Origin: Pseudofrankia inefficax
GTDB taxonomy: Bacteria; Actinomycetota; Actinomycetes; Frankiales; Frankiaceae
DNA: 64,000 nt
Direction: 5' to 3'
Assembly: GCF_000166135.1 (NCBI RefSeq)
Contig: NC_014666.1
Span: 3,286,001 to 3,350,000, forward strand
Below are positions 1 through 64,000 of the stretch, in pieces. A model generated the notes under the pieces. It was not told the DNA's origin. It ran no database searches and saw only the letters and a list, made by a program, of their open reading frames with translations. How positions within the stretch are numbered: position 1 is the stretch's first letter; every line of letters starts with the position of its first letter. A program made the translations under genes and the position numbers.

Positions 1-1
1 G

Positions 2-3000
2 GCCCCGCCGCCGCTGGAGCTGTCGAAGGAACTGGTCCGCCGGCTGGCCGAGGCCGGGGACATCCCGTCGCCGGAACTGCCGCACGGTTTCGACGCCGCG
101 CGGCTCGCGCGTGCCTGGTCCGCCTACCGCGCCCTGCCGGCGGAGCCCGTCCTCGACGTCGTCCGCGCGCCGGAGTTCCGGCGGCTGGTCCTGCTGGGTG
201 ACCCGGGCAGTGGCAAGTCGACGTTGATCCGGTTCCTCGTCCTGGCGCTGAGCCGGGCGCCCAGCGGGGACACCCCGGCGCTGGCCGGCTGGGAGGGCTG
301 GCTTCCGCTGGTGGTGGACCTGCGGGACTACGCGGACCAGCGCGAGGAGTGCCCGTCCTTCCTCGACTACTGGGACCGGCTCGCCGCCGCCGACGAGGGC
401 CTCGGGCTGCGGCGCGCCGGCCTGGAGGCCTTCCTGCGGGACGACGGCCGGGCGCTCGTCCTCTTCGACGGGCTCGACGAGCTGTTCGACCCGAGAAGCC
501 GGGAGGCGGTCGCCCGCCAGATCGCCGGGTTCGCCGCGCGCCATCCGAACAGCCGGGTGATCGTGACCTCCCGGATCGTCGGCTACCGGCGTTCCATCCT
601 CGAGGGCGACGGATTCGCGCACTTCACGCTGCAGGACCTCGACCCTGCCCAGATCCAGGCCTTCGCCGGGCGCTGGTTCGACACCGCGGTGGGTGACCGC
701 CCCGACGAGGCCCGGCTGCGGCTCGACCGGCTGAACCGCGCGATCGGCGACTCGGCGTCGATCCGGGAGCTGGCCGGCAACCCGCTGCTGCTCACGGTGC
801 TCGTGATCATCGCCCGGCGCCGGGAGCTGCCCAGGGAACGCCGGAAGGTCTACGAGCACGCCGCGAACGTGCTGGTCGAACAGTGGGACCCCGGCCGGCA
901 CCTGCCGCCGGCCGCGTTGCCGGTGGACTACATCACCGCCGACGACCGCAGGGAGATGCTGCGCCGTGTAGCGCGCCGGCTGCAGACCGGCCGGCGCGGG
1001 CTCGCCGGCAACCACATCCGCGGCGCGGACCTCGTCGACGAGCTGGCCACCTACCTGGTGACCCGCTACCAGATCGACACGCCACGGGCCCACCAGTGCG
1101 CCGCGCTGATGGTGGACCAGTTCCGCTCGCGCAACTTCGTGCTCAGCCGGTTCGGAACCGACGTCTACGGCTTCGTGCACCGCGCCTTCCTCGAGTACTT
1201 CTGCGCGGACGACATCGTCCAGCGCTTCGAGAAGACCCGTGAGCTCGACGAGGTGCAGCTGCGGACCGAGGTCTTCGGCCGGCACTGGGACGACGACGCC
1301 TGGCGCGAGGTGCTCCTGCTCGTGATCGGCACCGTCGACGTGCGCGTCGCCGGGCCGATCGTCAGCTATCTGGCGGGGGACGTGAACCGGGCCTGGCAGC
1401 TGCGTTCGTCGCAGCTGCCCGCGCACCTCCTGTTCGCGGTGGACTGCCTGGCCGAGCTCGCGAACCCGGCGGCCGCCGTCGGCGCGGGAGCCGACGTCCT
1501 GAAGGCGATCATTCAGCTCGCCCGCATGACGCCGGTCGGCCTCGGGCGCGGCTCGTCGCTGTACCCGTTCCCGAACGGCCTGGTCGTCGCCCCGAGCGAA
1601 GGCGGGCTCGGGCCCGCGTGGCCGGGGCGTGAGGCGTACCGGTCCTGGTTCCTGTCGAGCGGGCGGTATGTCTCACGGCGCCTTGTCGCGGAGTTCGTGA
1701 CCCGGACCGCGGCGATCCTCCTGTCCGACGACCCACGGATTCACTCGCTCATCCGCGCGCGGGCGTCGAAGCACCCGCTGGCGCGCCTGCGCGTGGCCGC
1801 GGTCGAGGCGATGGCGGCCGGCTGGCCGGACCGCCCCGACACGGCGGCGTTCGTGCGCCGGCGCGCCGTCGACGACCAGGACGACGAGGTCCGGCGGGCG
1901 GCGCTGGCGGCTGTCGCGGGCTGGCCCGACGACCCCGCCACCGGGCCTTTCCTGCGTGAGCGCGCCGTTCAGGACGAGGACAAGCGGGTCCGGGCCGCCG
2001 CGGTCGCGGCGCTCGGGGCCGCGCCCGGCGACCCCGCGACGCTGGAGTTCCTGCGCGACCGGGCCGTTCACGACGGCGCGGGTTCCGTGCGCGAGGCGGC
2101 GGTGCGCGCGGCCGCGGACGGGACGTGGGCGGCCGGCGGCGACGGTCTGGCGTGGCTGTGCGCGCTCAGCCGCTCGGACGGCGAGCCGGACGTGCGGCGG
2201 GCGGCCCTGGAGGGGATCGGGCGCCATGGGCGTGGCGTCGAGGACGCGCGTGTCGCACTGTGCCACAGCGCCGTCCAGGACGAGGACGACGGCGTCCGAC
2301 AGACGGCGGTACGTGCCCTCGCCGAGGGCTTTCCTGACCATCCCGACACGTTGCCGCTGCTGTACGAGCGCGCGGTCGAGGACTCCGACACGTTCGTCCG
2401 AGGCGGCGCCGTGCACGCCCTCGCCACACACGGGCGCGACAGTCCGCGAGCCCGGGCCTTCCTGCTGGACCGGCTCGGCGCGGACCCGGACGGGTTCGTC
2501 AGGGTGATGGCTGTGTGGGCCATCGCCAGGGGCTGGCCCGACCATCCGGACACACGCCCGTGCCTGGTCACGCTCGTGCGCCAGGACGTCGACCCCTTCG
2601 TCCGGTCGGAGACGGTGAAGACGGTCGCGCGGAGTTGGACGGGCGATCCCGCCACCCTGGCCCTGGTGCGTGATCGGGCCGTCCACGACGACGACCCGGC
2701 CGCGCGGGCCGACTCGTTGGGCGTCCTCGCCGCGAGGTGGCCGGGCGTCTCCGGTCTCGCCGCACTGCTGCTGGACCGCGCGGCGCGCGACGAGGCCGCG
2801 GACGTCCGGGAGGCGGCGATCCGGGCGGTCACGGACGGCTGGTACGACGACCCAGCCACGCTGGCGCTCCTGCGCGACCGGGCCGTGCGGGACCCCCACT
2901 GGCAGGTCCGGCGGACGGCGCTGGAGGCGATCGTGACCGGCTGGCTCGACGACGCCGGCACGCTGGAACTCGTGCGTGATCGCGCTGCCCGCGACGACGG

Positions 3001-3193
3001 TCCCGAGGTGCGGGTGCGAGCGCTCCAGGCGATCGCCACGGACTGGCACACCCATCCGGAGACCCCGCCGCTGCTACGCGACCGGGCGGCCCGCGACCCC
3101 GACGGGCAGGTCCGGGCAGCGGCGGCGGAGGCGATCGCGGCCGGCTGGCCGGACGATGGCGAGGCCCACGGCCTCCACACCCCTGAGCCCTGA
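2..3193 (+). CDS. NACHT-domain NTPase with C-terminal HEAT repeats (5' end outside window)
   Basis: STAND-type signalling ATPase. The reading frame is open from base 2, so the start lies upstream; 1063 residues are visible. Walker A (GDPGSGKS) is at nt 197-220, Walker B (VLFDGLDELFD) near nt 458-490 and a sensor-like VIVTSR near nt 560. A predicted helical middle region follows. From about nt 1700 to the stop there are about 14 degenerate repeats of roughly 31 residues, with the pattern DP.T..LLRDRAV.D....VR.AA..A, typical of HEAT/armadillo solenoids. Such proteins oligomerise on ligand sensing by the repeats. Some bacterial NACHT proteins defend against phage, but no effector domain is visible here, and any N-terminal effector would be outside the window. 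It ends 11 bp from the convergent hypA. NACHT-HEAT architecture is secure; the function is not. Confidence 0.88.
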   Translation, partial: APPPLELSKELVRRLAEAGDIPSPELPHGFDAARLARAWSAYRALPAEPVLDVVRAPEFRRLVLLGDPGSGKSTLIRFLVLALSRAPSGDTPALAGWEGWLPLVVDLRDYADQREECPSFLDYWDRLAAADEGLGLRRAGLEAFLRDDGRALVLFDGLDELFDPRSREAVARQIAGFAARHPNSRVIVTSRIVGYRRSILEGDGFAHFTLQDLDPAQIQAFAGRWFDTAVGDRPDEARLRLDRLNRAIGDSASIRELAGNPLLLTVLVIIARRRELPRERRKVYEHAANVLVEQWDPGRHLPPAALPVDYITADDRREMLRRVARRLQTGRRGLAGNHIRGADLVDELATYLVTRYQIDTPRAHQCAALMVDQFRSRNFVLSRFGTDVYGFVHRAFLEYFCADDIVQRFEKTRELDEVQLRTEVFGRHWDDDAWREVLLLVIGTVDVRVAGPIVSYLAGDVNRAWQLRSSQLPAHLLFAVDCLAELANPAAAVGAGADVLKAIIQLARMTPVGLGRGSSLYPFPNGLVVAPSEGGLGPAWPGREAYRSWFLSSGRYVSRRLVAEFVTRTAAILLSDDPRIHSLIRARASKHPLARLRVAAVEAMAAGWPDRPDTAAFVRRRAVDDQDDEVRRAALAAVAGWPDDPATGPFLRERAVQDEDKRVRAAAVAALGAAPGDPATLEFLRDRAVHDGAGSVREAAVRAAADGTWAAGGDGLAWLCALSRSDGEPDVRRAALEGIGRHGRGVEDARVALCHSAVQDEDDGVRQTAVRALAEGFPDHPDTLPLLYERAVEDSDTFVRGGAVHALATHGRDSPRARAFLLDRLGADPDGFVRVMAVWAIARGWPDHPDTRPCLVTLVRQDVDPFVRSETVKTVARSWTGDPATLALVRDRAVHDDDPAARADSLGVLAARWPGVSGLAALLLDRAARDEAADVREAAIRAVTDGWYDDPATLALLRDRAVRDPHWQVRRTALEAIVTGWLDDAGTLELVRDRAARDDGPEVRVRALQAIATDWHTHPETPPLLRDRAARDPDGQVRAAAAEAIAAGWPDDGEAHGLHTPEP

Positions 3194-3204
3194 GCAAGCC
3201 CGTT

Positions 3205-3588
3205 TCAGCCGGAGCCCGCGCGGTTGGCGGCCGGAGCGTCAGGCGCGAGCTCGACGCCCAGCACCCGCAGCTGCTGGCCGTCCTGGACCATCAGGTCGGT
3301 GCCGCCGCAGCTCGGGCAGGTGGCGAGCGGGTCGGCGACGTCGACGGCATGTCCGCAGGTCCGGCAGGTCCCGTGGCCGGCCGGCTCGGTGACGTCGAGG
3401 CGGGCGCCCTCCAGGGGCGTCCCGGCGGCGGCGAGCTCGAAGCAGCCCCGCACGGACTCGGCCGTGTACCCGGACAGCCGCCCGATCTCCAGGCGGACCG
3501 CCGCGACCTTCGCTCCCGGCGGCGCCGCGCTGGCGAGCCGGTCGCTGACCCGTTCGACGATCTCCGTGGTCACACCCATCTCGTGCAT
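3205..3588 (-). CDS. hypA: Hydrogenase nickel incorporation protein HypA
   Basis: Nickel metallochaperone that delivers Ni(II) to the hydrogenase large subunit, normally together with HypB. The start at 3588 gives N-terminal MHEMGV. The His directly after Met is the conserved nickel ligand, so this ATG is preferred over one two codons upstream (3594). Two zinc CxxC pairs (CRTC and CPSC) occupy the C-terminal half, as in the family. Length 127 aa is normal for HypA/HybF. It is the last gene of the hydrogenase operon, 66 bp after hypE. No hypB lies in the window, so its usual partner must be encoded elsewhere. Confidence 0.93.
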   Translation of the reverse strand: MHEMGVTTEIVERVSDRLASAAPPGAKVAAVRLEIGRLSGYTAESVRGCFELAAAGTPLEGARLDVTEPAGHGTCRTCGHAVDVADPLATCPSCGGTDLMVQDGQQLRVLGVELAPDAPAANRAGSG

Positions 3589-3660
3589 CGACATGCCTCC
3601 TCGTCGGTGGGGCCGTCGCCGCGACGCGGCCGGTCGTCCTGGCCCCGGTTCAGGCGCCGG

Positions 3661-4890
3661 TCAGCAGATGCGGGGGAGTGGGTCGCCGACGAGCATGTCG
3701 ACGATGCGGGTGCCGCCGAAGGCCGTGTTGAGCAGGACCAGGCCGGGCGGGTCGTCCACCACGCGGCCGATGACGGTCGCGCCGGCGCCCAGCGGGTCGG
3801 CCAGCAGGGCGGCCAGCGCGGCGTCGGCGGCCTCGGGAGCGACGACGGCGACGAGGCGGCCCTCGCAGGCGACGTAGAGCGGGTCGATCCCGAGCAGCTC
3901 CGCGGCGCCGCGGACGGCCTCGCGGACCGGCACGGCGTCCTCGTCGATGACGACTCCGACGCCGGCCGCCATCGCCAGCTCGTTCAGGACCGTCGCCACG
4001 CCGCCGCGGGTCGCGTCGCGCATGGCCCGGACCCCGCCGCCGTGCTCTGGGCCCGACGTGGCGGTCAGCAGCCGTTCGACCAGGCCGGACAGGGGCGCGG
4101 TGTCCGACCGCAGGTCCGCCTCCAGGTCGAGCTCGCCGCGGGCCAGCATGATCGTGATGCCGTGGTCGCCGATCGGGCCGGAGACCAGCACGACGTCGCC
4201 GGGGCGCGCGTGCGCCATCCCGAGGCGGTCGAGGCGGTCCGGCTCCGTGGGCCGGTGACCGGGCGGGGTGTAGCCGACGGGCCACGGGCCGACCGGGTCG
4301 TCGGCGGCGACCACTCCTTCCATCGGCGACTCGTCGTCGAGGGTGCTTCCGCCGGGGTGGAACAGGCCGAGGCCGGTCGTGTTGACGTAGCAGCCGTCGG
4401 CCCGGCCGCGGGGGACGACCTTGGTGTCGCCGGTGACCAGGGTGACGCCGGCCGTGCGCGCGGCCTCGGCCATCGCGGCGACGACCCGGCGCAGGTCGGC
4501 GACCGCGAAGCCCTCCTCCAGCACGAACCCGCAGGTCAGGTACAGCGGCTTGGCGCCGCAGACCGCCAGGTCGTTGACGGTGCCGTTGACGGCCAGGTCA
4601 CCGATGCAGCCACCGGGGAAGAACAGCGGCGTCACGACGTAGGAGTCGGTGGTCAGGACGAGGCGTGCCCCGCCGGCGTCGACGTGGGCGCCGTCATCGA
4701 GCGCCTCCAGCGCCGGGTTGCGGAACGCCTCCAGGAACACGGCGTCGACGAGCGCGGCCGTCGCCTTCCCGCCGGCACCGTGCGCCATCGTGATGTGCTC
4801 GTCGCGCAGCTTCGGGCGCCGCCGCCGGGCCGTCTCGATCCGGTCCAGCACCCGGCGCTCCCGGGTCGCGTCGTCGACCTGCGTCGTCAT
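3661..4890 (-). CDS. hypE: Hydrogenase expression/formation protein HypE
   Basis: Converts the carbamoyl group placed on its own C-terminal cysteine to thiocyanate, in an ATP-dependent dehydration, and so gives the CN ligands of the [NiFe] active site. The protein is 409 aa and ends in PRIC, the conserved terminal Cys that carries the cyanide. An AIR-synthase-type fold is shown by MAHGAGGK near the N-terminus, GDTKVV in the middle and RDATRGGVA further on. The start at 4890 is chosen because ATG overlaps the hypD stop (ATGA); an upstream extension would read into hypD. HypF, which carbamoylates HypE, is not in the window. Confidence 0.95.
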   Translation of the reverse strand: MTTQVDDATRERRVLDRIETARRRRPKLRDEHITMAHGAGGKATAALVDAVFLEAFRNPALEALDDGAHVDAGGARLVLTTDSYVVTPLFFPGGCIGDLAVNGTVNDLAVCGAKPLYLTCGFVLEEGFAVADLRRVVAAMAEAARTAGVTLVTGDTKVVPRGRADGCYVNTTGLGLFHPGGSTLDDESPMEGVVAADDPVGPWPVGYTPPGHRPTEPDRLDRLGMAHARPGDVVLVSGPIGDHGITIMLARGELDLEADLRSDTAPLSGLVERLLTATSGPEHGGGVRAMRDATRGGVATVLNELAMAAGVGVVIDEDAVPVREAVRGAAELLGIDPLYVACEGRLVAVVAPEAADAALAALLADPLGAGATVIGRVVDDPPGLVLLNTAFGGTRIVDMLVGDPLPRIC

Positions 4891-6029
4891 GCCCCGGTCA
4901 CCTCCAGGCCTGCGGCCGCGCGGACGCGGGCGCGGGTGAAGCGGCCGAAGTTGTAGTACGCGGCGCAGGCGCCCTCCGCGGAGACCATGCAGGTCCCGAT
5001 CGGGGTCTCCGGGGTGCAGGCGGTGCCGAAGACCTTGCACTCCCAGGGCTTGATCACGCCCTTGAGGACCTCACCGCACTGGCAGGCCTTCGGGTCGGCG
5101 ACCCGGATCCCCGGCACCTCGAAACGGCGCTCCGCGTCGAACGCGGCGTACTCGTCGCGCACCCGCATCGCCGAGGCCGGGATCGTCCCCAGGCCGCGCC
5201 ACTCGAACGTCGGGCGGACCGTCATCACCTCGTCGATCGCGGCGATGGCCCGCGGGTTGCCGTACCAGGGGACGACCCGGGTGTACTGGTTCTCCACCTC
5301 GCACCGCCCGTCGGCCAGCTGGCGCAGCAGCAGGTGGATCGAGCGCAGGATGTCCAGCGGCTCGAAGCCCGACACGACGATCGGCCGGTGGTACTCCTCG
5401 GCGACGAACCGGTACGGCTCGCAGCCGATCACGCAGGAGACGTGGCCGGGGCCGATGAACCCGTCGAGGCGCTGGTCGGGGTCGTCGAGGATCGCCCTGA
5501 TCGCCGGGTTCACCAGGACGTGGTTGCAGAACACCGAGAAGTTCTCGATCCCCTCGGCGGCGGCCCGCCGGACCGTCAGCGCTGTCGACGGGGCCGTCGT
5601 CTCGAAGCCGATCGCCATGAAGACGACCTGTCGGTCCGGGTTGGCCTTCGCGATCCGCAGCGAGTCCAGCGGCGAGTAGACCATCCGGATGTCGGTGCCC
5701 TCGGCGTTCGCGTCCAGGAACGAGCCGTGGCTGCCGGGGACCCGCATCAGGTCGCCGAACGTCGTCATGATCACGTCTGGCTGCCGGGCGATGTGCATCG
5801 CGTCGTCGACGCGGCCCATCGGGATCACGCACACCGGGCAGCCCGGGCCGTGGACCAGCGTCACCGTCTCCGGCAGGTAGTCCTCCAGACCATGCTTGTA
5901 GATCGTGTGTGTGTGGCCGCCGCATACCTCCATGACCCGGTACTGCCGGTCGGGCGCGACGCTGCCGGCGATCTCGCCCGCCAGTGCCCGCGCCGCGTCG
6001 GCGTCCCGGTACTCGTCCACGAACCGCAC
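4887..6029 (-). CDS. hypD: Hydrogenase formation protein HypD
   Basis: Iron-sulfur scaffold on which, together with HypC, the Fe(CN)2CO group is assembled. The 380-aa length is typical. Family motifs are all present: CGGHTHTIYKHG near residue 36, GPGCPVCV near 61, GFETTAP near 142, and the C-terminal cysteine-rich segment (KACQCGEVLKG, then IGTCMVSAEGACAAY) that binds the 4Fe-4S cluster. The stop overlaps the hypE start by 4 bp, which suggests translational coupling. It lies 97 bp downstream of hypC. Confidence 0.96.
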   Translation of the reverse strand: MRFVDEYRDADAARALAGEIAGSVAPDRQYRVMEVCGGHTHTIYKHGLEDYLPETVTLVHGPGCPVCVIPMGRVDDAMHIARQPDVIMTTFGDLMRVPGSHGSFLDANAEGTDIRMVYSPLDSLRIAKANPDRQVVFMAIGFETTAPSTALTVRRAAAEGIENFSVFCNHVLVNPAIRAILDDPDQRLDGFIGPGHVSCVIGCEPYRFVAEEYHRPIVVSGFEPLDILRSIHLLLRQLADGRCEVENQYTRVVPWYGNPRAIAAIDEVMTVRPTFEWRGLGTIPASAMRVRDEYAAFDAERRFEVPGIRVADPKACQCGEVLKGVIKPWECKVFGTACTPETPIGTCMVSAEGACAAYYNFGRFTRARVRAAAGLEVTGA

Positions 6030-6126
6030 GGCCCGGCCCCCCTTCCTGGTCGCCCTGGCTTACGTTGTCCCGGCTGCCGTCGTCGTGCCGCGGCCAGCCG
6101 GCGCTCGTTGTCCAGGCGCTCGTCGT

Positions 6127-6399
6127 CTAGGCGATCGACGAGGCGCGCAGGGCGTCGAGCTCGTCGTCGTAGGCGCGTCCGATGCCCTCGAGGAACTCCA
6201 TCGCGGCCGCGGCCTCCCGTTCGTCGATCTTCGAGAGCGCGAACCCGACGTGGATGAGGACCCAGTCGCCGGGGCATGGCGGGTCCTGCGCGAGCAGGCC
6301 GATGTTGACCGCCCGCCGGACCCCGCTGACCGCGACGGTCGCGATGTCCGGCCGGTCGGCCGACAGGCTGACGACCTCCCCGGGAATCCCGAGACACAT
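6127..6399 (-). CDS. hypC: HypC-family hydrogenase maturation chaperone
   Basis: Small chaperone (90 aa) that carries the Fe(CN)2CO unit with HypD and delivers it to the large-subunit precursor. The N-terminus MCLGIPGEV is the canonical form. Met is removed and Cys2 is essential for iron binding and for contact with the large subunit. PGDWVLIHVGFALSKID is the conserved central beta segment. It sits between the 34-aa microprotein and hypD in the operon. A second HypC-like gene, lacking Cys2, lies at the head of the same gene cluster (13837-14085). Confidence 0.94.
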   Translation of the reverse strand: MCLGIPGEVVSLSADRPDIATVAVSGVRRAVNIGLLAQDPPCPGDWVLIHVGFALSKIDEREAAAAMEFLEGIGRAYDDELDALRASSIA

Positions 6400-6434
6400 G
6401 AGCGAACCCCCCTTTCACGTCACATCCGGCCACG

Positions 6435-6539
6435 TCACATCCGGCGCATCTCCAGGTAGCGGTGCAGGTCCGGGTACACGGACTTCGCGGTGACCGTGGC
6501 GCCGGCGGCCATCAGGCTCGCGACCAGCAGCTTGCGCAT
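6435..6539 (-). CDS. 34-aa hydrogenase-locus microprotein (DUF6893-like)
   Basis: A 34-residue protein beginning MRKLLVASLMAAGATV: a short basic end, one hydrophobic stretch of about 13 residues, then a polar tail ending YLEMRRM. It resembles the small actinobacterial family DUF6893 as I remember it, not checked. Its ATG (6539) shares one base with the protease stop (TGATG on the minus strand), so it is probably translated by re-initiation. hypC follows 35 bp later. The single hydrophobic helix could be a membrane anchor or a contact surface for the hydrogenase. The function is unknown. Confidence 0.65.
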   Translation of the reverse strand: MRKLLVASLMAAGATVTAKSVYPDLHRYLEMRRM

Positions 6540-7228
6540 CACGTCGGGCTCCTTCCCTGCGCGGGCCGCCCCGGAGGCGCCTGCGCTCGTGGTCCGGTCT
6601 CGCCGGCGAGGACCGCGCGCACGAGGCGGGCCGCGGGCTCGACAGCGGCGACCACCGCCGGGCTCAGGCCCAGGCCCTCCTCGACCCGGGCCGGCACGCA
6701 GCCGACCAGCAGCACCCGCTCGGGCCCGCCACCGAGCAGCGCCAGCAGCCGCAGGACCGCGTCGGGCGTCATCGCGTGCCCGTCCCCGGGCGTGCTGGCG
6801 GGCGCGGTTTCGGTTTCGGTCTCGGCCTCCGAAGGCTCGGGGCCGTGGCCCGGGGTGGCGGTCCAGGCCGCCGCCGCCGGAGCGGGCAGCTCCAGCAGCC
6901 GTAGCTCCCCGGGCTGGGCCAGCTCGGGGCCCGCGCCGGACGGTCCGGTGGCGAGACCGTCCGGCGGGCCCACCGGCCAGGGCGGCACCGCGTCGATGAG
7001 CAGCAGCTCGTCGCAGCCGCCGGCCGCGTCGAACGCCAGGTGCGTCCCGGCGATCCCGTAGTCGGCCACGGTGACCCCGGTCGGCAGCGGCGGCCCGGCG
7101 GCGAGCCGGCCGGCGACCGCGACCCCGAAGCCATCGTCCCCGAGCAGCACGTTGCCCACACCGGCGACCAGGGTCCGTGTCCTGTCCGTGCGTGTCCTGT
7201 CCGTGCGGGTGCTGTCCGTGCGCGTCAT
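6539..7228 (-). CDS. hupD: [NiFe]-hydrogenase maturation protease
   Basis: HyaD/HupD-type endopeptidase that removes the C-terminal tail of the large subunit after nickel insertion. The key motif GVGNVLLGDDGFGV is at residues 23-36, with the nickel-binding Asp/Glu-type acidic pair. A second acidic site is expected near LLLIDAVPP, and a C-terminal GC-containing strand (LLVGCVP) is present. At 229 aa it is longer than usual (about 150-180). It has an N-terminal repetitive tail of TRTDR units encoded by a 15-bp tandem repeat, and a low-complexity linker rich in Thr/Glu/Pro after residue 100. ATG overlaps the stop of the 527-aa gene (ATGA). Confidence 0.9.
   Translation of the reverse strand: MTRTDSTRTDRTRTDRTRTLVAGVGNVLLGDDGFGVAVAGRLAAGPPLPTGVTVADYGIAGTHLAFDAAGGCDELLLIDAVPPWPVGPPDGLATGPSGAGPELAQPGELRLLELPAPAAAAWTATPGHGPEPSEAETETETAPASTPGDGHAMTPDAVLRLLALLGGGPERVLLVGCVPARVEEGLGLSPAVVAAVEPAARLVRAVLAGETGPRAQAPPGRPAQGRSPT
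7171..7226. repeat. 15-bp tandem repeat in the 5' end of the protease gene
   Basis: About three copies of a 15-bp unit close to GTGTCCTGTCCGTGC (plus-strand sense). The unit length is a multiple of three, so copy changes keep the protease frame and only vary the number of TRTDR units at its N-terminus. Confidence 0.8.
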
Positions 7229-8808
7229 GGCCGGGCCTCGCCATGCTCGGCGCCGCCCAGCGGGACGAGCTCGCCGGGGGCGAAGTAGCGGTACCGGCCG
7301 ACGGCGGCGGCGAGGTCGGCGGCCGGGTCGTCGTCCAGCGTGACGGCGACGTGGGTCGCGCCGTCGAGGTCGCGCAGGACGGCGGCGACGGTGGCGACCC
7401 GGCCGGTGAGGAACATGTCCTGCGCGTCCGCCGACGTGGCGGCCGGGTTCAGCCGCACCTTGCTGCCCGCCGAGACCGCCACGCCGTCGATCAGGACCGG
7501 CTCGTCGGTGGCCGCGGCGCGGTCGTCGGCCCGCGGATCCCAGGACGGCAGGTCGGCGGCCCCGGCCGTCGGCTCGCCCGGCGTCCGCGGATCCGACCCC
7601 GGCCCGGCCGGGCGGACCTCACGGACGGCGCCGTGCAGGCGTTCGAGCAGCTCGGGCGCCAGGTGGTCGGCGCGGTCGAGCAGGTCTGCGGCGCGCGGGT
7701 CGGTCGAGCGGGCGAGGGCCTTCTCCTCGTCGGTCAGGGTCTGCGTTCGCAGCGTCAGCATCTCGTCGATCTCGGTGGCGTCGAAGAACGGCCCCACGCT
7801 CTCCTGGGCGACCCGCGGGTTGTCCGGCAGGATGATCGGCGCGGCCAGCACCGTGTCGGCGCAGCCCGTGCCCCCGCCCCCGCCGATGAGGACGGGCCAG
7901 GCCCGCTCGTTGCGGCAGTCCGCCGCGTAGGTGGCGGCCCACTCGGGCGGCTCGGTCAGCGACAGGAACCGCCAGCCCGGGGCGGAGAGGACCAGGTGCG
8001 CGGCGATCAGCGACCGGCCCAGCGCCGCGTCGCGGGCCGCCGCCCGGTCACCCCCCGGCTGCTCTGGCGAGGCCGGCGGGGGTGACCAGGATGAGACGTT
8101 GCGCAGCTCGGCGGTCAGCCGGGCCACCCGGTAGGGCCCGGGCAGCCAGCGGGCGGTCAGGCGCAGCTCGGCGTCGAGCCGGTGCCGGGCCCGGACGACC
8201 CGGCCCGTCGGCTCCCGCCCCGCCGCCGGCGGCGTGAAGACCCGTGGGCCGGCCGGGTCGGTATGGGCGTCGGCCGGCTCGACGTCCCGGCCGGCGGGCG
8301 CCGTCAGTGGGACGATCCAGGCCTCCGGTTCGGCGGGCGAGGCGGGCTCGGCGGGGGAGCGCCCCAGCAGGCCGGCGAGCGGGACGAGCGTGTCCTCCTC
8401 GCGGGGCGTCGCCTCCTGGTCGGCGCGCAGGTCACCGCGCGCCGTCGCGACCAGCTCCGCGGGGACGAAGGTGGCGCCCTGGCGGGCCCACACGGTCCGT
8501 TCGACGGCGTGCAGGAACCGGGTGCGCACGTGGACCGTGCCCAGCTCGGTCGCCCAGTGCGGCGAGCCCGGCTCACCGTGGCAGGCGAGGCCGGCTCCCG
8601 CGCTCGGCAGGTGCTCCAGCAGGCACTCGGTGCGGCACGTCGCGTGCTCGCCGTCGGCCGCCGCGACGGCCGGGGGCACCAGGACGCCGAACTGCCAGCG
8701 GACCTGGTTCTTCAGGGCGCCCGAGTGATACGGGTACAGCAGGTAGCCCTCGTAGAGCACCGCGTCCGCGACCTCGCGGGCGGCGTCGAAACCGGTGGGC
8801 GCGGTCAT
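7225..8808 (-). CDS. Conserved hypothetical protein of the group 1h hydrogenase operon (527 aa)
   Basis: I do not recognise a domain. The protein is acidic to neutral, with no signal peptide or membrane segment. It begins with a distinctive block (EVADAVLYEGYLLYPYHS, residues 12-29) and ends with an SH3-like or beta-rich stretch containing AGSKVRLNP. A Cys pair (CRTEC) lies near residue 58 and a glycine run (IGGGGGTGC) near 311. It overlaps its neighbours on both sides by ATGA, so it is translated as part of the hydrogenase operon. I recall long unknown ORFs of this kind beside actinobacterial high-affinity hydrogenases. A role in assembly or electron transfer is an inference. Confidence 0.75.
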   Translation of the reverse strand: MTAPTGFDAAREVADAVLYEGYLLYPYHSGALKNQVRWQFGVLVPPAVAAADGEHATCRTECLLEHLPSAGAGLACHGEPGSPHWATELGTVHVRTRFLHAVERTVWARQGATFVPAELVATARGDLRADQEATPREEDTLVPLAGLLGRSPAEPASPAEPEAWIVPLTAPAGRDVEPADAHTDPAGPRVFTPPAAGREPTGRVVRARHRLDAELRLTARWLPGPYRVARLTAELRNVSSWSPPPASPEQPGGDRAAARDAALGRSLIAAHLVLSAPGWRFLSLTEPPEWAATYAADCRNERAWPVLIGGGGGTGCADTVLAAPIILPDNPRVAQESVGPFFDATEIDEMLTLRTQTLTDEEKALARSTDPRAADLLDRADHLAPELLERLHGAVREVRPAGPGSDPRTPGEPTAGAADLPSWDPRADDRAAATDEPVLIDGVAVSAGSKVRLNPAATSADAQDMFLTGRVATVAAVLRDLDGATHVAVTLDDDPAADLAAAVGRYRYFAPGELVPLGGAEHGEARP

Positions 8809-9512
8809 GAGGTGACCTCTCGGCGACTGCGGCCCTCTGCGTGGGCCGGGCTCGGATCCCCGGCACCGGCCGGGGCCGGGTCCGGGCCGGCACCGGCGAG
8901 CAGCGCGCTGATCGCGTCGTCCCAGGTCGGGATCGCGTGGGCGACCTTGTAGCGGGCGACGGCGTCGATGGTCTCGCGGCGCAGCCGGACCCAGGCCTCG
9001 CCGGGGAAGTAGGCGTCCATCAGCCGCTGCCAGACCGTGACCGGCAGCCGGTAGCTCGCCTCCAGGTGCCAGGGCACCGGCTCGACCTGCATCCGGTCGA
9101 GCGTCGCGCCGAAGACGGTGCCGCTGAACAGCAGCGACAGTGGGATCACCCCGGTCCGCAGGGCGTGGAAGTACTTGCCGGCCGCGACCTCCAGGTCGTA
9201 GCTGACCGGAATCCGCAGCTGGACCTCGGTGGAGCCGACGAACGACCCGACCAGCGCCGACACGGTCGCGAACGGGAACGCCCGCATCGTGCGGCCCCAG
9301 CGGGCCGGGTCGCCGAACAGGTAGCGCAGCAGCTCCCGCTCGTCGTCGCGGTAGCCGCGGGTCGCCGGCTCGATCCGGATCTGGCAGCGCAGCGCGATCG
9401 CCTGGACCGAGAAGCCGGTCGTCTCGGCGACCCGCAGCCGCGCCGCGAGCGTCGGGCTCGCCGCGTAGGGCTCCGGCTGGATGTCCAGGCAGTCGAACGC
9501 GAACTCGGCCAC
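8805..9512 (-). CDS. DUF6084-like hydrogenase operon protein
   Basis: A 235-aa soluble protein without recognisable catalytic motifs. The sequence is rich in aromatic and beta-strand-like segments (LRIPVSYDLEVAAGKYFHAL near residue 100, then YRLPVTVWQRLMDAYFPG). I associate it with DUF6084, a family I recall beside actinobacterial [NiFe]-hydrogenases; this is from memory. The GTG start at 9512 is only 1 bp from the DUF5947-like stop, and its own stop overlaps the next gene (ATGA). Position alone suggests a maturation or structural accessory role. Confidence 0.7.
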   Translation of the reverse strand: MAEFAFDCLDIQPEPYAASPTLAARLRVAETTGFSVQAIALRCQIRIEPATRGYRDDERELLRYLFGDPARWGRTMRAFPFATVSALVGSFVGSTEVQLRIPVSYDLEVAAGKYFHALRTGVIPLSLLFSGTVFGATLDRMQVEPVPWHLEASYRLPVTVWQRLMDAYFPGEAWVRLRRETIDAVARYKVAHAIPTWDDAISALLAGAGPDPAPAGAGDPSPAHAEGRSRREVTS

Positions 9513-9513
9513 G

Positions 9514-10266
9514 TCAGCTCACCTCCTGCGGCACGCGGCCGTCCCGGGCCGTGTCGCCAGCCGCGACGGTCCGGCTGGCCGCGCCGGCGCGGCGGCGGGC
9601 CTCGGCCAGGAAGTCGGCGGTCGCGCCCGTCATCGCCGGGCCGCCGGCGAACCCGGTCCACGCGCGTCGGATCCGCCCGACCAGGGCGTAGCAGGCGTCC
9701 ACCGGCAGGAGGAACGCCTCACAGCCGTCCGCCGGGCCGTCGTCCGGCCGGTAGAGCAGCACCGCCTCGACGTCGGGCGCGGGCGCGGGGAACCCGGGAG
9801 CGTCGGCGAGCGCGGCCCGCCAGGTCGCGGCGATCCGGTCGGGCGCCACGGTCGACTCGGTGGCGCCCGCCGGGCTCGGGTAGAACAGCGCGAGCCGCCC
9901 GGCGTGCGCGTCCTCGACGAGGAACGCGAGCTCGACCGGGATCTCCAACGCGGCCCAGCGCGGGCCGTCCAGCGGGAACCGCGCGTGGTAGGCCCGGCGG
10001 TCACCGACCGCGCGCAGCCGCCCGCCACCCGCGCCGGCCTGGGTGAACAGCAGCCGGCAGGCCTGGCAGGCGCACCGGATCGACCGGTCCACGACGTCGA
10101 CGACGTGCCCGTGGCCTGTGCCGCCGGGCCCGGCGGCGCCAGCCTGCTCGGGCGGAAGGGCCTCGCCGCAGAACTCGCACCGGCCGCCGGCCGGACCGCC
10201 GTCGCCGGCTGGTTCGAGCAGCGCGCGCCGCAGCGACACCAGCCAGCGGTCGGGCTGGCCGGTCAC
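9514..10266 (-). CDS. DUF5947-like protein with a putative zinc or Fe-S cysteine site
   Basis: A 250-aa protein with two cysteine pairs near the N-terminus: CEFC at about residue 29 and CACQAC at about 64. They could form a zinc ribbon or rubredoxin-like site. The middle (WAALEIPVELAFLVED) and the C-terminal helices are unfamiliar. It matches my memory of DUF5947, found in actinobacterial hydrogenase loci. The GTG start overlaps the upstream NifU-like stop (GTGA). A metal-binding electron carrier or assembly factor is possible, but only the cysteines and the context support that. Confidence 0.7.
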   Translation of the reverse strand: MTGQPDRWLVSLRRALLEPAGDGGPAGGRCEFCGEALPPEQAGAAGPGGTGHGHVVDVVDRSIRCACQACRLLFTQAGAGGGRLRAVGDRRAYHARFPLDGPRWAALEIPVELAFLVEDAHAGRLALFYPSPAGATESTVAPDRIAATWRAALADAPGFPAPAPDVEAVLLYRPDDGPADGCEAFLLPVDACYALVGRIRRAWTGFAGGPAMTGATADFLAEARRRAGAASRTVAAGDTARDGRVPQEVS

Positions 10267-10676
10267 CGCCCGGCTCCCGCCTGCGCGGCGGCCGGCGCGA
10301 CGGTCAGCGGCAGCACCCGTCGCCCGTCCGGTTGCGGCGGCCCGGTCGAGGCATGGCCCTGGGTCTCCGGCGTGATCCCGTCGGGATGCAGGTCGTGCAG
10401 CGCGAGCAGGTCGCCGACGAGGTCGTCGTCGGCCAGGCGGCGCAGCGTCGCCGGGGGCACCAGCGCGGCCACCCGGCCGAGCCCGGCGCCGTAGAAGCGC
10501 ATCAGCGTGCGCACCAGCTCGTGGGCGAGCGCGCGCAGCCGCGGGTCGGCGCAGGCGTCGACGTCGGCCAGCAGCGCGTCGAGGCGCGCGGCGGCCCGCT
10601 CGCCGGACTCGTCGGCTGGTTCCTCGGGGTCCTCAATGGCGGCCCGCACGGGACCGGCGGCCAGGTCGAACGCCAT
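10263..10676 (-). CDS. NifU-like N-terminal helical protein of the hydrogenase operon
   Basis: A 137-aa, mainly helical protein. The segment ELVRTLMRFYGAGLGRV followed by DDLVGDLLALHDLHPDG resembles the region upstream of the Fe-S scaffold domain in actinobacterial NifU-family proteins, but here the CxxC scaffold domain itself is missing. It begins 29 bp after hhyL and overlaps the next gene by GTGA. It may help deliver Fe-S clusters to HhyS, or act as an adaptor that docks a NifU C-terminal domain encoded elsewhere. Family assignment is moderate and the function is inferred. Confidence 0.65.
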   Translation of the reverse strand: MAFDLAAGPVRAAIEDPEEPADESGERAAARLDALLADVDACADPRLRALAHELVRTLMRFYGAGLGRVAALVPPATLRRLADDDLVGDLLALHDLHPDGITPETQGHASTGPPQPDGRRVLPLTVAPAAAQAGAGR

Positions 10677-10705
10677 CGGCGACACCTCCTCGGGCCTGGC
10701 GCGGC

Positions 10706-12496
10706 TCACCCGGCCGGGGTGAACGCGTGCGGGGAGTGGGTGACGTCGACGGTGCGGCCGGCGCCGGTGTACATGTGGACGCCGCACGGCAGGCACGGGT
10801 CGAAGCTGCGGACCGCCCGCATGATGTCGATGCCCTTGAACCGCTCCGGTGGGTTCTCCTCGAAGATCGGGGTGCCCATCACGGCGTCCTCGTAGGGCCC
10901 GGCGGTGCCGTAGACGTCGCGCACGCTGCCGTTCCACGGGGTCGGCGGGTACGGGTGGTAGTTCGCGATCTTCCCGCCGCGGATGACCATGTGGTGCGAC
11001 AGGACGCCGCGGACGGCCTCGGTGAAGCCGCAGCTGGCCGCCTCGTCGGGCACCTCGAACGGCTCCCAGGTCTTCGTGTTGCCGGCGCGCACCTCGGCGA
11101 GCGCCCGCTTGGCGAACGTCAGCGCCGCGGCCGCCGCGTAGGCCTGGAAGTAGGTCCTGGCCCGGTTGCGCTCCAGCGCGTTGCTCCAGCGCGGGATCGT
11201 CCACTCGAACGTGCGCTCGGGCTTCGTCGCCGTGCGCGGCAGGTTGATCAGCACGCTGTGGCCGGTGGCCCTGATGTGGTCGAGGTCGACGAGGCCCGAC
11301 AGCGCCGTGCTCCACAGCCGGGCGATCGGGCCGCCGCCGGTGTCGAGCGGCAGGTGGTCGGTGCCGTCGAACCAGCGCGGCGACATCACCCAGGAGTAGC
11401 GCCTGTCGAAGTCCCGCTTCTCCGGCCGCGGAATGGTGTGCTGGTTCCACGGGTGCCTGCGGTCCACCGGGTTTCCCAGCGCGTCCTCGGTGACGAACAT
11501 CGGCTGGTCTTCCCAGTCCTCGTAGAACGAGCTGCCGAGCAGGATGCGGATGCCGAGGTTGATGTCGACCAGGTTGTTGGTGAGCAGCTTCCCGTCGACG
11601 ATGACGCCCGGGGTGACGAACATGCGCCGGCCCCAGTCGGCCATGTTCTCGTAGGTGAAGTCGCAGTGCGCGGGGTCGTTGAACGAGCCCCAGCAGCCGA
11701 GCAGCACCCGGCGGCGGCCGACCTCCTCGTAGCCCGGCATCGCCTGGTAGACGAAGTCGAAAAGGTCGTCGTGCATCGGCACGACCCGCTTGAGGAACTC
11801 GATGTAGCGCATCAGCCGGGACAGGTAGTCGGTGAACAGCTGCACGGACGCGACCGTCCCCACCCCGCCCGGGTACAGCGTCGACGGGTGGACGTGCCGG
11901 CCCTCCATCAGGCAGAACATCTCCCGGGTGGACCGGCTCTGCGCCAGCGCCTCCCGGTAGAACTCCCCGGAGATCGGGTTGAGGCCGCGCATGATGTCGC
12001 CGATCGTGCGGAAACCGTGCTCGGCCGCGTGCGGGCACTCGGTGGCGTTCGCGAGCGCCAGGACGCCGGGATTCGTCTCGGCGACCATCTTCTCGCAGTA
12101 GTCCACCCCGACCAGGTTCTCCTGGTAGATGTTGTGGTCGAACATGTACTCGGCGGCCTCGCCGAGGTTCACGATCCACTCGCCGAGCGGCGGCGGCCGG
12201 ACCCCGTAGGCCATGTTCTGGCAGTAGCAGGAGCAGGTGGCGTGGTTGTCGCCGCAGATCCCGCAGATCCGGGACGTGATGAAATGCGCGTCGCGCGGGT
12301 CCTTGCCCTTCATGAAGATGCTGTAGCCGCGGAAGATCGACGACGTGCTGTGGCATTCCGCCACCCGCTTGGCCGCCCAGTCGATCTTCGTGTAGATGCC
12401 GAGGCTGCCGACGATCCGGGTGATCGGGTCGAAGTTCATCTCGATGAGGTTGCTCTGCTCGGCGCCGGTCTGCGGGCGCATCGCTGTCGTGGTCAT
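10706..12496 (-). CDS. hhyL: [NiFe]-hydrogenase large subunit, group 1h type
   Basis: Catalytic subunit holding the Ni-Fe(CN)2CO centre. The N-terminal L1 motif RICGICGDNHATC has Cys78 and Cys81. The C-terminal L2 motif DPCLPCGVHMY has Cys near 568 and 571. Maturation should cleave after the His of that motif and remove about 22 residues. DPCLPCGVH, rather than DPCxxCxxH ending in VR/AR as in other group 1 enzymes, fits the actinobacterial group 1h (group 5) high-affinity enzymes that scavenge atmospheric H2. The 596-aa length is normal. ATG overlaps the hhyS stop by 4 bp. Confidence 0.94.
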   Translation of the reverse strand: MTTTAMRPQTGAEQSNLIEMNFDPITRIVGSLGIYTKIDWAAKRVAECHSTSSIFRGYSIFMKGKDPRDAHFITSRICGICGDNHATCSCYCQNMAYGVRPPPLGEWIVNLGEAAEYMFDHNIYQENLVGVDYCEKMVAETNPGVLALANATECPHAAEHGFRTIGDIMRGLNPISGEFYREALAQSRSTREMFCLMEGRHVHPSTLYPGGVGTVASVQLFTDYLSRLMRYIEFLKRVVPMHDDLFDFVYQAMPGYEEVGRRRVLLGCWGSFNDPAHCDFTYENMADWGRRMFVTPGVIVDGKLLTNNLVDINLGIRILLGSSFYEDWEDQPMFVTEDALGNPVDRRHPWNQHTIPRPEKRDFDRRYSWVMSPRWFDGTDHLPLDTGGGPIARLWSTALSGLVDLDHIRATGHSVLINLPRTATKPERTFEWTIPRWSNALERNRARTYFQAYAAAAALTFAKRALAEVRAGNTKTWEPFEVPDEAASCGFTEAVRGVLSHHMVIRGGKIANYHPYPPTPWNGSVRDVYGTAGPYEDAVMGTPIFEENPPERFKGIDIMRAVRSFDPCLPCGVHMYTGAGRTVDVTHSPHAFTPAG

Positions 12497-13743
12497 CGCG
12501 CGCCCTCCCCGACGCGGCCGGCGGGCGTGCCGGCGCCTGTGCCGGCGGCTGTCGCGGCGGGGTCGCGGTAGCCGGTCAGCAGCTCGTCACCCGGCCGGCG
12601 CCACCTCGGCTCCCGGTCCGCGGTGTGCATGGTGATCTTGCGAAGGTTCAGGATGACCTTCCCGTAGACGGTGCTCAGGCCGCTGGAGACCTTCGCGCCC
12701 GGCGGGGTGTCCATGAACGGCATGAACCGGTCCGGGAAGCCGGGCATCGTGCAGGCGATGCAGATCCCGCCGACGTTCGGACAGCCACCCACCCCGTTCA
12801 TCCAGCCGCGCTTGGGGACGTTGCACTTCACCACCGGCCCCCAGCAGCCAAGCTTGACCAGGCACTCGGGCTCGCCGTACGCGTGGGCGAACCGGCCCTC
12901 CTCGTAGAACCCGGCCCGGTCGCAGCCGTCGTGGACGGTCGTGCCGAACAGCCAGCGCGGCCGCAGCTGGTCGTCCAGCGGGATCATCGGCGCCTGCCCG
13001 GAGGCCTGGTAGAGCAGGTAGACGATCGTCTCGGACAGGTTGTCCGGCTGGATCGGGCAGCCCGGCACGCACACGATCGGGATGCCGGCCGACGACTTCC
13101 AGTCCCAGCCGAGGTAGTCGGGCACGCCCATCGCACCGGTCGGGTTGCCGGCCATCGCGTGGATGCCGCCGTAGGTCGCGCAGGTCCCGACGGCGAGCAC
13201 CGCGAGCGCCTTGGGCGCGAGCCGGTCGAGCCACGCGTTGACGGTGATCGGCTGGCCCGTGGCCTGATCGGAGCCGAACCCGGTCCAGTAGCCGTCGCCG
13301 TTGATCCGCTCGTTCGGGATCGAGCCCTCGACGACCAGCACGAACGGGTCCAGTTCGCCGCGGTCGGCCTTGCGGAACCACTCGAGGAACGCGTCCGCGC
13401 CCTGTTCGGGGCCGGAGTCGAAGTCGATCAGCGGCCAGTGCACGGCGACCTTGGGCAGGCCGGGCAGCGCGCCCAGCGCGATCTCCTCGATGCTCGGCTG
13501 GGTCGCCGCCGTCAGCGCCACCGAGTCGCCGTCGCAGCTGAGCCCCGCGTTGATCCACAGCAGGTGGATTGGTGCCTGGTCCTCCCAGGCGGGGACTCGC
13601 TCGGGCGCTACCTGCTCGGCTGGCCGCTCCCGCGCGGCCGCCCCCACGCCCAGCTTTCCCAGTTGCTCGCCGTTGCCCGTCGGCGGCGCGCTCGCCGCGG
13701 CCGACGACGGGTCGGTCGTCGGGTCCAAGGTCGGTGTCGACAC
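12493..13743 (-). CDS. hhyS: [NiFe]-hydrogenase small subunit, group 1h type
   Basis: Electron-transfer subunit with three Fe-S clusters. GLSCDGDS at residues 67-74 is characteristic. In the structurally studied actinobacterial-type enzyme the proximal 4Fe-4S cluster is bound by three Cys and one Asp from this region, a feature linked to oxygen tolerance. Further motifs are GTCATYGG, CVPGCPIQP, HDGCDRAGFYEEG and GCPNVGGICIACTMPGFPD. There is no twin-arginine signal and no C-terminal membrane helix, so the complex is probably cytoplasmic or membrane-associated through other proteins. The first 50 residues are a low-complexity extension. GTG start; overlaps hhyL. Confidence 0.94.
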   Translation of the reverse strand: MSTPTLDPTTDPSSAAASAPPTGNGEQLGKLGVGAAARERPAEQVAPERVPAWEDQAPIHLLWINAGLSCDGDSVALTAATQPSIEEIALGALPGLPKVAVHWPLIDFDSGPEQGADAFLEWFRKADRGELDPFVLVVEGSIPNERINGDGYWTGFGSDQATGQPITVNAWLDRLAPKALAVLAVGTCATYGGIHAMAGNPTGAMGVPDYLGWDWKSSAGIPIVCVPGCPIQPDNLSETIVYLLYQASGQAPMIPLDDQLRPRWLFGTTVHDGCDRAGFYEEGRFAHAYGEPECLVKLGCWGPVVKCNVPKRGWMNGVGGCPNVGGICIACTMPGFPDRFMPFMDTPPGAKVSSGLSTVYGKVILNLRKITMHTADREPRWRRPGDELLTGYRDPAATAAGTGAGTPAGRVGEGAR

Positions 13744-13836
13744 GCCTGCTCACCCCCACCTGCCGCGTGCGGGTGGTCGGCACCGTCTCGACGCGCCTCA
13801 GGCCGGCGGCCGTGCCAGCCTGGTCGAGGTTGTGAT

Positions 13837-14085
13837 CTAGGGCCAGGAGTCGGCCGGTGGCCCGGGGAGGACGGCGATCGCCTCACCCGCGTGTACTAGG
13901 ACCCAGTCCCCAGGCTGGGCCGCCACAAGCGCCATCCCGACCGTCAGCTCGCCATCGCCTGCGGCACAGCCGGATTCCAGCCGGACGACGGCCTCGTCGG
14001 CCGCGACCCGCAGGACCTGGCCCGCCAGCCCCTCGTCGGAGCAGGTCACGCAGTGCCCCGCCACCATTCGTGTCTGGTCCGTCAT
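13837..14085 (-). CDS. HypC/HupF-like chaperone lacking the N-terminal Cys2
   Basis: An 82-aa protein with the HypC core PGDWVLVHAGEAIAVL. Its N-terminus (MTDQTRMVAG, then HCVTCSDEG) has no Met-Cys start; the cysteines form a CVTC pair at residues 12-15. Similar CxxCSDE proteins occur in actinobacterial hydrogenase loci. It lies 93 bp upstream of hhyS on the same strand, so it may head the operon or have its own promoter. It may be a dedicated chaperone for HhyL or act in a step other than HypD exchange. Confidence 0.8.
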   Translation of the reverse strand: MTDQTRMVAGHCVTCSDEGLAGQVLRVAADEAVVRLESGCAAGDGELTVGMALVAAQPGDWVLVHAGEAIAVLPGPPADSWP

Positions 14086-14159
14086 GTCCAGTAACGGTAG
14101 GGGGTTGGCGTCGGACCCACCACCGCGCTGCCCCCTTCGCCCTGGTCCGTGCGGTGGGG

Positions 14160-16808
14160 TCAGGGGTGGGGGGTGCCGTTCGGCGGGCGGACCAGCCTCC
14201 AGACGATCTCCATCAGCACCGCGGCCACGGCCGAGATCGCGAGGGCGGTCAGCGGGCCGCTGGTGCCGACCAGGGAGAGCTCGAAGAACGTCTGCAGGAA
14301 CGGGACGACCAACACGAGCGCGAACAGGCCCGCCATGGCGGCGACCAGCAGGACGCGCCACCACGTGTACGGCCGGGCGATCATCGCGAGGGCCCACAGC
14401 GAGACGCAGAACAGCGTGAGCGTCGCCAGCGACGTCTCGGCGCGCAGGTTGTTGTCGTAGAAGACGTTGCGCGCCAGGAAGTAGACGAGCACGGTCGAGA
14501 TCCCCGCCAGCGCGCCGGCCGGGACCGCGAAGCGCAGCACCCGGCCGACGAACCCGGGCCGGGCCCGGTCGTGGCTGGGCGCCAGCGCCAGGAAGAACGA
14601 CGGGATGCCGATGGTCAGCGAGCTGATCAGGGTCAGGTGCCGCGGCAGGAACGGGTAGGGCACCTGGGCGGCGACCACCACGATCGCCAGCAGCACCGAG
14701 TAGACCGTCTTGGTCAGGAAGATGTTCGCGACCCGCTCGATGTTGCCGATCACCCGGCGGCCCTCGGCGACGACCGAGGGCAGCGCGGCGAAGCTGTTGT
14801 CCAGCAGGACGATCTGGGCGACGGCCCGGGTCGCCGGGCTGCCGGAGCCCATCGCGACACCGATGTCGGCGTCCTTGAGGGCGAGCACGTCGTTGACGCC
14901 GTCGCCGGTCATCGCGACCGTCTCGCCGCGGGCCTGCAGCGCCCCGACGATCTCCCGCTTCTGGTGCGGGGTCACCCTGCCGAAGATCGTGTGCGCCTCG
15001 AGCTGCTCGCCGAGCTCGGCGCGGTCCGCCGGCAGCGAGCGGGCGTCGACGGGGTCGTCGGCTCCGGACAGGCCCAGCTCGCGGGCGACCGCGCCGACCG
15101 ACAGCGCGTTGTCCCCGGAGATGACCTTGGTGGCGATGCGCTGGTCGGCGAAGTAGCGCAGCGTGTCGGAGGCGTCGGCCCGCAGCCGCTGCGCGATCAC
15201 GACGAGCGCGACCGGCTCGACCGCGCCGGCGAGGCCGCCGGCCGGAGCTGCCGGAGAACCGGTGCCGCCCCCGTTCGCGCTGCCGGGGGCGTCGTTCGCT
15301 CCGCCGTTCGCCGGGCCGGTCGCACTCGCGCTCGCACCCGCGCTCGCGGCCAGTGCGTCCGCCAGCGGGCGGTCTGAGCGGGCGAGCAGCAGCACGCGAA
15401 GGCCCCGCTCGCCGTACCCGTCGACCGCCGTGAGCGCCGGGTGGCCGGCGGCCAGCAGCACGTCCGGCGCGCCCAGCAGCCAGGTCGACTCGGCGCCGTC
15501 CGGCTCGATGAAGGCCGCGCCTGACCACTTGCGGGCCGACGAGAACGGCGCCGCGTCGACCGGTCGCCAGCCGTCCGGCGCCGGGTACGCGTCGATGATC
15601 GCCTGCAGGCTGGCGTTCGGGCGCCGGTCCGCCGCGCCGAGCGCCCCGAGCACCGCGGCCACCCTGCCGTCCGGCGTGGCCGGCTCGTCGTCGGTCGCCG
15701 GGCTCGTACCGGCCGCCGTGTCGTCGTCAGCGGCCCGGCCCAGCTCTCGGACCTCCAGGACGTCCATCGCCGGCTCGGTGAGGGTGCCGGTCTTGTCCAG
15801 GCAGACGACGCTGACCCGGGCCAGGCCCTCGATCGCCGGCAGCTCCTGGACCAGGCAGTTGCGCGCGCCGAGGCGCACCACCCCGGCCGCGAACGCCAGC
15901 GAGGTCAGCAGCACCAGACCCTCGGGCACCATGCTGACCAGCCCGGCGACCATCCGGCGGATCGCTTCCGGCAGGTCGTTCTGGTCGACCACCAGCTGGC
16001 TGATCACCAGCGCGATCCCGGCCGGGATGATCAGGTAGGTGACGATCCGCAGGATCTTGTTGACGCCGTTGCGCAGCTCGGAGTTGACCAGGGTGAACCG
16101 GGTCGCCTCCGCCGCGAGCCGGGCCGCGTAGGCGTCGGCGCCGACCTTTGTCGCGACGAACGCCCCGGAGCCGGCGACGACGAAGCTGCCGGACATGACC
16201 TCCTCGCCCGGCTGCTTGAGCACCGGGTCCGCCTCGCCGGTGAGCAGCGACTCGTCGACCTCCAGCCCGTCGGCCTCGGTGACCGTCCCGTCCACGACGA
16301 TCTTCTCGCCGGGGCCGGTCTCGATGACGTCGTGCAGCACGATCTCGCCCGGGTGCACGGCCACGGCCACACCGTCCCGGCGCACGGTCGGCTCGGCCTC
16401 GCCGATGACGGCGAGCCGGTCCAGCGTCTGCTTGGCCCGCAACTCCTGGATGATGCCGATCACCGAGTTCGCCACGATCACCGCGCCGAACAGCCCGTCC
16501 TGGATCGGCCCGACCACGCAGATCAGCGCGAACAGCACCCCGATGATCAGGTTGATCCGGGTGAAGACGTTGGCCGCGAGGATCTCCCGGACCGTGCGGC
16601 TCGTCCGCGCCGGCACGTCGTTGACCTGGCCGGCCGCCACCCGGCTCGCCACCTCGGCCGCCGTCAGGCCCCGCGCGGGGTCCGCCGGCCAGCCGGGTCC
16701 ACCGACGATCGTGAGGCTCACGCCGTCGCCGGCCTGGACGCTGGAGCGCTCGGGGCCGTCGGACGCCGTCGGGCCGGTGGACGGGTCAGGGTCGACCCGC
16801 TGCTCCAT
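14160..16808 (-). CDS. ctpE: CtpE-like cation-transporting P-type ATPase
   Basis: An 882-aa P-type ATPase. It has the actuator TGE at residues 190-192, phosphorylation motif DKTGTLT with Asp338, hinge TGDGVNDVLALKDADIG, and membrane motif MVPEGLVLLTS near 293-303 in place of the CPx signature of heavy-metal pumps. This PEGL form resembles mycobacterial CtpE, which has been linked to calcium uptake. N-terminal metal-binding domains are absent. There are four N-terminal and about six C-terminal membrane segments. A low-complexity Ala/Gly/Pro insert lies in the nucleotide domain (about residues 500-530). It ends 75 bp before the hypC-like gene; a functional link is not evident. Confidence 0.87.
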   Translation of the reverse strand: MEQRVDPDPSTGPTASDGPERSSVQAGDGVSLTIVGGPGWPADPARGLTAAEVASRVAAGQVNDVPARTSRTVREILAANVFTRINLIIGVLFALICVVGPIQDGLFGAVIVANSVIGIIQELRAKQTLDRLAVIGEAEPTVRRDGVAVAVHPGEIVLHDVIETGPGEKIVVDGTVTEADGLEVDESLLTGEADPVLKQPGEEVMSGSFVVAGSGAFVATKVGADAYAARLAAEATRFTLVNSELRNGVNKILRIVTYLIIPAGIALVISQLVVDQNDLPEAIRRMVAGLVSMVPEGLVLLTSLAFAAGVVRLGARNCLVQELPAIEGLARVSVVCLDKTGTLTEPAMDVLEVRELGRAADDDTAAGTSPATDDEPATPDGRVAAVLGALGAADRRPNASLQAIIDAYPAPDGWRPVDAAPFSSARKWSGAAFIEPDGAESTWLLGAPDVLLAAGHPALTAVDGYGERGLRVLLLARSDRPLADALAASAGASASATGPANGGANDAPGSANGGGTGSPAAPAGGLAGAVEPVALVVIAQRLRADASDTLRYFADQRIATKVISGDNALSVGAVARELGLSGADDPVDARSLPADRAELGEQLEAHTIFGRVTPHQKREIVGALQARGETVAMTGDGVNDVLALKDADIGVAMGSGSPATRAVAQIVLLDNSFAALPSVVAEGRRVIGNIERVANIFLTKTVYSVLLAIVVVAAQVPYPFLPRHLTLISSLTIGIPSFFLALAPSHDRARPGFVGRVLRFAVPAGALAGISTVLVYFLARNVFYDNNLRAETSLATLTLFCVSLWALAMIARPYTWWRVLLVAAMAGLFALVLVVPFLQTFFELSLVGTSGPLTALAISAVAAVLMEIVWRLVRPPNGTPHP

Positions 16809-17068
16809 GTGTCCCCCTCGGGGCTCAGGCTTTCGCCGCGCGGTGCGGTCACGGTCCGTGACCCGTCCGCCTGCCCGCCGGCCGATCCGGGTGTTCTCCC
16901 GTGGCGGCCCGGGGAACCCGTCGTCACGCCGGCGCCGGTGCCGACGTCACCAACCGTATGCGAGCAGTTCGACCGTTTGGCAACGCGTGGCTGTCGGCTG
17001 CGCGCGGGATCACCATGCGAGCCCGTCTCGCGGCCTCGGTCGGCCCCGCCGGGAGGCACGATGGGTGC

Positions 17069-18094
17069 ATGCACCCCGAGGCACCGGCGCTGACCTACCG
17101 CGTCAAGCCGTTCGGGCGCTCGGCGCCGCTGTCCCGGCCGCCGGACGTCGCGGTGGTCAGCGACCCGGCCGCCGGGGTCGCGGCGCTGCGCGCGGCCGCC
17201 GCCGGTGGCCGGGTGGCGGTCCTGACGGGCGCCGGGATCTCCACCGAGTCGGGCATCCCGGACTACCGGGGACCGAGCGGGGCCCCGCGGCGCAACCACA
17301 CCCCGATGACCTACCAGCAGTTCACCGGAGACCCGGAGTTCCGCCGGCGCTACTGGGCCCGCAGTCACGCCGGCTGGCGGCACATCGCGGCCGCGCCGCC
17401 CAACGCCGGGCACCGCGCCGTCGCCGCGCTGGAACGGGCCGGGCTGCTCGCCGGGATCGTCACGCAGAACGTCGACGGCCTTCACCAGGCGGGCGGCGCG
17501 CGCGACGTCATCGAGCTGCACGGCAACCTCGCCAGGGTCCTGTGCTCCGACTGCGGCGACGTCAGCGCCCGCGCCGAGCTGGCCGCCCGGCTGGCGGCGG
17601 CGAACCCGACCTTCCGCGCGGACGTCGTCGACGCCGGTGTCTCGGGCGCGGAGGAGCCGGCCTCAGCCGGCGAGTCGGCGCCTGACGGCCGGGTCAACCC
17701 TGACGGCCGGGTCAACCCTGACGGCGGGGTCAATCCGGACGGCGACGCGGTGCTGGCCGAGGCGCAGATCAGCCGGTTCGTCATCGTCGGCTGCCGGCGT
17801 TGTGGTGGCCGGCTGGAGCCCGACGTCGTCTTCTTCGGCGCGACCGTGCCCCGTGGCCGGGTCGACGCGGCGATGGACGTCGTGGCGGGCTCCCGCCTGC
17901 TGCTCGTCCTCGGGTCCTCGCTGACCGTGATGTCGGGCTACCGGTTCGTGCTGCGCGCCGGGCAGCTCGGCGTCCCGGTCGCGATCGTCAACCAGGGCCC
18001 GACCCGGGCCGACGCCCGCGCCGGCCTGATCGTCGACGCGCCGCTCGGCGAGATCCTGCCGGCGCTGGCCGCCCACCTGGCCCCGCAAGCCTGA
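17069..18094 (+). CDS. NAD-dependent protein deacylase, Sir2 family
   Basis: Sirtuin that removes acyl groups from protein lysines using NAD. NAD motif GAGISTESGIPDYRGP is at 54-69, TQNVDGLHQ at 132-140, and catalytic His151 in ELHGN. The zinc site is CSDC (159-162) plus CRRC (242-245). The gap of about 80 residues between the two Cys pairs is far larger than the usual 20-50, because of an insert with the repeats PDGRVN. The start at 17069 has a GGGAGG site 12 nt upstream; a longer frame upstream is rejected. 341 aa. Divergent from ctpE across 260 bp. Confidence 0.92.
   Translation: MHPEAPALTYRVKPFGRSAPLSRPPDVAVVSDPAAGVAALRAAAAGGRVAVLTGAGISTESGIPDYRGPSGAPRRNHTPMTYQQFTGDPEFRRRYWARSHAGWRHIAAAPPNAGHRAVAALERAGLLAGIVTQNVDGLHQAGGARDVIELHGNLARVLCSDCGDVSARAELAARLAAANPTFRADVVDAGVSGAEEPASAGESAPDGRVNPDGRVNPDGGVNPDGDAVLAEAQISRFVIVGCRRCGGRLEPDVVFFGATVPRGRVDAAMDVVAGSRLLLVLGSSLTVMSGYRFVLRAGQLGVPVAIVNQGPTRADARAGLIVDAPLGEILPALAAHLAPQA
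17681..17746. repeat. 18-bp in-frame tandem repeat in the sirtuin gene
   Basis: Two exact copies of CCTGACGGCCGGGTCAAC, one near copy and a partial fourth. They encode PDGRVN repeats within the zinc module of the sirtuin. The unit length is a multiple of three, so the frame is preserved. Confidence 0.9.
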
Positions 18095-18179
18095 CGGTCC
18101 CTAGCCCGCCCCCGCCCGGCGGCGCCGCCTCGGCCGGCCGGTGGCGCTCGGTCCGGCCGCCCGGCGGCGCTCTGCCAGG

Positions 18180-18776
18180 ATGGGGGCCGTGGGCAGCCAG
18201 GAACCGGCGACGAAGCGGGCCGACGTGACCTTCCGCGCCGCGACCCTGGACGACATCCCGGAGCTGCTGGCCCTGGTGACGTCGGCTTACCGCGGCGAGT
18301 CGAGCCGGGCCGGGTGGACCACCGAGGCGGACCTGCTCGACGGCCAGCGCACCGACCCCGACGCGATCGCGGCCATCGTCACCGGCACGGACGGCCTCGT
18401 TCTGGTCGCCACGCGGCCCGGCGACGGCGCGACAGCCGGCCCCGCCGGGCCGACGGGCCGGATTCTCGCCTGCTGCCAGCTGGAACGGCACGGGACGGCC
18501 GGCTACTTCGGCATGTTCGCCGTGGTCCCCACGCTGCAGGCCGGCGGCCTGGGCTCGGCGGTGCTCGCCGAGGCCGAGCGGTACGCCCGGGAGGTGTGGG
18601 GCGCCGACCGGATGGAGATGCACGTCATCGCCCAGCGGGCCGACCTGATCGCCTGGTACGTCCGCCGCGGCTACCGGCCGACCGGGGACGCCAAGCCCTT
18701 CCCCTACGGCGACGAGCGTTTCGGCCTGCCCAGGCGGCCGGACCTCGCCTTCACCGTGCTGGCCAAGCCGCTGTAG
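18180..18776 (+). CDS. GNAT-family N-acetyltransferase
   Basis: Acetyl-CoA-dependent acyltransferase of about 198 aa. It opens with the usual FRAATLDDIPELLALV and has the acetyl-CoA loop VPTLQAGGLGSAVLAEAE near residue 118. The C-terminal segment AWYVRRGYRPTG is the normal motif B end. The start is uncertain: ATG at 18180 or GTG at 18189, the latter with a G-run just upstream. The substrate is unknown; general small-molecule acetylation is likely. It lies 86 bp after the sirtuin gene on the same strand, so a link between protein acylation and deacylation is possible but unproven. Confidence 0.85.
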   Translation: MGAVGSQEPATKRADVTFRAATLDDIPELLALVTSAYRGESSRAGWTTEADLLDGQRTDPDAIAAIVTGTDGLVLVATRPGDGATAGPAGPTGRILACCQLERHGTAGYFGMFAVVPTLQAGGLGSAVLAEAERYAREVWGADRMEMHVIAQRADLIAWYVRRGYRPTGDAKPFPYGDERFGLPRRPDLAFTVLAKPL

Positions 18777-18838
18777 CCCCAGGGGTGCGCGGACGGGCTA
18801 CGATCTGTTTCTACGTGGCGTAGTAGGGCAGGGGCGGC

Positions 18839-19192
18839 ATGGTCAGGATCCTTGCGATCGCGGTGGCGGTGGCGACGCTGCTGCTCGCCGCCTGGGTGTT
18901 CTTCCTCGCCTGGCGGAACCGGCCGATCGGGCGACGGGTGCTCTACGGCGTCGCCGTCGCGGAGGCGCTGCTGCTCGCGCAGGTGGTCGGGGCGATCGTC
19001 CTGGTCGCGCGCGGTGAGCACGCGGCCGAGCCGCTGACCTTCACGATGTACCTGATCGCGTCGACCGTGGCCTTGCCGGCCGGCACCTGGTGGGCGTTGG
19101 GGGAGCGGTCCCGGTCCGGAACCTCGGTGCTCGGGGTCGCGGCCGTGGTCGCGGCGGTGCTGGTGCAGCGCCTGCACCAGACCTGGTCGTGA
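18839..19192 (+). CDS. Small integral membrane protein, 117 aa
   Basis: Predicted membrane protein with four hydrophobic segments: an N-terminal anchor (residues 3-24), then segments around 35-58, 68-86 and 95-110. No catalytic or transport motif is recognised. The start has a purine-rich site (GGGCAGGGGCGG) just upstream. Its stop overlaps a possible GTG start of the next gene (GTGA), which suggests co-translation with another membrane protein. Function unknown. Confidence 0.75.
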   Translation: MVRILAIAVAVATLLLAAWVFFLAWRNRPIGRRVLYGVAVAEALLLAQVVGAIVLVARGEHAAEPLTFTMYLIASTVALPAGTWWALGERSRSGTSVLGVAAVVAAVLVQRLHQTWS

Positions 19193-19932
19193 CACCCGCG
19201 GACGCCGGCGCGGCCCCGCGCGCCGAGCCGGCTGGGCCGTACACCGAGCCGGCTGGGCCGTACACCGAGCCGGCTGGGCCGGACATCGGGCTGGATGGAC
19301 GTGACGACGAGCGGGCCGCCGGTGCGCGGGCCGGCGGAACCCCGGGAAGGACGAGCGCGATGACGACCGAGACGGCGCCGGCCGAGGCGACAGCCACGGC
19401 CGGGCCAGGCGATGCCGAGGCCCGGCCCACCGGGGACGCGCGGCTCGCCGACGACGCGGGGCCGGAGGGCGACGCGGGGCCGGCGGCCGTGGCCCAGCCC
19501 GTCGGCACGGCCGAGCCCGTCGGCGCGGCGCCTCGGGTCCGGGGACCTGGGCGGACGCTGGTCGCGGTCTACGCCGTGTTCGCGGTCGCGGCGACGTCGC
19601 GGGCGGTGGTGCAGATCATCACGAGGTTCCACGAGGCGCCGGTCGCCTACCTGCTGTCGGCGCTCGCGGGCGTGGTCTACATCCTGGCGACGGTCGGACT
19701 CAGCCGGCCGTCGGTGCTCGGCCGCCGGGTCGCCACGGGCGCCTGCGCGGCGGAGCTCACCGGCGTGCTCACCGTCGGCACGCTCAGCGTCGTCGACCGA
19801 GGCCTGTTCCCGGACGCGGCGGTCTGGTCCGGCTACGGTGAGGGCTACGTGTTCCTGCCGCTGGTCCTGCCGGTGCTGGGCCTGTGGTGGCTGCGCCGCT
19901 CGGCCACCGGGAGCGCCGCGCCGGACGCCTAG
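19189..19932 (+). CDS. Conserved actinobacterial integral membrane protein with disordered N-terminus
   Basis: The C-terminal half (about 120 residues) is a four-helix membrane domain starting RTLVAVYAVFAVAATSRA, a pattern I recall as common in uncharacterised actinobacterial membrane proteins. The N-terminal part is Ala/Glu/Pro-rich and carries EPAGPYT repeats. Two starts are possible. GTG at 19189 overlaps the upstream stop. ATG at 19360 (MTTETAPAEA) has a GGGAAGGA site and would exclude the repeats. The second may be the true one. Function unknown. Confidence 0.7.
   Translation: MTPADAGAAPRAEPAGPYTEPAGPYTEPAGPDIGLDGRDDERAAGARAGGTPGRTSAMTTETAPAEATATAGPGDAEARPTGDARLADDAGPEGDAGPAAVAQPVGTAEPVGAAPRVRGPGRTLVAVYAVFAVAATSRAVVQIITRFHEAPVAYLLSALAGVVYILATVGLSRPSVLGRRVATGACAAELTGVLTVGTLSVVDRGLFPDAAVWSGYGEGYVFLPLVLPVLGLWWLRRSATGSAAPDA
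19224..19286. repeat. 21-bp tandem repeat (EPAGPYT)
   Basis: Two full copies and one partial copy of a 21-bp unit starting GAGCCGGCTGGGCCGTACAC. It is in frame with the membrane protein if that gene starts at 19189; otherwise it lies in the leader of the gene. Confidence 0.85.
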
Positions 19933-19972
19933 CGCCGCCTCCGACAACGTCCGCCCGCTCCGGCACCCGAAC

Positions 19973-20046
19973 ATGATCGCCGTTCTGGCCCTCGAATGGT
20001 CGCGAAAAGACCCGACTCACCCACTTCAGGGCCAAAACGGCGCTCA
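19973..20046. repeat. Intergenic palindromic repeat, copy A
   Basis: An element of about 74 bp. A left arm like ATGATCGCCGTTCTGGCCCT and a right arm like AGGGCCAAAACGGCG pair as inverted repeats, around a centre containing GGTCGCGA. Related copies are at 23905-23980 and 30041-30117. It lies in the 227-bp gap before the FAH-family gene. Confidence 0.75.
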
Positions 20047-20159
20047 CCCCACCGGGCCGACCGTCGCGGTCGCGGCACCGGTGGCCCCGCCGGCCGGACC
20101 GCATAGGCTCCTCGATCGGCGCCAGGACCGAGCGAACGAGCGAGGACTGAGAGGTCGCG

Positions 20160-21041
20160 ATGCGGATCGTGGGGTTCAGGGACGGCAACCGGACGATCGT
20201 CGGCCCGCTGGTCGACGGGTCCGGTGGCGCGGCCGTGGTGCCGCTGGCGCCGGTCGAGGACTTCTACGCAGACCTGCCGGCCTGGCGGGCCCGGGCCGGG
20301 CAGGCGCTGGGCGACCGGACGGATGCCAGGCCGGTGGGCGCGCTGACGCTCGCGCCGCCGATCCCGCCGGCCGCGCGGGTGCTGTGCGTCGGGCTGAACT
20401 ACCGGGCGCACGCCGCCGAGACCGGCCTCGAACCGCCCAGGTATCCGAACCTGTTCGGCCGGTGGACCGTGTCGCTCACGGTCGACGGCACCCCGGCGCC
20501 GGTGCCGGCGGGTGAGCGCGGGCTCGACTGGGAGGGTGAGCTCGGCGTGGTCGTCGGCGCGAACCTCGCCGACGTCGACGAGGTCGAGGCGCTGGCCGGG
20601 GTGTTCGGCTACGCCGCGTTCAACGACCTGTCCGCCCGGCGCTCCCAGGGCCGGTCCCCGCTGTGGACCGTCGGCAAGAACGCGGACTACTCGGGCCCGC
20701 TCGGCCCCGTCGTCACCGCCGACGAGGTCGGCGACCCGGCGGACGGCCTGCGGGTGCGGACCACGATCCGCACCCGCGCGGACGACGGCTCGACGGTCGA
20801 GGAGGTCGTCCAGGACGGCGACACCAGCGACATGATCTTCACGGTCGGCCAGGTGCTGGCCTACCTGAGCCGGACGCTCACGCTGCACCCCGGCGACCTG
20901 CTGGTGACCGGCACCCCGGCGGGGGTCGGCTACAGCCGCACGCCGCCGCGCTACCTGGTACCCGGCGACTGGGTGCGGGTCGACATCGACCGCGTGGGCA
21001 GCGTCGCCACCCCGATCGTCGACGCGGCCGGCCGCGGCTGA
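20160..21041 (+). CDS. Fumarylacetoacetate hydrolase (FAH) family protein
   Basis: A 293-aa enzyme of the FAH fold, which hydrolyses or decarboxylates 2-keto acids or acylpyruvates (for example homoprotocatechuate-type or acylpyruvase reactions). GLNYRAHAAETG near residue 79 and DWEGELGVVVG near 122 are the family signature; the second holds metal-binding acidic residues. TVGKNADYSGPLGPVV and VTGTPAGVG are the conserved later segments, although the usual K-x-x-D-x-F(C/D)P form is altered to GKNADYSGPLGP. The ATG follows a GAGAGGTCG site. Single gene; substrate not deducible. Confidence 0.9.
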   Translation: MRIVGFRDGNRTIVGPLVDGSGGAAVVPLAPVEDFYADLPAWRARAGQALGDRTDARPVGALTLAPPIPPAARVLCVGLNYRAHAAETGLEPPRYPNLFGRWTVSLTVDGTPAPVPAGERGLDWEGELGVVVGANLADVDEVEALAGVFGYAAFNDLSARRSQGRSPLWTVGKNADYSGPLGPVVTADEVGDPADGLRVRTTIRTRADDGSTVEEVVQDGDTSDMIFTVGQVLAYLSRTLTLHPGDLLVTGTPAGVGYSRTPPRYLVPGDWVRVDIDRVGSVATPIVDAAGRG

Positions 21042-21069
21042 CCGGTCGTGTCCCGGGCTCGTGGGCAGG

Positions 21070-22161
21070 TCACCGGCGGCGACGTTCGGTGACCAGGCGA
21101 CGCTGGTCGGCCGCCGCGATCAGTCCGAGCATGGCGAGGCCGCCGATGAAGGCGGCGACCCCGACGTCGGACCCGATCCAGCCGGTCGCGCCGGAGCCGT
21201 CGGCCGGCCTGGTCGACGGGTCGAGCCTCGCGTCGGCCCCACCGGGTCCTGTCCCGGCCGTGCCCTCGGGGGCGGCTGCCGCCACGAGGGCAGCCCCGGT
21301 GCCGAGCGCGGCTCCACCGCCGCCGGCGTCGACCCCGCCCCGCGGCACCGGGGTCAGCCGGACACAGGCGGCCGGGTCCGTCGCCTCCTCGGGCAGGGCC
21401 GCGTCGAGGTCGCTGCGGGCGGCGCCGTCGTACCGACCGTCCTTGTTGTAGTCGACGCCGTGCAGTTCCAGCACGCCGTCGCCGGCCCGTAGCTCGTCGG
21501 CCACGTGCTGGCTGACGGTGACCGTCCGCTGGTAGCGGGCGTCGCCGACGGGGAACCGGTCCAGCGCCAGCTCGCTGGCCGGGCTGGTGTCACCGGAGGT
21601 GGTCAGCGCGACGGCCGCCGGCCCGTGATAGGGCAGCGCGTCGGTGGTGCGCAGGTGGCCGTCGACGCCTCGACCGGCCAGGCCGGCCGGTGGGCAGGCG
21701 AAGCGCCCGCCGATGTGCAGGTGGGCCGGGTGCGGAAGGCCGGGAGCGAGTCCGCGTGGCGTGATCGTGATGGCCAGCCGGGTACCGCGCAGCACGGCCC
21801 GGGCCGAGCCGGAGACGCCCGAGCCGTTCTGCGGGCCGAGCTCTCCGGTGAGCGTCACCTCTTCGACGGCCGCCGGGGTCGACGGCGTGGCGACGCGCGT
21901 CGTCGGGGTGCCGGCGGCCGGGCCCGAGGATGTGCCGGTCCGGGTGGCCGGGACGCGGGCCCCGGCGGCTGTGGCGGCCCCCGCGGTCGTCGCGGCCCCT
22001 CCGGCTGTCGCGGCCCCGGCTGCTGTGGCCGTGGTGGCCGTTGCCGTGGCGAGGCCGAGACCCAGCCCGAGGCCTGCCGCCAGGCCGACGCCGACGGTGC
22101 GGGTCGCTGTCGCCGGCCGCGAGCCGGCCCGTCGGCCACGGATGGGCGTCGGCGCGCGCAT
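21070..22161 (-). CDS. CHRD-like secreted or membrane-anchored protein
   Basis: A 363-aa exported protein. A basic N-terminus and hydrophobic segment (TVGVGLAAGLGLGLGLATA, about residues 23-41) is followed by an Ala/Thr/Gly-rich linker. A domain then begins EEVTLTGELGPQNGSG and contains HPAHLHIGG, resembling CHRD-type beta domains. DYNKDGRYDG is an EF-hand/dockerin-like calcium loop. A second low-complexity stretch and a C-terminal hydrophobic helix (VAAFIGGLAMLGLIAA) with a basic end suggest membrane anchoring. The ATG at 22161 has a strong GGAGAGGGG site. Convergent with the FAH gene. Confidence 0.7.
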   Translation of the reverse strand: MRAPTPIRGRRAGSRPATATRTVGVGLAAGLGLGLGLATATATTATAAGAATAGGAATTAGAATAAGARVPATRTGTSSGPAAGTPTTRVATPSTPAAVEEVTLTGELGPQNGSGVSGSARAVLRGTRLAITITPRGLAPGLPHPAHLHIGGRFACPPAGLAGRGVDGHLRTTDALPYHGPAAVALTTSGDTSPASELALDRFPVGDARYQRTVTVSQHVADELRAGDGVLELHGVDYNKDGRYDGAARSDLDAALPEEATDPAACVRLTPVPRGGVDAGGGGAALGTGAALVAAAAPEGTAGTGPGGADARLDPSTRPADGSGATGWIGSDVGVAAFIGGLAMLGLIAAADQRRLVTERRRR

Positions 22162-23005
22162 CGGTTCCCCTCTCCACTCCTGGTTCCGCGGCCGTATTCG
22201 CGTGGTCGCGGAAGGTAAGTAAGTAGCCGCATCGAACGGCTGGCGCCGGGGAGCGTCAACCGGGGGCCCGGTGCTCACCCCGGCGGGGTGGCGGGGCCCG
22301 GGCGGCGGACTGGCGCGTGCGGGAATGGGCAAAGCGGGGCTCCGCGCGAGGGCCGCCGGCGTCCAGCGGTGGCCGCGCCGCCAGCTCGGTGGCGAGGTGG
22401 CTCGGCGGTTCGGTGGCGCGGCCGTTCGCGTCGGGTGGCTTGGGCGACTGGGCGACTGGGCGACTGGGTGGCTGGGTGACCGGGTGGTCGGGCGGCTGGG
22501 TGGCTGGGTGGCTTGGGCGTCCCGCCCTGTTGTCCACGGTGTTGACGGCCCGGCGCTGGCACGGATGATCATTAGTGGTTCGGTGGCCTCGCGGCGGGGG
22601 AGGACATTGCAGCGGGCCGTGCACCGGCCGTCGGGCCACTGGCCTCAAAAGGCGGGCCCTTGTTCCCAAGAATGCTTGTCAAGCATCCGGAACGGCTGAA
22701 ACCAGGAACCTGGAGACCGGTCTCCGGCCGAAGTCTTCAGAATTTTGGCCGGGTGAACATGGGCCGACATGTCGACCCGTCGGCGGGCCGGATTGCGCAG
22801 CGTTGACGGGTGTGTTGGGAAAATGGCCGCGGGGCTATTCGTTCCCTGATGTCCGGACGCTCCCTGATCCTTTTTTCGCTGAGCCACGCCGCGGGTTAGG
22901 CTGCGTCCCGCAGTCATTCCGAAGTCGTATTCCGCGCTGGTGGTCGAAGGTCTGTGGGGGAAGCCCGCACCGACCGGCGGGCATCGAGCGGATGAGGGGG
23001 ATCGA
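22162..23005. other. 844-bp intergenic region
   Basis: Contains the 8-bp tandem repeat described separately and otherwise no supported gene. From about 22700 the base composition is lower in GC than the surroundings. TTTTTT at 22870-22875 and TAGGCT near 22899 could belong to the promoter of the secreted peptide gene, but no clear -35 is seen. Confidence 0.6.
22434..22518. repeat. 8-bp tandem repeat (GGGYGRCT)n
   Basis: About ten consecutive copies of an 8-bp unit with the consensus GGGYGRCT. Because 8 is not a multiple of 3, all reading frames through it give proline/serine- or glycine/tryptophan-rich nonsense, which supports a non-coding tract prone to slippage. Confidence 0.85.
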
Positions 23006-23293
23006 ATGAAGAAGTCGATGGGCCGCCGGGTCGCCGCTGTCGCCGTCACCGGAGCTATCGCCGTCGCGGTTGGCATCGGCCCGGCGGCAGCCGCGCAGGC
23101 CTGCGACTGGGGCTGGGGCGACAAGGGCGGCAAGGACAGCGGCTGGAACTGGGGTGACAAGCGCGGCAAGGACGGTTGGAACAAGGACGGTAAGGACGGC
23201 TGGGGTAAGGACGGTTGGGGCAAGGACGGTAAGGACGGCTGGGGCAAGGATGGCTGGGGCAAGGACGGTAAGGACGGCGGCTGGAACTGGTAG
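23006..23293 (+). CDS. Secreted Lys/Asp/Gly/Trp repeat peptide
   Basis: A 95-aa protein. A signal peptide (MKKSMGRRVAAVAVTGAI, hydrophobic to about residue 34) has a likely cleavage after AQA, just before Cys-Asp. The mature part, about 60 residues, is made almost only of K, D, G, W and N in repeats such as KDGWGKDGWGKDGKDG. It is highly polar with regularly spaced Trp and alternating charges, so disordered or polymer-like. The start at ATG 23006 has a GAGGGGG site. It is followed by a strong terminator (23378-23413). I recognise no family. Cell-wall, polysaccharide or metal binding are guesses. Confidence 0.75.
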   Translation: MKKSMGRRVAAVAVTGAIAVAVGIGPAAAAQACDWGWGDKGGKDSGWNWGDKRGKDGWNKDGKDGWGKDGWGKDGKDGWGKDGWGKDGKDGGWNW

Positions 23294-23377
23294 TCGACGC
23301 TTGACCTGAGGGGTTCGGCCCGTCCTCCAATCCAAAAAACGGGCCGGCCCGGACGGCTTAGGCCACCCCAACGGCCG

Positions 23378-23413
23378 GGGCGGCGCACCCATTTCAGGGC
23401 GCGCCGCCCTTTT
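23378..23413 (+). terminator. Rho-independent terminator after the secreted peptide gene
   Basis: Perfect 9-bp stem GGGCGGCGC / GCGCCGCCC with a 14-nt loop, followed by TTTT. It lies 84 bp after the stop codon. Confidence 0.85.
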
Positions 23414-23904
23414 GCGTGCCGGGCGCTCGTTTGCCGGGCCGACGGAAATCCGGCGGCTGCTCGCCGTGAACGGCTGATCGTCCTGAACGCCTATGCCGGC
23501 CTCGATGCGCCGGGCTCGGGAATTCACCCGGCGCCGGTCGTCCGGCGGGACTGGACGCGCGCCACACGGTCGGGGTGGCGGATTTCCGCCCGGAGGGTGC
23601 TCCGGTCTTGGCGCCCCGGTGCCACCCGGCATCTGGGTTCCTGAAGATTCACGTCGTCCCCGGTTCGCCTGGATCTCCCCTGACATTTCCGCCCGTTGAC
23701 TCCCCGGCGGCCCCACCGCGGGCTCGGTGGCGACCGCGGGCTCGGTGGCGGGGCGGCGGGCACCACGGACGCGACCTGCGCCCGAAGCCGGGCTGGCCCG
23801 AACCGGTGATCGTCGACCTCCGCTCCGGGCCACAGTGCCCGCACGTCCGGTAGGTCCCGGACCGCGGCGGAACTACGCCCAGCCCGACCGCCACCTTCGT
23901 GCTG

Positions 23905-23980
23905 GTGATCCCCGTGTGGACCCTCCAGTGGTCGTGACCGGCACCGAATCGCGACCACGGGAGGGCCGAAACGGCGATCA
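23905..23980. repeat. Intergenic palindromic repeat, copy B
   Basis: Divergent copy of the 19973 element. The left arm GTGATCCCCGTGTGGACCCT is degraded. The right arm GAGGGCCGAAACGGCGATCA is well kept and the centre GGTCGTGACC...TCGCGACC is recognisable. Confidence 0.65.
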
Positions 23981-24169
23981 GTGGTGGGGGCGAGCAGTGG
24001 TGGGTAGGCGACGCCCCGAGCGGCGGCGGCCGGCGGCGGCCGTCGGATGGACGGCCGGCGGTCGCGGCGGGCCTTGGCCGCTTCGCGCGTCGGCCTCCCC
24101 ACCTGGCCGACGCCAGGCCCGCGGCGGCTTCGCGTGGCGGGGTGGCACCGGCCGCGCGGGGCGGGGCGG

Positions 24170-24370
24170 GGTCGCGTCGGCTTCGTGCGGCGGGTCGGCC
24201 TCGGCTTCGTGGGTCGGCCTCGGCTTCGCTCGGCCGGCACTGGCTTCGCTCGGCCGGCCCGCACAGGCCCTGCTCGGCGGGCCCGCGTCGGCCTCGCTCG
24301 GCGGGCCGGCGCCGGCTCCACTCGTGGGTCGGCGGCGGCTCCGTGTGGCGGTTTCGTGCGGCGGACCGGG
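24170..24370. repeat. Degenerate repeat tract rich in TCGGCCTCGGCTTCG
   Basis: Irregular reiteration of GTCGGCCTCGGCTTCG- and CTCGGCGGGCC-like units over about 200 bp. No frame through it looks like a protein. It may be a decayed tandem array. Confidence 0.5.
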
Positions 24371-24573
24371 GCGGGCGCGGCGTGGCCGTGCGGCTCGCGG
24401 AAGGGTCCCACTGTCCACCCCCTCCGGGCAATAACGTACCGCATCCAGTCAGATTCCCACCGTGGTGATCTGGCATACGATCCGGGCTGGATATCGATTG
24501 CCGAAAGGAAACCAAATAAGCTGGCTTGGAGGCTTCGGGCGAGCCTGTCCGGCCCGGCCGAATCGGAGGGAGA

Positions 24574-25896
24574 ATGCGCCGCGTGGGCGCTGGAGATCTG
24601 TCTGACGACGAGTGCGGGGTACGGCTGCTGGGACCTGACGGGGTGATGCGGGAACATCCCCGTTTCGCCTCGCTGCTCAGCGCCGAGGACCTCCGGAGCT
24701 GCTATGGCGCGATGCTGCGCGCCCGTCATCTCGACGACCAGGCGACCGCCCTGCAACGGCAGGGGGAGCTCGCGCTGTGGATCCCGCTGCGGGGTCAGGA
24801 GGCGGCGCAGGTCGGCTCGGTGCGCGCCGCGCTGACCAGCGACTTCGTCTTCCCCAGCTACCGCGAGCACGCCGTGGCCTGGGACCGCGGACTGCCCGCG
24901 GTGGAGGTCCTGCGGCTGCTGCGGGGCAGCACCCACGGGGGCTGGAACCCGGCCGACCACAACCTGGCGAACTACGCGCTGGTGCTCGCCAGCCAGACGC
25001 TGCATGCCGTTGGTTATGCCCTCGGTCTTCAGCTTGATGCGCAGCGTGGCCACGCGGATGTGGCCACCGTCGTCCCGGAGGCTGCCGGAAATGCGATTGT
25101 CGGACGTCCGAGAATCTTGGGAGATGGTGCGCCGAATGCCGACGCGGAAGAACTCCTAGGACGTCCGACAATCGAGGGGGAAAGAAAGGCCTCGGGGAGT
25201 CCCGATGAATTGGTCGGACGTCCTACTAATATCCGTGAACGGGCAACCGTCGGACGTCCTACTAACGCGGAGCATGGTCCCGGCGCGGCCGTGCTCGTCT
25301 ATCTCGGGGACGGCGCGATGAGCCAGGGCGACGCCAACGAGGCGTTCGTCTGGGCCGCCAGCTTCGCCGCCCCCGTGGTCTTCTTCTGCACCAACAACCA
25401 GTGGGCGATCTCGACACCGGCGTCCAGGCAGTCGCGGGTCCCGCTGGCCGACCGGGCGAACGGCTTCGGCTTCCCCGGCGTGCGGGTCGACGGCAACGAC
25501 GTCGTCGCCGTGCACAGCGTCACCTCGTGGGCGCTGGAGCGGGCCCGCCGCGGCGACGGCCCGACCCTCATCGAGGCCTACACCTACCGGATGGGCCCGC
25601 ACACCACGTCCGACGACCCGGCCCGTTACCGCCCGGCCGAGCAGGAGGCCGTCTGGCGCGCGCGCGACCCGATCGACCGGGTCGCCCGCCTGCTCGCGTC
25701 CGACCACGACGATGCCTGGTTCGCCGCCCAGCGCGCCGAGGCCGAGCAGGCCGCGGTCCGGCTGCGGGAGGCGGTCCTCGCGCTGCCGGAGCCGCGGCCG
25801 GACGCGTTCTTCGACGACGTCCTCGTTACCGAGACCGACGAGGCCCGCGCCGAGCGGGCCCGCTTCCGGGCCTACCAGGAGTCCTTTCAGGCATGA
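24574..25896 (+). CDS. bkdA: 2-oxo acid dehydrogenase E1 component, alpha subunit, with palindromic-repeat insert
   Basis: Thiamine-diphosphate-dependent decarboxylase subunit of a branched-chain 2-oxo acid (or pyruvate) dehydrogenase complex. PSYREHAVAWDRG (residues 94-106) and the ThDP motif GDGAMSQGDANEAF...NN (245-275) are intact. Between LDAQRGHADVA and GPGAAVLVYLGDG there are about 65 additional residues (about 170-235) containing four GRP(T/R) units. They are encoded by lower-GC DNA with repeated GGACGTCC palindromes. Homologues I know join these blocks directly. The start at ATG 24574 has a GGAGGG site. It overlaps E1beta by ATGA. The insert lies just before the ThDP loop, so the effect on activity is uncertain. 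Confidence 0.9.
   Translation: MRRVGAGDLSDDECGVRLLGPDGVMREHPRFASLLSAEDLRSCYGAMLRARHLDDQATALQRQGELALWIPLRGQEAAQVGSVRAALTSDFVFPSYREHAVAWDRGLPAVEVLRLLRGSTHGGWNPADHNLANYALVLASQTLHAVGYALGLQLDAQRGHADVATVVPEAAGNAIVGRPRILGDGAPNADAEELLGRPTIEGERKASGSPDELVGRPTNIRERATVGRPTNAEHGPGAAVLVYLGDGAMSQGDANEAFVWAASFAAPVVFFCTNNQWAISTPASRQSRVPLADRANGFGFPGVRVDGNDVVAVHSVTSWALERARRGDGPTLIEAYTYRMGPHTTSDDPARYRPAEQEAVWRARDPIDRVARLLASDHDDAWFAAQRAEAEQAAVRLREAVLALPEPRPDAFFDDVLVTETDEARAERARFRAYQESFQA
25085..25275. repeat. Cluster of four GGACGTCC palindromic elements inserted in frame
   Basis: Element cores are at 25100-25111 (TCGGACGTCCGA, a perfect 12-bp palindrome), 25159-25166, 25213-25223 (GTCGGACGTCC) and 25249-25260. 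The second is in the opposite orientation to the first, and the last two share GTCGGACGTCCTACTAA. The spacer DNA uses codons such as ATA, AAT, GAA and AGA that are rare in the flanking gene, so the segment looks foreign. Confidence 0.85.
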
Positions 25897-27080
25897 GCAC
25901 GCGGACGCTGCCCTCCTCCGACCTTCCGGCCTCCGACCTTCCGGACTCGGCCCCGACGGCGCCCGCGCCGCGGCGGCCCGTGGTGCCGTCCCGGGGCGGC
26001 CCCGCCGATCCCATGACCCAGCCGCAGGACACCCAGCCGCAGGACGGCACCCAGGCCCGGGCGGGGAACCAGGCGGCGCAGGACGCCGAGCCGCGCAGCC
26101 TCCCGCTGGCCAGGGCGCTCGGCGCGGCGCTGCGGGACGCGATGGCGGCCGACGACCGGGTCGTCCTGCTCGGAGAGGACGTCGGCCGGCTCGGCGGCGT
26201 GTTCCGGATCACCGACGGCCTGCAGGACGCCTTCGGTGAGCACCGGGTGGTCGACACCCCGCTCGGCGAGGCCGGCATCGTCGGCGCCGCCGTCGGCCTG
26301 GCCATGCGCGGCTACCGGCCGGTCTGCGAGATCCAGTTCGACGGGTTCGTCTACCCGGCCTTCGACCAGATCGTCACCCAGCTCGCCCGCCTGCACCAGC
26401 GCTCCGGCGGCCACCTGCGGATGCCGGTGACCATCCGCATCCCATATGGCGGTGGGATCGGCGCCGTCGAGCACCACAGCGAGTCCCCGGAGGCGTACTT
26501 CGCGCACACCCCAGGGCTGCGGCTGTTGACGCCCTCGACCGCCGCGGACGGCTACCAGCTGTTGCGCGCGGCGGTCGCCTGCGACGACCCGGTGATCTTC
26601 TTCGAGCCCAAGCGGCGCTACTGGGAGCGAGGCCCGCTGGCCGCGGCCGAGGACCCGCCGCTGCCGCTGGACCGGGCCCGGGTCGCCCGCCCTGGCAGCG
26701 ACGTCACGGTGATCGCCTACGGGCCGACGGTGCGCACCTGCCTGGACGCCGCGACCGCCGCCGAGGCCGACGGGCGCGCCGTCGAGGTCGTCGACCTGCG
26801 CTCGCTGGCGCCCGTCGACTGGCCGACGCTGACCGCCTCGGTACGCCGCACCGGCCGCGCCGTCGTCGTCCACGAGGCGACGGTCACCGGCGGGCTCGGC
26901 GCGGAGATCGCCGCCCGGCTCACCGAGGAGTGCTTCTACCACCTGGAGGCGCCGGTCGGCCGGGTCGGCGGCTACCACACCCCGTACCCGCCGGCCCGGC
27001 TGGAGAAGGACTACCTGCCGGACCTGGACCGGATCCTTGACGCCGTCGACCGGACGTTCTCCTACGGGACGACGTCATGA
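25893..27080 (+). CDS. bkdB: 2-oxo acid dehydrogenase E1 component, beta subunit
   Basis: Partner of E1alpha in the alpha2beta2 decarboxylase. Transketolase-like core with LLGEDVGRLGGVF, DTPLGEAGIVGAAVG, CEIQFDGFVYPAFDQI and IPYGGGIGAVEHHSESPEA, then the C-terminal domain with VHEATVTGGLGAEIAA. The ATG at 25893 overlaps the E1alpha stop (ATGA) and gives 395 aa, with an N-terminal tail of about 70 low-complexity residues. A later ATG at 26013 is possible. The tail includes two copies of a 15-bp unit encoding SDLPA/SDLPD at 25916-25945. The following E2 gene overlaps by 4 bp. Confidence 0.92.
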   Translation: MSTRTLPSSDLPASDLPDSAPTAPAPRRPVVPSRGGPADPMTQPQDTQPQDGTQARAGNQAAQDAEPRSLPLARALGAALRDAMAADDRVVLLGEDVGRLGGVFRITDGLQDAFGEHRVVDTPLGEAGIVGAAVGLAMRGYRPVCEIQFDGFVYPAFDQIVTQLARLHQRSGGHLRMPVTIRIPYGGGIGAVEHHSESPEAYFAHTPGLRLLTPSTAADGYQLLRAAVACDDPVIFFEPKRRYWERGPLAAAEDPPLPLDRARVARPGSDVTVIAYGPTVRTCLDAATAAEADGRAVEVVDLRSLAPVDWPTLTASVRRTGRAVVVHEATVTGGLGAEIAARLTEECFYHLEAPVGRVGGYHTPYPPARLEKDYLPDLDRILDAVDRTFSYGTTS

Positions 27081-28504
27081 CGGGGCGGGACTTCCTGCTG
27101 CCCGACCTGGGGGAGGGCCTCGCGGAGGCCGAGATCGTCCAGTGGCTGGTACGCCCCGGCGACCCGGTGGCGCTCAACCAGCCGCTCGTGGAGGTCGAGA
27201 CCGCGAAGGCGGCCGTCGAGATCCCGTCGCCCTACGCCGGCGTGGTGGCGGCCCTGCACTGCGCGGAAGGTGAGCTCGTCCCCGTCGGGACGGCCCTGCT
27301 GACCGTCGCCGCCGAGTCGGTCGCCGACGCGGCGACCGGGGCCGAGGAGGCGCCGCCGGCCCCGGTCGTCGGCCGGGCCCCGGTCGAGCCGGCGCCCGGC
27401 GAGGTGCCGCGCCGCCGGCCCCGTCGGGCCGCCCACACGGGGCTCGTGGCCGCCGCGGCGGCAGCCCCGGTCCAGACCGCTGGCCCGGTCCTCGGGGCGG
27501 AGCGCCGCGCGCCGGTCGCCCGGGTCGCGCTCGCTCCCCAGCGCCCTGCGGCCCCGCTGGTTCCGGCGCCGAACGGTCTGCCGAGGGCCAAGGTGCTGGC
27601 CGCCCCGCCGGTGCGCAAGCTCGCCCGCGACCTCGGCGTCGACCTGGGTACGGTCCACCCGACCGGGCCGAACGGCACCATCGCCCGGGCCGACGTCACG
27701 GCGGCCGCCACACCGGTCCCGGACCCCGGGCCGCCGCGCCCGGCGCCGTCGGGCGTCCGGCCGGGCGAGCGCCTCCCGGTGCGCGGCGTCGCGCGCCAGA
27801 TGGCGCTGGCGATGGAGCACAGCGCGTTCCAGGTGCCACAGGCCACGGTCCAGCGGACCGTCGACGTCACCGGCCTGCTGGACCTGCTCGCCCGCTGGCG
27901 GGCGGACCCGCCGGCCGGCCAGGTCACAGCCGGCCAGGCACCCGGCGGCGACCGGCCGGTCAGGATCACGTCGCTGGCCTTCATCAGCCGCGCCGTGGTC
28001 GCCGCGGTCGCGCGCCACCCGCTGGCGAACGCCCGCTGGCTGACGGCCGCCGACGGCTCCAACGAGATCGAGGTGTACCCGGCGGTCAACCTGGGCGTGG
28101 CGGTGGCCAGCGAGCGCGGGCTCGTCGTCCCGGTGATCCCCGCCGCCGACCGGCTCGGGCTGACCGCCCTGGCCGGCGAGCTGGCGAGCCTGGTCGAGGC
28201 CGCGCGCGCCGGGCGCACCCCACCGGCGCGGATGCGCGGCTCGACGATCACCGTGTCCAACGTCGGCGTCTTCGGGGTGGACTCGGCCGCCGGGCTGGTC
28301 CGCGAGGGCGAGGCGGCCCTGGTCGTGCTCGGCGCGATCCGGGACGCGGCCGCCGTCTGGCAGGGAGAGGTCCAGGTCCGCCGGGTGATGACGGTCTCCG
28401 TGTCCTTCGACCACCGGATCCTGCACGGCGAGGCCGCGTCGAGGTTCCTGGGCGAGATCGCCGCCGTGCTCGCCGACCCGGTCAGCCTGCTGCTGCACGG
28501 CTGA
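27077..28504 (+). CDS. bkdC: 2-oxo acid dehydrogenase E2 (dihydrolipoyl acyltransferase)
   Basis: Core acyltransferase of the complex, 475 aa. One N-terminal lipoyl domain has lipoylated Lys44 in VETAKAAVEI. A long Ala/Pro-rich linker follows, then the peripheral subunit-binding domain (VRKLARDLGVDLGTVHPTGPN), another linker, and the catalytic domain ending in SFDHRILHGE, where the usual HxxxDG motif appears as HRILHG with the conserved His. Only one lipoyl domain is present. With E1alpha and E1beta it forms a compact operon; E3 (lipoamide dehydrogenase) must come from elsewhere. Branched-chain substrate preference is inferred from similarity to mycobacterial BkdABC. Confidence 0.9.
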   Translation: MTGRDFLLPDLGEGLAEAEIVQWLVRPGDPVALNQPLVEVETAKAAVEIPSPYAGVVAALHCAEGELVPVGTALLTVAAESVADAATGAEEAPPAPVVGRAPVEPAPGEVPRRRPRRAAHTGLVAAAAAAPVQTAGPVLGAERRAPVARVALAPQRPAAPLVPAPNGLPRAKVLAAPPVRKLARDLGVDLGTVHPTGPNGTIARADVTAAATPVPDPGPPRPAPSGVRPGERLPVRGVARQMALAMEHSAFQVPQATVQRTVDVTGLLDLLARWRADPPAGQVTAGQAPGGDRPVRITSLAFISRAVVAAVARHPLANARWLTAADGSNEIEVYPAVNLGVAVASERGLVVPVIPAADRLGLTALAGELASLVEAARAGRTPPARMRGSTITVSNVGVFGVDSAAGLVREGEAALVVLGAIRDAAAVWQGEVQVRRVMTVSVSFDHRILHGEAASRFLGEIAAVLADPVSLLLHG

Positions 28505-28515
28505 GCGCCGCCCGC

Positions 28516-28544
28516 CCGGCCCGGCCGACGGGGCGCCGGGCCGG
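28516..28544 (+). terminator. Possible terminator hairpin after E2
   Basis: Perfect 10-bp inverted repeat CCGGCCCGGC / GCCGGGCCGG with a 9-nt loop, 12 bp after the stop. There is no T-run, so termination is uncertain in this GC-rich genome. Confidence 0.45.
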
Positions 28545-28992
28545 CGCGGCCACCCGAAACGGTGATGAATCGCACGTCGGGACCACCGGCGGGCAACCTT
28601 CTCCCGCGTCGGGGCGTCGGACCTCCCGGCTGCGCGGGCGCAGACCCGTCCCTTGCTGGGCCGGGACGTGGATCCGGTATCGGGTGGGGAGTTCGGGACG
28701 CGGCCGCCGGGCGCGGCCGGGAGCGCGGTGGTGGGACCGGTCACGCCCAGGTGGGTTCGCAGTGGGTTGCCATGGTGAACCCGATGGATCTGCCCGGATT
28801 GGGCCCCCCTAGGATTTCCCCGGGCGACTTGTCCCGGGTCGCCCCGGCGGCGAGCTGCCCAGGGTCCGCCATCCGGGCCAGGGGCTGGCTGGATCGTCGG
28901 GCCGGTGCGCGGTCCCGGCCCGGCGCCCCCGGGTGGCCAGGCCCGCCGCGCCGCGCGCGGCCACGACATCCGAACAGACGGAGGACCACCCA
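28545..28992. other. 448-bp intergenic region
   Basis: No gene is supported. Short open frames have arginine/glycine-rich composition. A GGAGGA site at 28979-28984 belongs to the next gene. Confidence 0.6.
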
Positions 28993-29934
28993 GTGAGCGT
29001 GTTGCCGGACATCCTGCTCACCGTAGCGATCTCGCTGTCGGCGGGCGCTCTCGGCGCGCTGGCCATCCGGTTGTGGGAGCGCCCCGGCGGCGCGCCCATG
29101 TCGCGACCACGGCAGTCGACCCTGTTCAGCCTGGCCGCCGACGACGAGATCCTCATCGCCGTCGCCTCGCTCGCCCCGTCCGGGACGATCGCCCGTGACG
29201 ACGTGCTCGCCGTCGCCGAGCTCGCCTCGATCATCTACAGCTCGGACGCCCGGCCACGGGTGACGCCCGGCGGGGCGGTGCAGGACAGCATCGGGCGGCG
29301 CACCGAGTTCTGCATCGGCGACCCGCGGTCCAACCCCCGGATGGCCGCGCACCTGTCCCGCTACCTGCCCGGCGTGACCTTCTCCCCGCCGTCTCCGCCC
29401 GCGCCGCCGTCGCCCGCCCGCAACTCCAACGCGCTCGCCGCCGTGGGCGCCGCGGCCGCGTCGTCGTCCGGCTCCGCCGCCGGATCGGCCGACAGCGACG
29501 GCGCGGGGTCCCCGGACGGCACCAGCGTGCAGTCGATCATCCCGCCCAGGCCGCCCCGGGAGAGCCGGGTGATCGCGGTCAGCCTGCCCGGCGGGCGCGA
29601 GGGCCGGCGGCTGCGCGGCGAGAAGGGCGACGGCGCCGACAAGGGAAACCGGGAGTTCGCCGGCCGCCCCGGCGAGCACGAGTTCGCGCTGCTGGCCCGG
29701 ATCGCCGCCGGGCCCAACCGCCGGCCGCTGTTCATCCTCGCCGGGCAGACCGCGACCGCGAACCTCGCGGCGGCCTACTACCTGCGCAGCCGGGCCGAGG
29801 AGCTTGACCTCGAGTTCTCCAACAAGCCGTCGTTCTGCCTGATCCTGCGGGTGGAGGCCGCCACCGTCTACGGCCACGAGCTGGTCGAGCGCGAGGCCGA
29901 CATCTCGGCCGCGGTCGTCCCGCCCTCCCACTAG
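28993..29934 (+). CDS. Unknown protein with N-terminal membrane anchor, 313 aa
   Basis: The GTG start at 28993 has a GGAGGA site about 9 nt upstream. One transmembrane segment (LPDILLTVAISLSAGALGAL, residues 4-23) is followed by a cytoplasmic-type domain with STLFSLAADDEILIAVASL and RTEFCIGDPRSNPRMAAHLS. Then comes a Ser/Pro/Ala-rich linker (about 140-205) and a second block (PLFILAGQTATANLAAAYYL). The last block resembles nucleotide- or ligand-binding segments in unknown actinobacterial proteins, but I cannot name a family. Monocistronic, ending at a strong hairpin. Confidence 0.75.
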   Translation: MSVLPDILLTVAISLSAGALGALAIRLWERPGGAPMSRPRQSTLFSLAADDEILIAVASLAPSGTIARDDVLAVAELASIIYSSDARPRVTPGGAVQDSIGRRTEFCIGDPRSNPRMAAHLSRYLPGVTFSPPSPPAPPSPARNSNALAAVGAAAASSSGSAAGSADSDGAGSPDGTSVQSIIPPRPPRESRVIAVSLPGGREGRRLRGEKGDGADKGNREFAGRPGEHEFALLARIAAGPNRRPLFILAGQTATANLAAAYYLRSRAEELDLEFSNKPSFCLILRVEAATVYGHELVEREADISAAVVPPSH

Positions 29935-29952
29935 GGCGATTCTCAGCGCCGT

Positions 29953-29992
29953 GTGCCGGCGCCAGGACTCCATGGCGTCCTGGCGCCGGCAC
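29953..29992. terminator. Strong hairpin, probable terminator
   Basis: Perfect 16-bp stem, GTGCCGGCGCCAGGAC pairing with GTCCTGGCGCCGGCAC, with an 8-nt loop, 18 bp after the stop of the 313-aa gene. It lies between two convergent genes and could act in both directions. No T-run. Confidence 0.65.
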
Positions 29993-30040
29993 GGCGGGCC
30001 AAGCGCCTAGCGCTGTCCCCACGAAGGTCAGCCCGGCGCG

Positions 30041-30117
30041 GTGATCGCCGTTTTCGCCCTCGGGTGGTCGTGAATCGGGCCCGGTCGCGACCGTTCTAGG
30101 GCCAAACTCGCGATCAT
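30041..30117. repeat. Intergenic palindromic repeat, copy C
   Basis: Best-preserved left arm GTGATCGCCGTTTTCGCCCT, centre GGTCGTGAATCG...GGTCGCGACC, right arm TAGGGCCAAACTCGCGATCA. Same family as 19973-20046 and 23905-23980. Confidence 0.75.
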
Positions 30118-30156
30118 GATCAAGCGCGGCGCGGGCCGACCTCGTCGGGAGCGGCG

Positions 30157-30594
30157 CTAGCGGGCGTCGGCGAGCTGCGCGGCCGCGCCGACCGCGGCGA
30201 TGAGGGCCTCGCCGGTATAGGCGACGCCGCCGATGCCCCAGCCGCCGTCGGGGGCGTTGAGGATGTTGACCCAGGTGTCCTCGCGGTCGTGGCCCTCGAC
30301 GGCGCAGGCGTCGACGATGTCGGTCGCCGCGGCGATGAACGCGGCGCGGCTCGCGGCGTCGGGCAGGCCGATGTTCGGCAGCTTGAGCTCCACCATCACG
30401 ACCGGGCGGTTCACCCCGCCGGCGTAGACGGCCGACGGGTCCAGCACGTGGACGGTGCCGCCGACGATACGGGTGAAGAACGCGTTGCCGGTCGCGCCGC
30501 TGGCCGCGATCAGAGCCTCGGTGAGCGCCGGGAGGATCGTGCGCTCGCCGACCTCGGTCAGCTCGCCGCGCGGGGTGGTCACGGTGATGGGCAT
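30157..30594 (-). CDS. Tautomerase-family protein
   Basis: Member of the 4-oxalocrotonate tautomerase superfamily, 145 aa. Starting at ATG 30594 gives MPITVTTPRG. After Met removal, Pro1 is the catalytic base, so this start is preferred to one four codons upstream (30606). It is about twice the length of 4-OT, so a fused or MSAD/cis-CaaD-like double-domain form (LPALTEALIAASGA, later VMVELKLPNIGL). Divergent from a TetR gene with an inverted-repeat operator between them, so probably repressed by that regulator. Confidence 0.82.
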   Translation of the reverse strand: MPITVTTPRGELTEVGERTILPALTEALIAASGATGNAFFTRIVGGTVHVLDPSAVYAGGVNRPVVMVELKLPNIGLPDAASRAAFIAAATDIVDACAVEGHDREDTWVNILNAPDGGWGIGGVAYTGEALIAAVGAAAQLADAR

Positions 30595-30607
30595 GGGTCC
30601 GTCCATT

Positions 30608-30629
30608 CGCTAGTACGTACGTCCTAGCG
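30608..30629. promoter_or_regulatory. Probable TetR operator between tautomerase and tetR
   Basis: Inverted repeat CGCTAG-N10-CTAGCG with a TACGTACGTC centre, in the 85-bp divergent intergenic region. TAGGAT (about 30641-30646) may be the -10 of tetR, which would place the operator over its -35. Confidence 0.7.
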
Positions 30630-30679
30630 AGACCATGCAATAGGATGGCCGTACTAGTCAAGGCACCTGGAGGCACGCC

Positions 30680-31264
30680 GTGGCCGACACCCGAAGCCGC
30701 ATGGTCGACGCGACGATCCACGCGTTGCAGCGCCGCGGGGTCGCCGGAATGTCGTTCACCGACGTGCTGCAGGACAGCGGCGCCGCCCGCGGCGCCATTT
30801 ACCATCACTTCCCCGGAGGCAAGGCGCAGCTCGTCGCCGAGGCCGCCGCGCGCAACGGCGAGTACGTGCGCGCCAGCCTCGCGACCCTGCCGGCGGGCGA
30901 CCCGCTCGTCGTGGTCGGGGCCTTCCTCGACGCCGTCCGGCCCGTGCTGGTCGCCTCGACGGCCGGGGGCGGCTGCGCGATCGCCGCGATCACGGTCACG
31001 GCCGGCGAGGAGGGCCGCGGCGACGCCGACCTCCAGCGCATCGCCGCCGCCATCTTCGCCTCGTGGGCCCAGATACTGGCCGAGCGCCTGGAACCGGCCG
31101 GCCTCCCGCCCGACGAGGCCCTCGGCCTGGCGACCACGCTGATCATGCTTCTCGAGGGCGCCCACGTCCTGTGCCGCGCCACCGGCACGCTCGAACCCTT
31201 CGAACAGGCCGCCCGCACCGCCATCGACCTCACCCGCGCCCGCTACCAGGCCACCCCGTCCTGA
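30680..31264 (+). CDS. TetR-family transcriptional regulator
   Basis: Repressor of 194 aa. N-terminal helix-turn-helix (FTDVLQDSGAARGAIYHHFP, residues 26-45) in normal position. The C-terminal ligand domain has the GGGCAIAAITV type stretch seen in LmrA/YxaF-like regulators. GTG start with CTGGAGG 8 nt upstream. Divergent from the tautomerase gene; likely autoregulates and controls it through the 30608-30629 palindrome. The ligand is unknown; a small aldehyde or haloacid-type compound would fit a tautomerase but is speculation. Confidence 0.92.
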   Translation: MADTRSRMVDATIHALQRRGVAGMSFTDVLQDSGAARGAIYHHFPGGKAQLVAEAAARNGEYVRASLATLPAGDPLVVVGAFLDAVRPVLVASTAGGGCAIAAITVTAGEEGRGDADLQRIAAAIFASWAQILAERLEPAGLPPDEALGLATTLIMLLEGAHVLCRATGTLEPFEQAARTAIDLTRARYQATPS

Positions 31265-31293
31265 CCGGCCGCTGGTCCTGGGGCCGGCGGTCG

Positions 31294-31299
31294 TATGAT
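31294..31299 (+). promoter_or_regulatory. -10 element of rnpB
   Basis: TATGAT, a near-perfect -10 hexamer, ends 6 nt before the expected 5' end of the RNase P RNA. A -35 is not clear. Confidence 0.65.
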
Positions 31300-31305
31300 C
31301 GAGGC

Positions 31306-31728
<423 letters not shown>

Positions 31729-31733
31729 CCAAA

Positions 31734-31750
31734 TGCCTGTGGCACAGGCA
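31734..31750 (+). terminator. Hairpin downstream of rnpB
   Basis: TGCCTGTG-G-CACAGGCA: an 8-bp perfect inverted repeat with a 1-nt centre just after the RNA. There is no T-run, so it may be a processing or termination structure. Confidence 0.4.
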
Positions 31751-32157
31751 CTTCTCGCCCGCAATCATGGCCCTGGGCCGTTTCTGGGCCGTTTTGTGTT
31801 GGATCATGGGGCCGTTTTGCATACAGTCCAGGCCTGGTCGGCAGGCTCGCGGTGACGGTACGTAGCTAGACCAGGGTGAGCCTCCTGTCCACGGATGCGG
31901 TCCGCTACCGGGGTGCACCTGATCGGCGTGGCGGCCTGCTGCGGCCACCTCCTGGCCCACGCCGCCGACCTCGACCGAGACGAAGCCCCTCGCGGACAGC
32001 ACCCACACGATGCCTACCTCGCCGGCTCCTCGTGAGTCAGGACACGCTCGGGCGGTATATGGCCCGCGCAAGGTGCGATGACTTTCGCGGTCCTCGCGCG
32101 TCTCAACTGCGACAGGCTGTGCCAGGGCGTCCGTGGACGCGAGGGAAGGAACGCTCG
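31751..32157. other. 407-bp intergenic region
   Basis: No gene supported. Near 31767-31820 the segment GGGCCGTTT is repeated in imperfect copies. The last bases hold the GAGGGAAGGA ribosome site of the next gene. Confidence 0.6.
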
Positions 32158-32682
32158 ATGGAGATCATAAATTTGGGTACGGCGGACGGGTTGCCGCCCG
32201 TGGACTGGGCCGCGACCGTCGCGAAGCTCGAGGCGGGGTCGACGCCCGGCCAGGACGCGATCAACTCTCGCACGACCTGGCTGTCCACCGTGAACGAGGA
32301 CGGCAGCCCGCATGTGACCGCGGTCGGTGCCCTGTGGGTCGACGGTACGTTTTGGTTCCAGACGGGCGCGGGCACGCGGAAGGGGCGCAATGTCGAGCGC
32401 GATCCGCGGTGCTCGGTCGCCGTGTCGATCCACGGCGCGGACGTGGTCCTTGCGGGTGATGCGGTACGGGTGACCGAGCCGGGTGCTGTGGCGCGGATTG
32501 CGCGGGCATGGGCGGACCAGGGTTGGCCGGCCGAGCCCGACGAGAGCGGCTCGGGCATCACCGCCCCGTTCAACGCACCGGCGCAAGGGCCGCCGCCGTG
32601 GAACGTGTATCGCGTTGAGCCACGCTCGGCGATCGTGACCTTGACGGCGGAGCCTGGCGGCCTGGCTCGCGTTCGCTTCTGA
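32158..32682 (+). CDS. Pyridoxamine 5'-phosphate oxidase-family (F420/FMN) protein
   Basis: A 174-aa split-beta-barrel flavin protein. SRTTWLSTVNEDGSPHVTAVGALWVDGTFWF (residues 38 onward, split here only for naming) is the typical first sheet that binds FMN or F420, and TGAGTRKGRNVERDPRCSVAV the second. Such proteins in actinobacteria often reduce substrates with F420H2 or act on heme-like ligands. ATG at 32158 with GAGGGAAGGA upstream; a longer upstream frame is not supported. Monocistronic. Confidence 0.85.
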   Translation: MEIINLGTADGLPPVDWAATVAKLEAGSTPGQDAINSRTTWLSTVNEDGSPHVTAVGALWVDGTFWFQTGAGTRKGRNVERDPRCSVAVSIHGADVVLAGDAVRVTEPGAVARIARAWADQGWPAEPDESGSGITAPFNAPAQGPPPWNVYRVEPRSAIVTLTAEPGGLARVRF

Positions 32683-32697
32683 CGCAGGTCGGGAACC

Positions 32698-32784
32698 TTG
32701 GGCGACGAGAGCCTCGGGCCCGACGACCTCGTGACCACCCTCGAACCGCTCGCCAAACTGCTACTCGCCGACCAGGACTGGTAG
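32698..32784 (+). pseudogene. Possible C-terminal remnant of an unknown gene
   Basis: A 28-codon stretch (LGDESLGPDDLVTTLEPLAK, then ending ADQDW and stop) reads like the C-terminus of a regulator or dehydrogenase, but nothing upstream continues it. Low confidence. The DNA from 32785 to 32980 holds nothing I can support. Confidence 0.25.
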
Positions 32785-32980
32785 ACGGAAGTCCGCGGAC
32801 GCGGTGACATGCGTCCTTGTCCTTGGGCTCGGTAGACGCGAAGGGTGTTGCGGGAACGGCCGGCGATGCCGCGTGCGGCGCGCGGATCCTCACTCTCGTC
32901 AAGCTCGGGGATTTGACGGACCGGAATCCGCGTTCTGGCACTGTACAGACGGCCAATCCTGGGGTCGCGCGCGCCGAACG

Positions 32981-34231
32981 TCAGAAGTCGGGGCGGGCCG
33001 GCATGCCCGACACTCCGGTAACGTGCGGGCGGACGGCGAGGATCTGGTGCAGCTGCGTGTGATTGCGTTCGAAACCGAGTCGCGAGCCGGCGAGATAGAG
33101 CGCCCATACTCGGGCGGTTCCCGGCCCGACCTCGGCCACCGCCTCGTCCCAGTGGGCGTCGAGGTTGGCGCACCAGGCAGCGAGGGTCCGGGCGTAGTGC
33201 TCGCGCAGATTCTCCTCGTGCCGCATTTCCAGGCCGGCTCGTTCCAACGCTGCTATCACGCGCCCTGGACCGAGCAGTTCCCCGTCGGGGAAGACGTATC
33301 GGTCCGTGAAACCGCGGCGAGCGAGCTTGGGGCTGTCCTCGTTCGGCCGGGTGATGCAGTGGTTGAGCAGGCGGGCGCCCGGGGAGAGTTTCGCCGTCAG
33401 GAACGCGGCATAGGCGTCGAGCTTCGCCTCGCCGATGTGCTCGGTGAGGCCGATGCTGCTGATCGCGTCGAACCCGGTCTCGGTGACGGAGCGGTAGTCC
33501 GCGTGACGTACCTCGACCAGCTTCGCGAGGCCCTGCTCCGCGATCTCCTTCTGTGCCCACTCGGCCTGCTGACGTGACAGGGTCACGCCGAGAGCGGTGA
33601 CGCCGTAGTTCCTCGCCGCGTGCAGGACCAGGCCGCCCCACCCGCAGCCGACGTCGAGCAGCCGCATTCCTGGCTGTAGCGCCAGTTTCCGGCAGACGAG
33701 ATCAATTTTCGCGGTCTGAGCTTCCTCCAGGCTGGTGGTCGGTGCGTCGAAAAGAGCGCAGGTGTAGACCATGGACGGGCCGAGCACCCATTCGTAGAAC
33801 CGGTTGCTCACGTCGTAGTGGTGCTTGATGGCCAGCGCGTCGCGTCCGAGGCCATGCCGTAGCCCGGCGAGCCGGCGCCGGGCGCCCACCTCCTGGGGCG
33901 GGGGCTCCACCCAGCGCAGCGCGGCTGGGCCAAGGCTGGTCAGCAGCCTCCGCCGGTCGCTCCAGGACAGCGACCCGATGCGGTGCCCGGCGGCGAGGGC
34001 CACCATCGCGGTGTAGTGGTCCGGCGCCTCAAGATCCATCTCGCCCGACACGTAGGCACGCGCGAGGCCGAGCTCGCCGGGCGCGGACACCAGGTGGGCG
34101 ACAGCCTTCGGGCTGTTCACGCGAATGTGCACCGTGGCGTCGTCGGGTCCCGCGGCCGAGCCGTCGTACGCGGTGAACCGGACCGGTGCCCGAACGGCGA
34201 GGGCCAGTGCGTCAGCGACCGGCTGCTTCAC
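32981..34231 (-). CDS. tmsB: Cyclopropane/10-methyl fatty-acid-type phospholipid methyltransferase
   Basis: SAM-dependent methyltransferase of the cyclopropane-fatty-acid synthase family, 416 aa, acting on unsaturated acyl chains of phospholipids. SAM motif LLDVGCGWGGLVLHAA, then IGLTEHIGEAKLDAY, and an N-terminal CFA domain (IKHHYDVSNRFYEWVLG). Its neighbour 43 bp upstream is a FAD-linked oxidoreductase. This pair is the known arrangement (tmsB-tmsA, also called bfaB-bfaA) for making 10-methyl branched (tuberculostearic-type) fatty acids: methylenation by this enzyme, then reduction by the partner. A simple cyclopropane synthase is the alternative. Confidence 0.82.
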   Translation of the reverse strand: MKQPVADALALAVRAPVRFTAYDGSAAGPDDATVHIRVNSPKAVAHLVSAPGELGLARAYVSGEMDLEAPDHYTAMVALAAGHRIGSLSWSDRRRLLTSLGPAALRWVEPPPQEVGARRRLAGLRHGLGRDALAIKHHYDVSNRFYEWVLGPSMVYTCALFDAPTTSLEEAQTAKIDLVCRKLALQPGMRLLDVGCGWGGLVLHAARNYGVTALGVTLSRQQAEWAQKEIAEQGLAKLVEVRHADYRSVTETGFDAISSIGLTEHIGEAKLDAYAAFLTAKLSPGARLLNHCITRPNEDSPKLARRGFTDRYVFPDGELLGPGRVIAALERAGLEMRHEENLREHYARTLAAWCANLDAHWDEAVAEVGPGTARVWALYLAGSRLGFERNHTQLHQILAVRPHVTGVSGMPARPDF

Positions 34232-34274
34232 GTGCGCTCCCCGGCAGAGCCGCGACGGCGCCGACCCGTGCTGG

Positions 34275-35654
34275 TCACCGTCCCTCGACAGTCTTGGCGT
34301 AGAGGTCCAGCAGTCGCCCGTCCGGGTCGTAGGCCTTCTTCAACGCTGTGTACTCCGTTCCGCCATAGGTGGCCCAGAACTCCTCTTGGGAGTAATACGA
34401 GGTGCTGTACAACGACTTGCGGCCGCCGAGGTCCGCGACGAGGCGCTCGAGAAACCGGTTGTGCGCGTCGCGGGGTTCGCCGGGAGCGAGCGCGACCGAC
34501 GACCAGATACCGACGTTCACGTACAGCTCGGCGGCGTCCATGCGGTACAGCGGCCAGACGGCCGCCGGTTCCCGCGCACGGAGCGGGCACAGCCATACCG
34601 GCGCTATCGGCACCTCCCGGGCGAGTACCTCGAGGAACTCGGTGAGACGTCCCACCGGTACCTCCACGTCCTGGATGACGTCCTCGCGGTCGGGCCTGCC
34701 ACGCCGCAGATCGACGGCTCGTTTCACGCCATGGCGCTGCTCCCACATCATCAGCCGCCAGTAGACGTCCGAACGCAACCAGCGCCGCGGCACGAACCGA
34801 CGCACCGCCGGCCGTTGCACCCCGAAGACCCGCGAACACCAGAACCAGTCGGCATCCCAGCGCCACAGGTAGTCCGCGACCGGGAGGACGTCCCGCCCCC
34901 GGCGCTGGATCGACCGGTAGTAGATCTCGTCCCTGACGTAGTCGGTGGTCTCGGCGGGTCCATCGTCGGTCCAGCGACCGAGCGTCAGATAACACTCCGT
35001 CGCCCCGAACCAGACCCCGTCGCAGAAGTCGACCGGCTCACCGTCGTAGGACCGCTCGGTGCATGCCGCGGCGGCCGCCTCCGCCCACCGGGCGGCGTCG
35101 GTGAAGCGTAGGTGTCGCAGCGCCACATACGGGCGGACCCGCTCGAGCTCGATCTTCACCCGCAGCGCGTAGCCAAGTGTGCCGAACGAGTTCGGAAACC
35201 CTCGCAGCAGGTCCGTGTGCTCACCCGACGGCGTCGCCACCACGAGTCGGCCGTCGCCAGTGATCACCTCCAGCTCGGTGACCGACTCGTGCACAAGCCC
35301 GTTGCGGAAACTCGTCGACTCGATCCCGAGGCCTGTCACGGCCCCACCGATCGTGATCGTCTTGAGCTGGGGCACCACCTGGGGCATGAGCCCATGCGGC
35401 AGCGTCGCGGCGACGAGGTCCTCGTACGTGGTCATACCCAGCACGTCGGCGGTCCGGCCAGGGGCGTCGACCTCCAGCACCCCGGAGAAGGCAGACACGT
35501 CCATCCCCGCGGCATCGTGTCGGGCGCGGGGCCGGAACAGGTTCGACGTCCGCTTCGCGAGCCGGACAGGGCTACCCGCCGGAATCGCGGCGTACTGCTC
35601 CACCAGGCGTTCCCGGTCCCGCTCGTACGCCGCTCGCCGCCCCGCTGTCGTCAC
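34275..35654 (-). CDS. tmsA: FAD-binding oxidoreductase (10-methylene fatty acid reductase type)
   Basis: VAO/DHCR24-type flavoprotein, 459 aa. The FAD domain starts near residue 55 (FSGVLEVDAPGRTADVLGMT), with PQLKTITIGGAVTGLGIESTS as the pyrophosphate-binding segment. The later half (DVEVPVGRLTEFLEVL, PIAPVWLCPLRA) matches the family. In tms/bfa pairs it reduces the 10-methylene intermediate to the 10-methyl chain. It is the first gene of the two-gene unit with tmsB. The promoter should be in 35655-35900. Confidence 0.8.
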   Translation of the reverse strand: MTTAGRRAAYERDRERLVEQYAAIPAGSPVRLAKRTSNLFRPRARHDAAGMDVSAFSGVLEVDAPGRTADVLGMTTYEDLVAATLPHGLMPQVVPQLKTITIGGAVTGLGIESTSFRNGLVHESVTELEVITGDGRLVVATPSGEHTDLLRGFPNSFGTLGYALRVKIELERVRPYVALRHLRFTDAARWAEAAAAACTERSYDGEPVDFCDGVWFGATECYLTLGRWTDDGPAETTDYVRDEIYYRSIQRRGRDVLPVADYLWRWDADWFWCSRVFGVQRPAVRRFVPRRWLRSDVYWRLMMWEQRHGVKRAVDLRRGRPDREDVIQDVEVPVGRLTEFLEVLAREVPIAPVWLCPLRAREPAAVWPLYRMDAAELYVNVGIWSSVALAPGEPRDAHNRFLERLVADLGGRKSLYSTSYYSQEEFWATYGGTEYTALKKAYDPDGRLLDLYAKTVEGR

Positions 35655-36120
35655 CGAGCAGCCCCCTCTTCCCGACCCGTCTGCGCGGCCTCAGCACCGC
35701 CCAGCCAGTGCCGCGCGGCAGACCCTGTCTCACGTCATCTTGGCGGATAGCGACAGCGGGTTTGTGACCCTTCGGGATGCTAGACGAGCGCCACCTGCGG
35801 CGACTCTTAATCTGCCTGCCAGTCTCGTCACTGTCCGACCTGGTTGATCGTGTCGCCAGATCTCCCGCAGGCGGGAGTGCGCGGCGACCATGCCCGGCGA
35901 TCAAGGACTGGCTTTCACCGGCCCCGCCACCAGGCCAGGCCCCGTAGCCCCGCCAGACCCGAATCCCATACGTAACCGGAGATCTTCGACCGCACCCAGC
36001 CAGCCGAACCCGCATGATCGCAAACTACGTATGGAAAAAAGCCGCAAACCAGGACAGGTTTCGTTGTCACCTGTATGGGGTGATTTTTAGGTCTTGGCCG
36101 CGGCCGGGCGCGGTGATCAG
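35655..36120. other. 466-bp intergenic region
   Basis: No gene supported. Lower GC near 36020-36090 (AACTACGTATGGAAAAAAGC). Probably the tmsA promoter at the left and the start of a degraded gene area at the right. Confidence 0.55.
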
Positions 36121-36217
36121 CTATCCGATGCCGATGTAGATGCCGACGTGGTGGATGGCCGCGAACGTGCCGTAGCAGACGAACTCGCCGATCTGGAGGG
36201 GCTGTCCGGTCGGGCCT
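36121..36217 (-). pseudogene. C-terminal fragment of an NlpC/P60-type peptidase
   Basis: On the minus strand it reads GPTGQPLQIGEFVCYGTFAA, then IHHVGIYIGIG and a stop. HHVGIYIG is the NlpC/P60 catalytic His segment. The rest of the domain, including the Cys, is missing upstream, so this is a remnant of a cell-wall hydrolase gene. Confidence 0.6.
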
Positions 36218-36327
36218 CACACGTCGCTCGTCGACCACGTCATCGCGCGAGACGAGTGGATGTTCGCTGACACCGATGCCGCGATGTCAGTTCGCGACCG
36301 TTGATCAGGAATTCACAGCGGGTTCCG

Positions 36328-36660
36328 TCAACGAGAAACGATGCGGATGATCTCCGGTGTCGTTTCTTGGAGCGAGTCGGCGATGAAGCTCCGGGTGCGC
36401 AGCGTGTCGGGATGGTCGGCGCCGAGGACGCGGATCCGGTCGGCCAGAATGTCCCGCCAGTGCGACGCGTCGGCATGGCGTCCGGCGGCCTGGTAGGCCT
36501 CGGCGAGCAGGCTTCGGGACACCAGAGTCGTCGGGTGGTCGGTCGATGTGTCCGGCCGTCCTGAGTCTCCTGCCAGGGAGCTGCTGGATTGCAAGGTCGC
36601 CGGATCGTCAGGGCCGAGGAGTCGTTCCCGGTCCCGTCTCGAAGCTCGGTGTGGCCTCAA
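36328..36660 (-). pseudogene. Truncated tetratricopeptide-repeat (kinesin-light-chain-like) protein
   Basis: About 110 residues. LGPDDPATLQSS and HPTTLVSRSLLAEAYQAAGR, then VLGADHPDTLRTRSFIADSL, are typical TPR units of large actinobacterial NB-ARC/TPR proteins. The fragment begins right at the edge of the IS256-family element, and no matching N-terminal part is found on the other side, so the gene was cut and rearranged. The 3' end also stops after an unusual short tail. Confidence 0.7.
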
Positions 36661-36665
36661 CCGGG

Positions 36666-38050
36666 AGAGTGTCCGATGCGTGGTGTAACTGATCCGTGTC
36701 TATGGGTTGACTATCAGTTGGTGGCGGTCGGGGTCAGACGGCCCTCGAACGTGGTCGCCAGGGCGTTGAGAGCGGGCTTCCAGCGGATGACCCAGCGAGT
36801 TCTTCCCTTGCCCGTCGGGTCGAGGGAGCGGGTGACGAGGTAGAGGCATTTCAGGGCCGCGTCCTCGTGCGGGAAATGCCCGCGGGCGCGGACCGCGCGC
36901 CGGTAGCGTGCGTTCAGTGATTCGATGGCGTTGGTCGTGCAGATCACTTTCCGAATCTCGACGTCGTAGTCGAGGAACGGGATGAACTCCTCCCACGCAC
37001 CCCGCCAGAGTTTCACGATCGCCGGGTAGCGTTTCCCCCATGCCTCGACGAACTCGTCGAACCGCAGGCCCGCGGCCTCGACGGTCGGCGCGGTGTAGAC
37101 CGGCTTCAGATCCCGGGCGATCTTGTCTCGGTCCTGCCGGCCACAGTAGCGGAAAGAATTCCTGAGAAGGTGAATGACGCATGTCTGGATACGAGCGAGC
37201 GGCCACGCTCCGGTGATCGCTTCAGGGAGGCCTTTCAGGCCGTCGCACACGGCGATGCAGACGTCCTCGACGCCGCGGTTCTTGATCTCGGTGAAGACCT
37301 GCAGCCAGAAGCGGGCGCCCTCCCCGCCGTCGCCGGCCCACAGCCCCAGGACATCCCGCTCCCCGTGCACGGTCACACCGACGACCGCGTAGAACGGCCG
37401 GTTGACGACCTGCCCGTCACGCACCTTCACGACCAGCGCATCCACGAAGATCACCGGATAGACACGATCGAGTGGCCTCGCCCGCCATTCATTCATCTCA
37501 CCCACGGCCGACTCGGTGATCCGCGAGACCGTGTCCTTCGACACCTGGGTGCCATACACCTCGGCGAAATGCGCGCCGATCTCTCCGGTCGTCAAACCCC
37601 GCGCCGACAACGGCAACACGATCTGACTGACACCCTCCAGCCTCCGCTGACCTTTCTTCACGATCACCGGGTCGAAACTACCATCGCGGTCACGCGGCAC
37701 CTCGATCTCCACAGGCCCAATCTCGGTAAGGACCGTCTTCCCCCGCCTACCGTTCCGGGAATTCCCGCCGTTCCGGCCCTCCGGATCGTGCCTCTCATAC
37801 CCCAGGTGCTCGGTCATCTCAGCGTCCAACGCGGTCTCCAACACCGACTTCGTCAGACCCGACAAAAGCCCGCCCGGCCCTACCAGGTCGATTCCCTCGG
37901 CCCGCGCCTTCTCCACAAGCTCCGCCGCCAGCTGCTGATGATCCATCCGAGTCCCCATGGGCTCGATCATCTCGGTCATGATCCATCCTCCCCGCCAGGC
38001 CACGCCCAGCGGAACGAGTCGGACCACTTACACCAGCGACCGGACACTCC
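36666..38050 (-). mobile_element. IS256-family insertion sequence
   Basis: Complete element of about 1.38 kb. The left end AGAGTGTCCGATGCGTGGTG and the reverse complement of the right end GGAGTGTCCGGTCGCTGGTG are imperfect inverted repeats that continue for about 35 bp. CCGGG flanks both ends, but a full 8-9 bp target duplication is not clear. It encodes one transposase. Flanked by gene fragments on both sides. Confidence 0.88.
36714..37979 (-). CDS. IS256-family (Mutator-type) transposase
   Basis: DDE transposase of 421 aa, full length for the family and without frameshifts. The start at ATG 37979 has a GGGGAGGA site. Landmarks: EHLGYERHDPEGRNGGNSRN near the N-terminus, IEVPRDRDGSFDP, the first catalytic Asp region VIFVDALVVKVRDG, the second near CIAVCDGLKGLPEAI, and the C-terminal TTNAIESLNARYRR with the catalytic Glu. 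Probably active. Confidence 0.95.
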   Translation of the reverse strand: MTEMIEPMGTRMDHQQLAAELVEKARAEGIDLVGPGGLLSGLTKSVLETALDAEMTEHLGYERHDPEGRNGGNSRNGRRGKTVLTEIGPVEIEVPRDRDGSFDPVIVKKGQRRLEGVSQIVLPLSARGLTTGEIGAHFAEVYGTQVSKDTVSRITESAVGEMNEWRARPLDRVYPVIFVDALVVKVRDGQVVNRPFYAVVGVTVHGERDVLGLWAGDGGEGARFWLQVFTEIKNRGVEDVCIAVCDGLKGLPEAITGAWPLARIQTCVIHLLRNSFRYCGRQDRDKIARDLKPVYTAPTVEAAGLRFDEFVEAWGKRYPAIVKLWRGAWEEFIPFLDYDVEIRKVICTTNAIESLNARYRRAVRARGHFPHEDAALKCLYLVTRSLDPTGKGRTRWVIRWKPALNALATTFEGRLTPTATN

Positions 38051-38059
38051 CCGGGAAAG

Positions 38060-38896
38060 GTGTCGCTGAGCAAAGGGGGCACCTACACCGAGGGCGGGGA
38101 AGGGGTGGACGAGGGAAGCCTGGGGAACGCGCTCGGGAACATTTACGCCGAGCGGTATTACGAGCAGCAGAGAGAAAAGAACCAACCGAAGTCGACCCCG
38201 CACGGCGCCAGCACCGACGACCTGTGCATGACCAACGGCGAGTCCACCTGCTCGACGCCGCGCGGTGCGAGCACGGACGACCTATGCATGACGACGGGCG
38301 AGCCGTCCTGCCCGAAACAGAGCAGCGCGCCTCCGCAGCCCAGGCAGAAATCCTCACCGCGGAAGTCGACCGCGCCCGCACGGCAGCCAGCCCAGCAGAC
38401 CTACCCCGACCCGAACGACGTCATCCACGGCACCCTGAACATCAACCCCGACTCGACGCACGGAGTCGGTAACAACGGCACGATCCCCAAGCCCACCGAC
38501 GTCCCCCAGACCTACTCCAGCCCCCTCGACGCCAACCTCGGCCCCACCACCGACGAGACCGCCGGCCGGCAGTTCGAAGCCTCCGAATCCGACTGCGCCA
38601 ACGCCGATCTCGAACACTGCATCGGCGACGACCCGGTCAACCCACCGACGGATGCGGGGGCGGGTGGCGAGGGTGGCAACCAGCCACCGAACAGCTCCGG
38701 TGGCGTCGCCGGCGATCCTGATGACCCAGATGTTACTGTTACCGCGTCCGATGATTCCTTTATGGTCGAGCATGCTGGGCCTCGACCCGTCATACACCGG
38801 GAGGGCCAGTATTGTCGGTGCGGATGCAATCCAGCGTGCGCTGTCACTTTGGGGGGAGCCGCTGGCCGGCGTCGAGGCGGATCGTCGAACCGTTGA
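38060..38896 (+). CDS. Unknown protein with duplicated cysteine motif (possibly truncated by the IS)
   Basis: A 278-aa open frame whose first codons lie 10 bp from the IS right end, so the original N-terminus is probably lost. It contains a near-perfect duplication of about 19 residues (GASTDDLCMTNGESTC and GASTDDLCMTTGEPSC). It is rich in Asn, Pro, Thr and Asp, without membrane segments. The middle reads NPDSTHGVGNNGTIP. The 3' end runs 53 bp into the convergent SDR gene. The lower GC suggests transfer. It may be the C-terminus of a secreted effector or surface protein; no family recognised. Confidence 0.45.
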   Translation: MSLSKGGTYTEGGEGVDEGSLGNALGNIYAERYYEQQREKNQPKSTPHGASTDDLCMTNGESTCSTPRGASTDDLCMTTGEPSCPKQSSAPPQPRQKSSPRKSTAPARQPAQQTYPDPNDVIHGTLNINPDSTHGVGNNGTIPKPTDVPQTYSSPLDANLGPTTDETAGRQFEASESDCANADLEHCIGDDPVNPPTDAGAGGEGGNQPPNSSGGVAGDPDDPDVTVTASDDSFMVEHAGPRPVIHREGQYCRCGCNPACAVTLGGAAGRRRGGSSNR

Positions 38897-39605
38897 GCAT
38901 CGGGTTCTCGATGATGCCGACGGCCAGCAGGGCGTACTCGCCCGGCCGGCCCAGTCGCCTGGGGAACGCCGCGTCCTTCGTCAGCGCCTGCTGGTATTCC
39001 GCCGGCATGTCCACGGTCTGGCCGGTCCGGAACAGGCTCGGCGCGATGGCGTTCACGCGGATTCCGAGGCCGCCGAGATCCCGGGCCATCGAGAGGCTCA
39101 TGGCGGCCACACCGCCTTTTGCCACGGAATACGCGACGTAGCCGACCTGACCCTCGAATGCGGCGATGGAAGCGGTATTGATAATCACGCCGCGCTCGCC
39201 GTCGCCGTTCGGCTTGTTCCTGCTCATGTGCCAGGCACAGAGGCGGGCCACATTGAACGTGCCGACGACGTTGAGGTCAATGACCTTCCGGAAGGCCGCG
39301 AGCGGCAGCGGGCCGTTCCTGCCCAACGTGCGGCCGAGAAGTGCGCCGCCGGCCGTGTTCACGACGACGTCGATCCCGTCCAGGGCAGCGACTGCCCCCT
39401 CAAGGACGGCCTCGGTCCCGTCGAAGTCAGTGACATCGCAGGCGTGAAAGGAGCCGCGGAGGCTGGCGGCGACCGTCGCCCCGTCGCTCGTGGCAAGGTC
39501 CAGAATCGCGATCCGGCCGCCGCGGGCGACGATGAGCTCCGCGGTCGCTCTGGCCATCCCGGACGCGCCGCCCACGACGACGGCCCGGAGCCCCCTCAGG
39601 TCCAC
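38844..39605 (-). CDS. Short-chain dehydrogenase (3-hydroxyacyl-CoA dehydrogenase type II-like)
   Basis: NAD(P)-dependent SDR of 253 aa. GGASGMARATAE cofactor motif near residue 11, NTAGGA near 80, and active site Tyr/Lys in YVAYSVAKGG near 150. The C-terminal region with MPAEYQQALTKDAAFP and EYALLAVGIIENPMLNGSTI is typical of HSD10-like acyl-CoA or steroid dehydrogenases. The GTG start at 39605 with a GAGGAAG site is chosen over a long upstream extension of low complexity. Last gene of the minus-strand catabolic group 38844-43947. Confidence 0.88.
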   Translation of the reverse strand: MDLRGLRAVVVGGASGMARATAELIVARGGRIAILDLATSDGATVAASLRGSFHACDVTDFDGTEAVLEGAVAALDGIDVVVNTAGGALLGRTLGRNGPLPLAAFRKVIDLNVVGTFNVARLCAWHMSRNKPNGDGERGVIINTASIAAFEGQVGYVAYSVAKGGVAAMSLSMARDLGGLGIRVNAIAPSLFRTGQTVDMPAEYQQALTKDAAFPRRLGRPGEYALLAVGIIENPMLNGSTIRLDAGQRLPPK

Positions 39606-39790
39606 GTCCTTGCTTCCTCTCTCATACGGGATCGCCTCCCGGGCCGGCGGGACGCTGCTTACCTCGCCGCGCGGGGCCTGGCCGCGGGTAGCTCGTCCGC
39701 CCGCGGCTGGAGGCCAGGCGCGCTGGTCACCCAGCGGCCGGCCGGCCGGGTCCTCGCGCATACGAGCCCGGCTGGCCGTAACCACGGTCG

Positions 39791-40348
39791 TTACCAGCGG
39801 ACGGCGGCCCCGGTGTCCGCCAGCAGCGGGCGGGCATAGGAAAGGTCGCCGGCGTCCCAGGTGCCCTTCAGGAAGCCCTTGAACGCGCCGGAGTGCAGGA
39901 AGGACGCGTCGGCGGTGAACGCCCACTCGATCGTGCAGCGACGCAACGCGATCTTCCACACGCCTTCCCGGCGCTCCAACCGGTCGAGATAGCGGCCACC
40001 CATGCAGGCCAGGGTCTTGCCGTCACGGCCGACCATGGTGCCCATGACATAGCTCTCGGCGTGCGCGACGTCCCCTTCGATCTCACAGGTATGCGTCGTG
40101 ATGTTGTGCAGATGATCCGCGAACACCATCGAGTGCTGCTCGTTCGCCCACGGACCATAGGCGGCCCCGATATTCGACACCGGGCCGTGCTCGTCGATCC
40201 CGTCTTCATGCAGCACACTCGTCATCAGCTCGACGTCATGCCGATCGTGCCCCCGCGACTGCTTGTTGACGCAGTCCAGAATGTCCTGGCGGTCCTTCAG
40301 GTAACGGACCTCGCGACGCAGTTCCTCAAGCTCACTGCCGGTACTCAT
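39791..40348 (-). CDS. SnoaL/NTF2-like protein
   Basis: A 185-aa protein with a short helical start (LEELRREVRYLKDRQDILDC) typical of SnoaL-like nuclear-transport-factor-2 fold enzymes. MVGRDGKTLACMGGRYLDRL and WKIALRRCTIEW follow in the beta sheet. The family includes dehydratases, isomerases and hydrolases, and members sit beside SDRs in aromatic and steroid degradation loci. Same strand as the flanking SDRs; 41 bp after the upstream SDR stop. Confidence 0.83.
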   Translation of the reverse strand: MSTGSELEELRREVRYLKDRQDILDCVNKQSRGHDRHDVELMTSVLHEDGIDEHGPVSNIGAAYGPWANEQHSMVFADHLHNITTHTCEIEGDVAHAESYVMGTMVGRDGKTLACMGGRYLDRLERREGVWKIALRRCTIEWAFTADASFLHSGAFKGFLKGTWDAGDLSYARPLLADTGAAVRW

Positions 40349-40389
40349 CGTTCTCCCTGCATTCCTGGCTGGTCGTCAGATGGGCGGCG

Positions 40390-41160
40390 TCAGATACCAG
40401 CCGGGCCTGGGCCGCCGTGGACGTAGAGGGACTGGCCGGAGCAGTAGCTCGCGGCGTCGGAGGCGAAGAACAGGACGGCGTTGGCGATTTCGGCGGGTTC
40501 GCCGATCCGGCCGGAGCCGTTCGTCTGGGCGACGAGCGCCGGGTCGATGCCCTGGCGGGCGAGGTCGTCGGTCAGGCTCGCGGAGTTGGTCGCGCCGACG
40601 ACGACGTTGTTCACCCGAAGCCCCTTGCGGGTCCAAGCTGCCGCCAGCGACGCCGTCAGGTTGTTCACCCCGGCCTTCGCCGCGCCGTAGGGCGCCGCCT
40701 GGGGCATACCCAGCAGGCTCGCCCCGGACGAGATGTTCACGATCGCGCCATGGCCCTGGGCCAGCATCGGTACAGAGGCGGCCCGCGAGAGGAACCACAC
40801 CGAGTCGAGGTTGAGCGCCAGAACCTGGCGCCACTCCTCCTCGGTCCACTTCTTGATCGACTTGGTCTCGGCGCCGCCGGCGCAGTTGACCAGGATGTCG
40901 AGGCGGCCGAACTCCGCGAGCGTCGCATCGACGATGCGCTGGCACTCGGCTGGCTTCGTGACGTCGGCCGGCAGGGCCAGCGCCCGGCGGCCCAACGCCT
41001 CTACCTCCTTAGCTGTCGACTCCAACGGCTGTACCCGCCGCGCCGCGAGCACCACATCGGCGCCGTACTCGGCCAGCGCCAGCGCCGTGGCCTGCCCGAT
41101 CCCGGTGCCACCACCAGTGATGACGGCGACCCGGCCGGCTACCGAAAACCTGTCACTCAC
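40390..41160 (-). CDS. Short-chain dehydrogenase/reductase
   Basis: Classical SDR, 256 aa. TGGGTGIGQATALALAEYGA (residues 15-34) is the Rossmann motif. NCAGGAET, Ser in ISSGASLLG, and YGAAKAGVN with catalytic Tyr/Lys are present; the C-terminal VHGGPGPAGI is normal. Probably oxidises a hydroxyl group in the pathway of the neighbouring CoA-transferase and amidohydrolase. Start ATG at 41160. Confidence 0.9.
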   Translation of the reverse strand: MSDRFSVAGRVAVITGGGTGIGQATALALAEYGADVVLAARRVQPLESTAKEVEALGRRALALPADVTKPAECQRIVDATLAEFGRLDILVNCAGGAETKSIKKWTEEEWRQVLALNLDSVWFLSRAASVPMLAQGHGAIVNISSGASLLGMPQAAPYGAAKAGVNNLTASLAAAWTRKGLRVNNVVVGATNSASLTDDLARQGIDPALVAQTNGSGRIGEPAEIANAVLFFASDAASYCSGQSLYVHGGPGPAGI

Positions 41161-41349
41161 AGAACCACTCCTCCATGCGAGACGATGACCGCTTCCCGTC
41201 CACTGAGGCCCGCTGAGAAGGCTCCGTGGGAAAGCGCTGGAAAGGGCGCAGAGCTTTAGCCCGCCCGCGGGCGCGGGACCCGGGCCATCGCCGGAAGCCT
41301 CGAGCAGCCCTGGTAGCGCGCTACGACTGGCGACCCGGCGGGCCGGGTC

Positions 41350-42612
41350 TCACGCGGGCTGCGGGTGTTTCGCCGCGTAGCGGCGGGCCCATTCGGCCCG
41401 GGGTACGACGGCCGTTTCGACGTCGGTGGCCTTCGCTCGCAGCGCGCCGACCGTCGCCTGCTCTCGGGGAATCACCGCGAACGGGTCCCAGCCGAAGAAG
41501 CGGCAGGCGTTCTGCCAGGTGATCTTGTCGATCTCGTTGTCGGGCACGCCGGCGCTGTTGAGCTCGGCGAGGACGAACTCGGGGGCGTCCGGCCAGATCG
41601 AGTCGGAGTGCGGGTAGTCGCACTCCCAGGCGATGGTGTCGATGCCGATCTCGTGGCGCCCCTTCAGCGCCGCCGGGTCGGTGACGTAGCAGGCCAGCGA
41701 GTGCTCCCGGAACACCTCGCTCGGCAGCCGTCCGCCGAAGTCGCGCCGCAGCCACTTCTGGTTGGTGTAGTGACGGTCGCAGCGGTCCAGGTAGAAGGGG
41801 ATCCAGCCGATTCCCGCCTCCGAGAACGCGACCTTCAGGTCGGGGTAGGTACGGAACGCCGGCCCCCACAGCAGGTCCTGGGCGGCGAGCGCCGAGATCT
41901 GGGTCGCCAGGATGATCATGTTGTCGACCGGCGAGTCCGCCGCCAGCTTCAGGGCGCCGAAGCCGATCCCTATGTGCAGGCACATCACCAGGCCGGTCTC
42001 CGACAGCGCCTGGAACACCGGGCCCCAGAAGCCCAGGTCGTGGTAGCTCGGCAGCCCTTCGAGATGCGGCAGTTCGGGCATCGTGACCGCCTTGGCGCCC
42101 TTCGCCGCGACCCGGCGGATCTCGGCGACCATCAGCTTGGGGTCCCAGGTGGGAAGAAGGGCGAGCGGAAGGAACCGGCCGGGGTAGGTCCCCGCCCATT
42201 CGTCGACGTGCCAGTCGTTGTACGCCTGGACCATCACGACCGTGACGTCGTCCTTGACGTGGTTGAGATGGCCGGCGGAGAACCCGGCGAACGTCGGGAA
42301 GCACATCGACGCGAGGATCCCGTTGCGGTCCATGTCCCGCACCCGGTCATGAATGTCGTACGCACCCGGCCGCATCTCCGCGAAACCGGCCGGATCGAAA
42401 CCCCACTCCTCCGCCGGCCACGACACCACGGCGTTCAGGCCGATGATGCCGGTCGCGCGGCCTCGGTAGACCCACTGCTCGACCCCGGCGTCGTCGGTGA
42501 CGACCCGCGGCGCCTGGTCGGCCCACTTCGCAGGCACGTGGTTACGGAACATGTCCGGCGGCTCGACCACATGATCGTCGATGCTCACCAGGACCAGGTC
42601 GTCGATCTTCAT
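41350..42612 (-). CDS. Amidohydrolase family protein (ACMSD-like TIM barrel)
   Basis: Metal-dependent hydrolase or decarboxylase, 420 aa. SIDDHVVEPPDMF at residues 10-22 holds the N-terminal metal-binding region, reduced from HxH to DDH-E, as in the amidohydrolase-2 family. HIGIGFG near 220 and WECDYPHSDSIWP near 328 are the later metal and catalytic segments. Relatives decarboxylate aromatic acids or hydrolyse ring-opened products. Operon-like spacing from the CoA-transferase (117 bp) and on the same strand. Confidence 0.88.
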   Translation of the reverse strand: MKIDDLVLVSIDDHVVEPPDMFRNHVPAKWADQAPRVVTDDAGVEQWVYRGRATGIIGLNAVVSWPAEEWGFDPAGFAEMRPGAYDIHDRVRDMDRNGILASMCFPTFAGFSAGHLNHVKDDVTVVMVQAYNDWHVDEWAGTYPGRFLPLALLPTWDPKLMVAEIRRVAAKGAKAVTMPELPHLEGLPSYHDLGFWGPVFQALSETGLVMCLHIGIGFGALKLAADSPVDNMIILATQISALAAQDLLWGPAFRTYPDLKVAFSEAGIGWIPFYLDRCDRHYTNQKWLRRDFGGRLPSEVFREHSLACYVTDPAALKGRHEIGIDTIAWECDYPHSDSIWPDAPEFVLAELNSAGVPDNEIDKITWQNACRFFGWDPFAVIPREQATVGALRAKATDVETAVVPRAEWARRYAAKHPQPA

Positions 42613-42729
42613 GCTTCCTCCGGAGCTGGAGAGTCAGGGGCTGTGCGGGCGTGGACGAGTGGCCGCGAGGGCTTGGTGGAAGGTGCGGCATCGCCGGCAC
42701 CGAGCAAACCGGCGGCCGGCGCGCGGCGG

Positions 42730-43947
42730 CTAGGCGACCACGCCGCGGACCTTCAGGTCCACGATCGCGTCCCAGCCGAGGCCGAGCTCGGCGAGGACCT
42801 CGTCGCCGTGCTCGTTGAACTCTGGTGCCCGGCTCGGGACGGCCGCCGAGCCGCCGAACCGCACCGGAGCGGCGACCAGTCTGAAGGGCGCTCCCGCGGC
42901 GGTCCTGCAGTCCTGGATGTAGCCGTTGGCGACCGCCTGTGGGTCGGCCGCGGCCTCGAGGGTGTCCTGGACGACGGACCACTGCCCGGCGAAGTCGGCG
43001 AGTCGCTCCCGCCACTCGGCGAGCGGCCGCGCGGCGAACACGGCCTTCAGTGCCTCGCCCGCCTCGACGCCGTTGGACATGAGCGCGGCGTGGTCGGCGA
43101 AGCGCACATCGGCGGCCAGGTCGGGCCGGTCGACGGCCGCGCACAGCAGCGGCCAGTAGTGGCCGGCCTGTAGGCAGCACAACGAGAGCCAGCGGCCGTC
43201 AGCGGTCTGGTACGTCGCGACCAGCGGGTTCGCCCGGGCCATCTCGATCGGCGGCGGTACCCAGGGCACGTTCAGCAGCAGCGAGAGCGCGAAGGCCTGG
43301 CCCATCGCCCACATCCCGGTGCCGAGCAGGGACACGTCGACCTCGGTGGCCTCGCCGGTCCGCTCGCGGTGGAACAGCGCCCCCATGATCCCGCCGGCGA
43401 TCGTCATCCCGCCCAGCGAGTCGCCGAACCCTGGCGCCGGTGGCATCACCACCTGGCCGTACTCGGGCCGGGAGAGCCCGACGGCCGTGCCCGAACGCGC
43501 CCAGAACGCCAGCGCGTCGTACGAGCCGCGGTCCGCCTCCGGGCCCTCTTCGCCCTGGCCGGTCCCACTCGCATAGATGATGCGTGGGTTGTGGGCGCGG
43601 ATGTCGGCCAGGTCGATCCGGAGCTTCCTGCGGACTCTCGGCAGCTTGTTGGTGAGGAAGACATCCGAGGTCTCGACCAGCCGATAGAGGATGTCCAGCC
43701 CCTCGTCGGTGGTCAGGTCGAGGCCTAGGCTGCGCTTCCCCCGGTTGGAGTGCTCGAGTAAGACGTGAACGTCGCCGGGGATGTCCACGACCCCGCTCGA
43801 CGCGAGCCCTCGCATCGCGTCACCGCGTTCCACGTGCTCGATCTTGATGACCTCCGCGCCCCAGTCGGCCAGCAGGGCGCTCGCCGCGGGTACGAAGGTG
43901 TGCTCGGCCACCTCGAGGATGCGTACTCCCCGCATCACCGCTGTCAT
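42730..43947 (-). CDS. CaiB/BaiF family (type III) CoA-transferase
   Basis: Transfers CoA between an acyl-CoA and a carboxylic acid, 405 aa. The N-terminal HTFVPAASALLADWGAEVIKIE is the classic start. NRGKRSLGLDL, the later YQTADGRWLSL and a C-terminal FNEHGDEVLAELG follow. GDSLGGMTIAGGIMGALFHR is the conserved central helix. The start at ATG 43947 has a TTGGAG site; an ATG 2 codons upstream is possible. First gene of the minus-strand group and placed under the 44012-44050 dyad. Confidence 0.88.
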   Translation of the reverse strand: MTAVMRGVRILEVAEHTFVPAASALLADWGAEVIKIEHVERGDAMRGLASSGVVDIPGDVHVLLEHSNRGKRSLGLDLTTDEGLDILYRLVETSDVFLTNKLPRVRRKLRIDLADIRAHNPRIIYASGTGQGEEGPEADRGSYDALAFWARSGTAVGLSRPEYGQVVMPPAPGFGDSLGGMTIAGGIMGALFHRERTGEATEVDVSLLGTGMWAMGQAFALSLLLNVPWVPPPIEMARANPLVATYQTADGRWLSLCCLQAGHYWPLLCAAVDRPDLAADVRFADHAALMSNGVEAGEALKAVFAARPLAEWRERLADFAGQWSVVQDTLEAAADPQAVANGYIQDCRTAAGAPFRLVAAPVRFGGSAAVPSRAPEFNEHGDEVLAELGLGWDAIVDLKVRGVVA

Positions 43948-44011
43948 CGCCATCTCCAAGAGGGTTGCCACCGAGCCGGGGGGCGGGTTCCGCCACCTTG
44001 CCGCGATCGTT

Positions 44012-44050
44012 TTAGACAGTCGACCAACGACCGATTGGGCAAGTGTCTAA
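44012..44050. promoter_or_regulatory. 39-bp nested dyad operator upstream of the CoA-transferase
   Basis: Symmetric order TTAGACA - 5 nt - CCAA - 7 nt - TTGG - 5 nt - TGTCTAA. Both half-site pairs are perfect and evenly spaced, in the region between the divergent CoA-transferase and a tetR remnant. It shares TTAGAC/GTCTAA with the 18-bp motif nearby. Confidence 0.7.
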
Positions 44051-44146
44051 CACCCTGCGCGTCCTGGGGTCAAGCAAGCCGGGACCGGCGCCGCGCGATC
44101 GGCCACACCCGTACTCGATCTTGTTGGATGGCCGGCCGACCGGTAT

Positions 44147-44164
44147 GTTAGGCGAATGTCTAAC
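44147..44164. promoter_or_regulatory. TetR-like operator motif, copy 1
   Basis: GTTAGGCGAATGTCTAAC, the reverse complement of GTTAGACATTCGCCTAAC. Imperfect dyad with half-sites GTTAGRC. It lies just upstream of a tetR remnant, the expected place for autoregulation. Further copies at 45768-45785 and 54999-55016. Confidence 0.7.
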
Positions 44165-44200
44165 CCACCGGTGATCCGCAGGTCAGGGGCGTGTCGGTAA

Positions 44201-44446
44201 GCCTCGAGGGGCCGGCCGACACCGCCGGCGGCACGACGGCCCCCGGCCGGTGGCGCCGCGGCCGGCCCGCGGCGTCGCGGGCCGGAGGATTCCAGGACGC
44301 GGACCGCACTGGTCGAGGCGGCCGAGCAACTCATGCTCGAAGAGGGCTACACCGCCGTCACGACCCGGCGGGTCGCGACCCGCGCCGAGACCCATCCCGG
44401 ACTCATCCACGGGCCGTCGGCTTCAGCAACAGCCACGCGGAAATGA
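44201..44446 (+). pseudogene. tetR remnant (N-terminal half)
   Basis: In frame it reads RRRGPEDSRTRTALVEAAEQ, then LMLEEGYTAVTTRRVATRAE, then stops soon after HPGLIH at 44446. This is closely similar to residues of the intact TetR at 61918-62589 (LVDAAEQLMLEEGYAAVTTR). The helix-turn-helix is nearly complete, but the YYYF end and the whole ligand domain are gone. No frame downstream restores it. Confidence 0.8.
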
Positions 44447-44608
44447 CAGCCTTCCTGACGGCCGTGATCTACATGCGCCCGTCCGCACCAGGCCGCTGTC
44501 TGCGGCGCTGGCCGCGACCTTCACCGCGCCGGCCGAGCCGCGAGGCGTTCGGGCGGCCCGCCACCCACGACACCAGCGACCCGTGACCTTGTCAGACCTG
44601 GAGGACGA

Positions 44609-45523
44609 ATGCGCATCGGACTGACCGGCGGCGCCTCGACGCCCGATAAGATCATCAATCAGGCGAAGAAGGCGGAGGCCGAGGGCTTCCACCATCTGTG
44701 GTTCGCCAGCGTCGTACAAGGCGACCCGCTGGTCTCCATGGCGCTCGCGGGCCGGGAGACCTCGACGATCGAGTTGGGCACGGCAGTGTTGCAGACCTAC
44801 ACCTCCCACCCGTTCCTCCTCGCGCAACGCGCCGCCTCCGTCACCGCCGCCATGGGCCGGCCCGGCTTCACCCTCGGCATCGGCCCGTCGCACGCGGGCC
44901 ACATCCGCGACGAGTTCGGACTGTCCTACGACCGTCCGGGTCGAAACACCGAGGAATACGTCCGGCTCCTCACCAGCCTGCTGCGCGACGGCGGCGTGGA
45001 CAGCACCGGCGAGGAGTGGAGTGCCCACATCCGTCCCGGAACCGTCCGGGCCACCGAGCCGGTACCCGTGCTGCTGGCCGCGCTCTCGCCTCGGCTGCTG
45101 CGGGTGGCGGGCGAGCACGCGGATGGCGCGGTGCTCTGGATGGCGCCGGCGAAGGCGATCGCCCAGCACGTCGAACCCCGCCTTACGGCGGCGGCGAAGG
45201 CAGCGGGGCGTCCGGCGCCCAGGATCGTCGCCGGCCTGCCGGTCGCGGTACACGACGACGAAACCGAGGCGCGAGCGGCGGTGAACGCGAATGCGGTGAT
45301 GTACGCGAGCTCGCCCGCCTACCAACGCATCATGGCGATCGGTGGCGCGACTGGCCCCGGCGAAGCGGCGATCGTCGGCGACGAGGCGAAGGTCGAGCGG
45401 CAGTTGCAGGCGCTGCTGGACGCTGGCGCGACCGACATCTGGGCGCAGCCAGTTCCGTTGGGGGCCGACCCACGCGCCTCGCTGCGGCGTACCCGCGAGC
45501 TACTGGCCGGCCTCGCCGGATGA
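44609..45523 (+). CDS. LLM-class F420-dependent oxidoreductase
   Basis: Luciferase-like monooxygenase-fold enzyme of 304 aa, using coenzyme F420. N-terminal MRIGLTGGASTPDKIINQAKKA; AEGFHHLWFASVVQGDPL; GFTLGIGPSHAGHIRDEFG near residue 90 with the conserved His. LLAALSPRLLRVAGEHADGA is the later phosphate-binding stretch. A GGAGGA site 5 nt before ATG. The substrate is unknown. On the same strand as the alpha/beta hydrolase downstream, with a remnant-filled gap between. Confidence 0.88.
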   Translation: MRIGLTGGASTPDKIINQAKKAEAEGFHHLWFASVVQGDPLVSMALAGRETSTIELGTAVLQTYTSHPFLLAQRAASVTAAMGRPGFTLGIGPSHAGHIRDEFGLSYDRPGRNTEEYVRLLTSLLRDGGVDSTGEEWSAHIRPGTVRATEPVPVLLAALSPRLLRVAGEHADGAVLWMAPAKAIAQHVEPRLTAAAKAAGRPAPRIVAGLPVAVHDDETEARAAVNANAVMYASSPAYQRIMAIGGATGPGEAAIVGDEAKVERQLQALLDAGATDIWAQPVPLGADPRASLRRTRELLAGLAG

Positions 45524-45767
45524 ACGTCCTACGGGCGCGGACGGTCGGGTTCAACGGCGTCCTCGCCCTGCCCGGCCCCTGTCTGGAGCTCGCGCTGCGG
45601 TTACGCGAGGAGCTGTTCGACGGCTGGCCGCGCTGCACGCGGACATGATCGGCCGGCCCCACGGCGCTACGGCCTAGCGCGCCGCCGGGGCGGACCTCCT
45701 GACCGCATCCGCTACCTGCTCACCCTGGTACGGCTGGTCCGCCCGCCTACCCGGTCGACGAGGCTGT
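45524..45767. other. 244-bp gap without a clear gene
   Basis: An open frame of 42 codons starts at 45520, overlapping the LLM stop, but its composition and lack of any recognisable motif give little support. Confidence 0.45.
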
Positions 45768-45785
45768 GTTGGACATTCGCCTAAC
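45768..45785. promoter_or_regulatory. TetR-like operator motif, copy 2
   Basis: GTTGGACATTCGCCTAAC, one base different from the complement of copy 1. It lies upstream of the alpha/beta hydrolase gene and beside an SDR remnant. Confidence 0.65.
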
Positions 45786-45792
45786 CAAAGGA

Positions 45793-45888
45793 CTGATCTC
45801 CACGAAAGGCTCAAACCCGAGGATCTCGACACTGGTGACAAGACTCCCGACGGTCGCGGTCGCATCGACCGCGGCCCGGTCCGAGACG
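45793..45888 (-). pseudogene. SDR gene remnant
   Basis: On the minus strand it reads VSDRAAVDATATVGSLVTSV, then EILGFEPFVEIS, against VSDRAAVDAALDRVRAELGP / VDILVTSAGISGFVAFEEIS of the intact SDR at 63198-63941. DNA similarity is also obvious. A deletion has removed the part between DRAAVDA and LVTS, and both ends of the gene are absent. Confidence 0.7.
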
Positions 45889-46049
45889 CTGGCCGTCTCC
45901 TCCGCCGCGACGCTTGACCGCATCTCCATGCGTGCTGAACAATCGGTCAGCATGCGGCAAGTGGGGATGGTGCATCCCATTCCTGTGACCAATACCTCGG
46001 ACGCACTCGACGGCAGGCGGCGCGCATGTCGGTGCACGGAAGGTGGGCA

Positions 46050-47063
46050 ATGTTAGAAGTCGCGGGCGGTATCAAGGCCTTCGATGTCCGCGTGGAGGTC
46101 CCCGCCTCGCCGGTCGATGAGTCGGCCTGGGAGATCGCGGCTACCGTGTACGTCCCGGCGGGCGAACAATCCATCGCCGGCGCGCCCGTCCTCGTTCTCC
46201 TGCCCGGAGGCGGCTACGGGCGACGGTATTTCGACCTACCCGACAGCGGATACAGTCAGGCCGACCACCATGCCCGGCGCGGTACCGTCGTCGTCGCGCT
46301 CGATCACCTGGGATCCGGCGACAGCACCATCCCCGCCGCGGAAGTCACCACCCTTCCGGTGGTCGCCGCCGCGGATCACGCCGCGGTCACGACCGTTCTC
46401 GACCGGCTCCGGAAAGGGACTCTCGCTCCCGGCGAATTCCCCTCCATCAAGATCAAGGGCGTCGTCGCTGCCGGTCAGTCGATGGGCGGTCATATCGCCG
46501 TCGCCATGCAAGCCCGGTATCGCACCTTCGACGCCGTCGCTCTGATGGGAAGCAGCGTCATCAACACGACGATTCCGCGAAAGCAATCCACCGCTCCGCG
46601 GCTCGCCTCCGAGTGGACGCCACAGAACACTCAAGAGGTTGACGGTTTAGGCGACATCGACTGGCCGTGGGCATTCCATTGGGTGGAAGAACTGTCGCCA
46701 CTCGCCGCAGACGACATCAAGGCTGGCATCCCCGTCAAGACCGAGACCCTCCCATGGTCGAGCGCTGCCGTACCCAGCCTCGCGGTGGCACTCCTCGAGC
46801 CGGGAGCTGTCGCCGCCGAGGTCGCCTCAATCGACGTGCCCGTCCTGCTCGCCGCAGGTGAGCGAGACGTCATCTACCCGCTACTCACCGAAGCTGCCGC
46901 GTTCACTGCGGCAAGAGACCTCGCGGTCTTCCGGCTCCGGCGGGCAGCGCACATGCACAACTTCGCACCCACCCGCCACCTGCTCTGGGAACGACTCGAC
47001 GCCTTCATTGTCCACGCGGTTGGGCTCCGCGAAATGGCCAAGACCGTTCCAGCTTCGCTTTGA
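46050..47063 (+). CDS. Alpha/beta hydrolase
   Basis: Serine hydrolase of 337 aa. VLVLLPGGGYGRRYFD near residue 50 gives the oxyanion region, and the nucleophile elbow is GQSMGGH near 143. Asp in LLAAGERDVIYPL and His in AAHMHNFAPTR complete the triad. ATG at 46050 with GGAAGG is favoured over ATG 46026. Probably an esterase or C-C hydrolase of the catabolic island; substrate unknown. GC content is a little lower than in the neighbours. Confidence 0.85.
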   Translation: MLEVAGGIKAFDVRVEVPASPVDESAWEIAATVYVPAGEQSIAGAPVLVLLPGGGYGRRYFDLPDSGYSQADHHARRGTVVVALDHLGSGDSTIPAAEVTTLPVVAAADHAAVTTVLDRLRKGTLAPGEFPSIKIKGVVAAGQSMGGHIAVAMQARYRTFDAVALMGSSVINTTIPRKQSTAPRLASEWTPQNTQEVDGLGDIDWPWAFHWVEELSPLAADDIKAGIPVKTETLPWSSAAVPSLAVALLEPGAVAAEVASIDVPVLLAAGERDVIYPLLTEAAAFTAARDLAVFRLRRAAHMHNFAPTRHLLWERLDAFIVHAVGLREMAKTVPASL

Positions 47064-47159
47064 CCAGCCCGCAGCGCCGTCGCGGACAGGCGGGGACGAT
47101 GACCTCTCTTACCGTCGGCGAGGCGTCGATCGGGGTCGAGGGCAAGCGCTGACCGGTTG

Positions 47160-47351
47160 ACTTAGTGCATTGTCGCGAAGCCCGAGCTTGGCCTGGACCT
47201 GGCTGAGCTCGGCGCACTCGACGAGACGTCTGTCGACGAGGATCGAGCGGGTGTCGAGGCCGTGGCGGTGGGCGGCCGTTTCTGCGTACCGCAGGAATGC
47301 GGAGTAGACCTCGGCGTAGCCGAGGGTGAGGGTCTCCCCGCCGACGCCCAC
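47160..47351 (-). pseudogene. 4-hydroxy-2-oxovalerate aldolase (DmpG/HsaF-like) C-terminal remnant
   Basis: Minus strand reads [20 protein letters not shown], then [17 protein letters not shown]. The GYAxVYSSFLRHAE...GVDTRxILVELGRR pattern is the C-terminal signature of this aldolase, the last step of meta-cleavage pathways. The (beta/alpha)8 catalytic domain is missing, and the end (VGGQEDMI) is also altered. It shows that a meta-cleavage operon once stood here. Confidence 0.7.
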
Positions 47352-47402
47352 GGGCCCGTCCTGCAGTTCCCTAGACCATAGAGATCTCGCGTCTCCGGCC
47401 GG

Positions 47403-48179
47403 TCAGCGTCGGCGCAGGATGACCAGGAACGCGACGACGGCCGCCGCGACCGCGAGCACGGGGGCGAGGCGTTTCAGGACGGGCGCGCCGGCGGCGCCGA
47501 GCAGGTCGACCGGCTCAGGCTCGGCCCCGTCGATGGTCCGTACCGCGCCCGGCGCCGTTGCCAGCACGGTTGGGCTGGCCGTGGAAGTGACTCCTCCTCT
47601 CGTGCCTTCAAGCATCTCGGTGACGGCGCCCGGCTCGGCCGGGGCTGGTGGGCGCGCCGCTGCCGAAGGCGCGGGCTGCTCGACTCGCGCGGCCGGCGCG
47701 GCGGGAATCTGGGCCTCGAAACGGGGCAGCTCTGCGTCACTCAGAATGCTCGACTCGAGTGACTCGACGAACTTGCCGATGAGGTTCGAGCTGACGTCGG
47801 CGATGACACCCCGGCCGAACTGGGCGACCTTGCCGGTGATGTGAAGGTCCGTCAGCACGGTCGCCCTGGTGCCGGTGCCGTCGGGGGACAGCGTCACCGT
47901 GACGGTCGCCGAGGCGTTGCCCTGGCCGCGGGTCTCGCGGCCGTCGGCCTTGAGTACCGCCTTGTGCGCGGTCTCGTCGAGGGACAGGAAGGTCGCGGTG
48001 CCCTTGTACTGCGCGACGACGGGGCCGACCTTCACCTTCACGGCGCCGCGATACTCGTCGCCGGCGACCTCCAACAGCTGGGCACCCGGCATGCAGGGGG
48101 CGATGCGTTCGAGATCGGTGAGGACCGCCCAGGTCGTCGCCGGGCTGGCCTCGACGCGGAACTCGTTGGTCAGCTCCAT
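47403..48179 (-). CDS. coxG: CoxG-like SRPBCC protein with C-terminal membrane anchor
   Basis: A 258-aa protein of the carbon-monoxide-dehydrogenase subunit G family. The START/SRPBCC domain begins MELTNEFRVEASPATTWAVL and has LERIAPCMPGAQLLEV. An Ala/Pro-rich linker and a C-terminal hydrophobic helix with basic end (VLAVAAAVVAFLVILRRR) anchor it to the membrane, where CoxG recruits the molybdenum hydroxylase. Last gene of the minus-strand unit with the VOC, coxS and coxM genes. Confidence 0.88.
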   Translation of the reverse strand: MELTNEFRVEASPATTWAVLTDLERIAPCMPGAQLLEVAGDEYRGAVKVKVGPVVAQYKGTATFLSLDETAHKAVLKADGRETRGQGNASATVTVTLSPDGTGTRATVLTDLHITGKVAQFGRGVIADVSSNLIGKFVESLESSILSDAELPRFEAQIPAAPAARVEQPAPSAAARPPAPAEPGAVTEMLEGTRGGVTSTASPTVLATAPGAVRTIDGAEPEPVDLLGAAGAPVLKRLAPVLAVAAAVVAFLVILRRR

Positions 48180-48194
48180 GGGGGCGTCCTTCTG

Positions 48195-48737
48195 CTAGGT
48201 GAGGCGAACCTGGTCGCGGCTGTCCCGCCAGGGCTTGGTGGCCCAGTAGAGGTCGTCGGGGTCCTCGATGAGTTCGAGGTAGACGCCGAGCTCGGTGTAG
48301 GTGTCGATGAAGGAGACCTTCACGGTGCCGAACCGCCCGGACATCGTCTCGGTGAAGCCGAAGTCCGCCGCCGCGGCGACGGACTCGGCGAGGTTCGTGA
48401 CGAGGTAGCCGTAGTGGTGCGGCCCTGGCCCGCGTTCGGTGAGGAACTCGTGCTGGATGGTGGTGCCCGTGAGCGGCTGCATGAGCTCGACCTGCATGTT
48501 GCCCGTGCGGGCGTAGCCGAGGGCGAGCCCGCCGGCGACGCGTTCGCCGCGCAGGGTCCATTTCTGTTCCATGCGGAACTCGGCGAACTCGCCGCAGCCG
48601 AGCGTGTCCTGCATGGCCTTCTTGGCCGCGTCCAGGTCGGCCACCACCCACGCCGTCTGGAAGAAGCTGGGCCCGATGCGGCCCAACAGACCGCCGAGGT
48701 CCTTTGCCGCGCCAGGTGATTCTTGGCCCGCTGTCAT
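48195..48737 (-). CDS. VOC-family (glyoxalase/dioxygenase fold) protein
   Basis: A 180-aa protein. FFQTAWVVADLDAAKKAMQD near residue 25 is the beta-alpha start of the first VOC module. GPGPHHYGYLVTNLAESVAA near 102 is the second, with metal-binding His. GVYLELIEDPDDLY supplies the final Glu. Overlaps coxS by ATGA, so it belongs to the molybdenum-hydroxylase unit. Likely an isomerase, lyase or extradiol-type step on the same substrate. Confidence 0.85.
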   Translation of the reverse strand: MTAGQESPGAAKDLGGLLGRIGPSFFQTAWVVADLDAAKKAMQDTLGCGEFAEFRMEQKWTLRGERVAGGLALGYARTGNMQVELMQPLTGTTIQHEFLTERGPGPHHYGYLVTNLAESVAAAADFGFTETMSGRFGTVKVSFIDTYTELGVYLELIEDPDDLYWATKPWRDSRDQVRLT

Positions 48738-49231
48738 CCCATGCTCCTTGCCGCGGCCTGGACCGCCTTGAGGATTCCCTGGTAGCCGGTGCAGCGGCAG
48801 AGGTTTCCGGACAGCCCGGCGCGAATCTCGTCGTCAGTCGGGTTGGGGTGCTCCCGCAGGAATGCCGTCACGGAGACGACGAATCCCGGCGTGCAGAAGC
48901 CGCACTGCAGACCGTGGTGGTCGCGGAACGCGGCCTGCACAGGCGAGAGGTCCTCGGTAGTCCCGAGTCCCTCGATGGTGGTGACCTCGCGCCCGTCGGC
49001 CTGCACGGCGAGCACGAGGCAGGCCCGGACCGCCTCGCCGTCGAGTAGCACCGTGCAGGCGCCGCACACGCCGTGCTCGCAGCCCAGATGGGTGCCGGTC
49101 AGCTGGAGGTGGTCCCGCAGGAAGTCCGCGAGCGTGACCCGCGGCTGCGCGCGCCCACGGCTCGGTCGGCCGTTGACACGCATCCGGAGGTCCACCTCGG
49201 CCATACCGGCGGCTTCCTCAGCGTCAGCCAT
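48734..49231 (-). CDS. coxS: (2Fe-2S)-binding subunit of a molybdenum hydroxylase
   Basis: Small subunit of a xanthine-dehydrogenase-family enzyme, 165 aa. The plant-type cluster is in CEHGVCGACTVLLDG, plus a Cys after ACLV. The second cluster is in CGFCTPG and CRCTGYQGI. It carries electrons from the Mo site to FAD. Its start overlaps coxM by 8 bp and its stop overlaps the VOC gene. Confidence 0.93.
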   Translation of the reverse strand: MADAEEAAGMAEVDLRMRVNGRPSRGRAQPRVTLADFLRDHLQLTGTHLGCEHGVCGACTVLLDGEAVRACLVLAVQADGREVTTIEGLGTTEDLSPVQAAFRDHHGLQCGFCTPGFVVSVTAFLREHPNPTDDEIRAGLSGNLCRCTGYQGILKAVQAAARSMG

Positions 49232-50111
49232 CCGCGGGCCCCCGCAGTGCCTCCTCGGCCGCGCGTCTCCACGCGCGACTCACCATAGCCGCACCTACCC
49301 GCCGGCGGTAGGCCGCGGACCCGTGCAGGTCGACAGGCACGGAGTTGAGCGCCGCGACCGCTGTTCGCCCGACCTCGTCGGGATCGAGGTCGGAGAGCGT
49401 CTCTCCGACCACAGCACGCTCCGCCTCGACGCCTCGTTCAGGGGTCGAGCCGAGACCGATCAACCCGATGCCGCACCGTTGGATGCGGCCCGCGTCGGAG
49501 ACCTGGATCGCCACTGTCGCTCCCGCGATCGCGAAGTCGCCGTGGCGACGGGCCAACTCCTCGATCGCGTAGCCGCATCGGCCGTCCCAGATCGGGAAGC
49601 TCACCGCGGTCAGCACCTCGTCCTCGGCCAGGTCGGTGGTCCAGGTGCCGGCGAAGAAGCCGGCCGCCGGGATGGTGCGGCTGCCCCGCCGCGAGCGCGC
49701 CTCGAACGTGGCGTCGAGCGTCAGCGCGACCGCCGGTGACTCGGCCGCCGGGTCGGCGTGGGCCAGCGCGCCGCCGATGGTGCCGCGGTTGCGGATCTGG
49801 AAATGGCCGATGAGTGGTGTGGCCCGAGCCAGCAGGGGTACGGCGTCCGCGACCTCGGTCGATCTCTCGATCGTTGCCTGCGTGGTGCCGGCGCCGATCC
49901 GCAGCGTGCCGTCGCGGCGTTCGATGCTGCGTAGCTCAGGGATACGACCGAGGTCGACGAGATGGTCGAAGATGGCCAAGCGCAGGGCAAGCATCGGCAG
50001 GAGGCTCTGTCCACCGGCGAGGACCTTCGCGGTGTCGCCGTGTTCGGCGAGTAACGCCAGGGCCTCCTCGACGCTTGCCGGCGCGTGGTGGGCGAACGGC
50101 GCCGCCTTCAC
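49224..50111 (-). CDS. coxM: FAD-binding (medium) subunit of a molybdenum hydroxylase
   Basis: CoxM-type flavoprotein, 295 aa. FAHHAPASVEEALALLAEHG at the start. The FAD pyrophosphate motifs are AGGQSLLP (residue 34 region) and IRNRGTIGGALAHADPA. RAWRRAAEEAL lies in the C-terminal CO-dehydrogenase flavoprotein domain. GTG start at 50111, overlapping the stop of a truncated SDR (GTGA). The matching large subunit is divergent at 50394-52745, which is unusual since the three genes are normally in one operon. Confidence 0.9.
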   Translation of the reverse strand: MKAAPFAHHAPASVEEALALLAEHGDTAKVLAGGQSLLPMLALRLAIFDHLVDLGRIPELRSIERRDGTLRIGAGTTQATIERSTEVADAVPLLARATPLIGHFQIRNRGTIGGALAHADPAAESPAVALTLDATFEARSRRGSRTIPAAGFFAGTWTTDLAEDEVLTAVSFPIWDGRCGYAIEELARRHGDFAIAGATVAIQVSDAGRIQRCGIGLIGLGSTPERGVEAERAVVGETLSDLDPDEVGRTAVAALNSVPVDLHGSAAYRRRVGAAMVSRAWRRAAEEALRGPADG

Positions 50112-50254
50112 CCGATGGTCCGGCCGCCGAGATCCCAGCCGGCGACCGCCGCGCCCTCGGCGGCCAGCCGACTGCTGCCGGCCGCGCCGATGCCACGGCC
50201 ACCGCCGGTCACGATCGCGGTTCTGGGCTCGGCCCACGCCGGAAACGAACTCAT
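50108..50254 (-). pseudogene. Truncated SDR N-terminus translationally coupled to coxM
   Basis: A 48-codon frame (ATG 50254) with RTAIVTGGGRGIGAAG, then AAEGAAVAGWDLGG, the Rossmann start of an SDR. It stops at 50108, overlapping the coxM GTG. All catalytic residues are missing. It may persist as a leader peptide that sets coxM translation. Confidence 0.65.
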
Positions 50255-50393
50255 GCTGAACGACCGTACAGAAGACGGGATGGGGCGGCAAGGGAACGGA
50301 CGATCAGCCGGTGTCCGGTTTCCTGGCACGCTTAACGCCCGCTCAGCATGCTTGGTACGGTACCGCCGTCGAGGATGCGGAGGCCTGCGCGAG

Positions 50394-52745
50394 ATGACCG
50401 GTTCCGTCCACACTGCCACCGCTGTGAGCGCCGCCGCCCGGTACGCCGGTGCCCGGGTCCGCCGAGTGGAGGATCCTCGGCTGCTGACCGGCCAGGGCAC
50501 ATTCGTCGATGACGTCGTGCGGCCGCGGATGGTGCACGCCTGCTTCGTGCGCAGCCCGTTCCCGAGGGCGCGCATTCTCGGCATCGACGCCTCCGCGGCG
50601 CTCGCGCTCGACGGCGTGCACGCGGTGTTCGTCGCCGCCGACCTGAACCCGGACGTCCATGAGGCGTGGTACGGGATTCTCGGCAAGAACGTTCCGGACA
50701 CGCCGCGTCCGCCGCTCGCCGAGGATGAGGTCCGTTTCGTCGGTGACCCGGTGGCACTGGTGATCGCCGAGAACCGGTACGTCGCCGAGGACGCCGTCGA
50801 CCTGGTCGAGGTGGACTACGACCCGCTGCCGGCCGTCGCCGACTACGCGGGCGCCCAGGAGACGGACGAGCTGGTCCACGAGGCGTATCCGAACAATCTG
50901 GCCGGCGGCTTCCGGGGCTCGCCGGTGGACGCGGTGGACGCGGCCTGCGCATCGGCGGCGCACGTCGTGGCGGAGACGTTCTTCCAGCAGGCGTACGCGC
51001 CGGTGCCGATGGAGACGCGCGGGATCGTCGTCGAATGGGCCGGTGGCGAGCTCACGATCTGGGTCGCCTCGCAGGCACCGCACGAGGTGCGGGCGTTCGC
51101 CGCCCGGCTGCTCGGCCTGCCGGAGAACCGGGTGCGTGCCATCATGCGCGACACCGGTGGCGGTTTCGGTCAGAAGGTCAACCCGATGCGCGAGGACATG
51201 TGCATCATGCTCGCCGCGCGCAAGGTCCCCGGGGCCATCAAATGGATCGAGGACCGCCGCGAGAACCTGATGGCCGCCAATCAGGCCCGCCACGCGCACG
51301 GCTACACCCGGTTCGCGTTCGACGAGGACGCCCGGATCGTCGCGGCGCAGATCGAGTACACCCAGGATGTCGGTGCCTACCCGACGCCGTGGCCGGTCGG
51401 GACGTCCGCGGCCGTCGGCATGCTGTTCCCCGGTCCCTACCGGATCCCGACCGCCACGTGGTCGACCTGGTCGGTCTTCTCGAACACCGTGGGGCTCTCC
51501 GCGTACCGGGGGCCGTGGCAGTTCGAGTCGGTCGCCCGTGAGGTGCTGCTGGACATCGCGGCGCGTCGCCTCGGTCTCGACCCGGCGGATCTACGCCGGC
51601 GAAACTTTCTCGCCAACGCGGACATGCCGTACCAGAACCCGGCGGGATTCCTCTACAACCATCTCTCGCCCCGGGAGGTCTTCGAGGCGGGGCTGGCGAA
51701 GCTCGACTACGACGCGTTCCGCCGCGAGCAGGCCGCGGCCCGGGAACAGGGCCGTTACCTCGGCGTGGGCACGGCGAGCTACGTGGAGCCGACCGCCTCG
51801 GCCATGGGCTTCTACGCGACCGAGGGCGCGACGATCCGGATCGAGCCGTCCGGGAAGGTCAACGTCTATCTCGCCGGTGGGTCGACGGGTAACAGCCTGG
51901 AGACGACCGCGGTCCAGCTCACCGCGGACGCGCTCGGGGTCGACCTCGCCGACGTCAACACGATCCAGGGCGACACGGCGGTCACCCCGTTCGGCGGCGG
52001 CACCGGTGGCAGCCGCAGTGGATCGATGATCGCCGGCGCCGTCCAGGAGACGGGCGCGCAGCTGCGTGAGCGCATCATCGCCATCGCCGCGCACCTGCTG
52101 GAGGCACCCGCCGAGAACATCGAGCTCGCGCGGGGGCGGGCGACCGTGCAGGGTGATCCGTCGCCAGGGCTGTCCGTCGCCGAGATCGCGGCGGTCGCGT
52201 ACTTCGAGCCCGACAAGCTGCCGAAGGAGGTGCCGCCGGGGCTCGAGGCCAGCGGGCGGTACCAGGCGAAGGACATGATGCAGTGGGCCAACGCCACCCA
52301 CGTGTGCACCTGCGAGGTCGACATCGTGACCGGCGTCGTCACCCTGCTGCGCTACATCGTCAGCGAGGACGTCGGCCCGATGATCAACCCGAACATCGTC
52401 GAGGGCCAGGTGGCCGGCGGGACGGTCCAGGGGATCGGCGGGGCCCTCTACGAGAACCTCGTCTACGACGCCGACGGTAACCCGCTGGCGACCACGTTCC
52501 TCGACTACCTGGTGCCGACCATGGCCGAGGTGCCGCTCATCGAGATCGTCCACCTGGAAACGCCCGGGTCGGGCCCGGGCGGCTACAAAGGCGCGGGGGA
52601 GGGCGGCGCGATCGGCGCCCCACCCGCGATCATCAACGCGGTCGCGGACGCGCTCGCACCCTTCGGCGTCACGATCACCCGGCTGCCCGTCACGCCGGCC
52701 TCGATCGTCGACCTTCTCGTGTCCGCTCGGGCGCAGTCCGCATAA
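50394..52745 (+). CDS. Molybdopterin-binding large subunit, xanthine dehydrogenase family (CoxL-like)
   Basis: Catalytic subunit, 783 aa, of a molybdenum hydroxylase. N-terminal YAGARVRRVEDPRLLTGQGT; RDTGGGFGQKVNPMRED for molybdopterin cytosine dinucleotide; active-site loop AYRGPWQFESVARE. The catalytic Glu is in GYKGAGEGGAIGAPPA. AYRGPWQ differs from the AYxCSFR of true aerobic CO dehydrogenase and from AYRGAGR of form II, so CO is not the expected substrate; a purine, aldehyde or aromatic N-heterocycle is more likely. ATG at 50394 with a GGAGG site 11 nt upstream. Divergent from the other subunits. Confidence 0.9.
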   Translation: MTGSVHTATAVSAAARYAGARVRRVEDPRLLTGQGTFVDDVVRPRMVHACFVRSPFPRARILGIDASAALALDGVHAVFVAADLNPDVHEAWYGILGKNVPDTPRPPLAEDEVRFVGDPVALVIAENRYVAEDAVDLVEVDYDPLPAVADYAGAQETDELVHEAYPNNLAGGFRGSPVDAVDAACASAAHVVAETFFQQAYAPVPMETRGIVVEWAGGELTIWVASQAPHEVRAFAARLLGLPENRVRAIMRDTGGGFGQKVNPMREDMCIMLAARKVPGAIKWIEDRRENLMAANQARHAHGYTRFAFDEDARIVAAQIEYTQDVGAYPTPWPVGTSAAVGMLFPGPYRIPTATWSTWSVFSNTVGLSAYRGPWQFESVAREVLLDIAARRLGLDPADLRRRNFLANADMPYQNPAGFLYNHLSPREVFEAGLAKLDYDAFRREQAAAREQGRYLGVGTASYVEPTASAMGFYATEGATIRIEPSGKVNVYLAGGSTGNSLETTAVQLTADALGVDLADVNTIQGDTAVTPFGGGTGGSRSGSMIAGAVQETGAQLRERIIAIAAHLLEAPAENIELARGRATVQGDPSPGLSVAEIAAVAYFEPDKLPKEVPPGLEASGRYQAKDMMQWANATHVCTCEVDIVTGVVTLLRYIVSEDVGPMINPNIVEGQVAGGTVQGIGGALYENLVYDADGNPLATTFLDYLVPTMAEVPLIEIVHLETPGSGPGGYKGAGEGGAIGAPPAIINAVADALAPFGVTITRLPVTPASIVDLLVSARAQSA

Positions 52746-53002
52746 GTCCGCCGGTTCAGAAGGCGAATCAGACCTGGCCGTTCGCGTGGTGCCGTGGACG
52801 ACGGGCGGCCGCGCGACCACACCATCGCCAACACCGGCAACGAGATCGCCTATGACATTGCCACCCCGGTCGTCGCGGACAACCAGGCGTAACGCCATCG
52901 GCACAGCGCCGGGGGTCACAGAGACATCCAGGTGATCGCCTTCTGTTTGCGCGTACCCAGGTCAGTCTCGGTCCAACGGGCGCGACGAAAGGTTGAGGAA
53001 AG
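52746..53002. other. 257-bp gap after the CoxL-like gene
   Basis: Holds a 32-codon frame (GTG 52794 to 52892) reading DHTIANTGNEIAYDIATPVV, which looks like a gene end but is not identified. Otherwise nothing. Confidence 0.45.
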
Positions 53003-53282
53003 ATGAGAGCGGTCGGTTGTCGTCCTCGGTGCGCAGTTCTCCGAGATCCGTCTCGATTTCCAGACGATGTTCGTCCGCGAGGCGCGGCTCGTGCCATCGC
53101 TCGGCTACTGCTCACACGAGGACGGCAGTGACCTGGCGGACGCGGCGGCGATGCTAGCCGTGGAACCGATGATCGCCGCGACGCTGATCACGCACCGGTT
53201 CCCGATCGAGGACGCCGCGGAGGCGTTACGCGTCGCGGGCGACAGATCGCTCGGTGTCATCCGGGTGGTTCTTGAGCCCTGA
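53003..53282 (+). pseudogene. Zinc-type alcohol dehydrogenase remnant (internal deletion)
   Basis: Begins with a plausible start (MRAVG) and continues, in another frame, with VREARLVPSLGYCSHEDGSD, then THRFPIEDAAEALRVAGDRS and stop. This end matches VKEARIVASLGYGSHPGG and THRFPLKDVEEAFRVAGDRR of the intact enzyme at 57995-58930. The catalytic and NAD domains are deleted. Confidence 0.75.
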
Positions 53283-53324
53283 CGGCCCCGCTCGAGGAAG
53301 GGCTCGACCAGAAGGAAGGTGCGC

Positions 53325-54311
53325 AGTGGACAGACCGCTCGAAGGAAAGGTCGCCGTCGTCACCGGTTCCGGGATGGGCGCGGCCAAGGGAATCGCGGTC
53401 GGCCTGGCGGCGAGGGCGCTCGGGTCGTTACCAACAATCGCAAGCCCGGTTCGGTCGGTCTGTCGTCGTGGGCGAACAGCGACGACACCGAGAGTCTGCT
53501 GACCGACGACGACAGGCGGCTGATCGAGTCGCTGAGTGGTGACGCCCGGACGACCGCGGACCAGATCGTGGCCGAAGGTGGTGAGGCGGTCCCGTTCTTC
53601 GGTGATCCGGGCGATGTGAACGTGGCCGGTGCGCTCGTCCAGACGGCGGTGGAGGCGTGGGGGAGGGTCGACATCCCGCAGACTCACGCGAAGCTCACCG
53701 GGACCTACAACACGATGCACCATGCCCTGCCGCTCATGAGGCGTCAGGGTTTTGGCCGGGTGCTGAACGCGTCCTCGGACGCCTGGGTCGGCCTGCCGAT
53801 GCTCGCGGCCTACAGCGCCGCGAACGCCGGCGTGGTCGGCCTGACCAGGGCGGTTGCCCAGGAGGTGCGGGGGAGCGGCATCACCTGCAACGTGTTCTGT
53901 CCCCGGTCGATCTCCCGCAACCACGTCAACTGGCGGGCCTCGATGCGCCGGCAGTTGGCGAAGGGCGGCCCCGAGATGGAGGCCCTCCGGCACCGTCTCG
54001 AAAGAGAGGACAGGGACCACCAGGCGCCGGAGAACCTCGGCCCGTTTCTCGCGTATCTCGCCTCCGACGCGGCCGCCGGGATCAACGGCGAGGTCTTCTC
54101 GGTGACGGCGGGTGGCCGTGTCGCCCAGTACGACGGATTCACGATCGTCTCCGAGATCGAGAAACGCGAAGCGCCCTGGACCGTGGACGAGCTGGAAACG
54201 ATAGTCCCGGAGGTGCTCCTGAAAGCCGCGGCCCGAGGTCGGCCCGAGACGGCAGAAGCGGCATCCACCGCCCGGTTGTCTGGCCGACTGATGCCGTCTT
54301 GCTCTTGGTAG
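53325..54311 (+). pseudogene. SDR gene with frameshift and internal deletion
   Basis: GTG at 53325 starts VDRPLEGKVAVVTGSGMGAA, then a frameshift near 53415 (one base lost in a GCGGCG-AGGGC context) is needed to continue with GARVVTNNRKPGSVGLSSWA. Further on, WGRVDI runs straight into TYNTMHHALPLMRRQGFGRV, so the LVNNAG motif and about 30 residues are missing. AAYSAANAGVVGLTRAVAQE shows Lys replaced in the YxxxK site. Probably inactive. The C-terminus is long and otherwise intact. Confidence 0.8.
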
Positions 54312-54998
54312 ACGCGACGTCGCCGTCGATCTGACGGGTATACGGCCGCCTAAGCAAAGATCCCTTGACGGCCGTCGACACATGTTGATCACATGTTTAC
54401 ATCCGTGTATCCCGGTGGTCGAGCGGGCCCAGGCCGGGCCACAACGGAATCAGCCACGTCAAGATCTTGCCGATCAACTCCTTGCCCTGCCTGGTCGACG
54501 GCGTGGACTTCCAGATGTCGACCCCGCGGACCTCGCGGGGACGGTGCGCCTCGTCGAGAAGACCGGCCGGCCGATTCACGCCGCACAGGCCGCCGTCCGT
54601 GACCACGACACGCTGAAGGCCGTCGTCGGCGAGGGCGTCGCTGAGTTCGGCTACCCCGCTGAGCACCGGCGTCTCCCACCTGCCAGGGGCGCGACACATG
54701 CGCAGACGCTTCGAGCCGTCCCACCGTGGACCGCTCCAAGATCTGGCACCTACAGGCGGCGATGCAGGCCGGCCCAAGCCCCATTGAACTCCCGACCTCC
54801 ATCGTGAGAGCCCCGCCGTACCTCAGCAGCATCAGGTGTTCCTTGCCGGCGACGACGTTGCTGCAGCGACGCTGCGGGTGCAGGTGGTGATCGAGATTGA
54901 GGCCGTCGTCCGCGGTTCCACGCCCGTGCCCTCAGTTGCGGGGCAGGGGCGAGGTCGGGACCGCCGGGAGCACCTCCTTGACCCCCCGACCGCAGCAT
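54312..54998. other. Degraded region between SDR remnants
   Basis: Apart from the SDR fragment at 54514-54651, no gene is supported. The stretch near 54800-54960 contains a frame resembling an SDR C-terminus (VFLAGDDVAAATL), too weak to call. Confidence 0.5.
54514..54651 (+). pseudogene. Mycofactocin-type SDR internal fragment
   Basis: Reads DVDPADLAGTVRLVEKTGRP, then IHAAQAAVRDHDTLKAVVGE and GVAEFG. The DLAxTVRLVE...DVRDxxALxxxVxxGVxxxG block is typical of mycofactocin-coupled short-chain dehydrogenases. The start and the catalytic half are absent. Confidence 0.6.
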
Positions 54999-55016
54999 GT
55001 TAGACATTCGCCTAAT
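54999..55016. promoter_or_regulatory. TetR-like operator motif, copy 3
   Basis: GTTAGACATTCGCCTAAT. Same motif as at 44147 and 45768. It lies upstream of another mycofactocin-type SDR remnant and 450 bp before an intact SDR. Confidence 0.65.
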
Positions 55017-55164
55017 CGGTCGGCGGGCGCACCACATGATCGCCAAAGCGGCGCGGCTTACGCCTCGATCGGCTCGCCAGAGGTGCTATCCCGATCATGG
55101 CTCTGGCTCGTCCGACGACAGCCCGACGGGATCGGGCATCGCTTTGCGGGACGGGAGTCGGCAG

Positions 55165-55401
55165 ATGGGCAAGGCGGAGGGTCAGATTGTTCTCATCACC
55201 GGGGTCGCGTGGAGGCAGGCGGCAGGCTGGCGGTCGGTTGGTGGCGTGGGCGCCCCCATCATCGCGGCTGACACCTGCGCACCGATTGGCAACGGGCGCC
55301 ATCCGTTGGCAACTCCCGTCGACCTCGCTTCGGTGGTCAAGGAGGTCTCAGGGCACGCGCTCGGTGCGTCGAGGCCGCAGCGGATGCGCGATGCGCGATG
55401 A
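55165..55401 (+). pseudogene. Mycofactocin-type SDR N-terminal remnant
   Basis: Reads MGKAEGQIVLITGVAWRQAA, then PIIAADTCAPIGNGRHPLAT and DLASVVKEV. This is the normal start of mycofactocin-dependent SDRs (MGKLEGKVALITGAARGQG..., then the DICxP insert) but with the glycine motif broken. The rest is lost after about 70 codons. Confidence 0.7.
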
Positions 55402-55465
55402 GCTTCTAGTCCTTGCCCCGAAACAGGCTTGTGAATTTTCAAACGGGTGACCGGAGGGAATTTCG

Positions 55466-56248
55466 GTGAAGGGGCTAACTGGTAAGCGATTACTTGTGGC
55501 GGGTGGCGCTCGGGGCATCGGTGCCGCTACGGCGCGACAGCTCGCTCTCGAGGGTGCGCATGTCTATGTCGCTGACCTTGATGCCGATGGCGCGACCGCA
55601 GTCGCGCGTGAGATCCAGCTCGCCGGCGGGGCCGCAGAAAGTGGTCGCTATGACCTGTACGCCGAATATTCCATCGGCGACCTGATTTCCGACGTCGCGC
55701 GGATCCTGGGCGGCCTCGATGGTGTCGCGAATGTCGCGGCCGACACGTCAGCTGCCCTCCAGGGCCGTGACCTGGACCTGTTGCGGATGGATGTCGGTGT
55801 CTGGGAGGAGACCCTGCGTGCCAACCTGATCGGAACGGGCCTCGTCATCCGATATGCCCTGCCGCACCTCTTCGAGGCCGGTGGTGGAGTGATCGTCAAC
55901 GTGACGTCCGATGGCTCACTCGCTGGAGAGAAGGTCCGCGTCGCCTATGGCGCGTCCAAGGCTGCGCTCAACTCCCTCACCCGGCACGTCGCACGCACCT
56001 ACGGTGACCGGAATGTGCGCGCCAACGCGGTCAGCCCTGGCGCGATCATGTCCGAGACGGCGCTTGCGACTTTTGATGAGAAATGGCAGGCACTCCTGCT
56101 GGGGCTCATGCCTCTACGGCGCCCCGGGAACCCGCACGGCCAGCCAGCTGACATCGCGCAGGTCATCTCCTTTCTGATGTCGGACGACGCGAATTGGATC
56201 ACCGGCCAGGTGTGGAGTGTCAACGGCGGCTCAATGATGCGCGAGTGA
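55466..56248 (+). CDS. Short-chain dehydrogenase/reductase
   Basis: Intact SDR of 260 aa. GTG start with GGAGGG 8 nt upstream. AGGARGIGAATARQLALEGA (residues 13-32), ANVAADTSA in place of NNAG, Ser in VTSDGSL, and YGASKAALN as the active site. The C-terminal WITGQVWSVNGGSMMRE is standard. It heads a plus-strand set with the VOC, LLM and ADH genes. Lower GC than the hydrogenase region. The substrate is probably a secondary alcohol or ketone of the island's pathway. Confidence 0.9.
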   Translation: MKGLTGKRLLVAGGARGIGAATARQLALEGAHVYVADLDADGATAVAREIQLAGGAAESGRYDLYAEYSIGDLISDVARILGGLDGVANVAADTSAALQGRDLDLLRMDVGVWEETLRANLIGTGLVIRYALPHLFEAGGGVIVNVTSDGSLAGEKVRVAYGASKAALNSLTRHVARTYGDRNVRANAVSPGAIMSETALATFDEKWQALLLGLMPLRRPGNPHGQPADIAQVISFLMSDDANWITGQVWSVNGGSMMRE

Positions 56249-56447
56249 AGGTCGCCCCGGCTCGGGAGCGGTGTAAACGGGGGTGAAGGTCGGCGACCCG
56301 GCCGATGCTTGACTGCCCGTCGACGTTTGCGCCCATTCTGCCGGCGTCTTGCGTGAAATGTTGGCCACCACGTCGAGTCGCGCGGTCGCAAGCCCTACTG
56401 GCGCCACGTTCTCGGAGCCGAAAACTCACGACTGGAGTTTACCCGCA

Positions 56448-56900
56448 ATGACTAGCGATCTTGAGGTAACCAGCTTAGGGGTGTCCACCGGAGACCTCGA
56501 AATGTCGGTGCTCTTCTATACTGAGGGCCTCGGTTTCGAACGTGTCGGAGCGGCGGAATTCGGTGACGTGTTCGCCGCGCTCTGCGAGGTTGAGCCTCCG
56601 ATGCGGGCACGGTCACAGATAGTCGCAAAGGGCGCCGTTCGACTGCAGTTCCTGGAGTGGACCAAGCCCGGACCGTCTCCGCGCGCGCCGTTGCCCAGGA
56701 ACGTCGTCGGTCTGACCCACTTGTCGTGCGCGGTGAGAGATCTGGGCACGATCGTCGCTCGGCTCGTCGCTCTGGGCGGCACGGTGCTCGAGGACACTCG
56801 CACTCGGATTCCTCTGGGCCGCGGCACCGTGGAAATTGTGTGTGTCGCCGATCCGAACGGGGTGCGGATCGAACTCGCCGAGTACCCGGAGCGGCCATGA
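56448..56900 (+). CDS. VOC-family (glyoxalase-like) protein
   Basis: A 150-aa single VOC protein. LEVTSLGVSTGDLEMSVLFY near the start; GLTHLSCAVRDLGTIVARL near residue 83 with the metal-binding His; the final Glu in RIELAEYPERP. The start at ATG 56448 with CTGGAG. Overlaps the LLM gene by ATGA, so the two are co-translated; perhaps an isomerase or lyase acting on the F420 enzyme's substrate. Confidence 0.87.
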   Translation: MTSDLEVTSLGVSTGDLEMSVLFYTEGLGFERVGAAEFGDVFAALCEVEPPMRARSQIVAKGAVRLQFLEWTKPGPSPRAPLPRNVVGLTHLSCAVRDLGTIVARLVALGGTVLEDTRTRIPLGRGTVEIVCVADPNGVRIELAEYPERP

Positions 56901-57787
56901 AGGTCGGACTGAACATTGTCGGCGTGCGGCCCGAGGCGATCGTTGACTACGCGCAGGCCGCTGAGGAGCTTGGTTTCGAGTCACTCTGGTCAGGCGAGCA
57001 CGTGGCCCTTCCGAAGCATGATGGCTGGTGGGCGTCGCATCCGGGAACCGCGATGTTCGGTGACAAGTTCACTGAGGAGATGGTCGGCTTTACACCCGAC
57101 TCACCGTTTCTCGAGCCACTCGTTGCGCTCTCTCATCTCGCTGCTGTCACCAGCACGATCCGGCTCGGGGTCGGCGTGTATATGCTGGCGCTGCGCAACC
57201 CGGTGCACGCAGCACGGGCGATCGCGTCTGTCGATGTGCTGTCGGGAGGTCGCCTCGACCTCGCTGTGGGGCTCGGTTGGTGCGAACAGGAGTACACGAA
57301 CACCGGCAGCGAGTGGCGGACCCGGGGACGCCGCACCGAGGAAGCGATCGCGTGCCTGCGGGTATTGTTCGAACAGGACACTCCTGAGCACCATGGCGAG
57401 TTCTACGATTTTGGGCCGATCGGTTTCGGTCCTAAGCCGGTACAACGCCCCCGCCTGCCGATCCACGTCGGAGGGCACAGCCGGGCGGCCGTCGAGCGCG
57501 CTGCTCGCGTCGCCGACGGATGGTACGGCAGTACTGACCTAACCCATGTCGATCTCGTCCGTGAGGCGGTCGAGGCGGCCGGACGTGGCGACGACCCGTT
57601 CGAATTCTCGATCATCACCATGGAAGGGCCTGTCGACGAGAAGCGTGCCGGCCAGTTCGCCGCCCGAGGGGTCGAGCGGGTCGTGGTCACGCCATGGCCC
57701 GCAGCGCATGCAGGCTCCGTCGGTATCGCGGGTCTGGCCGACGTCGAGCAATGTGCCGAGGCAGCCGGCCTCGGCAGCTCCTCCTAG
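56897..57787 (+). CDS. LLM-class F420-dependent oxidoreductase
   Basis: F420-using TIM-barrel oxidoreductase, 296 aa. AQAAEELGFESLWSGEHVAL near residue 17; TSTIRLGVGVYMLALRNPVH near 93; LDLAVGLGWCEQEYTNTGSE near 120; LPIHVGGHSRAAVERAARVA near 193. These follow the family exactly. ATG overlaps the VOC stop. Probably reduces or oxidises a substrate shared with the adjacent SDR and ADH. Confidence 0.92.
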   Translation: MKVGLNIVGVRPEAIVDYAQAAEELGFESLWSGEHVALPKHDGWWASHPGTAMFGDKFTEEMVGFTPDSPFLEPLVALSHLAAVTSTIRLGVGVYMLALRNPVHAARAIASVDVLSGGRLDLAVGLGWCEQEYTNTGSEWRTRGRRTEEAIACLRVLFEQDTPEHHGEFYDFGPIGFGPKPVQRPRLPIHVGGHSRAAVERAARVADGWYGSTDLTHVDLVREAVEAAGRGDDPFEFSIITMEGPVDEKRAGQFAARGVERVVVTPWPAAHAGSVGIAGLADVEQCAEAAGLGSSS

Positions 57788-57860
57788 GGCTGCCGTAAGC
57801 GGTGCTAGCGGTCGTGATCTTCCCGTCTGAGTGTTCCACCCGACGAACTCGGAGTGATAA

Positions 57861-57998
57861 ATGCATTTCGGCCTGGACGCGAAAATCCTGGCGGTGCAGC
57901 CTCGCGACGCACCGATGAACCCGACCGACGAGGGGGTCGACCTGCATGTTCCGCGCGGCCTAAGCTGCCTTCTGCCCGCCCCGGGAGCCGACTCGTGA
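57861..57998 (+). CDS. Small ORF (45 aa) overlapping the alcohol dehydrogenase start
   Basis: ATG at 57861 has GGAGTGATAA just upstream. The 45-residue product (MHFGLDAKILAVQPRDAPMN...) ends in a stop that overlaps the ADH GTG (GTGA). No family recognised; it may be a leader peptide for translational coupling or a gene remnant, like the short SDR in front of coxM. Confidence 0.4.
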   Translation: MHFGLDAKILAVQPRDAPMNPTDEGVDLHVPRGLSCLLPAPGADS

Positions 57999-58930
57999 AG
58001 GCCGCTCGGGCAATCGGCGGTCGCGTCGTCCTCAGCGACGTCGACGAACCGCCAGGAGAGGGCGAGTTGCTCACCATGCAGGCAGTGGGCATATGCGCCA
58101 GCGACCTCGGCGCCATGGCTGCGGCAACGGGACGGATCCTGGGCCACGAACTCGTCGGCACACGGGTCGATGGCACGCGGGTGATCGTCGAGGCACTCTA
58201 CGGTTGTGGGGAGTGCGAGTTCTGCAGTGACGGGCGAATCAACCTTTGTCCGACGACCCTGACGCGATCGCTCGGCGTCCGAATGGACGGCGGTATGGTC
58301 GAGCGGTTCCGGGTACCCGGTGCCAGACTGGTCGAGTTGCCCGACGGCCTGCACGCTGGGTCAGCGACGCTGGTGGAGCCGGCGGCGGTCTCGTGGCACG
58401 GAGCCCGGATCGCCGGCACGAATCCGAACACCCGGGTACTCGTGGTCGGCGCTGGATCGGTCGGGCTGTTGGCCGTGGCCGCGGCACAAGCCCAGGGAGC
58501 TCCCGAGGTGAGCGTAGCCGCCCGACACCCACACCAGAAGGCGATCGGCGAGCGGCTCGGGGCCACCGAGCCAACCGACACCTACGACATCGTCCTCGAG
58601 ACGGCGGGCACAGCAAGTGCGCTTCAATACGGGGTACAACGGCTGAGGCCAGGCGGCACGCTGGCCATCCTCTCGGTGCACTATGGCAATCTCGACCTGC
58701 CGTACCCGTTCCTGATGGTCAAGGAAGCCCGGATCGTCGCATCACTGGGATACGGCTCGCACCCCGGCGGCCGTGAAATCCTGCAGGCTGCGGACATGCT
58801 TGTAGGCCGCCCGGAGATCGCCGAGGCCCTCGTGACGCATCGCTTCCCCTTGAAGGACGTCGAGGAAGCGTTCCGCGTCGCCGGCGACCGCCGGTCGGGC
58901 GCCATCAAGGTCGTCGTCGAACTTTGCTGA
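57995..58930 (+). CDS. Zinc-type (medium-chain) alcohol dehydrogenase family protein
   Basis: NAD(P)-dependent dehydrogenase, 311 aa. Catalytic zinc Cys in VGICASDLG, GHELVG with its Glu, and structural zinc site CGECEFCSDGRINLC. Rossmann motif VVGAGSVGLLAV near residue 149. At 311 aa it is shorter than the usual 340-350. GTG at 57995 with GGGAG 8 nt upstream. A decayed close relative lies at 53003-53282. Confidence 0.88.
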   Translation: MKAARAIGGRVVLSDVDEPPGEGELLTMQAVGICASDLGAMAAATGRILGHELVGTRVDGTRVIVEALYGCGECEFCSDGRINLCPTTLTRSLGVRMDGGMVERFRVPGARLVELPDGLHAGSATLVEPAAVSWHGARIAGTNPNTRVLVVGAGSVGLLAVAAAQAQGAPEVSVAARHPHQKAIGERLGATEPTDTYDIVLETAGTASALQYGVQRLRPGGTLAILSVHYGNLDLPYPFLMVKEARIVASLGYGSHPGGREILQAADMLVGRPEIAEALVTHRFPLKDVEEAFRVAGDRRSGAIKVVVELC

Positions 58931-59379
58931 GCTCGACCCTGCCTGAGAGCGCCACCTCATCGAAGGATTCGGGTGCTGTCACGACCTGACAGCGCCACTC
59001 TCACAGAGTCTCTCGCGGTCATGTTGAAGCGGTCTGCCAGGCGGAGTCCTGCGAAGGCCGACGGGTAGTTTGCGTCATCGCGTCGAAGTTCCCCAAAGCC
59101 CGAACCAGGTCGACCGGACGTCCGCCCAAAATTATTCCATCTGAGTGATGGCCGAACAGTAGTCCCTGCCGATTTGGTCGTCCCGCCGAGGCGGATCGCC
59201 TACCTGGCGAAGGGGCACACCCGCAGCGTTTTCGGAAACAGGCGTCGTTCCGGGCGCGCGGTCCTTCATCTACTGGCCGTCGGCGTTGCCGGTCCTCGTC
59301 CCGATCGGTCGCGCGACTCCTCAATACCGTCCTACTCGCAAATAGACCCACGAAAGATCAGCGCTGAAGCGGAGAGAAA
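58931..59379. other. 449-bp intergenic region
   Basis: A stem GCTGTCA / TGACAGC at 58975-58993 could end the ADH transcript. A GGACGTCC octamer is at 59113-59120. AAATTATTCC near 59130 is an AT-rich island. No gene; it probably contains the promoter of the binding-protein gene. Confidence 0.5.
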
Positions 59380-60630
59380 ATGATTAGAGTGCGGAATCGT
59401 ACGGATACTCGGAGAAGGTCACTGGCAGTTGGGGTTGCAACCGCTGTCATCGCAACCCTGACCATTGGCGGGTGCGGCACGTCATCTGGCAATCACAGTG
59501 GAACGGATTCCACCAGAACATACACAGTCGGAATCTTAACCGACGAGACCGGCCCGGCCGCATCGGGCAACAAGCTGAGCGTTGACGGTGTCAAGGCGGG
59601 TACCTTCTACGCCAGTCGTGAGGGCATCACGATCAAGTATGTGGTGGCCGACACGGCGACAAATCCAACCACAGCACTTACGGCCGCGCGGAAGCTGGTA
59701 ACCCGGGACCACGTGTTCGCCGTGATCGCGAACTCGGCCATGACGTTCGCCGCGGCGCAGTATCTGACGGCGAACAACGTTCCGGTGATTGGTTACGCCG
59801 AGGACGGTCGTGAATGGTTCACCTCTCCGAACATGTTCTCGGTGACCGGACCGATGATTGACAAAGAGGTTACTACGACTATTGGAAGCTTCTTCAAGAA
59901 GGAGGGAGTGACCAGCCTCGCGTCGATCGGTTACTCGATCGCGCCTCAATCGCAGGCGTCGGCGCTCGCGTACGCCGAATCAGGACAGCTACAGGGAATC
60001 AAGGTCGGCTACCTCAACGCGCAGTTCCCGTTCGGCAGCACCGACGTCGGACCCGCGGTGCTGGCGATGAAGGCCGCCGGCGTCGACGGGTTCTATGCGA
60101 GCGTCGACCCGAACACCGCCTTCGCTTTCATCACCGCGCTGCAACAACAGGGCGTGCACATCAAGGCCGCGCTGCTACCCGTCGGGTACGGCGGCGACCT
60201 CATCCAGGCCGGTCCTGGGGCGCGGCAGGCCGCGCAGGGTGTCTACTTCCTGCTGGGCTACCAGCCGATCGAGATGCAGACAGCCGCCACCAAGGCGTTC
60301 GAAAGCGATCTGAAGGCCGCGGGCGTCAGCGGACTGCCGGGGCTCGCCCACTACAACGGGTACCTGGCTACGGGACTGTTCGTCCGGGCCGTCAAGGCGG
60401 CCGGAACAAACCCGACACCCGCGTCGCTCATCACCGCACTGAACAGCATCCATGACTGGAACGGCCTTGGCCTGTTCGGGGACCAGAAGTTCGACCTTGC
60501 ACAGCACAAGATCACATCCGGGGAGTGCGTGTTCGTCAGCCAGCTCGAAGGCGACAAATTCGCTCCCGTCCGAGGCGCCCTCCCAATCTGCGGCCAGCTG
60601 ACCGACAAGACGGTGAGCCTCAAGTCCTGA
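59380..60630 (+). CDS. ABC transporter substrate-binding lipoprotein (branched-chain amino acid type)
   Basis: Extracellular ligand-binding protein, 416 aa, type I periplasmic fold. Signal peptide with lipobox LTIGGC near residue 28-33, so anchored to the membrane by a lipid on Cys. TYTVGILTDETGPAASGNKL starts the mature domain, then VADTATNPTTALTAARKLVT and AAQYLTANNVPVIGYAEDGR. Members near catabolic genes often bind aromatic acids rather than Leu/Ile/Val. No permease or ATPase gene is nearby in the window. GGAGAG ribosome site. Confidence 0.93.
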   Translation: MIRVRNRTDTRRRSLAVGVATAVIATLTIGGCGTSSGNHSGTDSTRTYTVGILTDETGPAASGNKLSVDGVKAGTFYASREGITIKYVVADTATNPTTALTAARKLVTRDHVFAVIANSAMTFAAAQYLTANNVPVIGYAEDGREWFTSPNMFSVTGPMIDKEVTTTIGSFFKKEGVTSLASIGYSIAPQSQASALAYAESGQLQGIKVGYLNAQFPFGSTDVGPAVLAMKAAGVDGFYASVDPNTAFAFITALQQQGVHIKAALLPVGYGGDLIQAGPGARQAAQGVYFLLGYQPIEMQTAATKAFESDLKAAGVSGLPGLAHYNGYLATGLFVRAVKAAGTNPTPASLITALNSIHDWNGLGLFGDQKFDLAQHKITSGECVFVSQLEGDKFAPVRGALPICGQLTDKTVSLKS

Positions 60631-60787
60631 AAGACGGCTGCCAGCCCTCTTGCCACGCGATCGCGACCGGTCGCAACTCCAGCGCCGACGATGTCGATTG
60701 CCCGCCGCCGCACCTACGATCTTCTGCTTGATGCGCCTTCCAGAGATCGGGTGGCGTTCGAGGCCCTACCGAAGGGGAATATCATTC

Positions 60788-61813
60788 ATGGCTATACGTG
60801 TCGCGCAGTGGACGACGGGGGAAGTGGGAAGGCCCGCAGTTCGTGCGGTGTTGGCGACCCCCGGTCTCGAGCTCGTGGGTTGCTTCGCCTGGAGTAAGGA
60901 CAAGGTCGGAAAGGACGTCGGTGAGCTGTGCAAGCTGCCGCCGCTCGGGATCACGTCGACCGGCGACCTCGACGAGTTCATCGCACTGCGGCCCGACGTC
61001 GTGCTCTACATGCCGCTGGTCTGGAGTGTCGACGAAATGGTGCGGCTACTCGAGGCCGGGATCAACGTGATCTCGACGGCCAACTTCATCACCGGTCATT
61101 CCTACGGCGAGGAGGAGATGCGACGGCTGGACCAGGCAGCGAAGAACGGAGGCGTCTCGCTGTACGGTTCAGGTGTCAACCCGGGCCAGGCGAGCGCGGT
61201 GGGCCTTACTGTGGCGGCCGTGTGCCGGGAGGTAGAGCGGCTGTCCATCTTCGAAGCGGCCGACTGCACCCCCTACCCGTCCGCCGAGACGTGGCGCTCG
61301 GTGGGGTTCGGATCGCCTCCTGACACCCCTGGACTGGCCGAGACCGCACGTAAGCGCCAGCTCGTCTTCCAAGACGCCGTCGAAGTCACGGCCAAGGCAC
61401 TCGGTGTCGAGCTGGACGACGTCCGATACGCGCCCGAATTCGGCGTCGCGACGAAGGACCTAGACCTCGGGTACATGCAGATCGCAAAGGGCATGGTGTG
61501 TGGGATCAAGGGAGTGTGGCAGGGGATCGTCAACGGTAAGCCGTTCGTGGAGCTGGGCCTGCTCTGGAGGCTCGGCGACGCCATGGAGCCAGACTGGCCG
61601 ATCGCGGAGGGCTATGTCATCGAGGTGCGTGGAGTACCCAACGTCCGCGTACGTTACGAATTGGACCCCCCGGCCGTTGGCGATGACTTTAGCGCCAGCA
61701 CCGCGAATCCGGCGGTCAACGCCATACCCGCGGTCGTCGCCGCGCATCCAGGACTCGTCACCATCGACGAGCTGCCCCTGATCACGGCACGATCGGTGTC
61801 CATCGCTTCCTGA
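60788..61813 (+). CDS. Dihydrodipicolinate reductase-like protein
   Basis: A 341-aa oxidoreductase with a DapB-type N-terminal Rossmann domain (IRVAQWTTGEVGRPAVRAVL, residues 3-22). LRPDVVLYMPLVWSVDEM and GINVISTANFITGH follow. The catalytic HHxxK of true DapB is missing, so lysine biosynthesis is unlikely. Such proteins appear in actinobacterial steroid, lipid and aromatic degradation islands with an undefined reductase role. ATG at 60788 with GAAGGGGAA site. Confidence 0.85.
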   Translation: MAIRVAQWTTGEVGRPAVRAVLATPGLELVGCFAWSKDKVGKDVGELCKLPPLGITSTGDLDEFIALRPDVVLYMPLVWSVDEMVRLLEAGINVISTANFITGHSYGEEEMRRLDQAAKNGGVSLYGSGVNPGQASAVGLTVAAVCREVERLSIFEAADCTPYPSAETWRSVGFGSPPDTPGLAETARKRQLVFQDAVEVTAKALGVELDDVRYAPEFGVATKDLDLGYMQIAKGMVCGIKGVWQGIVNGKPFVELGLLWRLGDAMEPDWPIAEGYVIEVRGVPNVRVRYELDPPAVGDDFSASTANPAVNAIPAVVAAHPGLVTIDELPLITARSVSIAS

Positions 61814-61856
61814 CGCCGAAACGCACGAAACCGCCGGCCATGCCGGCCACCTGCTG

Positions 61857-61896
61857 CCGGTCGTGCCGTCCTCACTAGTGAGGACGGCACGACCGG
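61857..61896. terminator. 40-bp perfect palindrome, probable bidirectional terminator
   Basis: The arm CCGGTCGTGCCGTCCTCAC at 61857-61875 is followed by TA and its exact complement. It lies between convergent genes (reductase and TetR). No T-run on either side. Confidence 0.7.
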
Positions 61897-61917
61897 CCGG
61901 TAGTCGCTATCGCGAGG

Positions 61918-62589
61918 TTAGCCCGGCTCGGCCGGAAGAGGGTGCTCTGCCCGCTGAGCCTCGGCCCGCCGCAGCCGGTCCTCGATGTAGGCCCACATGT
62001 CCGCGTGGCTGGTAGTGCAGCCGACGGCGCTCTCCATGACCAGGAAGCGGCCGATACTGGCCATGAGCAGCGCTACCACGCTCGGCGGAACTCCACCGAG
62101 GTCGACCTGCTCATCCTCGACGAGCCTGGACAGCACGTCCCGCTCGGTCTCGTGGAACCGGGTGGAGTAGTTGGCGATCTCCGTACGTATGGCCTTGCGG
62201 TGGTTGGCGAGGGCCATGAACTCCACGAGCAACGCTGTGCCGCGGCTGTCGCTCGCGAGCTCCCACATCGCGCGTAGCGGCTCCGGGGAGTTCACCGCGC
62301 GCGACTGGCGCGCCAGGATCTGGTCGGCCCCGCGCCGGAACACCGCCAACAGCAGATTGTCCAGAGGGCCGAAGTAGTAGTACACGAGTCCGGGGTTGAT
62401 CCCCGCGAGCGTGGCGACCCGACGGGTCGTCACGGCGGCATAGCCCTCCTCGAGCATGAGCTGCTCGGCCGCGTCGACCAGCATGGCCCGGGTCGCCGAG
62501 TCTTCCGGGCCACGTCGGTGCGAGCCGGCGGGGGCGCCGTCCGGAGGGGACTCGGGACGGTTGCCGGCCTCCACGTTGTCGCTATTCAC
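61918..62589 (-). CDS. TetR-family transcriptional regulator
   Basis: Repressor of 223 aa with a 34-residue polar N-terminal tail. HTH region LMLEEGYAAVTTRRVATLAG, then INPGLVYYYFGPLDNLLLAV (residues about 44-84). The C-terminal domain has FHETERDVLSRLVEDEQVDL. GTG start at 62589. A decayed paralogue lies at 44201-44446 next to one of three operator motifs, so this protein may bind GTTAGACATTCGCCTAAC; that is an inference from homology. No copy of the motif was seen at its own promoter. Confidence 0.92.
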   Translation of the reverse strand: MNSDNVEAGNRPESPPDGAPAGSHRRGPEDSATRAMLVDAAEQLMLEEGYAAVTTRRVATLAGINPGLVYYYFGPLDNLLLAVFRRGADQILARQSRAVNSPEPLRAMWELASDSRGTALLVEFMALANHRKAIRTEIANYSTRFHETERDVLSRLVEDEQVDLGGVPPSVVALLMASIGRFLVMESAVGCTTSHADMWAYIEDRLRRAEAQRAEHPLPAEPG

Positions 62590-63197
62590 CGCCGCGCCCT
62601 GGAGCTACGGGTCACCACAGTCTCGGCCATGTGCCCATCGTACCGCTGGTCAGCAAGGTGACAGCATTGCCTCCGGTCAGAGTGATTCGTCTACCGGTGG
62701 CAGATCGCCGGTCTGGTCGCGACAAAGATGTCGGCGACGCGGGGCCTCGAATCCGATCGACCGCCCACGATCCCGCCGACTACGGGCATACGCCATCCAT
62801 GACCGATACGTGGAACAAGACTCAAGGATACCCGGCGGCGATAGTCCTTGTCTGACAATGAGGCCTGCAGCTCTAAGGTGGCGCGGCCGAAAACGCCAAG
62901 ACTGTGGAAACGCCTTTGCCTCGGTTGCTACACCGATGAACCGACCGTAGGCGCGACTGGCAATTAGCCGGGTCGAGGGCTCGCGCGGATCTCGCTGCAC
63001 AGCCTGATCGACACTCGCCCAGCAGGCGGTCTACTCCGAGGTGCGGCGGCGCGGTGGTTCGCGCCCGGATGGCGCGGGCGCGGTCTGTTACCGCGGTCGG
63101 TCTCGGGCGTTGTCGCCGGAATGGTTCTCGGCCGCTCCACCGGCTGCGGTCTCGCCTGGTGGAACCGCACCCGGTCGGGCCGTGCGAGGAGGGCCGG
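62590..63197. other. 608-bp region without a supported gene
   Basis: Divergence is absent here; both flanking genes point left. Open frames are short and arginine-rich. I see no promoter motif or known repeat, and suspect a degraded segment. Confidence 0.5.
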
Positions 63198-63941
63198 CTA
63201 CAGGACCGCTCCTCCATTCGCCGCGATGATCTGGCCGGTGACGTAACCCGCCGCCTCCGAGCACAGGAAGGCGGCCGTGGCACCGATGTCGTCGGGTGTG
63301 CCGATCCGGCCGGCAGGGATCATCCGGGAGATAGTCTCGGTCCTCGGGATGTTCCGGTCGCTCTGAGCGCCACGCATTAGCGGGGTGTCCACCGCAAAAG
63401 GCGGAATCGTGTTCGCCGTGATGCCGCGGCCAGCGTACTCGAGCGCGACGGCCTTGGTCAGGCCGATCACGCCAGCCTTCGCGGCCGAGTAATGCCCCTG
63501 CCGAGCGGTGCCGGTCTGCCCGGCCGCGGACGAGATCGTCACGATACGACCCCAGCCGGCCGCGACCATGTCGGGTACGACCGATTGGATGCAGTGGAAG
63601 GTACCGGTCAGGTTGACCGCGAGATACCTCTCCCACAGTTCGAGGCTGATCTCCTCGAACGCCACGAACCCGGAGATCCCGGCGCTGGTGACGAGAATAT
63701 CGACGGGCCCAAGCTCTGCGCGGACACGGTCCAGCGCGGCATCCACCGCCGCCCGATCCGAGACATCGGCCTCGGTGGACATCGCCTGGGCGCCCTCGGC
63801 CCGTAGGCGTTCTGCGACGTCTTTCGCGGCGGCACCGTCACGGTCGAGCACGGCTACCCGCCGTCCTGCTCGCGCCAGGTGGCCGCAGACGGCACTTCCT
63901 AGGCCCGACGCACCGCCGGTTACTAAGGCCACACGCGTCAT
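63198..63941 (-). CDS. Short-chain dehydrogenase/reductase (FabG-like)
   Basis: Classical SDR, 247 aa. TGGASGLGSAVCGHLARAGR (residues 8-27), TSAGISG for NNAG, Ser in TISSAAGQTG, and YSAAKAGVIGLTKAVALEYA as the active site. The C-terminus GQIIAANGGAVL is standard. Likely a 3-oxoacyl or hydroxysteroid-type reductase. A partial copy is found as a remnant at 45793-45888. GAGAAGGG site before ATG. Confidence 0.9.
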   Translation of the reverse strand: MTRVALVTGGASGLGSAVCGHLARAGRRVAVLDRDGAAAKDVAERLRAEGAQAMSTEADVSDRAAVDAALDRVRAELGPVDILVTSAGISGFVAFEEISLELWERYLAVNLTGTFHCIQSVVPDMVAAGWGRIVTISSAAGQTGTARQGHYSAAKAGVIGLTKAVALEYAGRGITANTIPPFAVDTPLMRGAQSDRNIPRTETISRMIPAGRIGTPDDIGATAAFLCSEAAGYVTGQIIAANGGAVL

Positions 63942-64000
63942 GTTGCTCTGGTCCCTTCTCAGTCACGTCCGGCCAGCCGACATACCCGCGTAGACCGCAG

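Follow-up and report, generated by a model that had tools for sequence, protein, structure and literature searches.

Four operator-like palindromes inside a Frankia E1-alpha gene: a probable intragenic array of operators for a MarR protein of the Sco5413 type

The window analyzed here, a stretch of 64,000 nucleotides, sits in a single contig of 8,815,781 bp (genome G000) and contains a three-gene operon for the E1-alpha, E1-beta, and E2 components of a 2-oxoacid dehydrogenase complex (Table 1). The closest named relative that we found is Frankia sp. AgB1.9, whose E1-alpha protein is 94% identical. The designation of E1-alpha as bkd type comes from the original prediction. The best NCBIfam model, TIGR03181, is one for pyruvate dehydrogenase E1-alpha, and the match scores 371 bits, under the cut-off of 411; the bkd designation is thus provisional, and the company of ilvE and icmF sites described below favors branched-chain keto acids. 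A 117-amino-acid, secreted-looking protein with Lys/Asp/Gly/Trp repeats (GWGKDGKDGWGKDG) is encoded at 22940 to 23293 (+), and G004 and G006 have its gene in a conserved position immediately before this operon (L212:5372 and L211:5356). Elsewhere in the window, a frame at 38060 to 38896 (+) carries repeated STPRGASTDDLCMTTGE-like units and has no Pfam match.

Table 1. Features of the E1-alpha operon and its insert, in window coordinates
Feature	Position	Strand	Basis
E1-alpha upstream region, without a family site, unlike the sister genus	24300..24573	+	matrix scan from 1.5 kb upstream
E1-alpha, 2-oxoacid dehydrogenase complex, bkd-type, host of the insert	24574..25896	+	ORF; Pfam E1_dh
In-frame insert, four operator-like sites, predicted disordered loop	25066..25275	+	alignment; AlphaFold
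Operator-like copy 1, GATTGTCGGACGTCCGAGAATC, highest-scoring match to the icmF/ilvE family	25095..25116	+	matrix 28.8; 6/7 arm pairs symmetric
Operator-like copy 2, inverted, with one good half	25152..25173	-	matrix 21.1; 2/7 arm pairs symmetric
Operator-like copy 3	25209..25230	+	matrix 20.2; 5/7 arm pairs symmetric
Operator-like copy 4, one good half	25245..25266	+	matrix 21.9; 2/7 arm pairs symmetric
E1-beta, second operon gene, start overlaps the E1-alpha end	25893..27080	+	Pfam Transket_pyr, Transketolase_C
E2 acyltransferase, third operon gene	27077..28504	+	Pfam 2-oxoacid_dh, Biotin_lipoyl, E3_binding

The insert in E1-alpha carries four GGACGTCC-centered elements, which start at 25099, 25156, 25213, and 25249. 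The start-to-start spacings are 57, 57, and 36 nt, each a multiple of 3, and all copies sit in one codon phase of the open E1-alpha frame, where they translate as IVGRPRI, LLGRPTI, LVGRPTN, and TVGRPTN. As 22-bp sites, the four copies span 25095 to 25266 (172 bp) and begin 521 to 671 nt after the E1-alpha ATG at 24574; the array occupies nucleotides 521 to 692 of the gene, within the coding region and downstream of its start, as would be expected of an intragenic operator. Copies 1 and 2 are mutually inverted, with 19-nt arms that are 95% complementary, and copies 3 and 4 share an identical GTCGGACGTCCTACTAA. With unequal spacings, dissimilar spacers, and one inverted copy, the array does not consist of the constant-length, head-to-tail units of a tandem repeat (minisatellite).

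The segment from 25055 to 25276 (74 codons) has a GC content of 0.60 and a GC3 of 0.50, compared to 0.73 and 0.91 in the remainder of the gene. The GC3 of the insert in G001, G002, and F. nepalensis is likewise 0.51, 0.55, and 0.58, compared to 0.90, 0.92, and 0.96 in the respective gene remainders. The codons AAT and ATT are present in the insert and account for none of the 24 Asn and none of the 41 Ile codons in the seven other coding segments counted, and the copy cores use codons that are rare in neighboring segments, where GGA makes up 10.5% of the Gly codons and CGT 8.8% of the Arg codons. The original prediction had described an in-frame palindromic cluster of lower GC content, with codons unlike those of the gene and a sequence shared by two copies, and our analysis bears out this description. 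Just before the insert, the stretch at 25003 to 25056 (+) has unusual T-ending codons in G000, G001, and G002, which show no synonymous differences from one another there, and normal GC-rich codons in F. nepalensis.

At the protein level, the insert is located between a helix ending in QLDAQR and the strand VLVYLGDGAMSQGD. An AlphaFold model of E1-alpha (33 rows; mean pLDDT, 78.4; pTM, 0.78; residue 1 at window position 24616) has a single segment with a pLDDT below 50. This segment comprises residues 151 to 220, which correspond to 25066 to 25275 of the window, between a helix at 127 to 150 and a strand at 226 to 230. Solved relatives of E1-alpha align on both flanks of the insert and skip the insert itself. 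The insert is predicted to be a disordered loop, in agreement with the earlier proposal of a tolerated loop just before the thiamine-diphosphate motif. It is conceivable that VGRPTN is a lineage-specific protein repeat that arose from short duplications and acts, if at all, as a peptide, its likeness to promoter sites being coincidental. The single codon phase and the spacings in multiples of 3 would fit such an origin, as would the degenerate relatives in the aligned F. nepalensis insert (GHPEN, IVGPP, and VGLPN) and the variable, low-complexity loop seen in the alignment of other genomes. However, 22-mers of the same family stand before icmF, ilvE, and the sister-genus E1-alpha in DNA with no clear coding frame, the rare codons GGA and CGT recur in the cores, and the loop is predicted to be disordered, all of which makes a peptide repeat improbable.

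The cluster had also been likened to the Rickettsia palindromic elements (RPE), palindromic DNA found in genes, in frame and tolerated, in many dispersed copies. The insert resembles RPE in being palindromic, inserted in frame into a coding sequence, and tolerated, but it is not dispersed and its relatives are single regulatory-type sites. The exact 13-mer GTCGGACGTCCKA occurs four times in the 8.8-Mb genome, always inside the insert and thus at one locus, instead of in many copies across several genes. Allowing one mismatch yields 14 forward and 20 reverse occurrences, compared to 19 and 13 for the reversed control; these counts are no higher than the control, which indicates that the motif is not dispersed. 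Among the matches listed for GTCGGACGTCCKACNAA with at most one mismatch in eight genomes of the genus, 9 of 10 are in E1-alpha, and the other is chance-like. Plasmid and phage searches for the insert returned nothing convincing, the best protein matches having E values of about 2, and a pattern of 14 fixed bases, too loose to be informative, gave 37 matches in viral contigs, which were treated as chance. A mobile element of the RPE kind, inserted in frame, would account for the palindromes and the foreign composition, but the absence of dispersed copies from this genome and the genus and the outcome of the plasmid and phage searches leave this reading barely credible.

We searched E1-alpha in 41 genomes, with matches in 40, and in 20 loci of a second collection that partly represents the same organisms; 18 of 49 loci, being on the other strand, were left out of the first protein alignment. 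The insert is present in E1-alpha of four of the eight genus genomes, namely, G000, G001, G002, and G003 (identified as F. nepalensis by contig match), and absent from that of G004 to G007. The original prediction had set against its mobile repeat a lineage-specific loop without related copies in any other gene. The insert is indeed lineage-specific within a single genus, whereas related sites also occur outside the gene and are of the promoter type rather than inserted repeats.

A relaxed palindrome search of G000 found seven places besides the insert, including TAGATGGACGTCCTACTA. An early pattern, TNGTMGGACGTCCKACNA, matched this genome 11 times with two mismatches, compared to 5 for its reversed control, and was not commoner than the control in three of five relatives (4 versus 5 in G001, 10 versus 11 in G002, and 6 versus 10 in G003). 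What set this pattern apart was solely the identical recurrence of one icmF-adjoining site. The 18-mer TAGATGGACGTCCTACTA recurs identically in G002, G003, G004, and G006, and precedes a gene of 1.1 thousand codons that encodes the fused isobutyryl-CoA mutase IcmF (NCBIfam, 1896 bits; cut-off, 1500). A second conserved site was found through a pattern joining the icmF site and copy 1, and in G004 it lies between leuB-like and ilvE-like genes. The icmF site is present in seven of the eight genus genomes, with placement before icmF confirmed in five of these seven and in three genomes of other genera, and all eight have an ilvE site within 700 nt before IlvE (assigned by TIGR01122). In G000, the ilvE site GATTGCCGGATGTCCGATATTC is identical to copy 1 of the insert at 18 of 22 positions, and the icmF site GATAGATGGACGTCCTACTATC at 16 of 22.

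With at most one mismatch, the pattern RATNGNNGGAYGTCCKANNNTC matches just three places in the 8.8-Mb genome of the window: icmF, ilvE, and E1-alpha. Its reversed control matches nowhere in the eight genus genomes. One or two further one-off places are present in each of G001, G003, G004, G005, and G006. The same type of search in 35 genomes of the family produced matches in 30, and 5 in total for the reversed control. Another motif, GGTCGATGGACGTCCTGCACTC, is identical in three genomes and was treated as coding, as it lies inside a G000 coding frame beside an IMPDH-like gene. In G004 and G006 (L173 and L175, position 1501), AATCG[CT]AGG[TG]CGTCCTATAGTC is found near the starts of divergent luciferase-like (F420-type) and CoA-transferase-like genes, which may represent a further target.

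Testing by similarity carries some circularity, as copy 1 was in view when the pattern was built and the family was found from the E1-alpha motif; conservation, gene contexts, and sites in the sister genus and outside the family are the independent lines of support. We trained a matrix on eight distinct icmF and ilvE sites, with no E1-alpha site among them. It ranks the four copies first in the window, where the next score is 10.9. In simulated third-order Markov sequence (88 plus 176 Mb), 22 plus 37 places score at least 20 (59 in 264 Mb, or about 2 per 8.8 Mb), and none scores at least 26. Scores of at least 18 were reached by 18 places in one 8.8-Mb run, compared to about 6 to 7 per 8.8 Mb in the larger runs. 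The family has the form expected of an operator, a palindrome of roughly 20 bp conserved upstream of the putative targets, and the insert copies belong to it by matrix score, two of the four with one good half.

The sister genus, g6, links this family to E1-alpha from the outside. All 13 of its genomes have an E1-alpha-type site among the matches listed, most often GATCGCAGGACGTCCTACGATC. Position was examined at 12 loci, all but that of the thirteenth genome, G041, and at all 12 the site immediately precedes the E1-alpha frame. In G012 its distance from the likely ATG is about 25 nt. A second site, about 140 nt further upstream, is found at 8 of the 12 loci. Two g2 genomes (G008 and G023) have a site scoring 19.0 about 600 nt upstream of the E1-alpha frame. 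The insert-bearing genomes have no site scoring at least 9 upstream of E1-alpha in a matrix scan starting 1.5 kb upstream. With the site upstream in g6 and inside the gene in insert-bearing Frankia, the same gene is tied to the same site family in two genera. G004 to G007 lack both the insert and a good site upstream of E1-alpha, indicating that E1-alpha does not always belong to such a regulon. A weak palindrome upstream of E1-alpha in G004 and G005 (score, 13.0) and its diverged form in G006 were not counted, and two g6 sites (L243 and L244) were rejected as ilvE sites, as they are not next to ilvE. Upstream of E1-alpha, G006 also has an inverted repeat, GTAGTTGTCGGGCGTACAACTAC, with a near copy in G004 (L014 and L015); its spacing is unlike that of the site family.

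Within the insert, operator letters are kept better than spacer letters. The counts are 87 of 88 versus 109 of 135 in G002 (p 9e-6), 81 of 88 versus 93 of 135 in G001 (p 2e-5), and 57 of 87 versus 48 of 112 in G003 (p 0.001), for which the alignment of the insert is uncertain. At codons with unchanged amino acids, the operators show no better conservation than the flanking gene does (Fisher p 0.43, 0.45, and 0.97). Because the operators exceed the spacers but their synonymous sites are not better kept, selection at the DNA level is suggested and not proven. The gene tree unites G000 to G002 in one clade (0.999) and groups F. nepalensis with the insert-less G004 to G006 at a support of 0.000. 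As the latter placement is unsupported, one gain followed by loss, two gains, and transfer are all compatible with the tree.

These comparisons also bear on a role in the mRNA, where copies 1 and 2 and copies 3 and 4 might pair into long hairpins and in this way slow ribosomes or determine the decay of the mRNA. Stems between these pairs are predicted, and the folding energy is low (z, -2.8), with 1 of 200 shuffles as good. However, palindromic copies pair anyway, and the upstream regions of ilvE, icmF, and the sister-genus E1-alpha often have a single site. The first stem is not kept, since copy 2 has GGACATCC in place of GGACGTCC in G001, and its F. nepalensis counterpart is degenerate. The one Rfam match (E 2.5) scores below the gathering threshold and lies on the other strand, outside the insert. 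Taken with these points, an mRNA-level function seems very improbable.

A candidate regulator for the proposed operators is encoded beside icmF, which is followed by a gene for a 168-amino-acid MarR protein (Pfam), located at G000:C1:1257081-1257584. The best family matches of this MarR lie 3.5 to 4.0 kb from an icmF-type site in 13 of the 13 Frankiaceae genomes with such a site listed. Of the 148 genomes of the class, 12 contain the exact pattern; these comprise 6 of the 11 family members and 6 of the 137 other genomes. In G060 (L247), the site at 1501 to 1522 separates divergent MarR (start, 1460) and icmF genes. As would be expected of an operator, the site is linked with the regulator gene in Frankiaceae and stands in front of it in G060. 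The MarR of L247 is 61% identical to the icmF-adjacent Frankia MarR, and the open frame of the site reads IVGRPTI, the same peptide as in the insert. Out-of-family sites also precede icmF in L250 and a methylmalonyl/isobutyryl-CoA-type mutase gene in L246, and the site in L249 lies downstream of serA and upstream of an isopropylmalate dehydrogenase gene; those in L245 and L248 are inside coding frames and look like chance.

The closest solved structure to the icmF-side MarR is PDB 4b8x (E 2.9e-37; residues 29 to 168), which scores far above the next chain and which we take to be Sco5413. According to the title of a cited reference, Sco5413 is a MarR regulator that is widespread in actinomycetes and has an unknown function. 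Among the matches listed, an icmF-type site is found in 4 of 13 g6 and 2 of 6 g2 genomes; all five g3 genomes have the MarR gene, yet none has an icmF- or ilvE-type site among these matches, and G007 has the ilvE site and no close MarR. BkaR was rejected as the regulator because its motif differs. The TetR gene at 30680 to 31264 was also considered, and no family site scoring at least 11 occurs outside the insert anywhere in the window. As far as sequence comparison can establish them, we thus have a site family, its positions, its conservation relative to the spacers, and its linkage to MarR.

We propose, with a probability of roughly 0.68, that the four copies are operators of a MarR regulator for ilvE, the E1-alpha operon, and icmF, tolerated in the enzyme as a loop and most likely acting as a roadblock. 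Inside the gene, they would probably form an array of operators for a MarR regulator of the Sco5413 type. The original prediction identified a real feature but misread it as a mobile element. In this model, which goes from the sites to a mechanism, we infer the binding of MarR, its ligand, the sign of regulation, and the roadblock. The MarR-family protein would control branched-chain amino acid and isobutyryl-CoA metabolism through an operator that mostly lies upstream of its genes and that, in one Frankia lineage, is present in four copies inside the E1-alpha coding sequence. The copies would sit in the single frame in which both orientations read VGRPT without a stop, at a surface loop that would accept extra residues. 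Since the palindrome reads as the same harmless peptide both ways in this one frame, operators could be added or inverted within the gene without harm, and the enzyme would carry translated operators as a disordered loop. Bound at the array, the regulator would block elongating RNA polymerase and lower transcription of the E1-alpha/E1-beta/E2 operon until an acyl-CoA-type ligand released it from the DNA.

Real operators may also act here by means other than a roadblock: they could be auxiliary sites in DNA looping, titrate the regulator as a sink, or serve an internal promoter for E1-beta and E2. Four sites in 172 bp, spaced by 57, 57, and 36 nt, would suit such roles, and the low-GC3 stretch at 25003 to 25056, without synonymous differences in G000 to G002, could hide a promoter. 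However, in this lineage the region around the E1-alpha start has no second family site that could act as a partner in a loop, and inspection of 25003 to 25056 by eye found no convincing actinobacterial -35/-10 pair. We consider these modes unlikely. The fuller claim, that a cis-regulatory array turned coding in one Frankia lineage and that the Sco5413-type MarR acts there by a four-site elongation roadblock, is put forward tentatively, at slightly less than even odds.

Operators within genes are a known kind of regulatory site, such as lacO2, the operator inside lacZ. According to an excerpt of PMC6237814, C.Kpn2I also has its site in a coding region, where it forms a roadblock to elongating polymerase. 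The Frankia array resembles both in the predicted location of a regulator's site within a coding region. In contrast to both, it consists of four copies, which lie in an in-frame insert that is specific to the lineage and lengthens a metabolic enzyme by about 60 residues; in the sister genus, this gene has the site upstream of it. Intragenic sigma-54 binding in E. coli had no measurable roadblock effect, as stated in an excerpt of PMC4591121, and binding alone would therefore not prove regulation. BkaR is described in an excerpt of PMC3920632 as a TetR repressor of the mycobacterial branched-chain keto-acid operon with the motif GTTA(N)T(N4)A(N)TAAC. By that account, it has two palindromic operators in one intergenic region; the Frankia sites are likewise palindromic and would serve a branched-chain keto-acid operon, but they differ from those of BkaR in regulator family, in promoter location, and in motif (GATNGNYGGACGTCCNNCNATC).

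Among the open-license PMC papers searched, we found no description of the insert, the operator, or the regulon, and none of a regulon or operator for Sco5413-type proteins. For this widespread orphan MarR, to which the icmF-side protein is related by its match to 4b8x, the operator and regulon proposed here from sequence would be new. If correct, they would constitute the first operator and target set (icmF, the ilvE/leuB region, and the E1-alpha operon) for Sco5413-type MarR proteins. The E1-alpha gene would likewise represent a natural case of regulatory DNA kept in an enzyme gene as an operator array at a permissive loop, where one sequence would be both switch and peptide.
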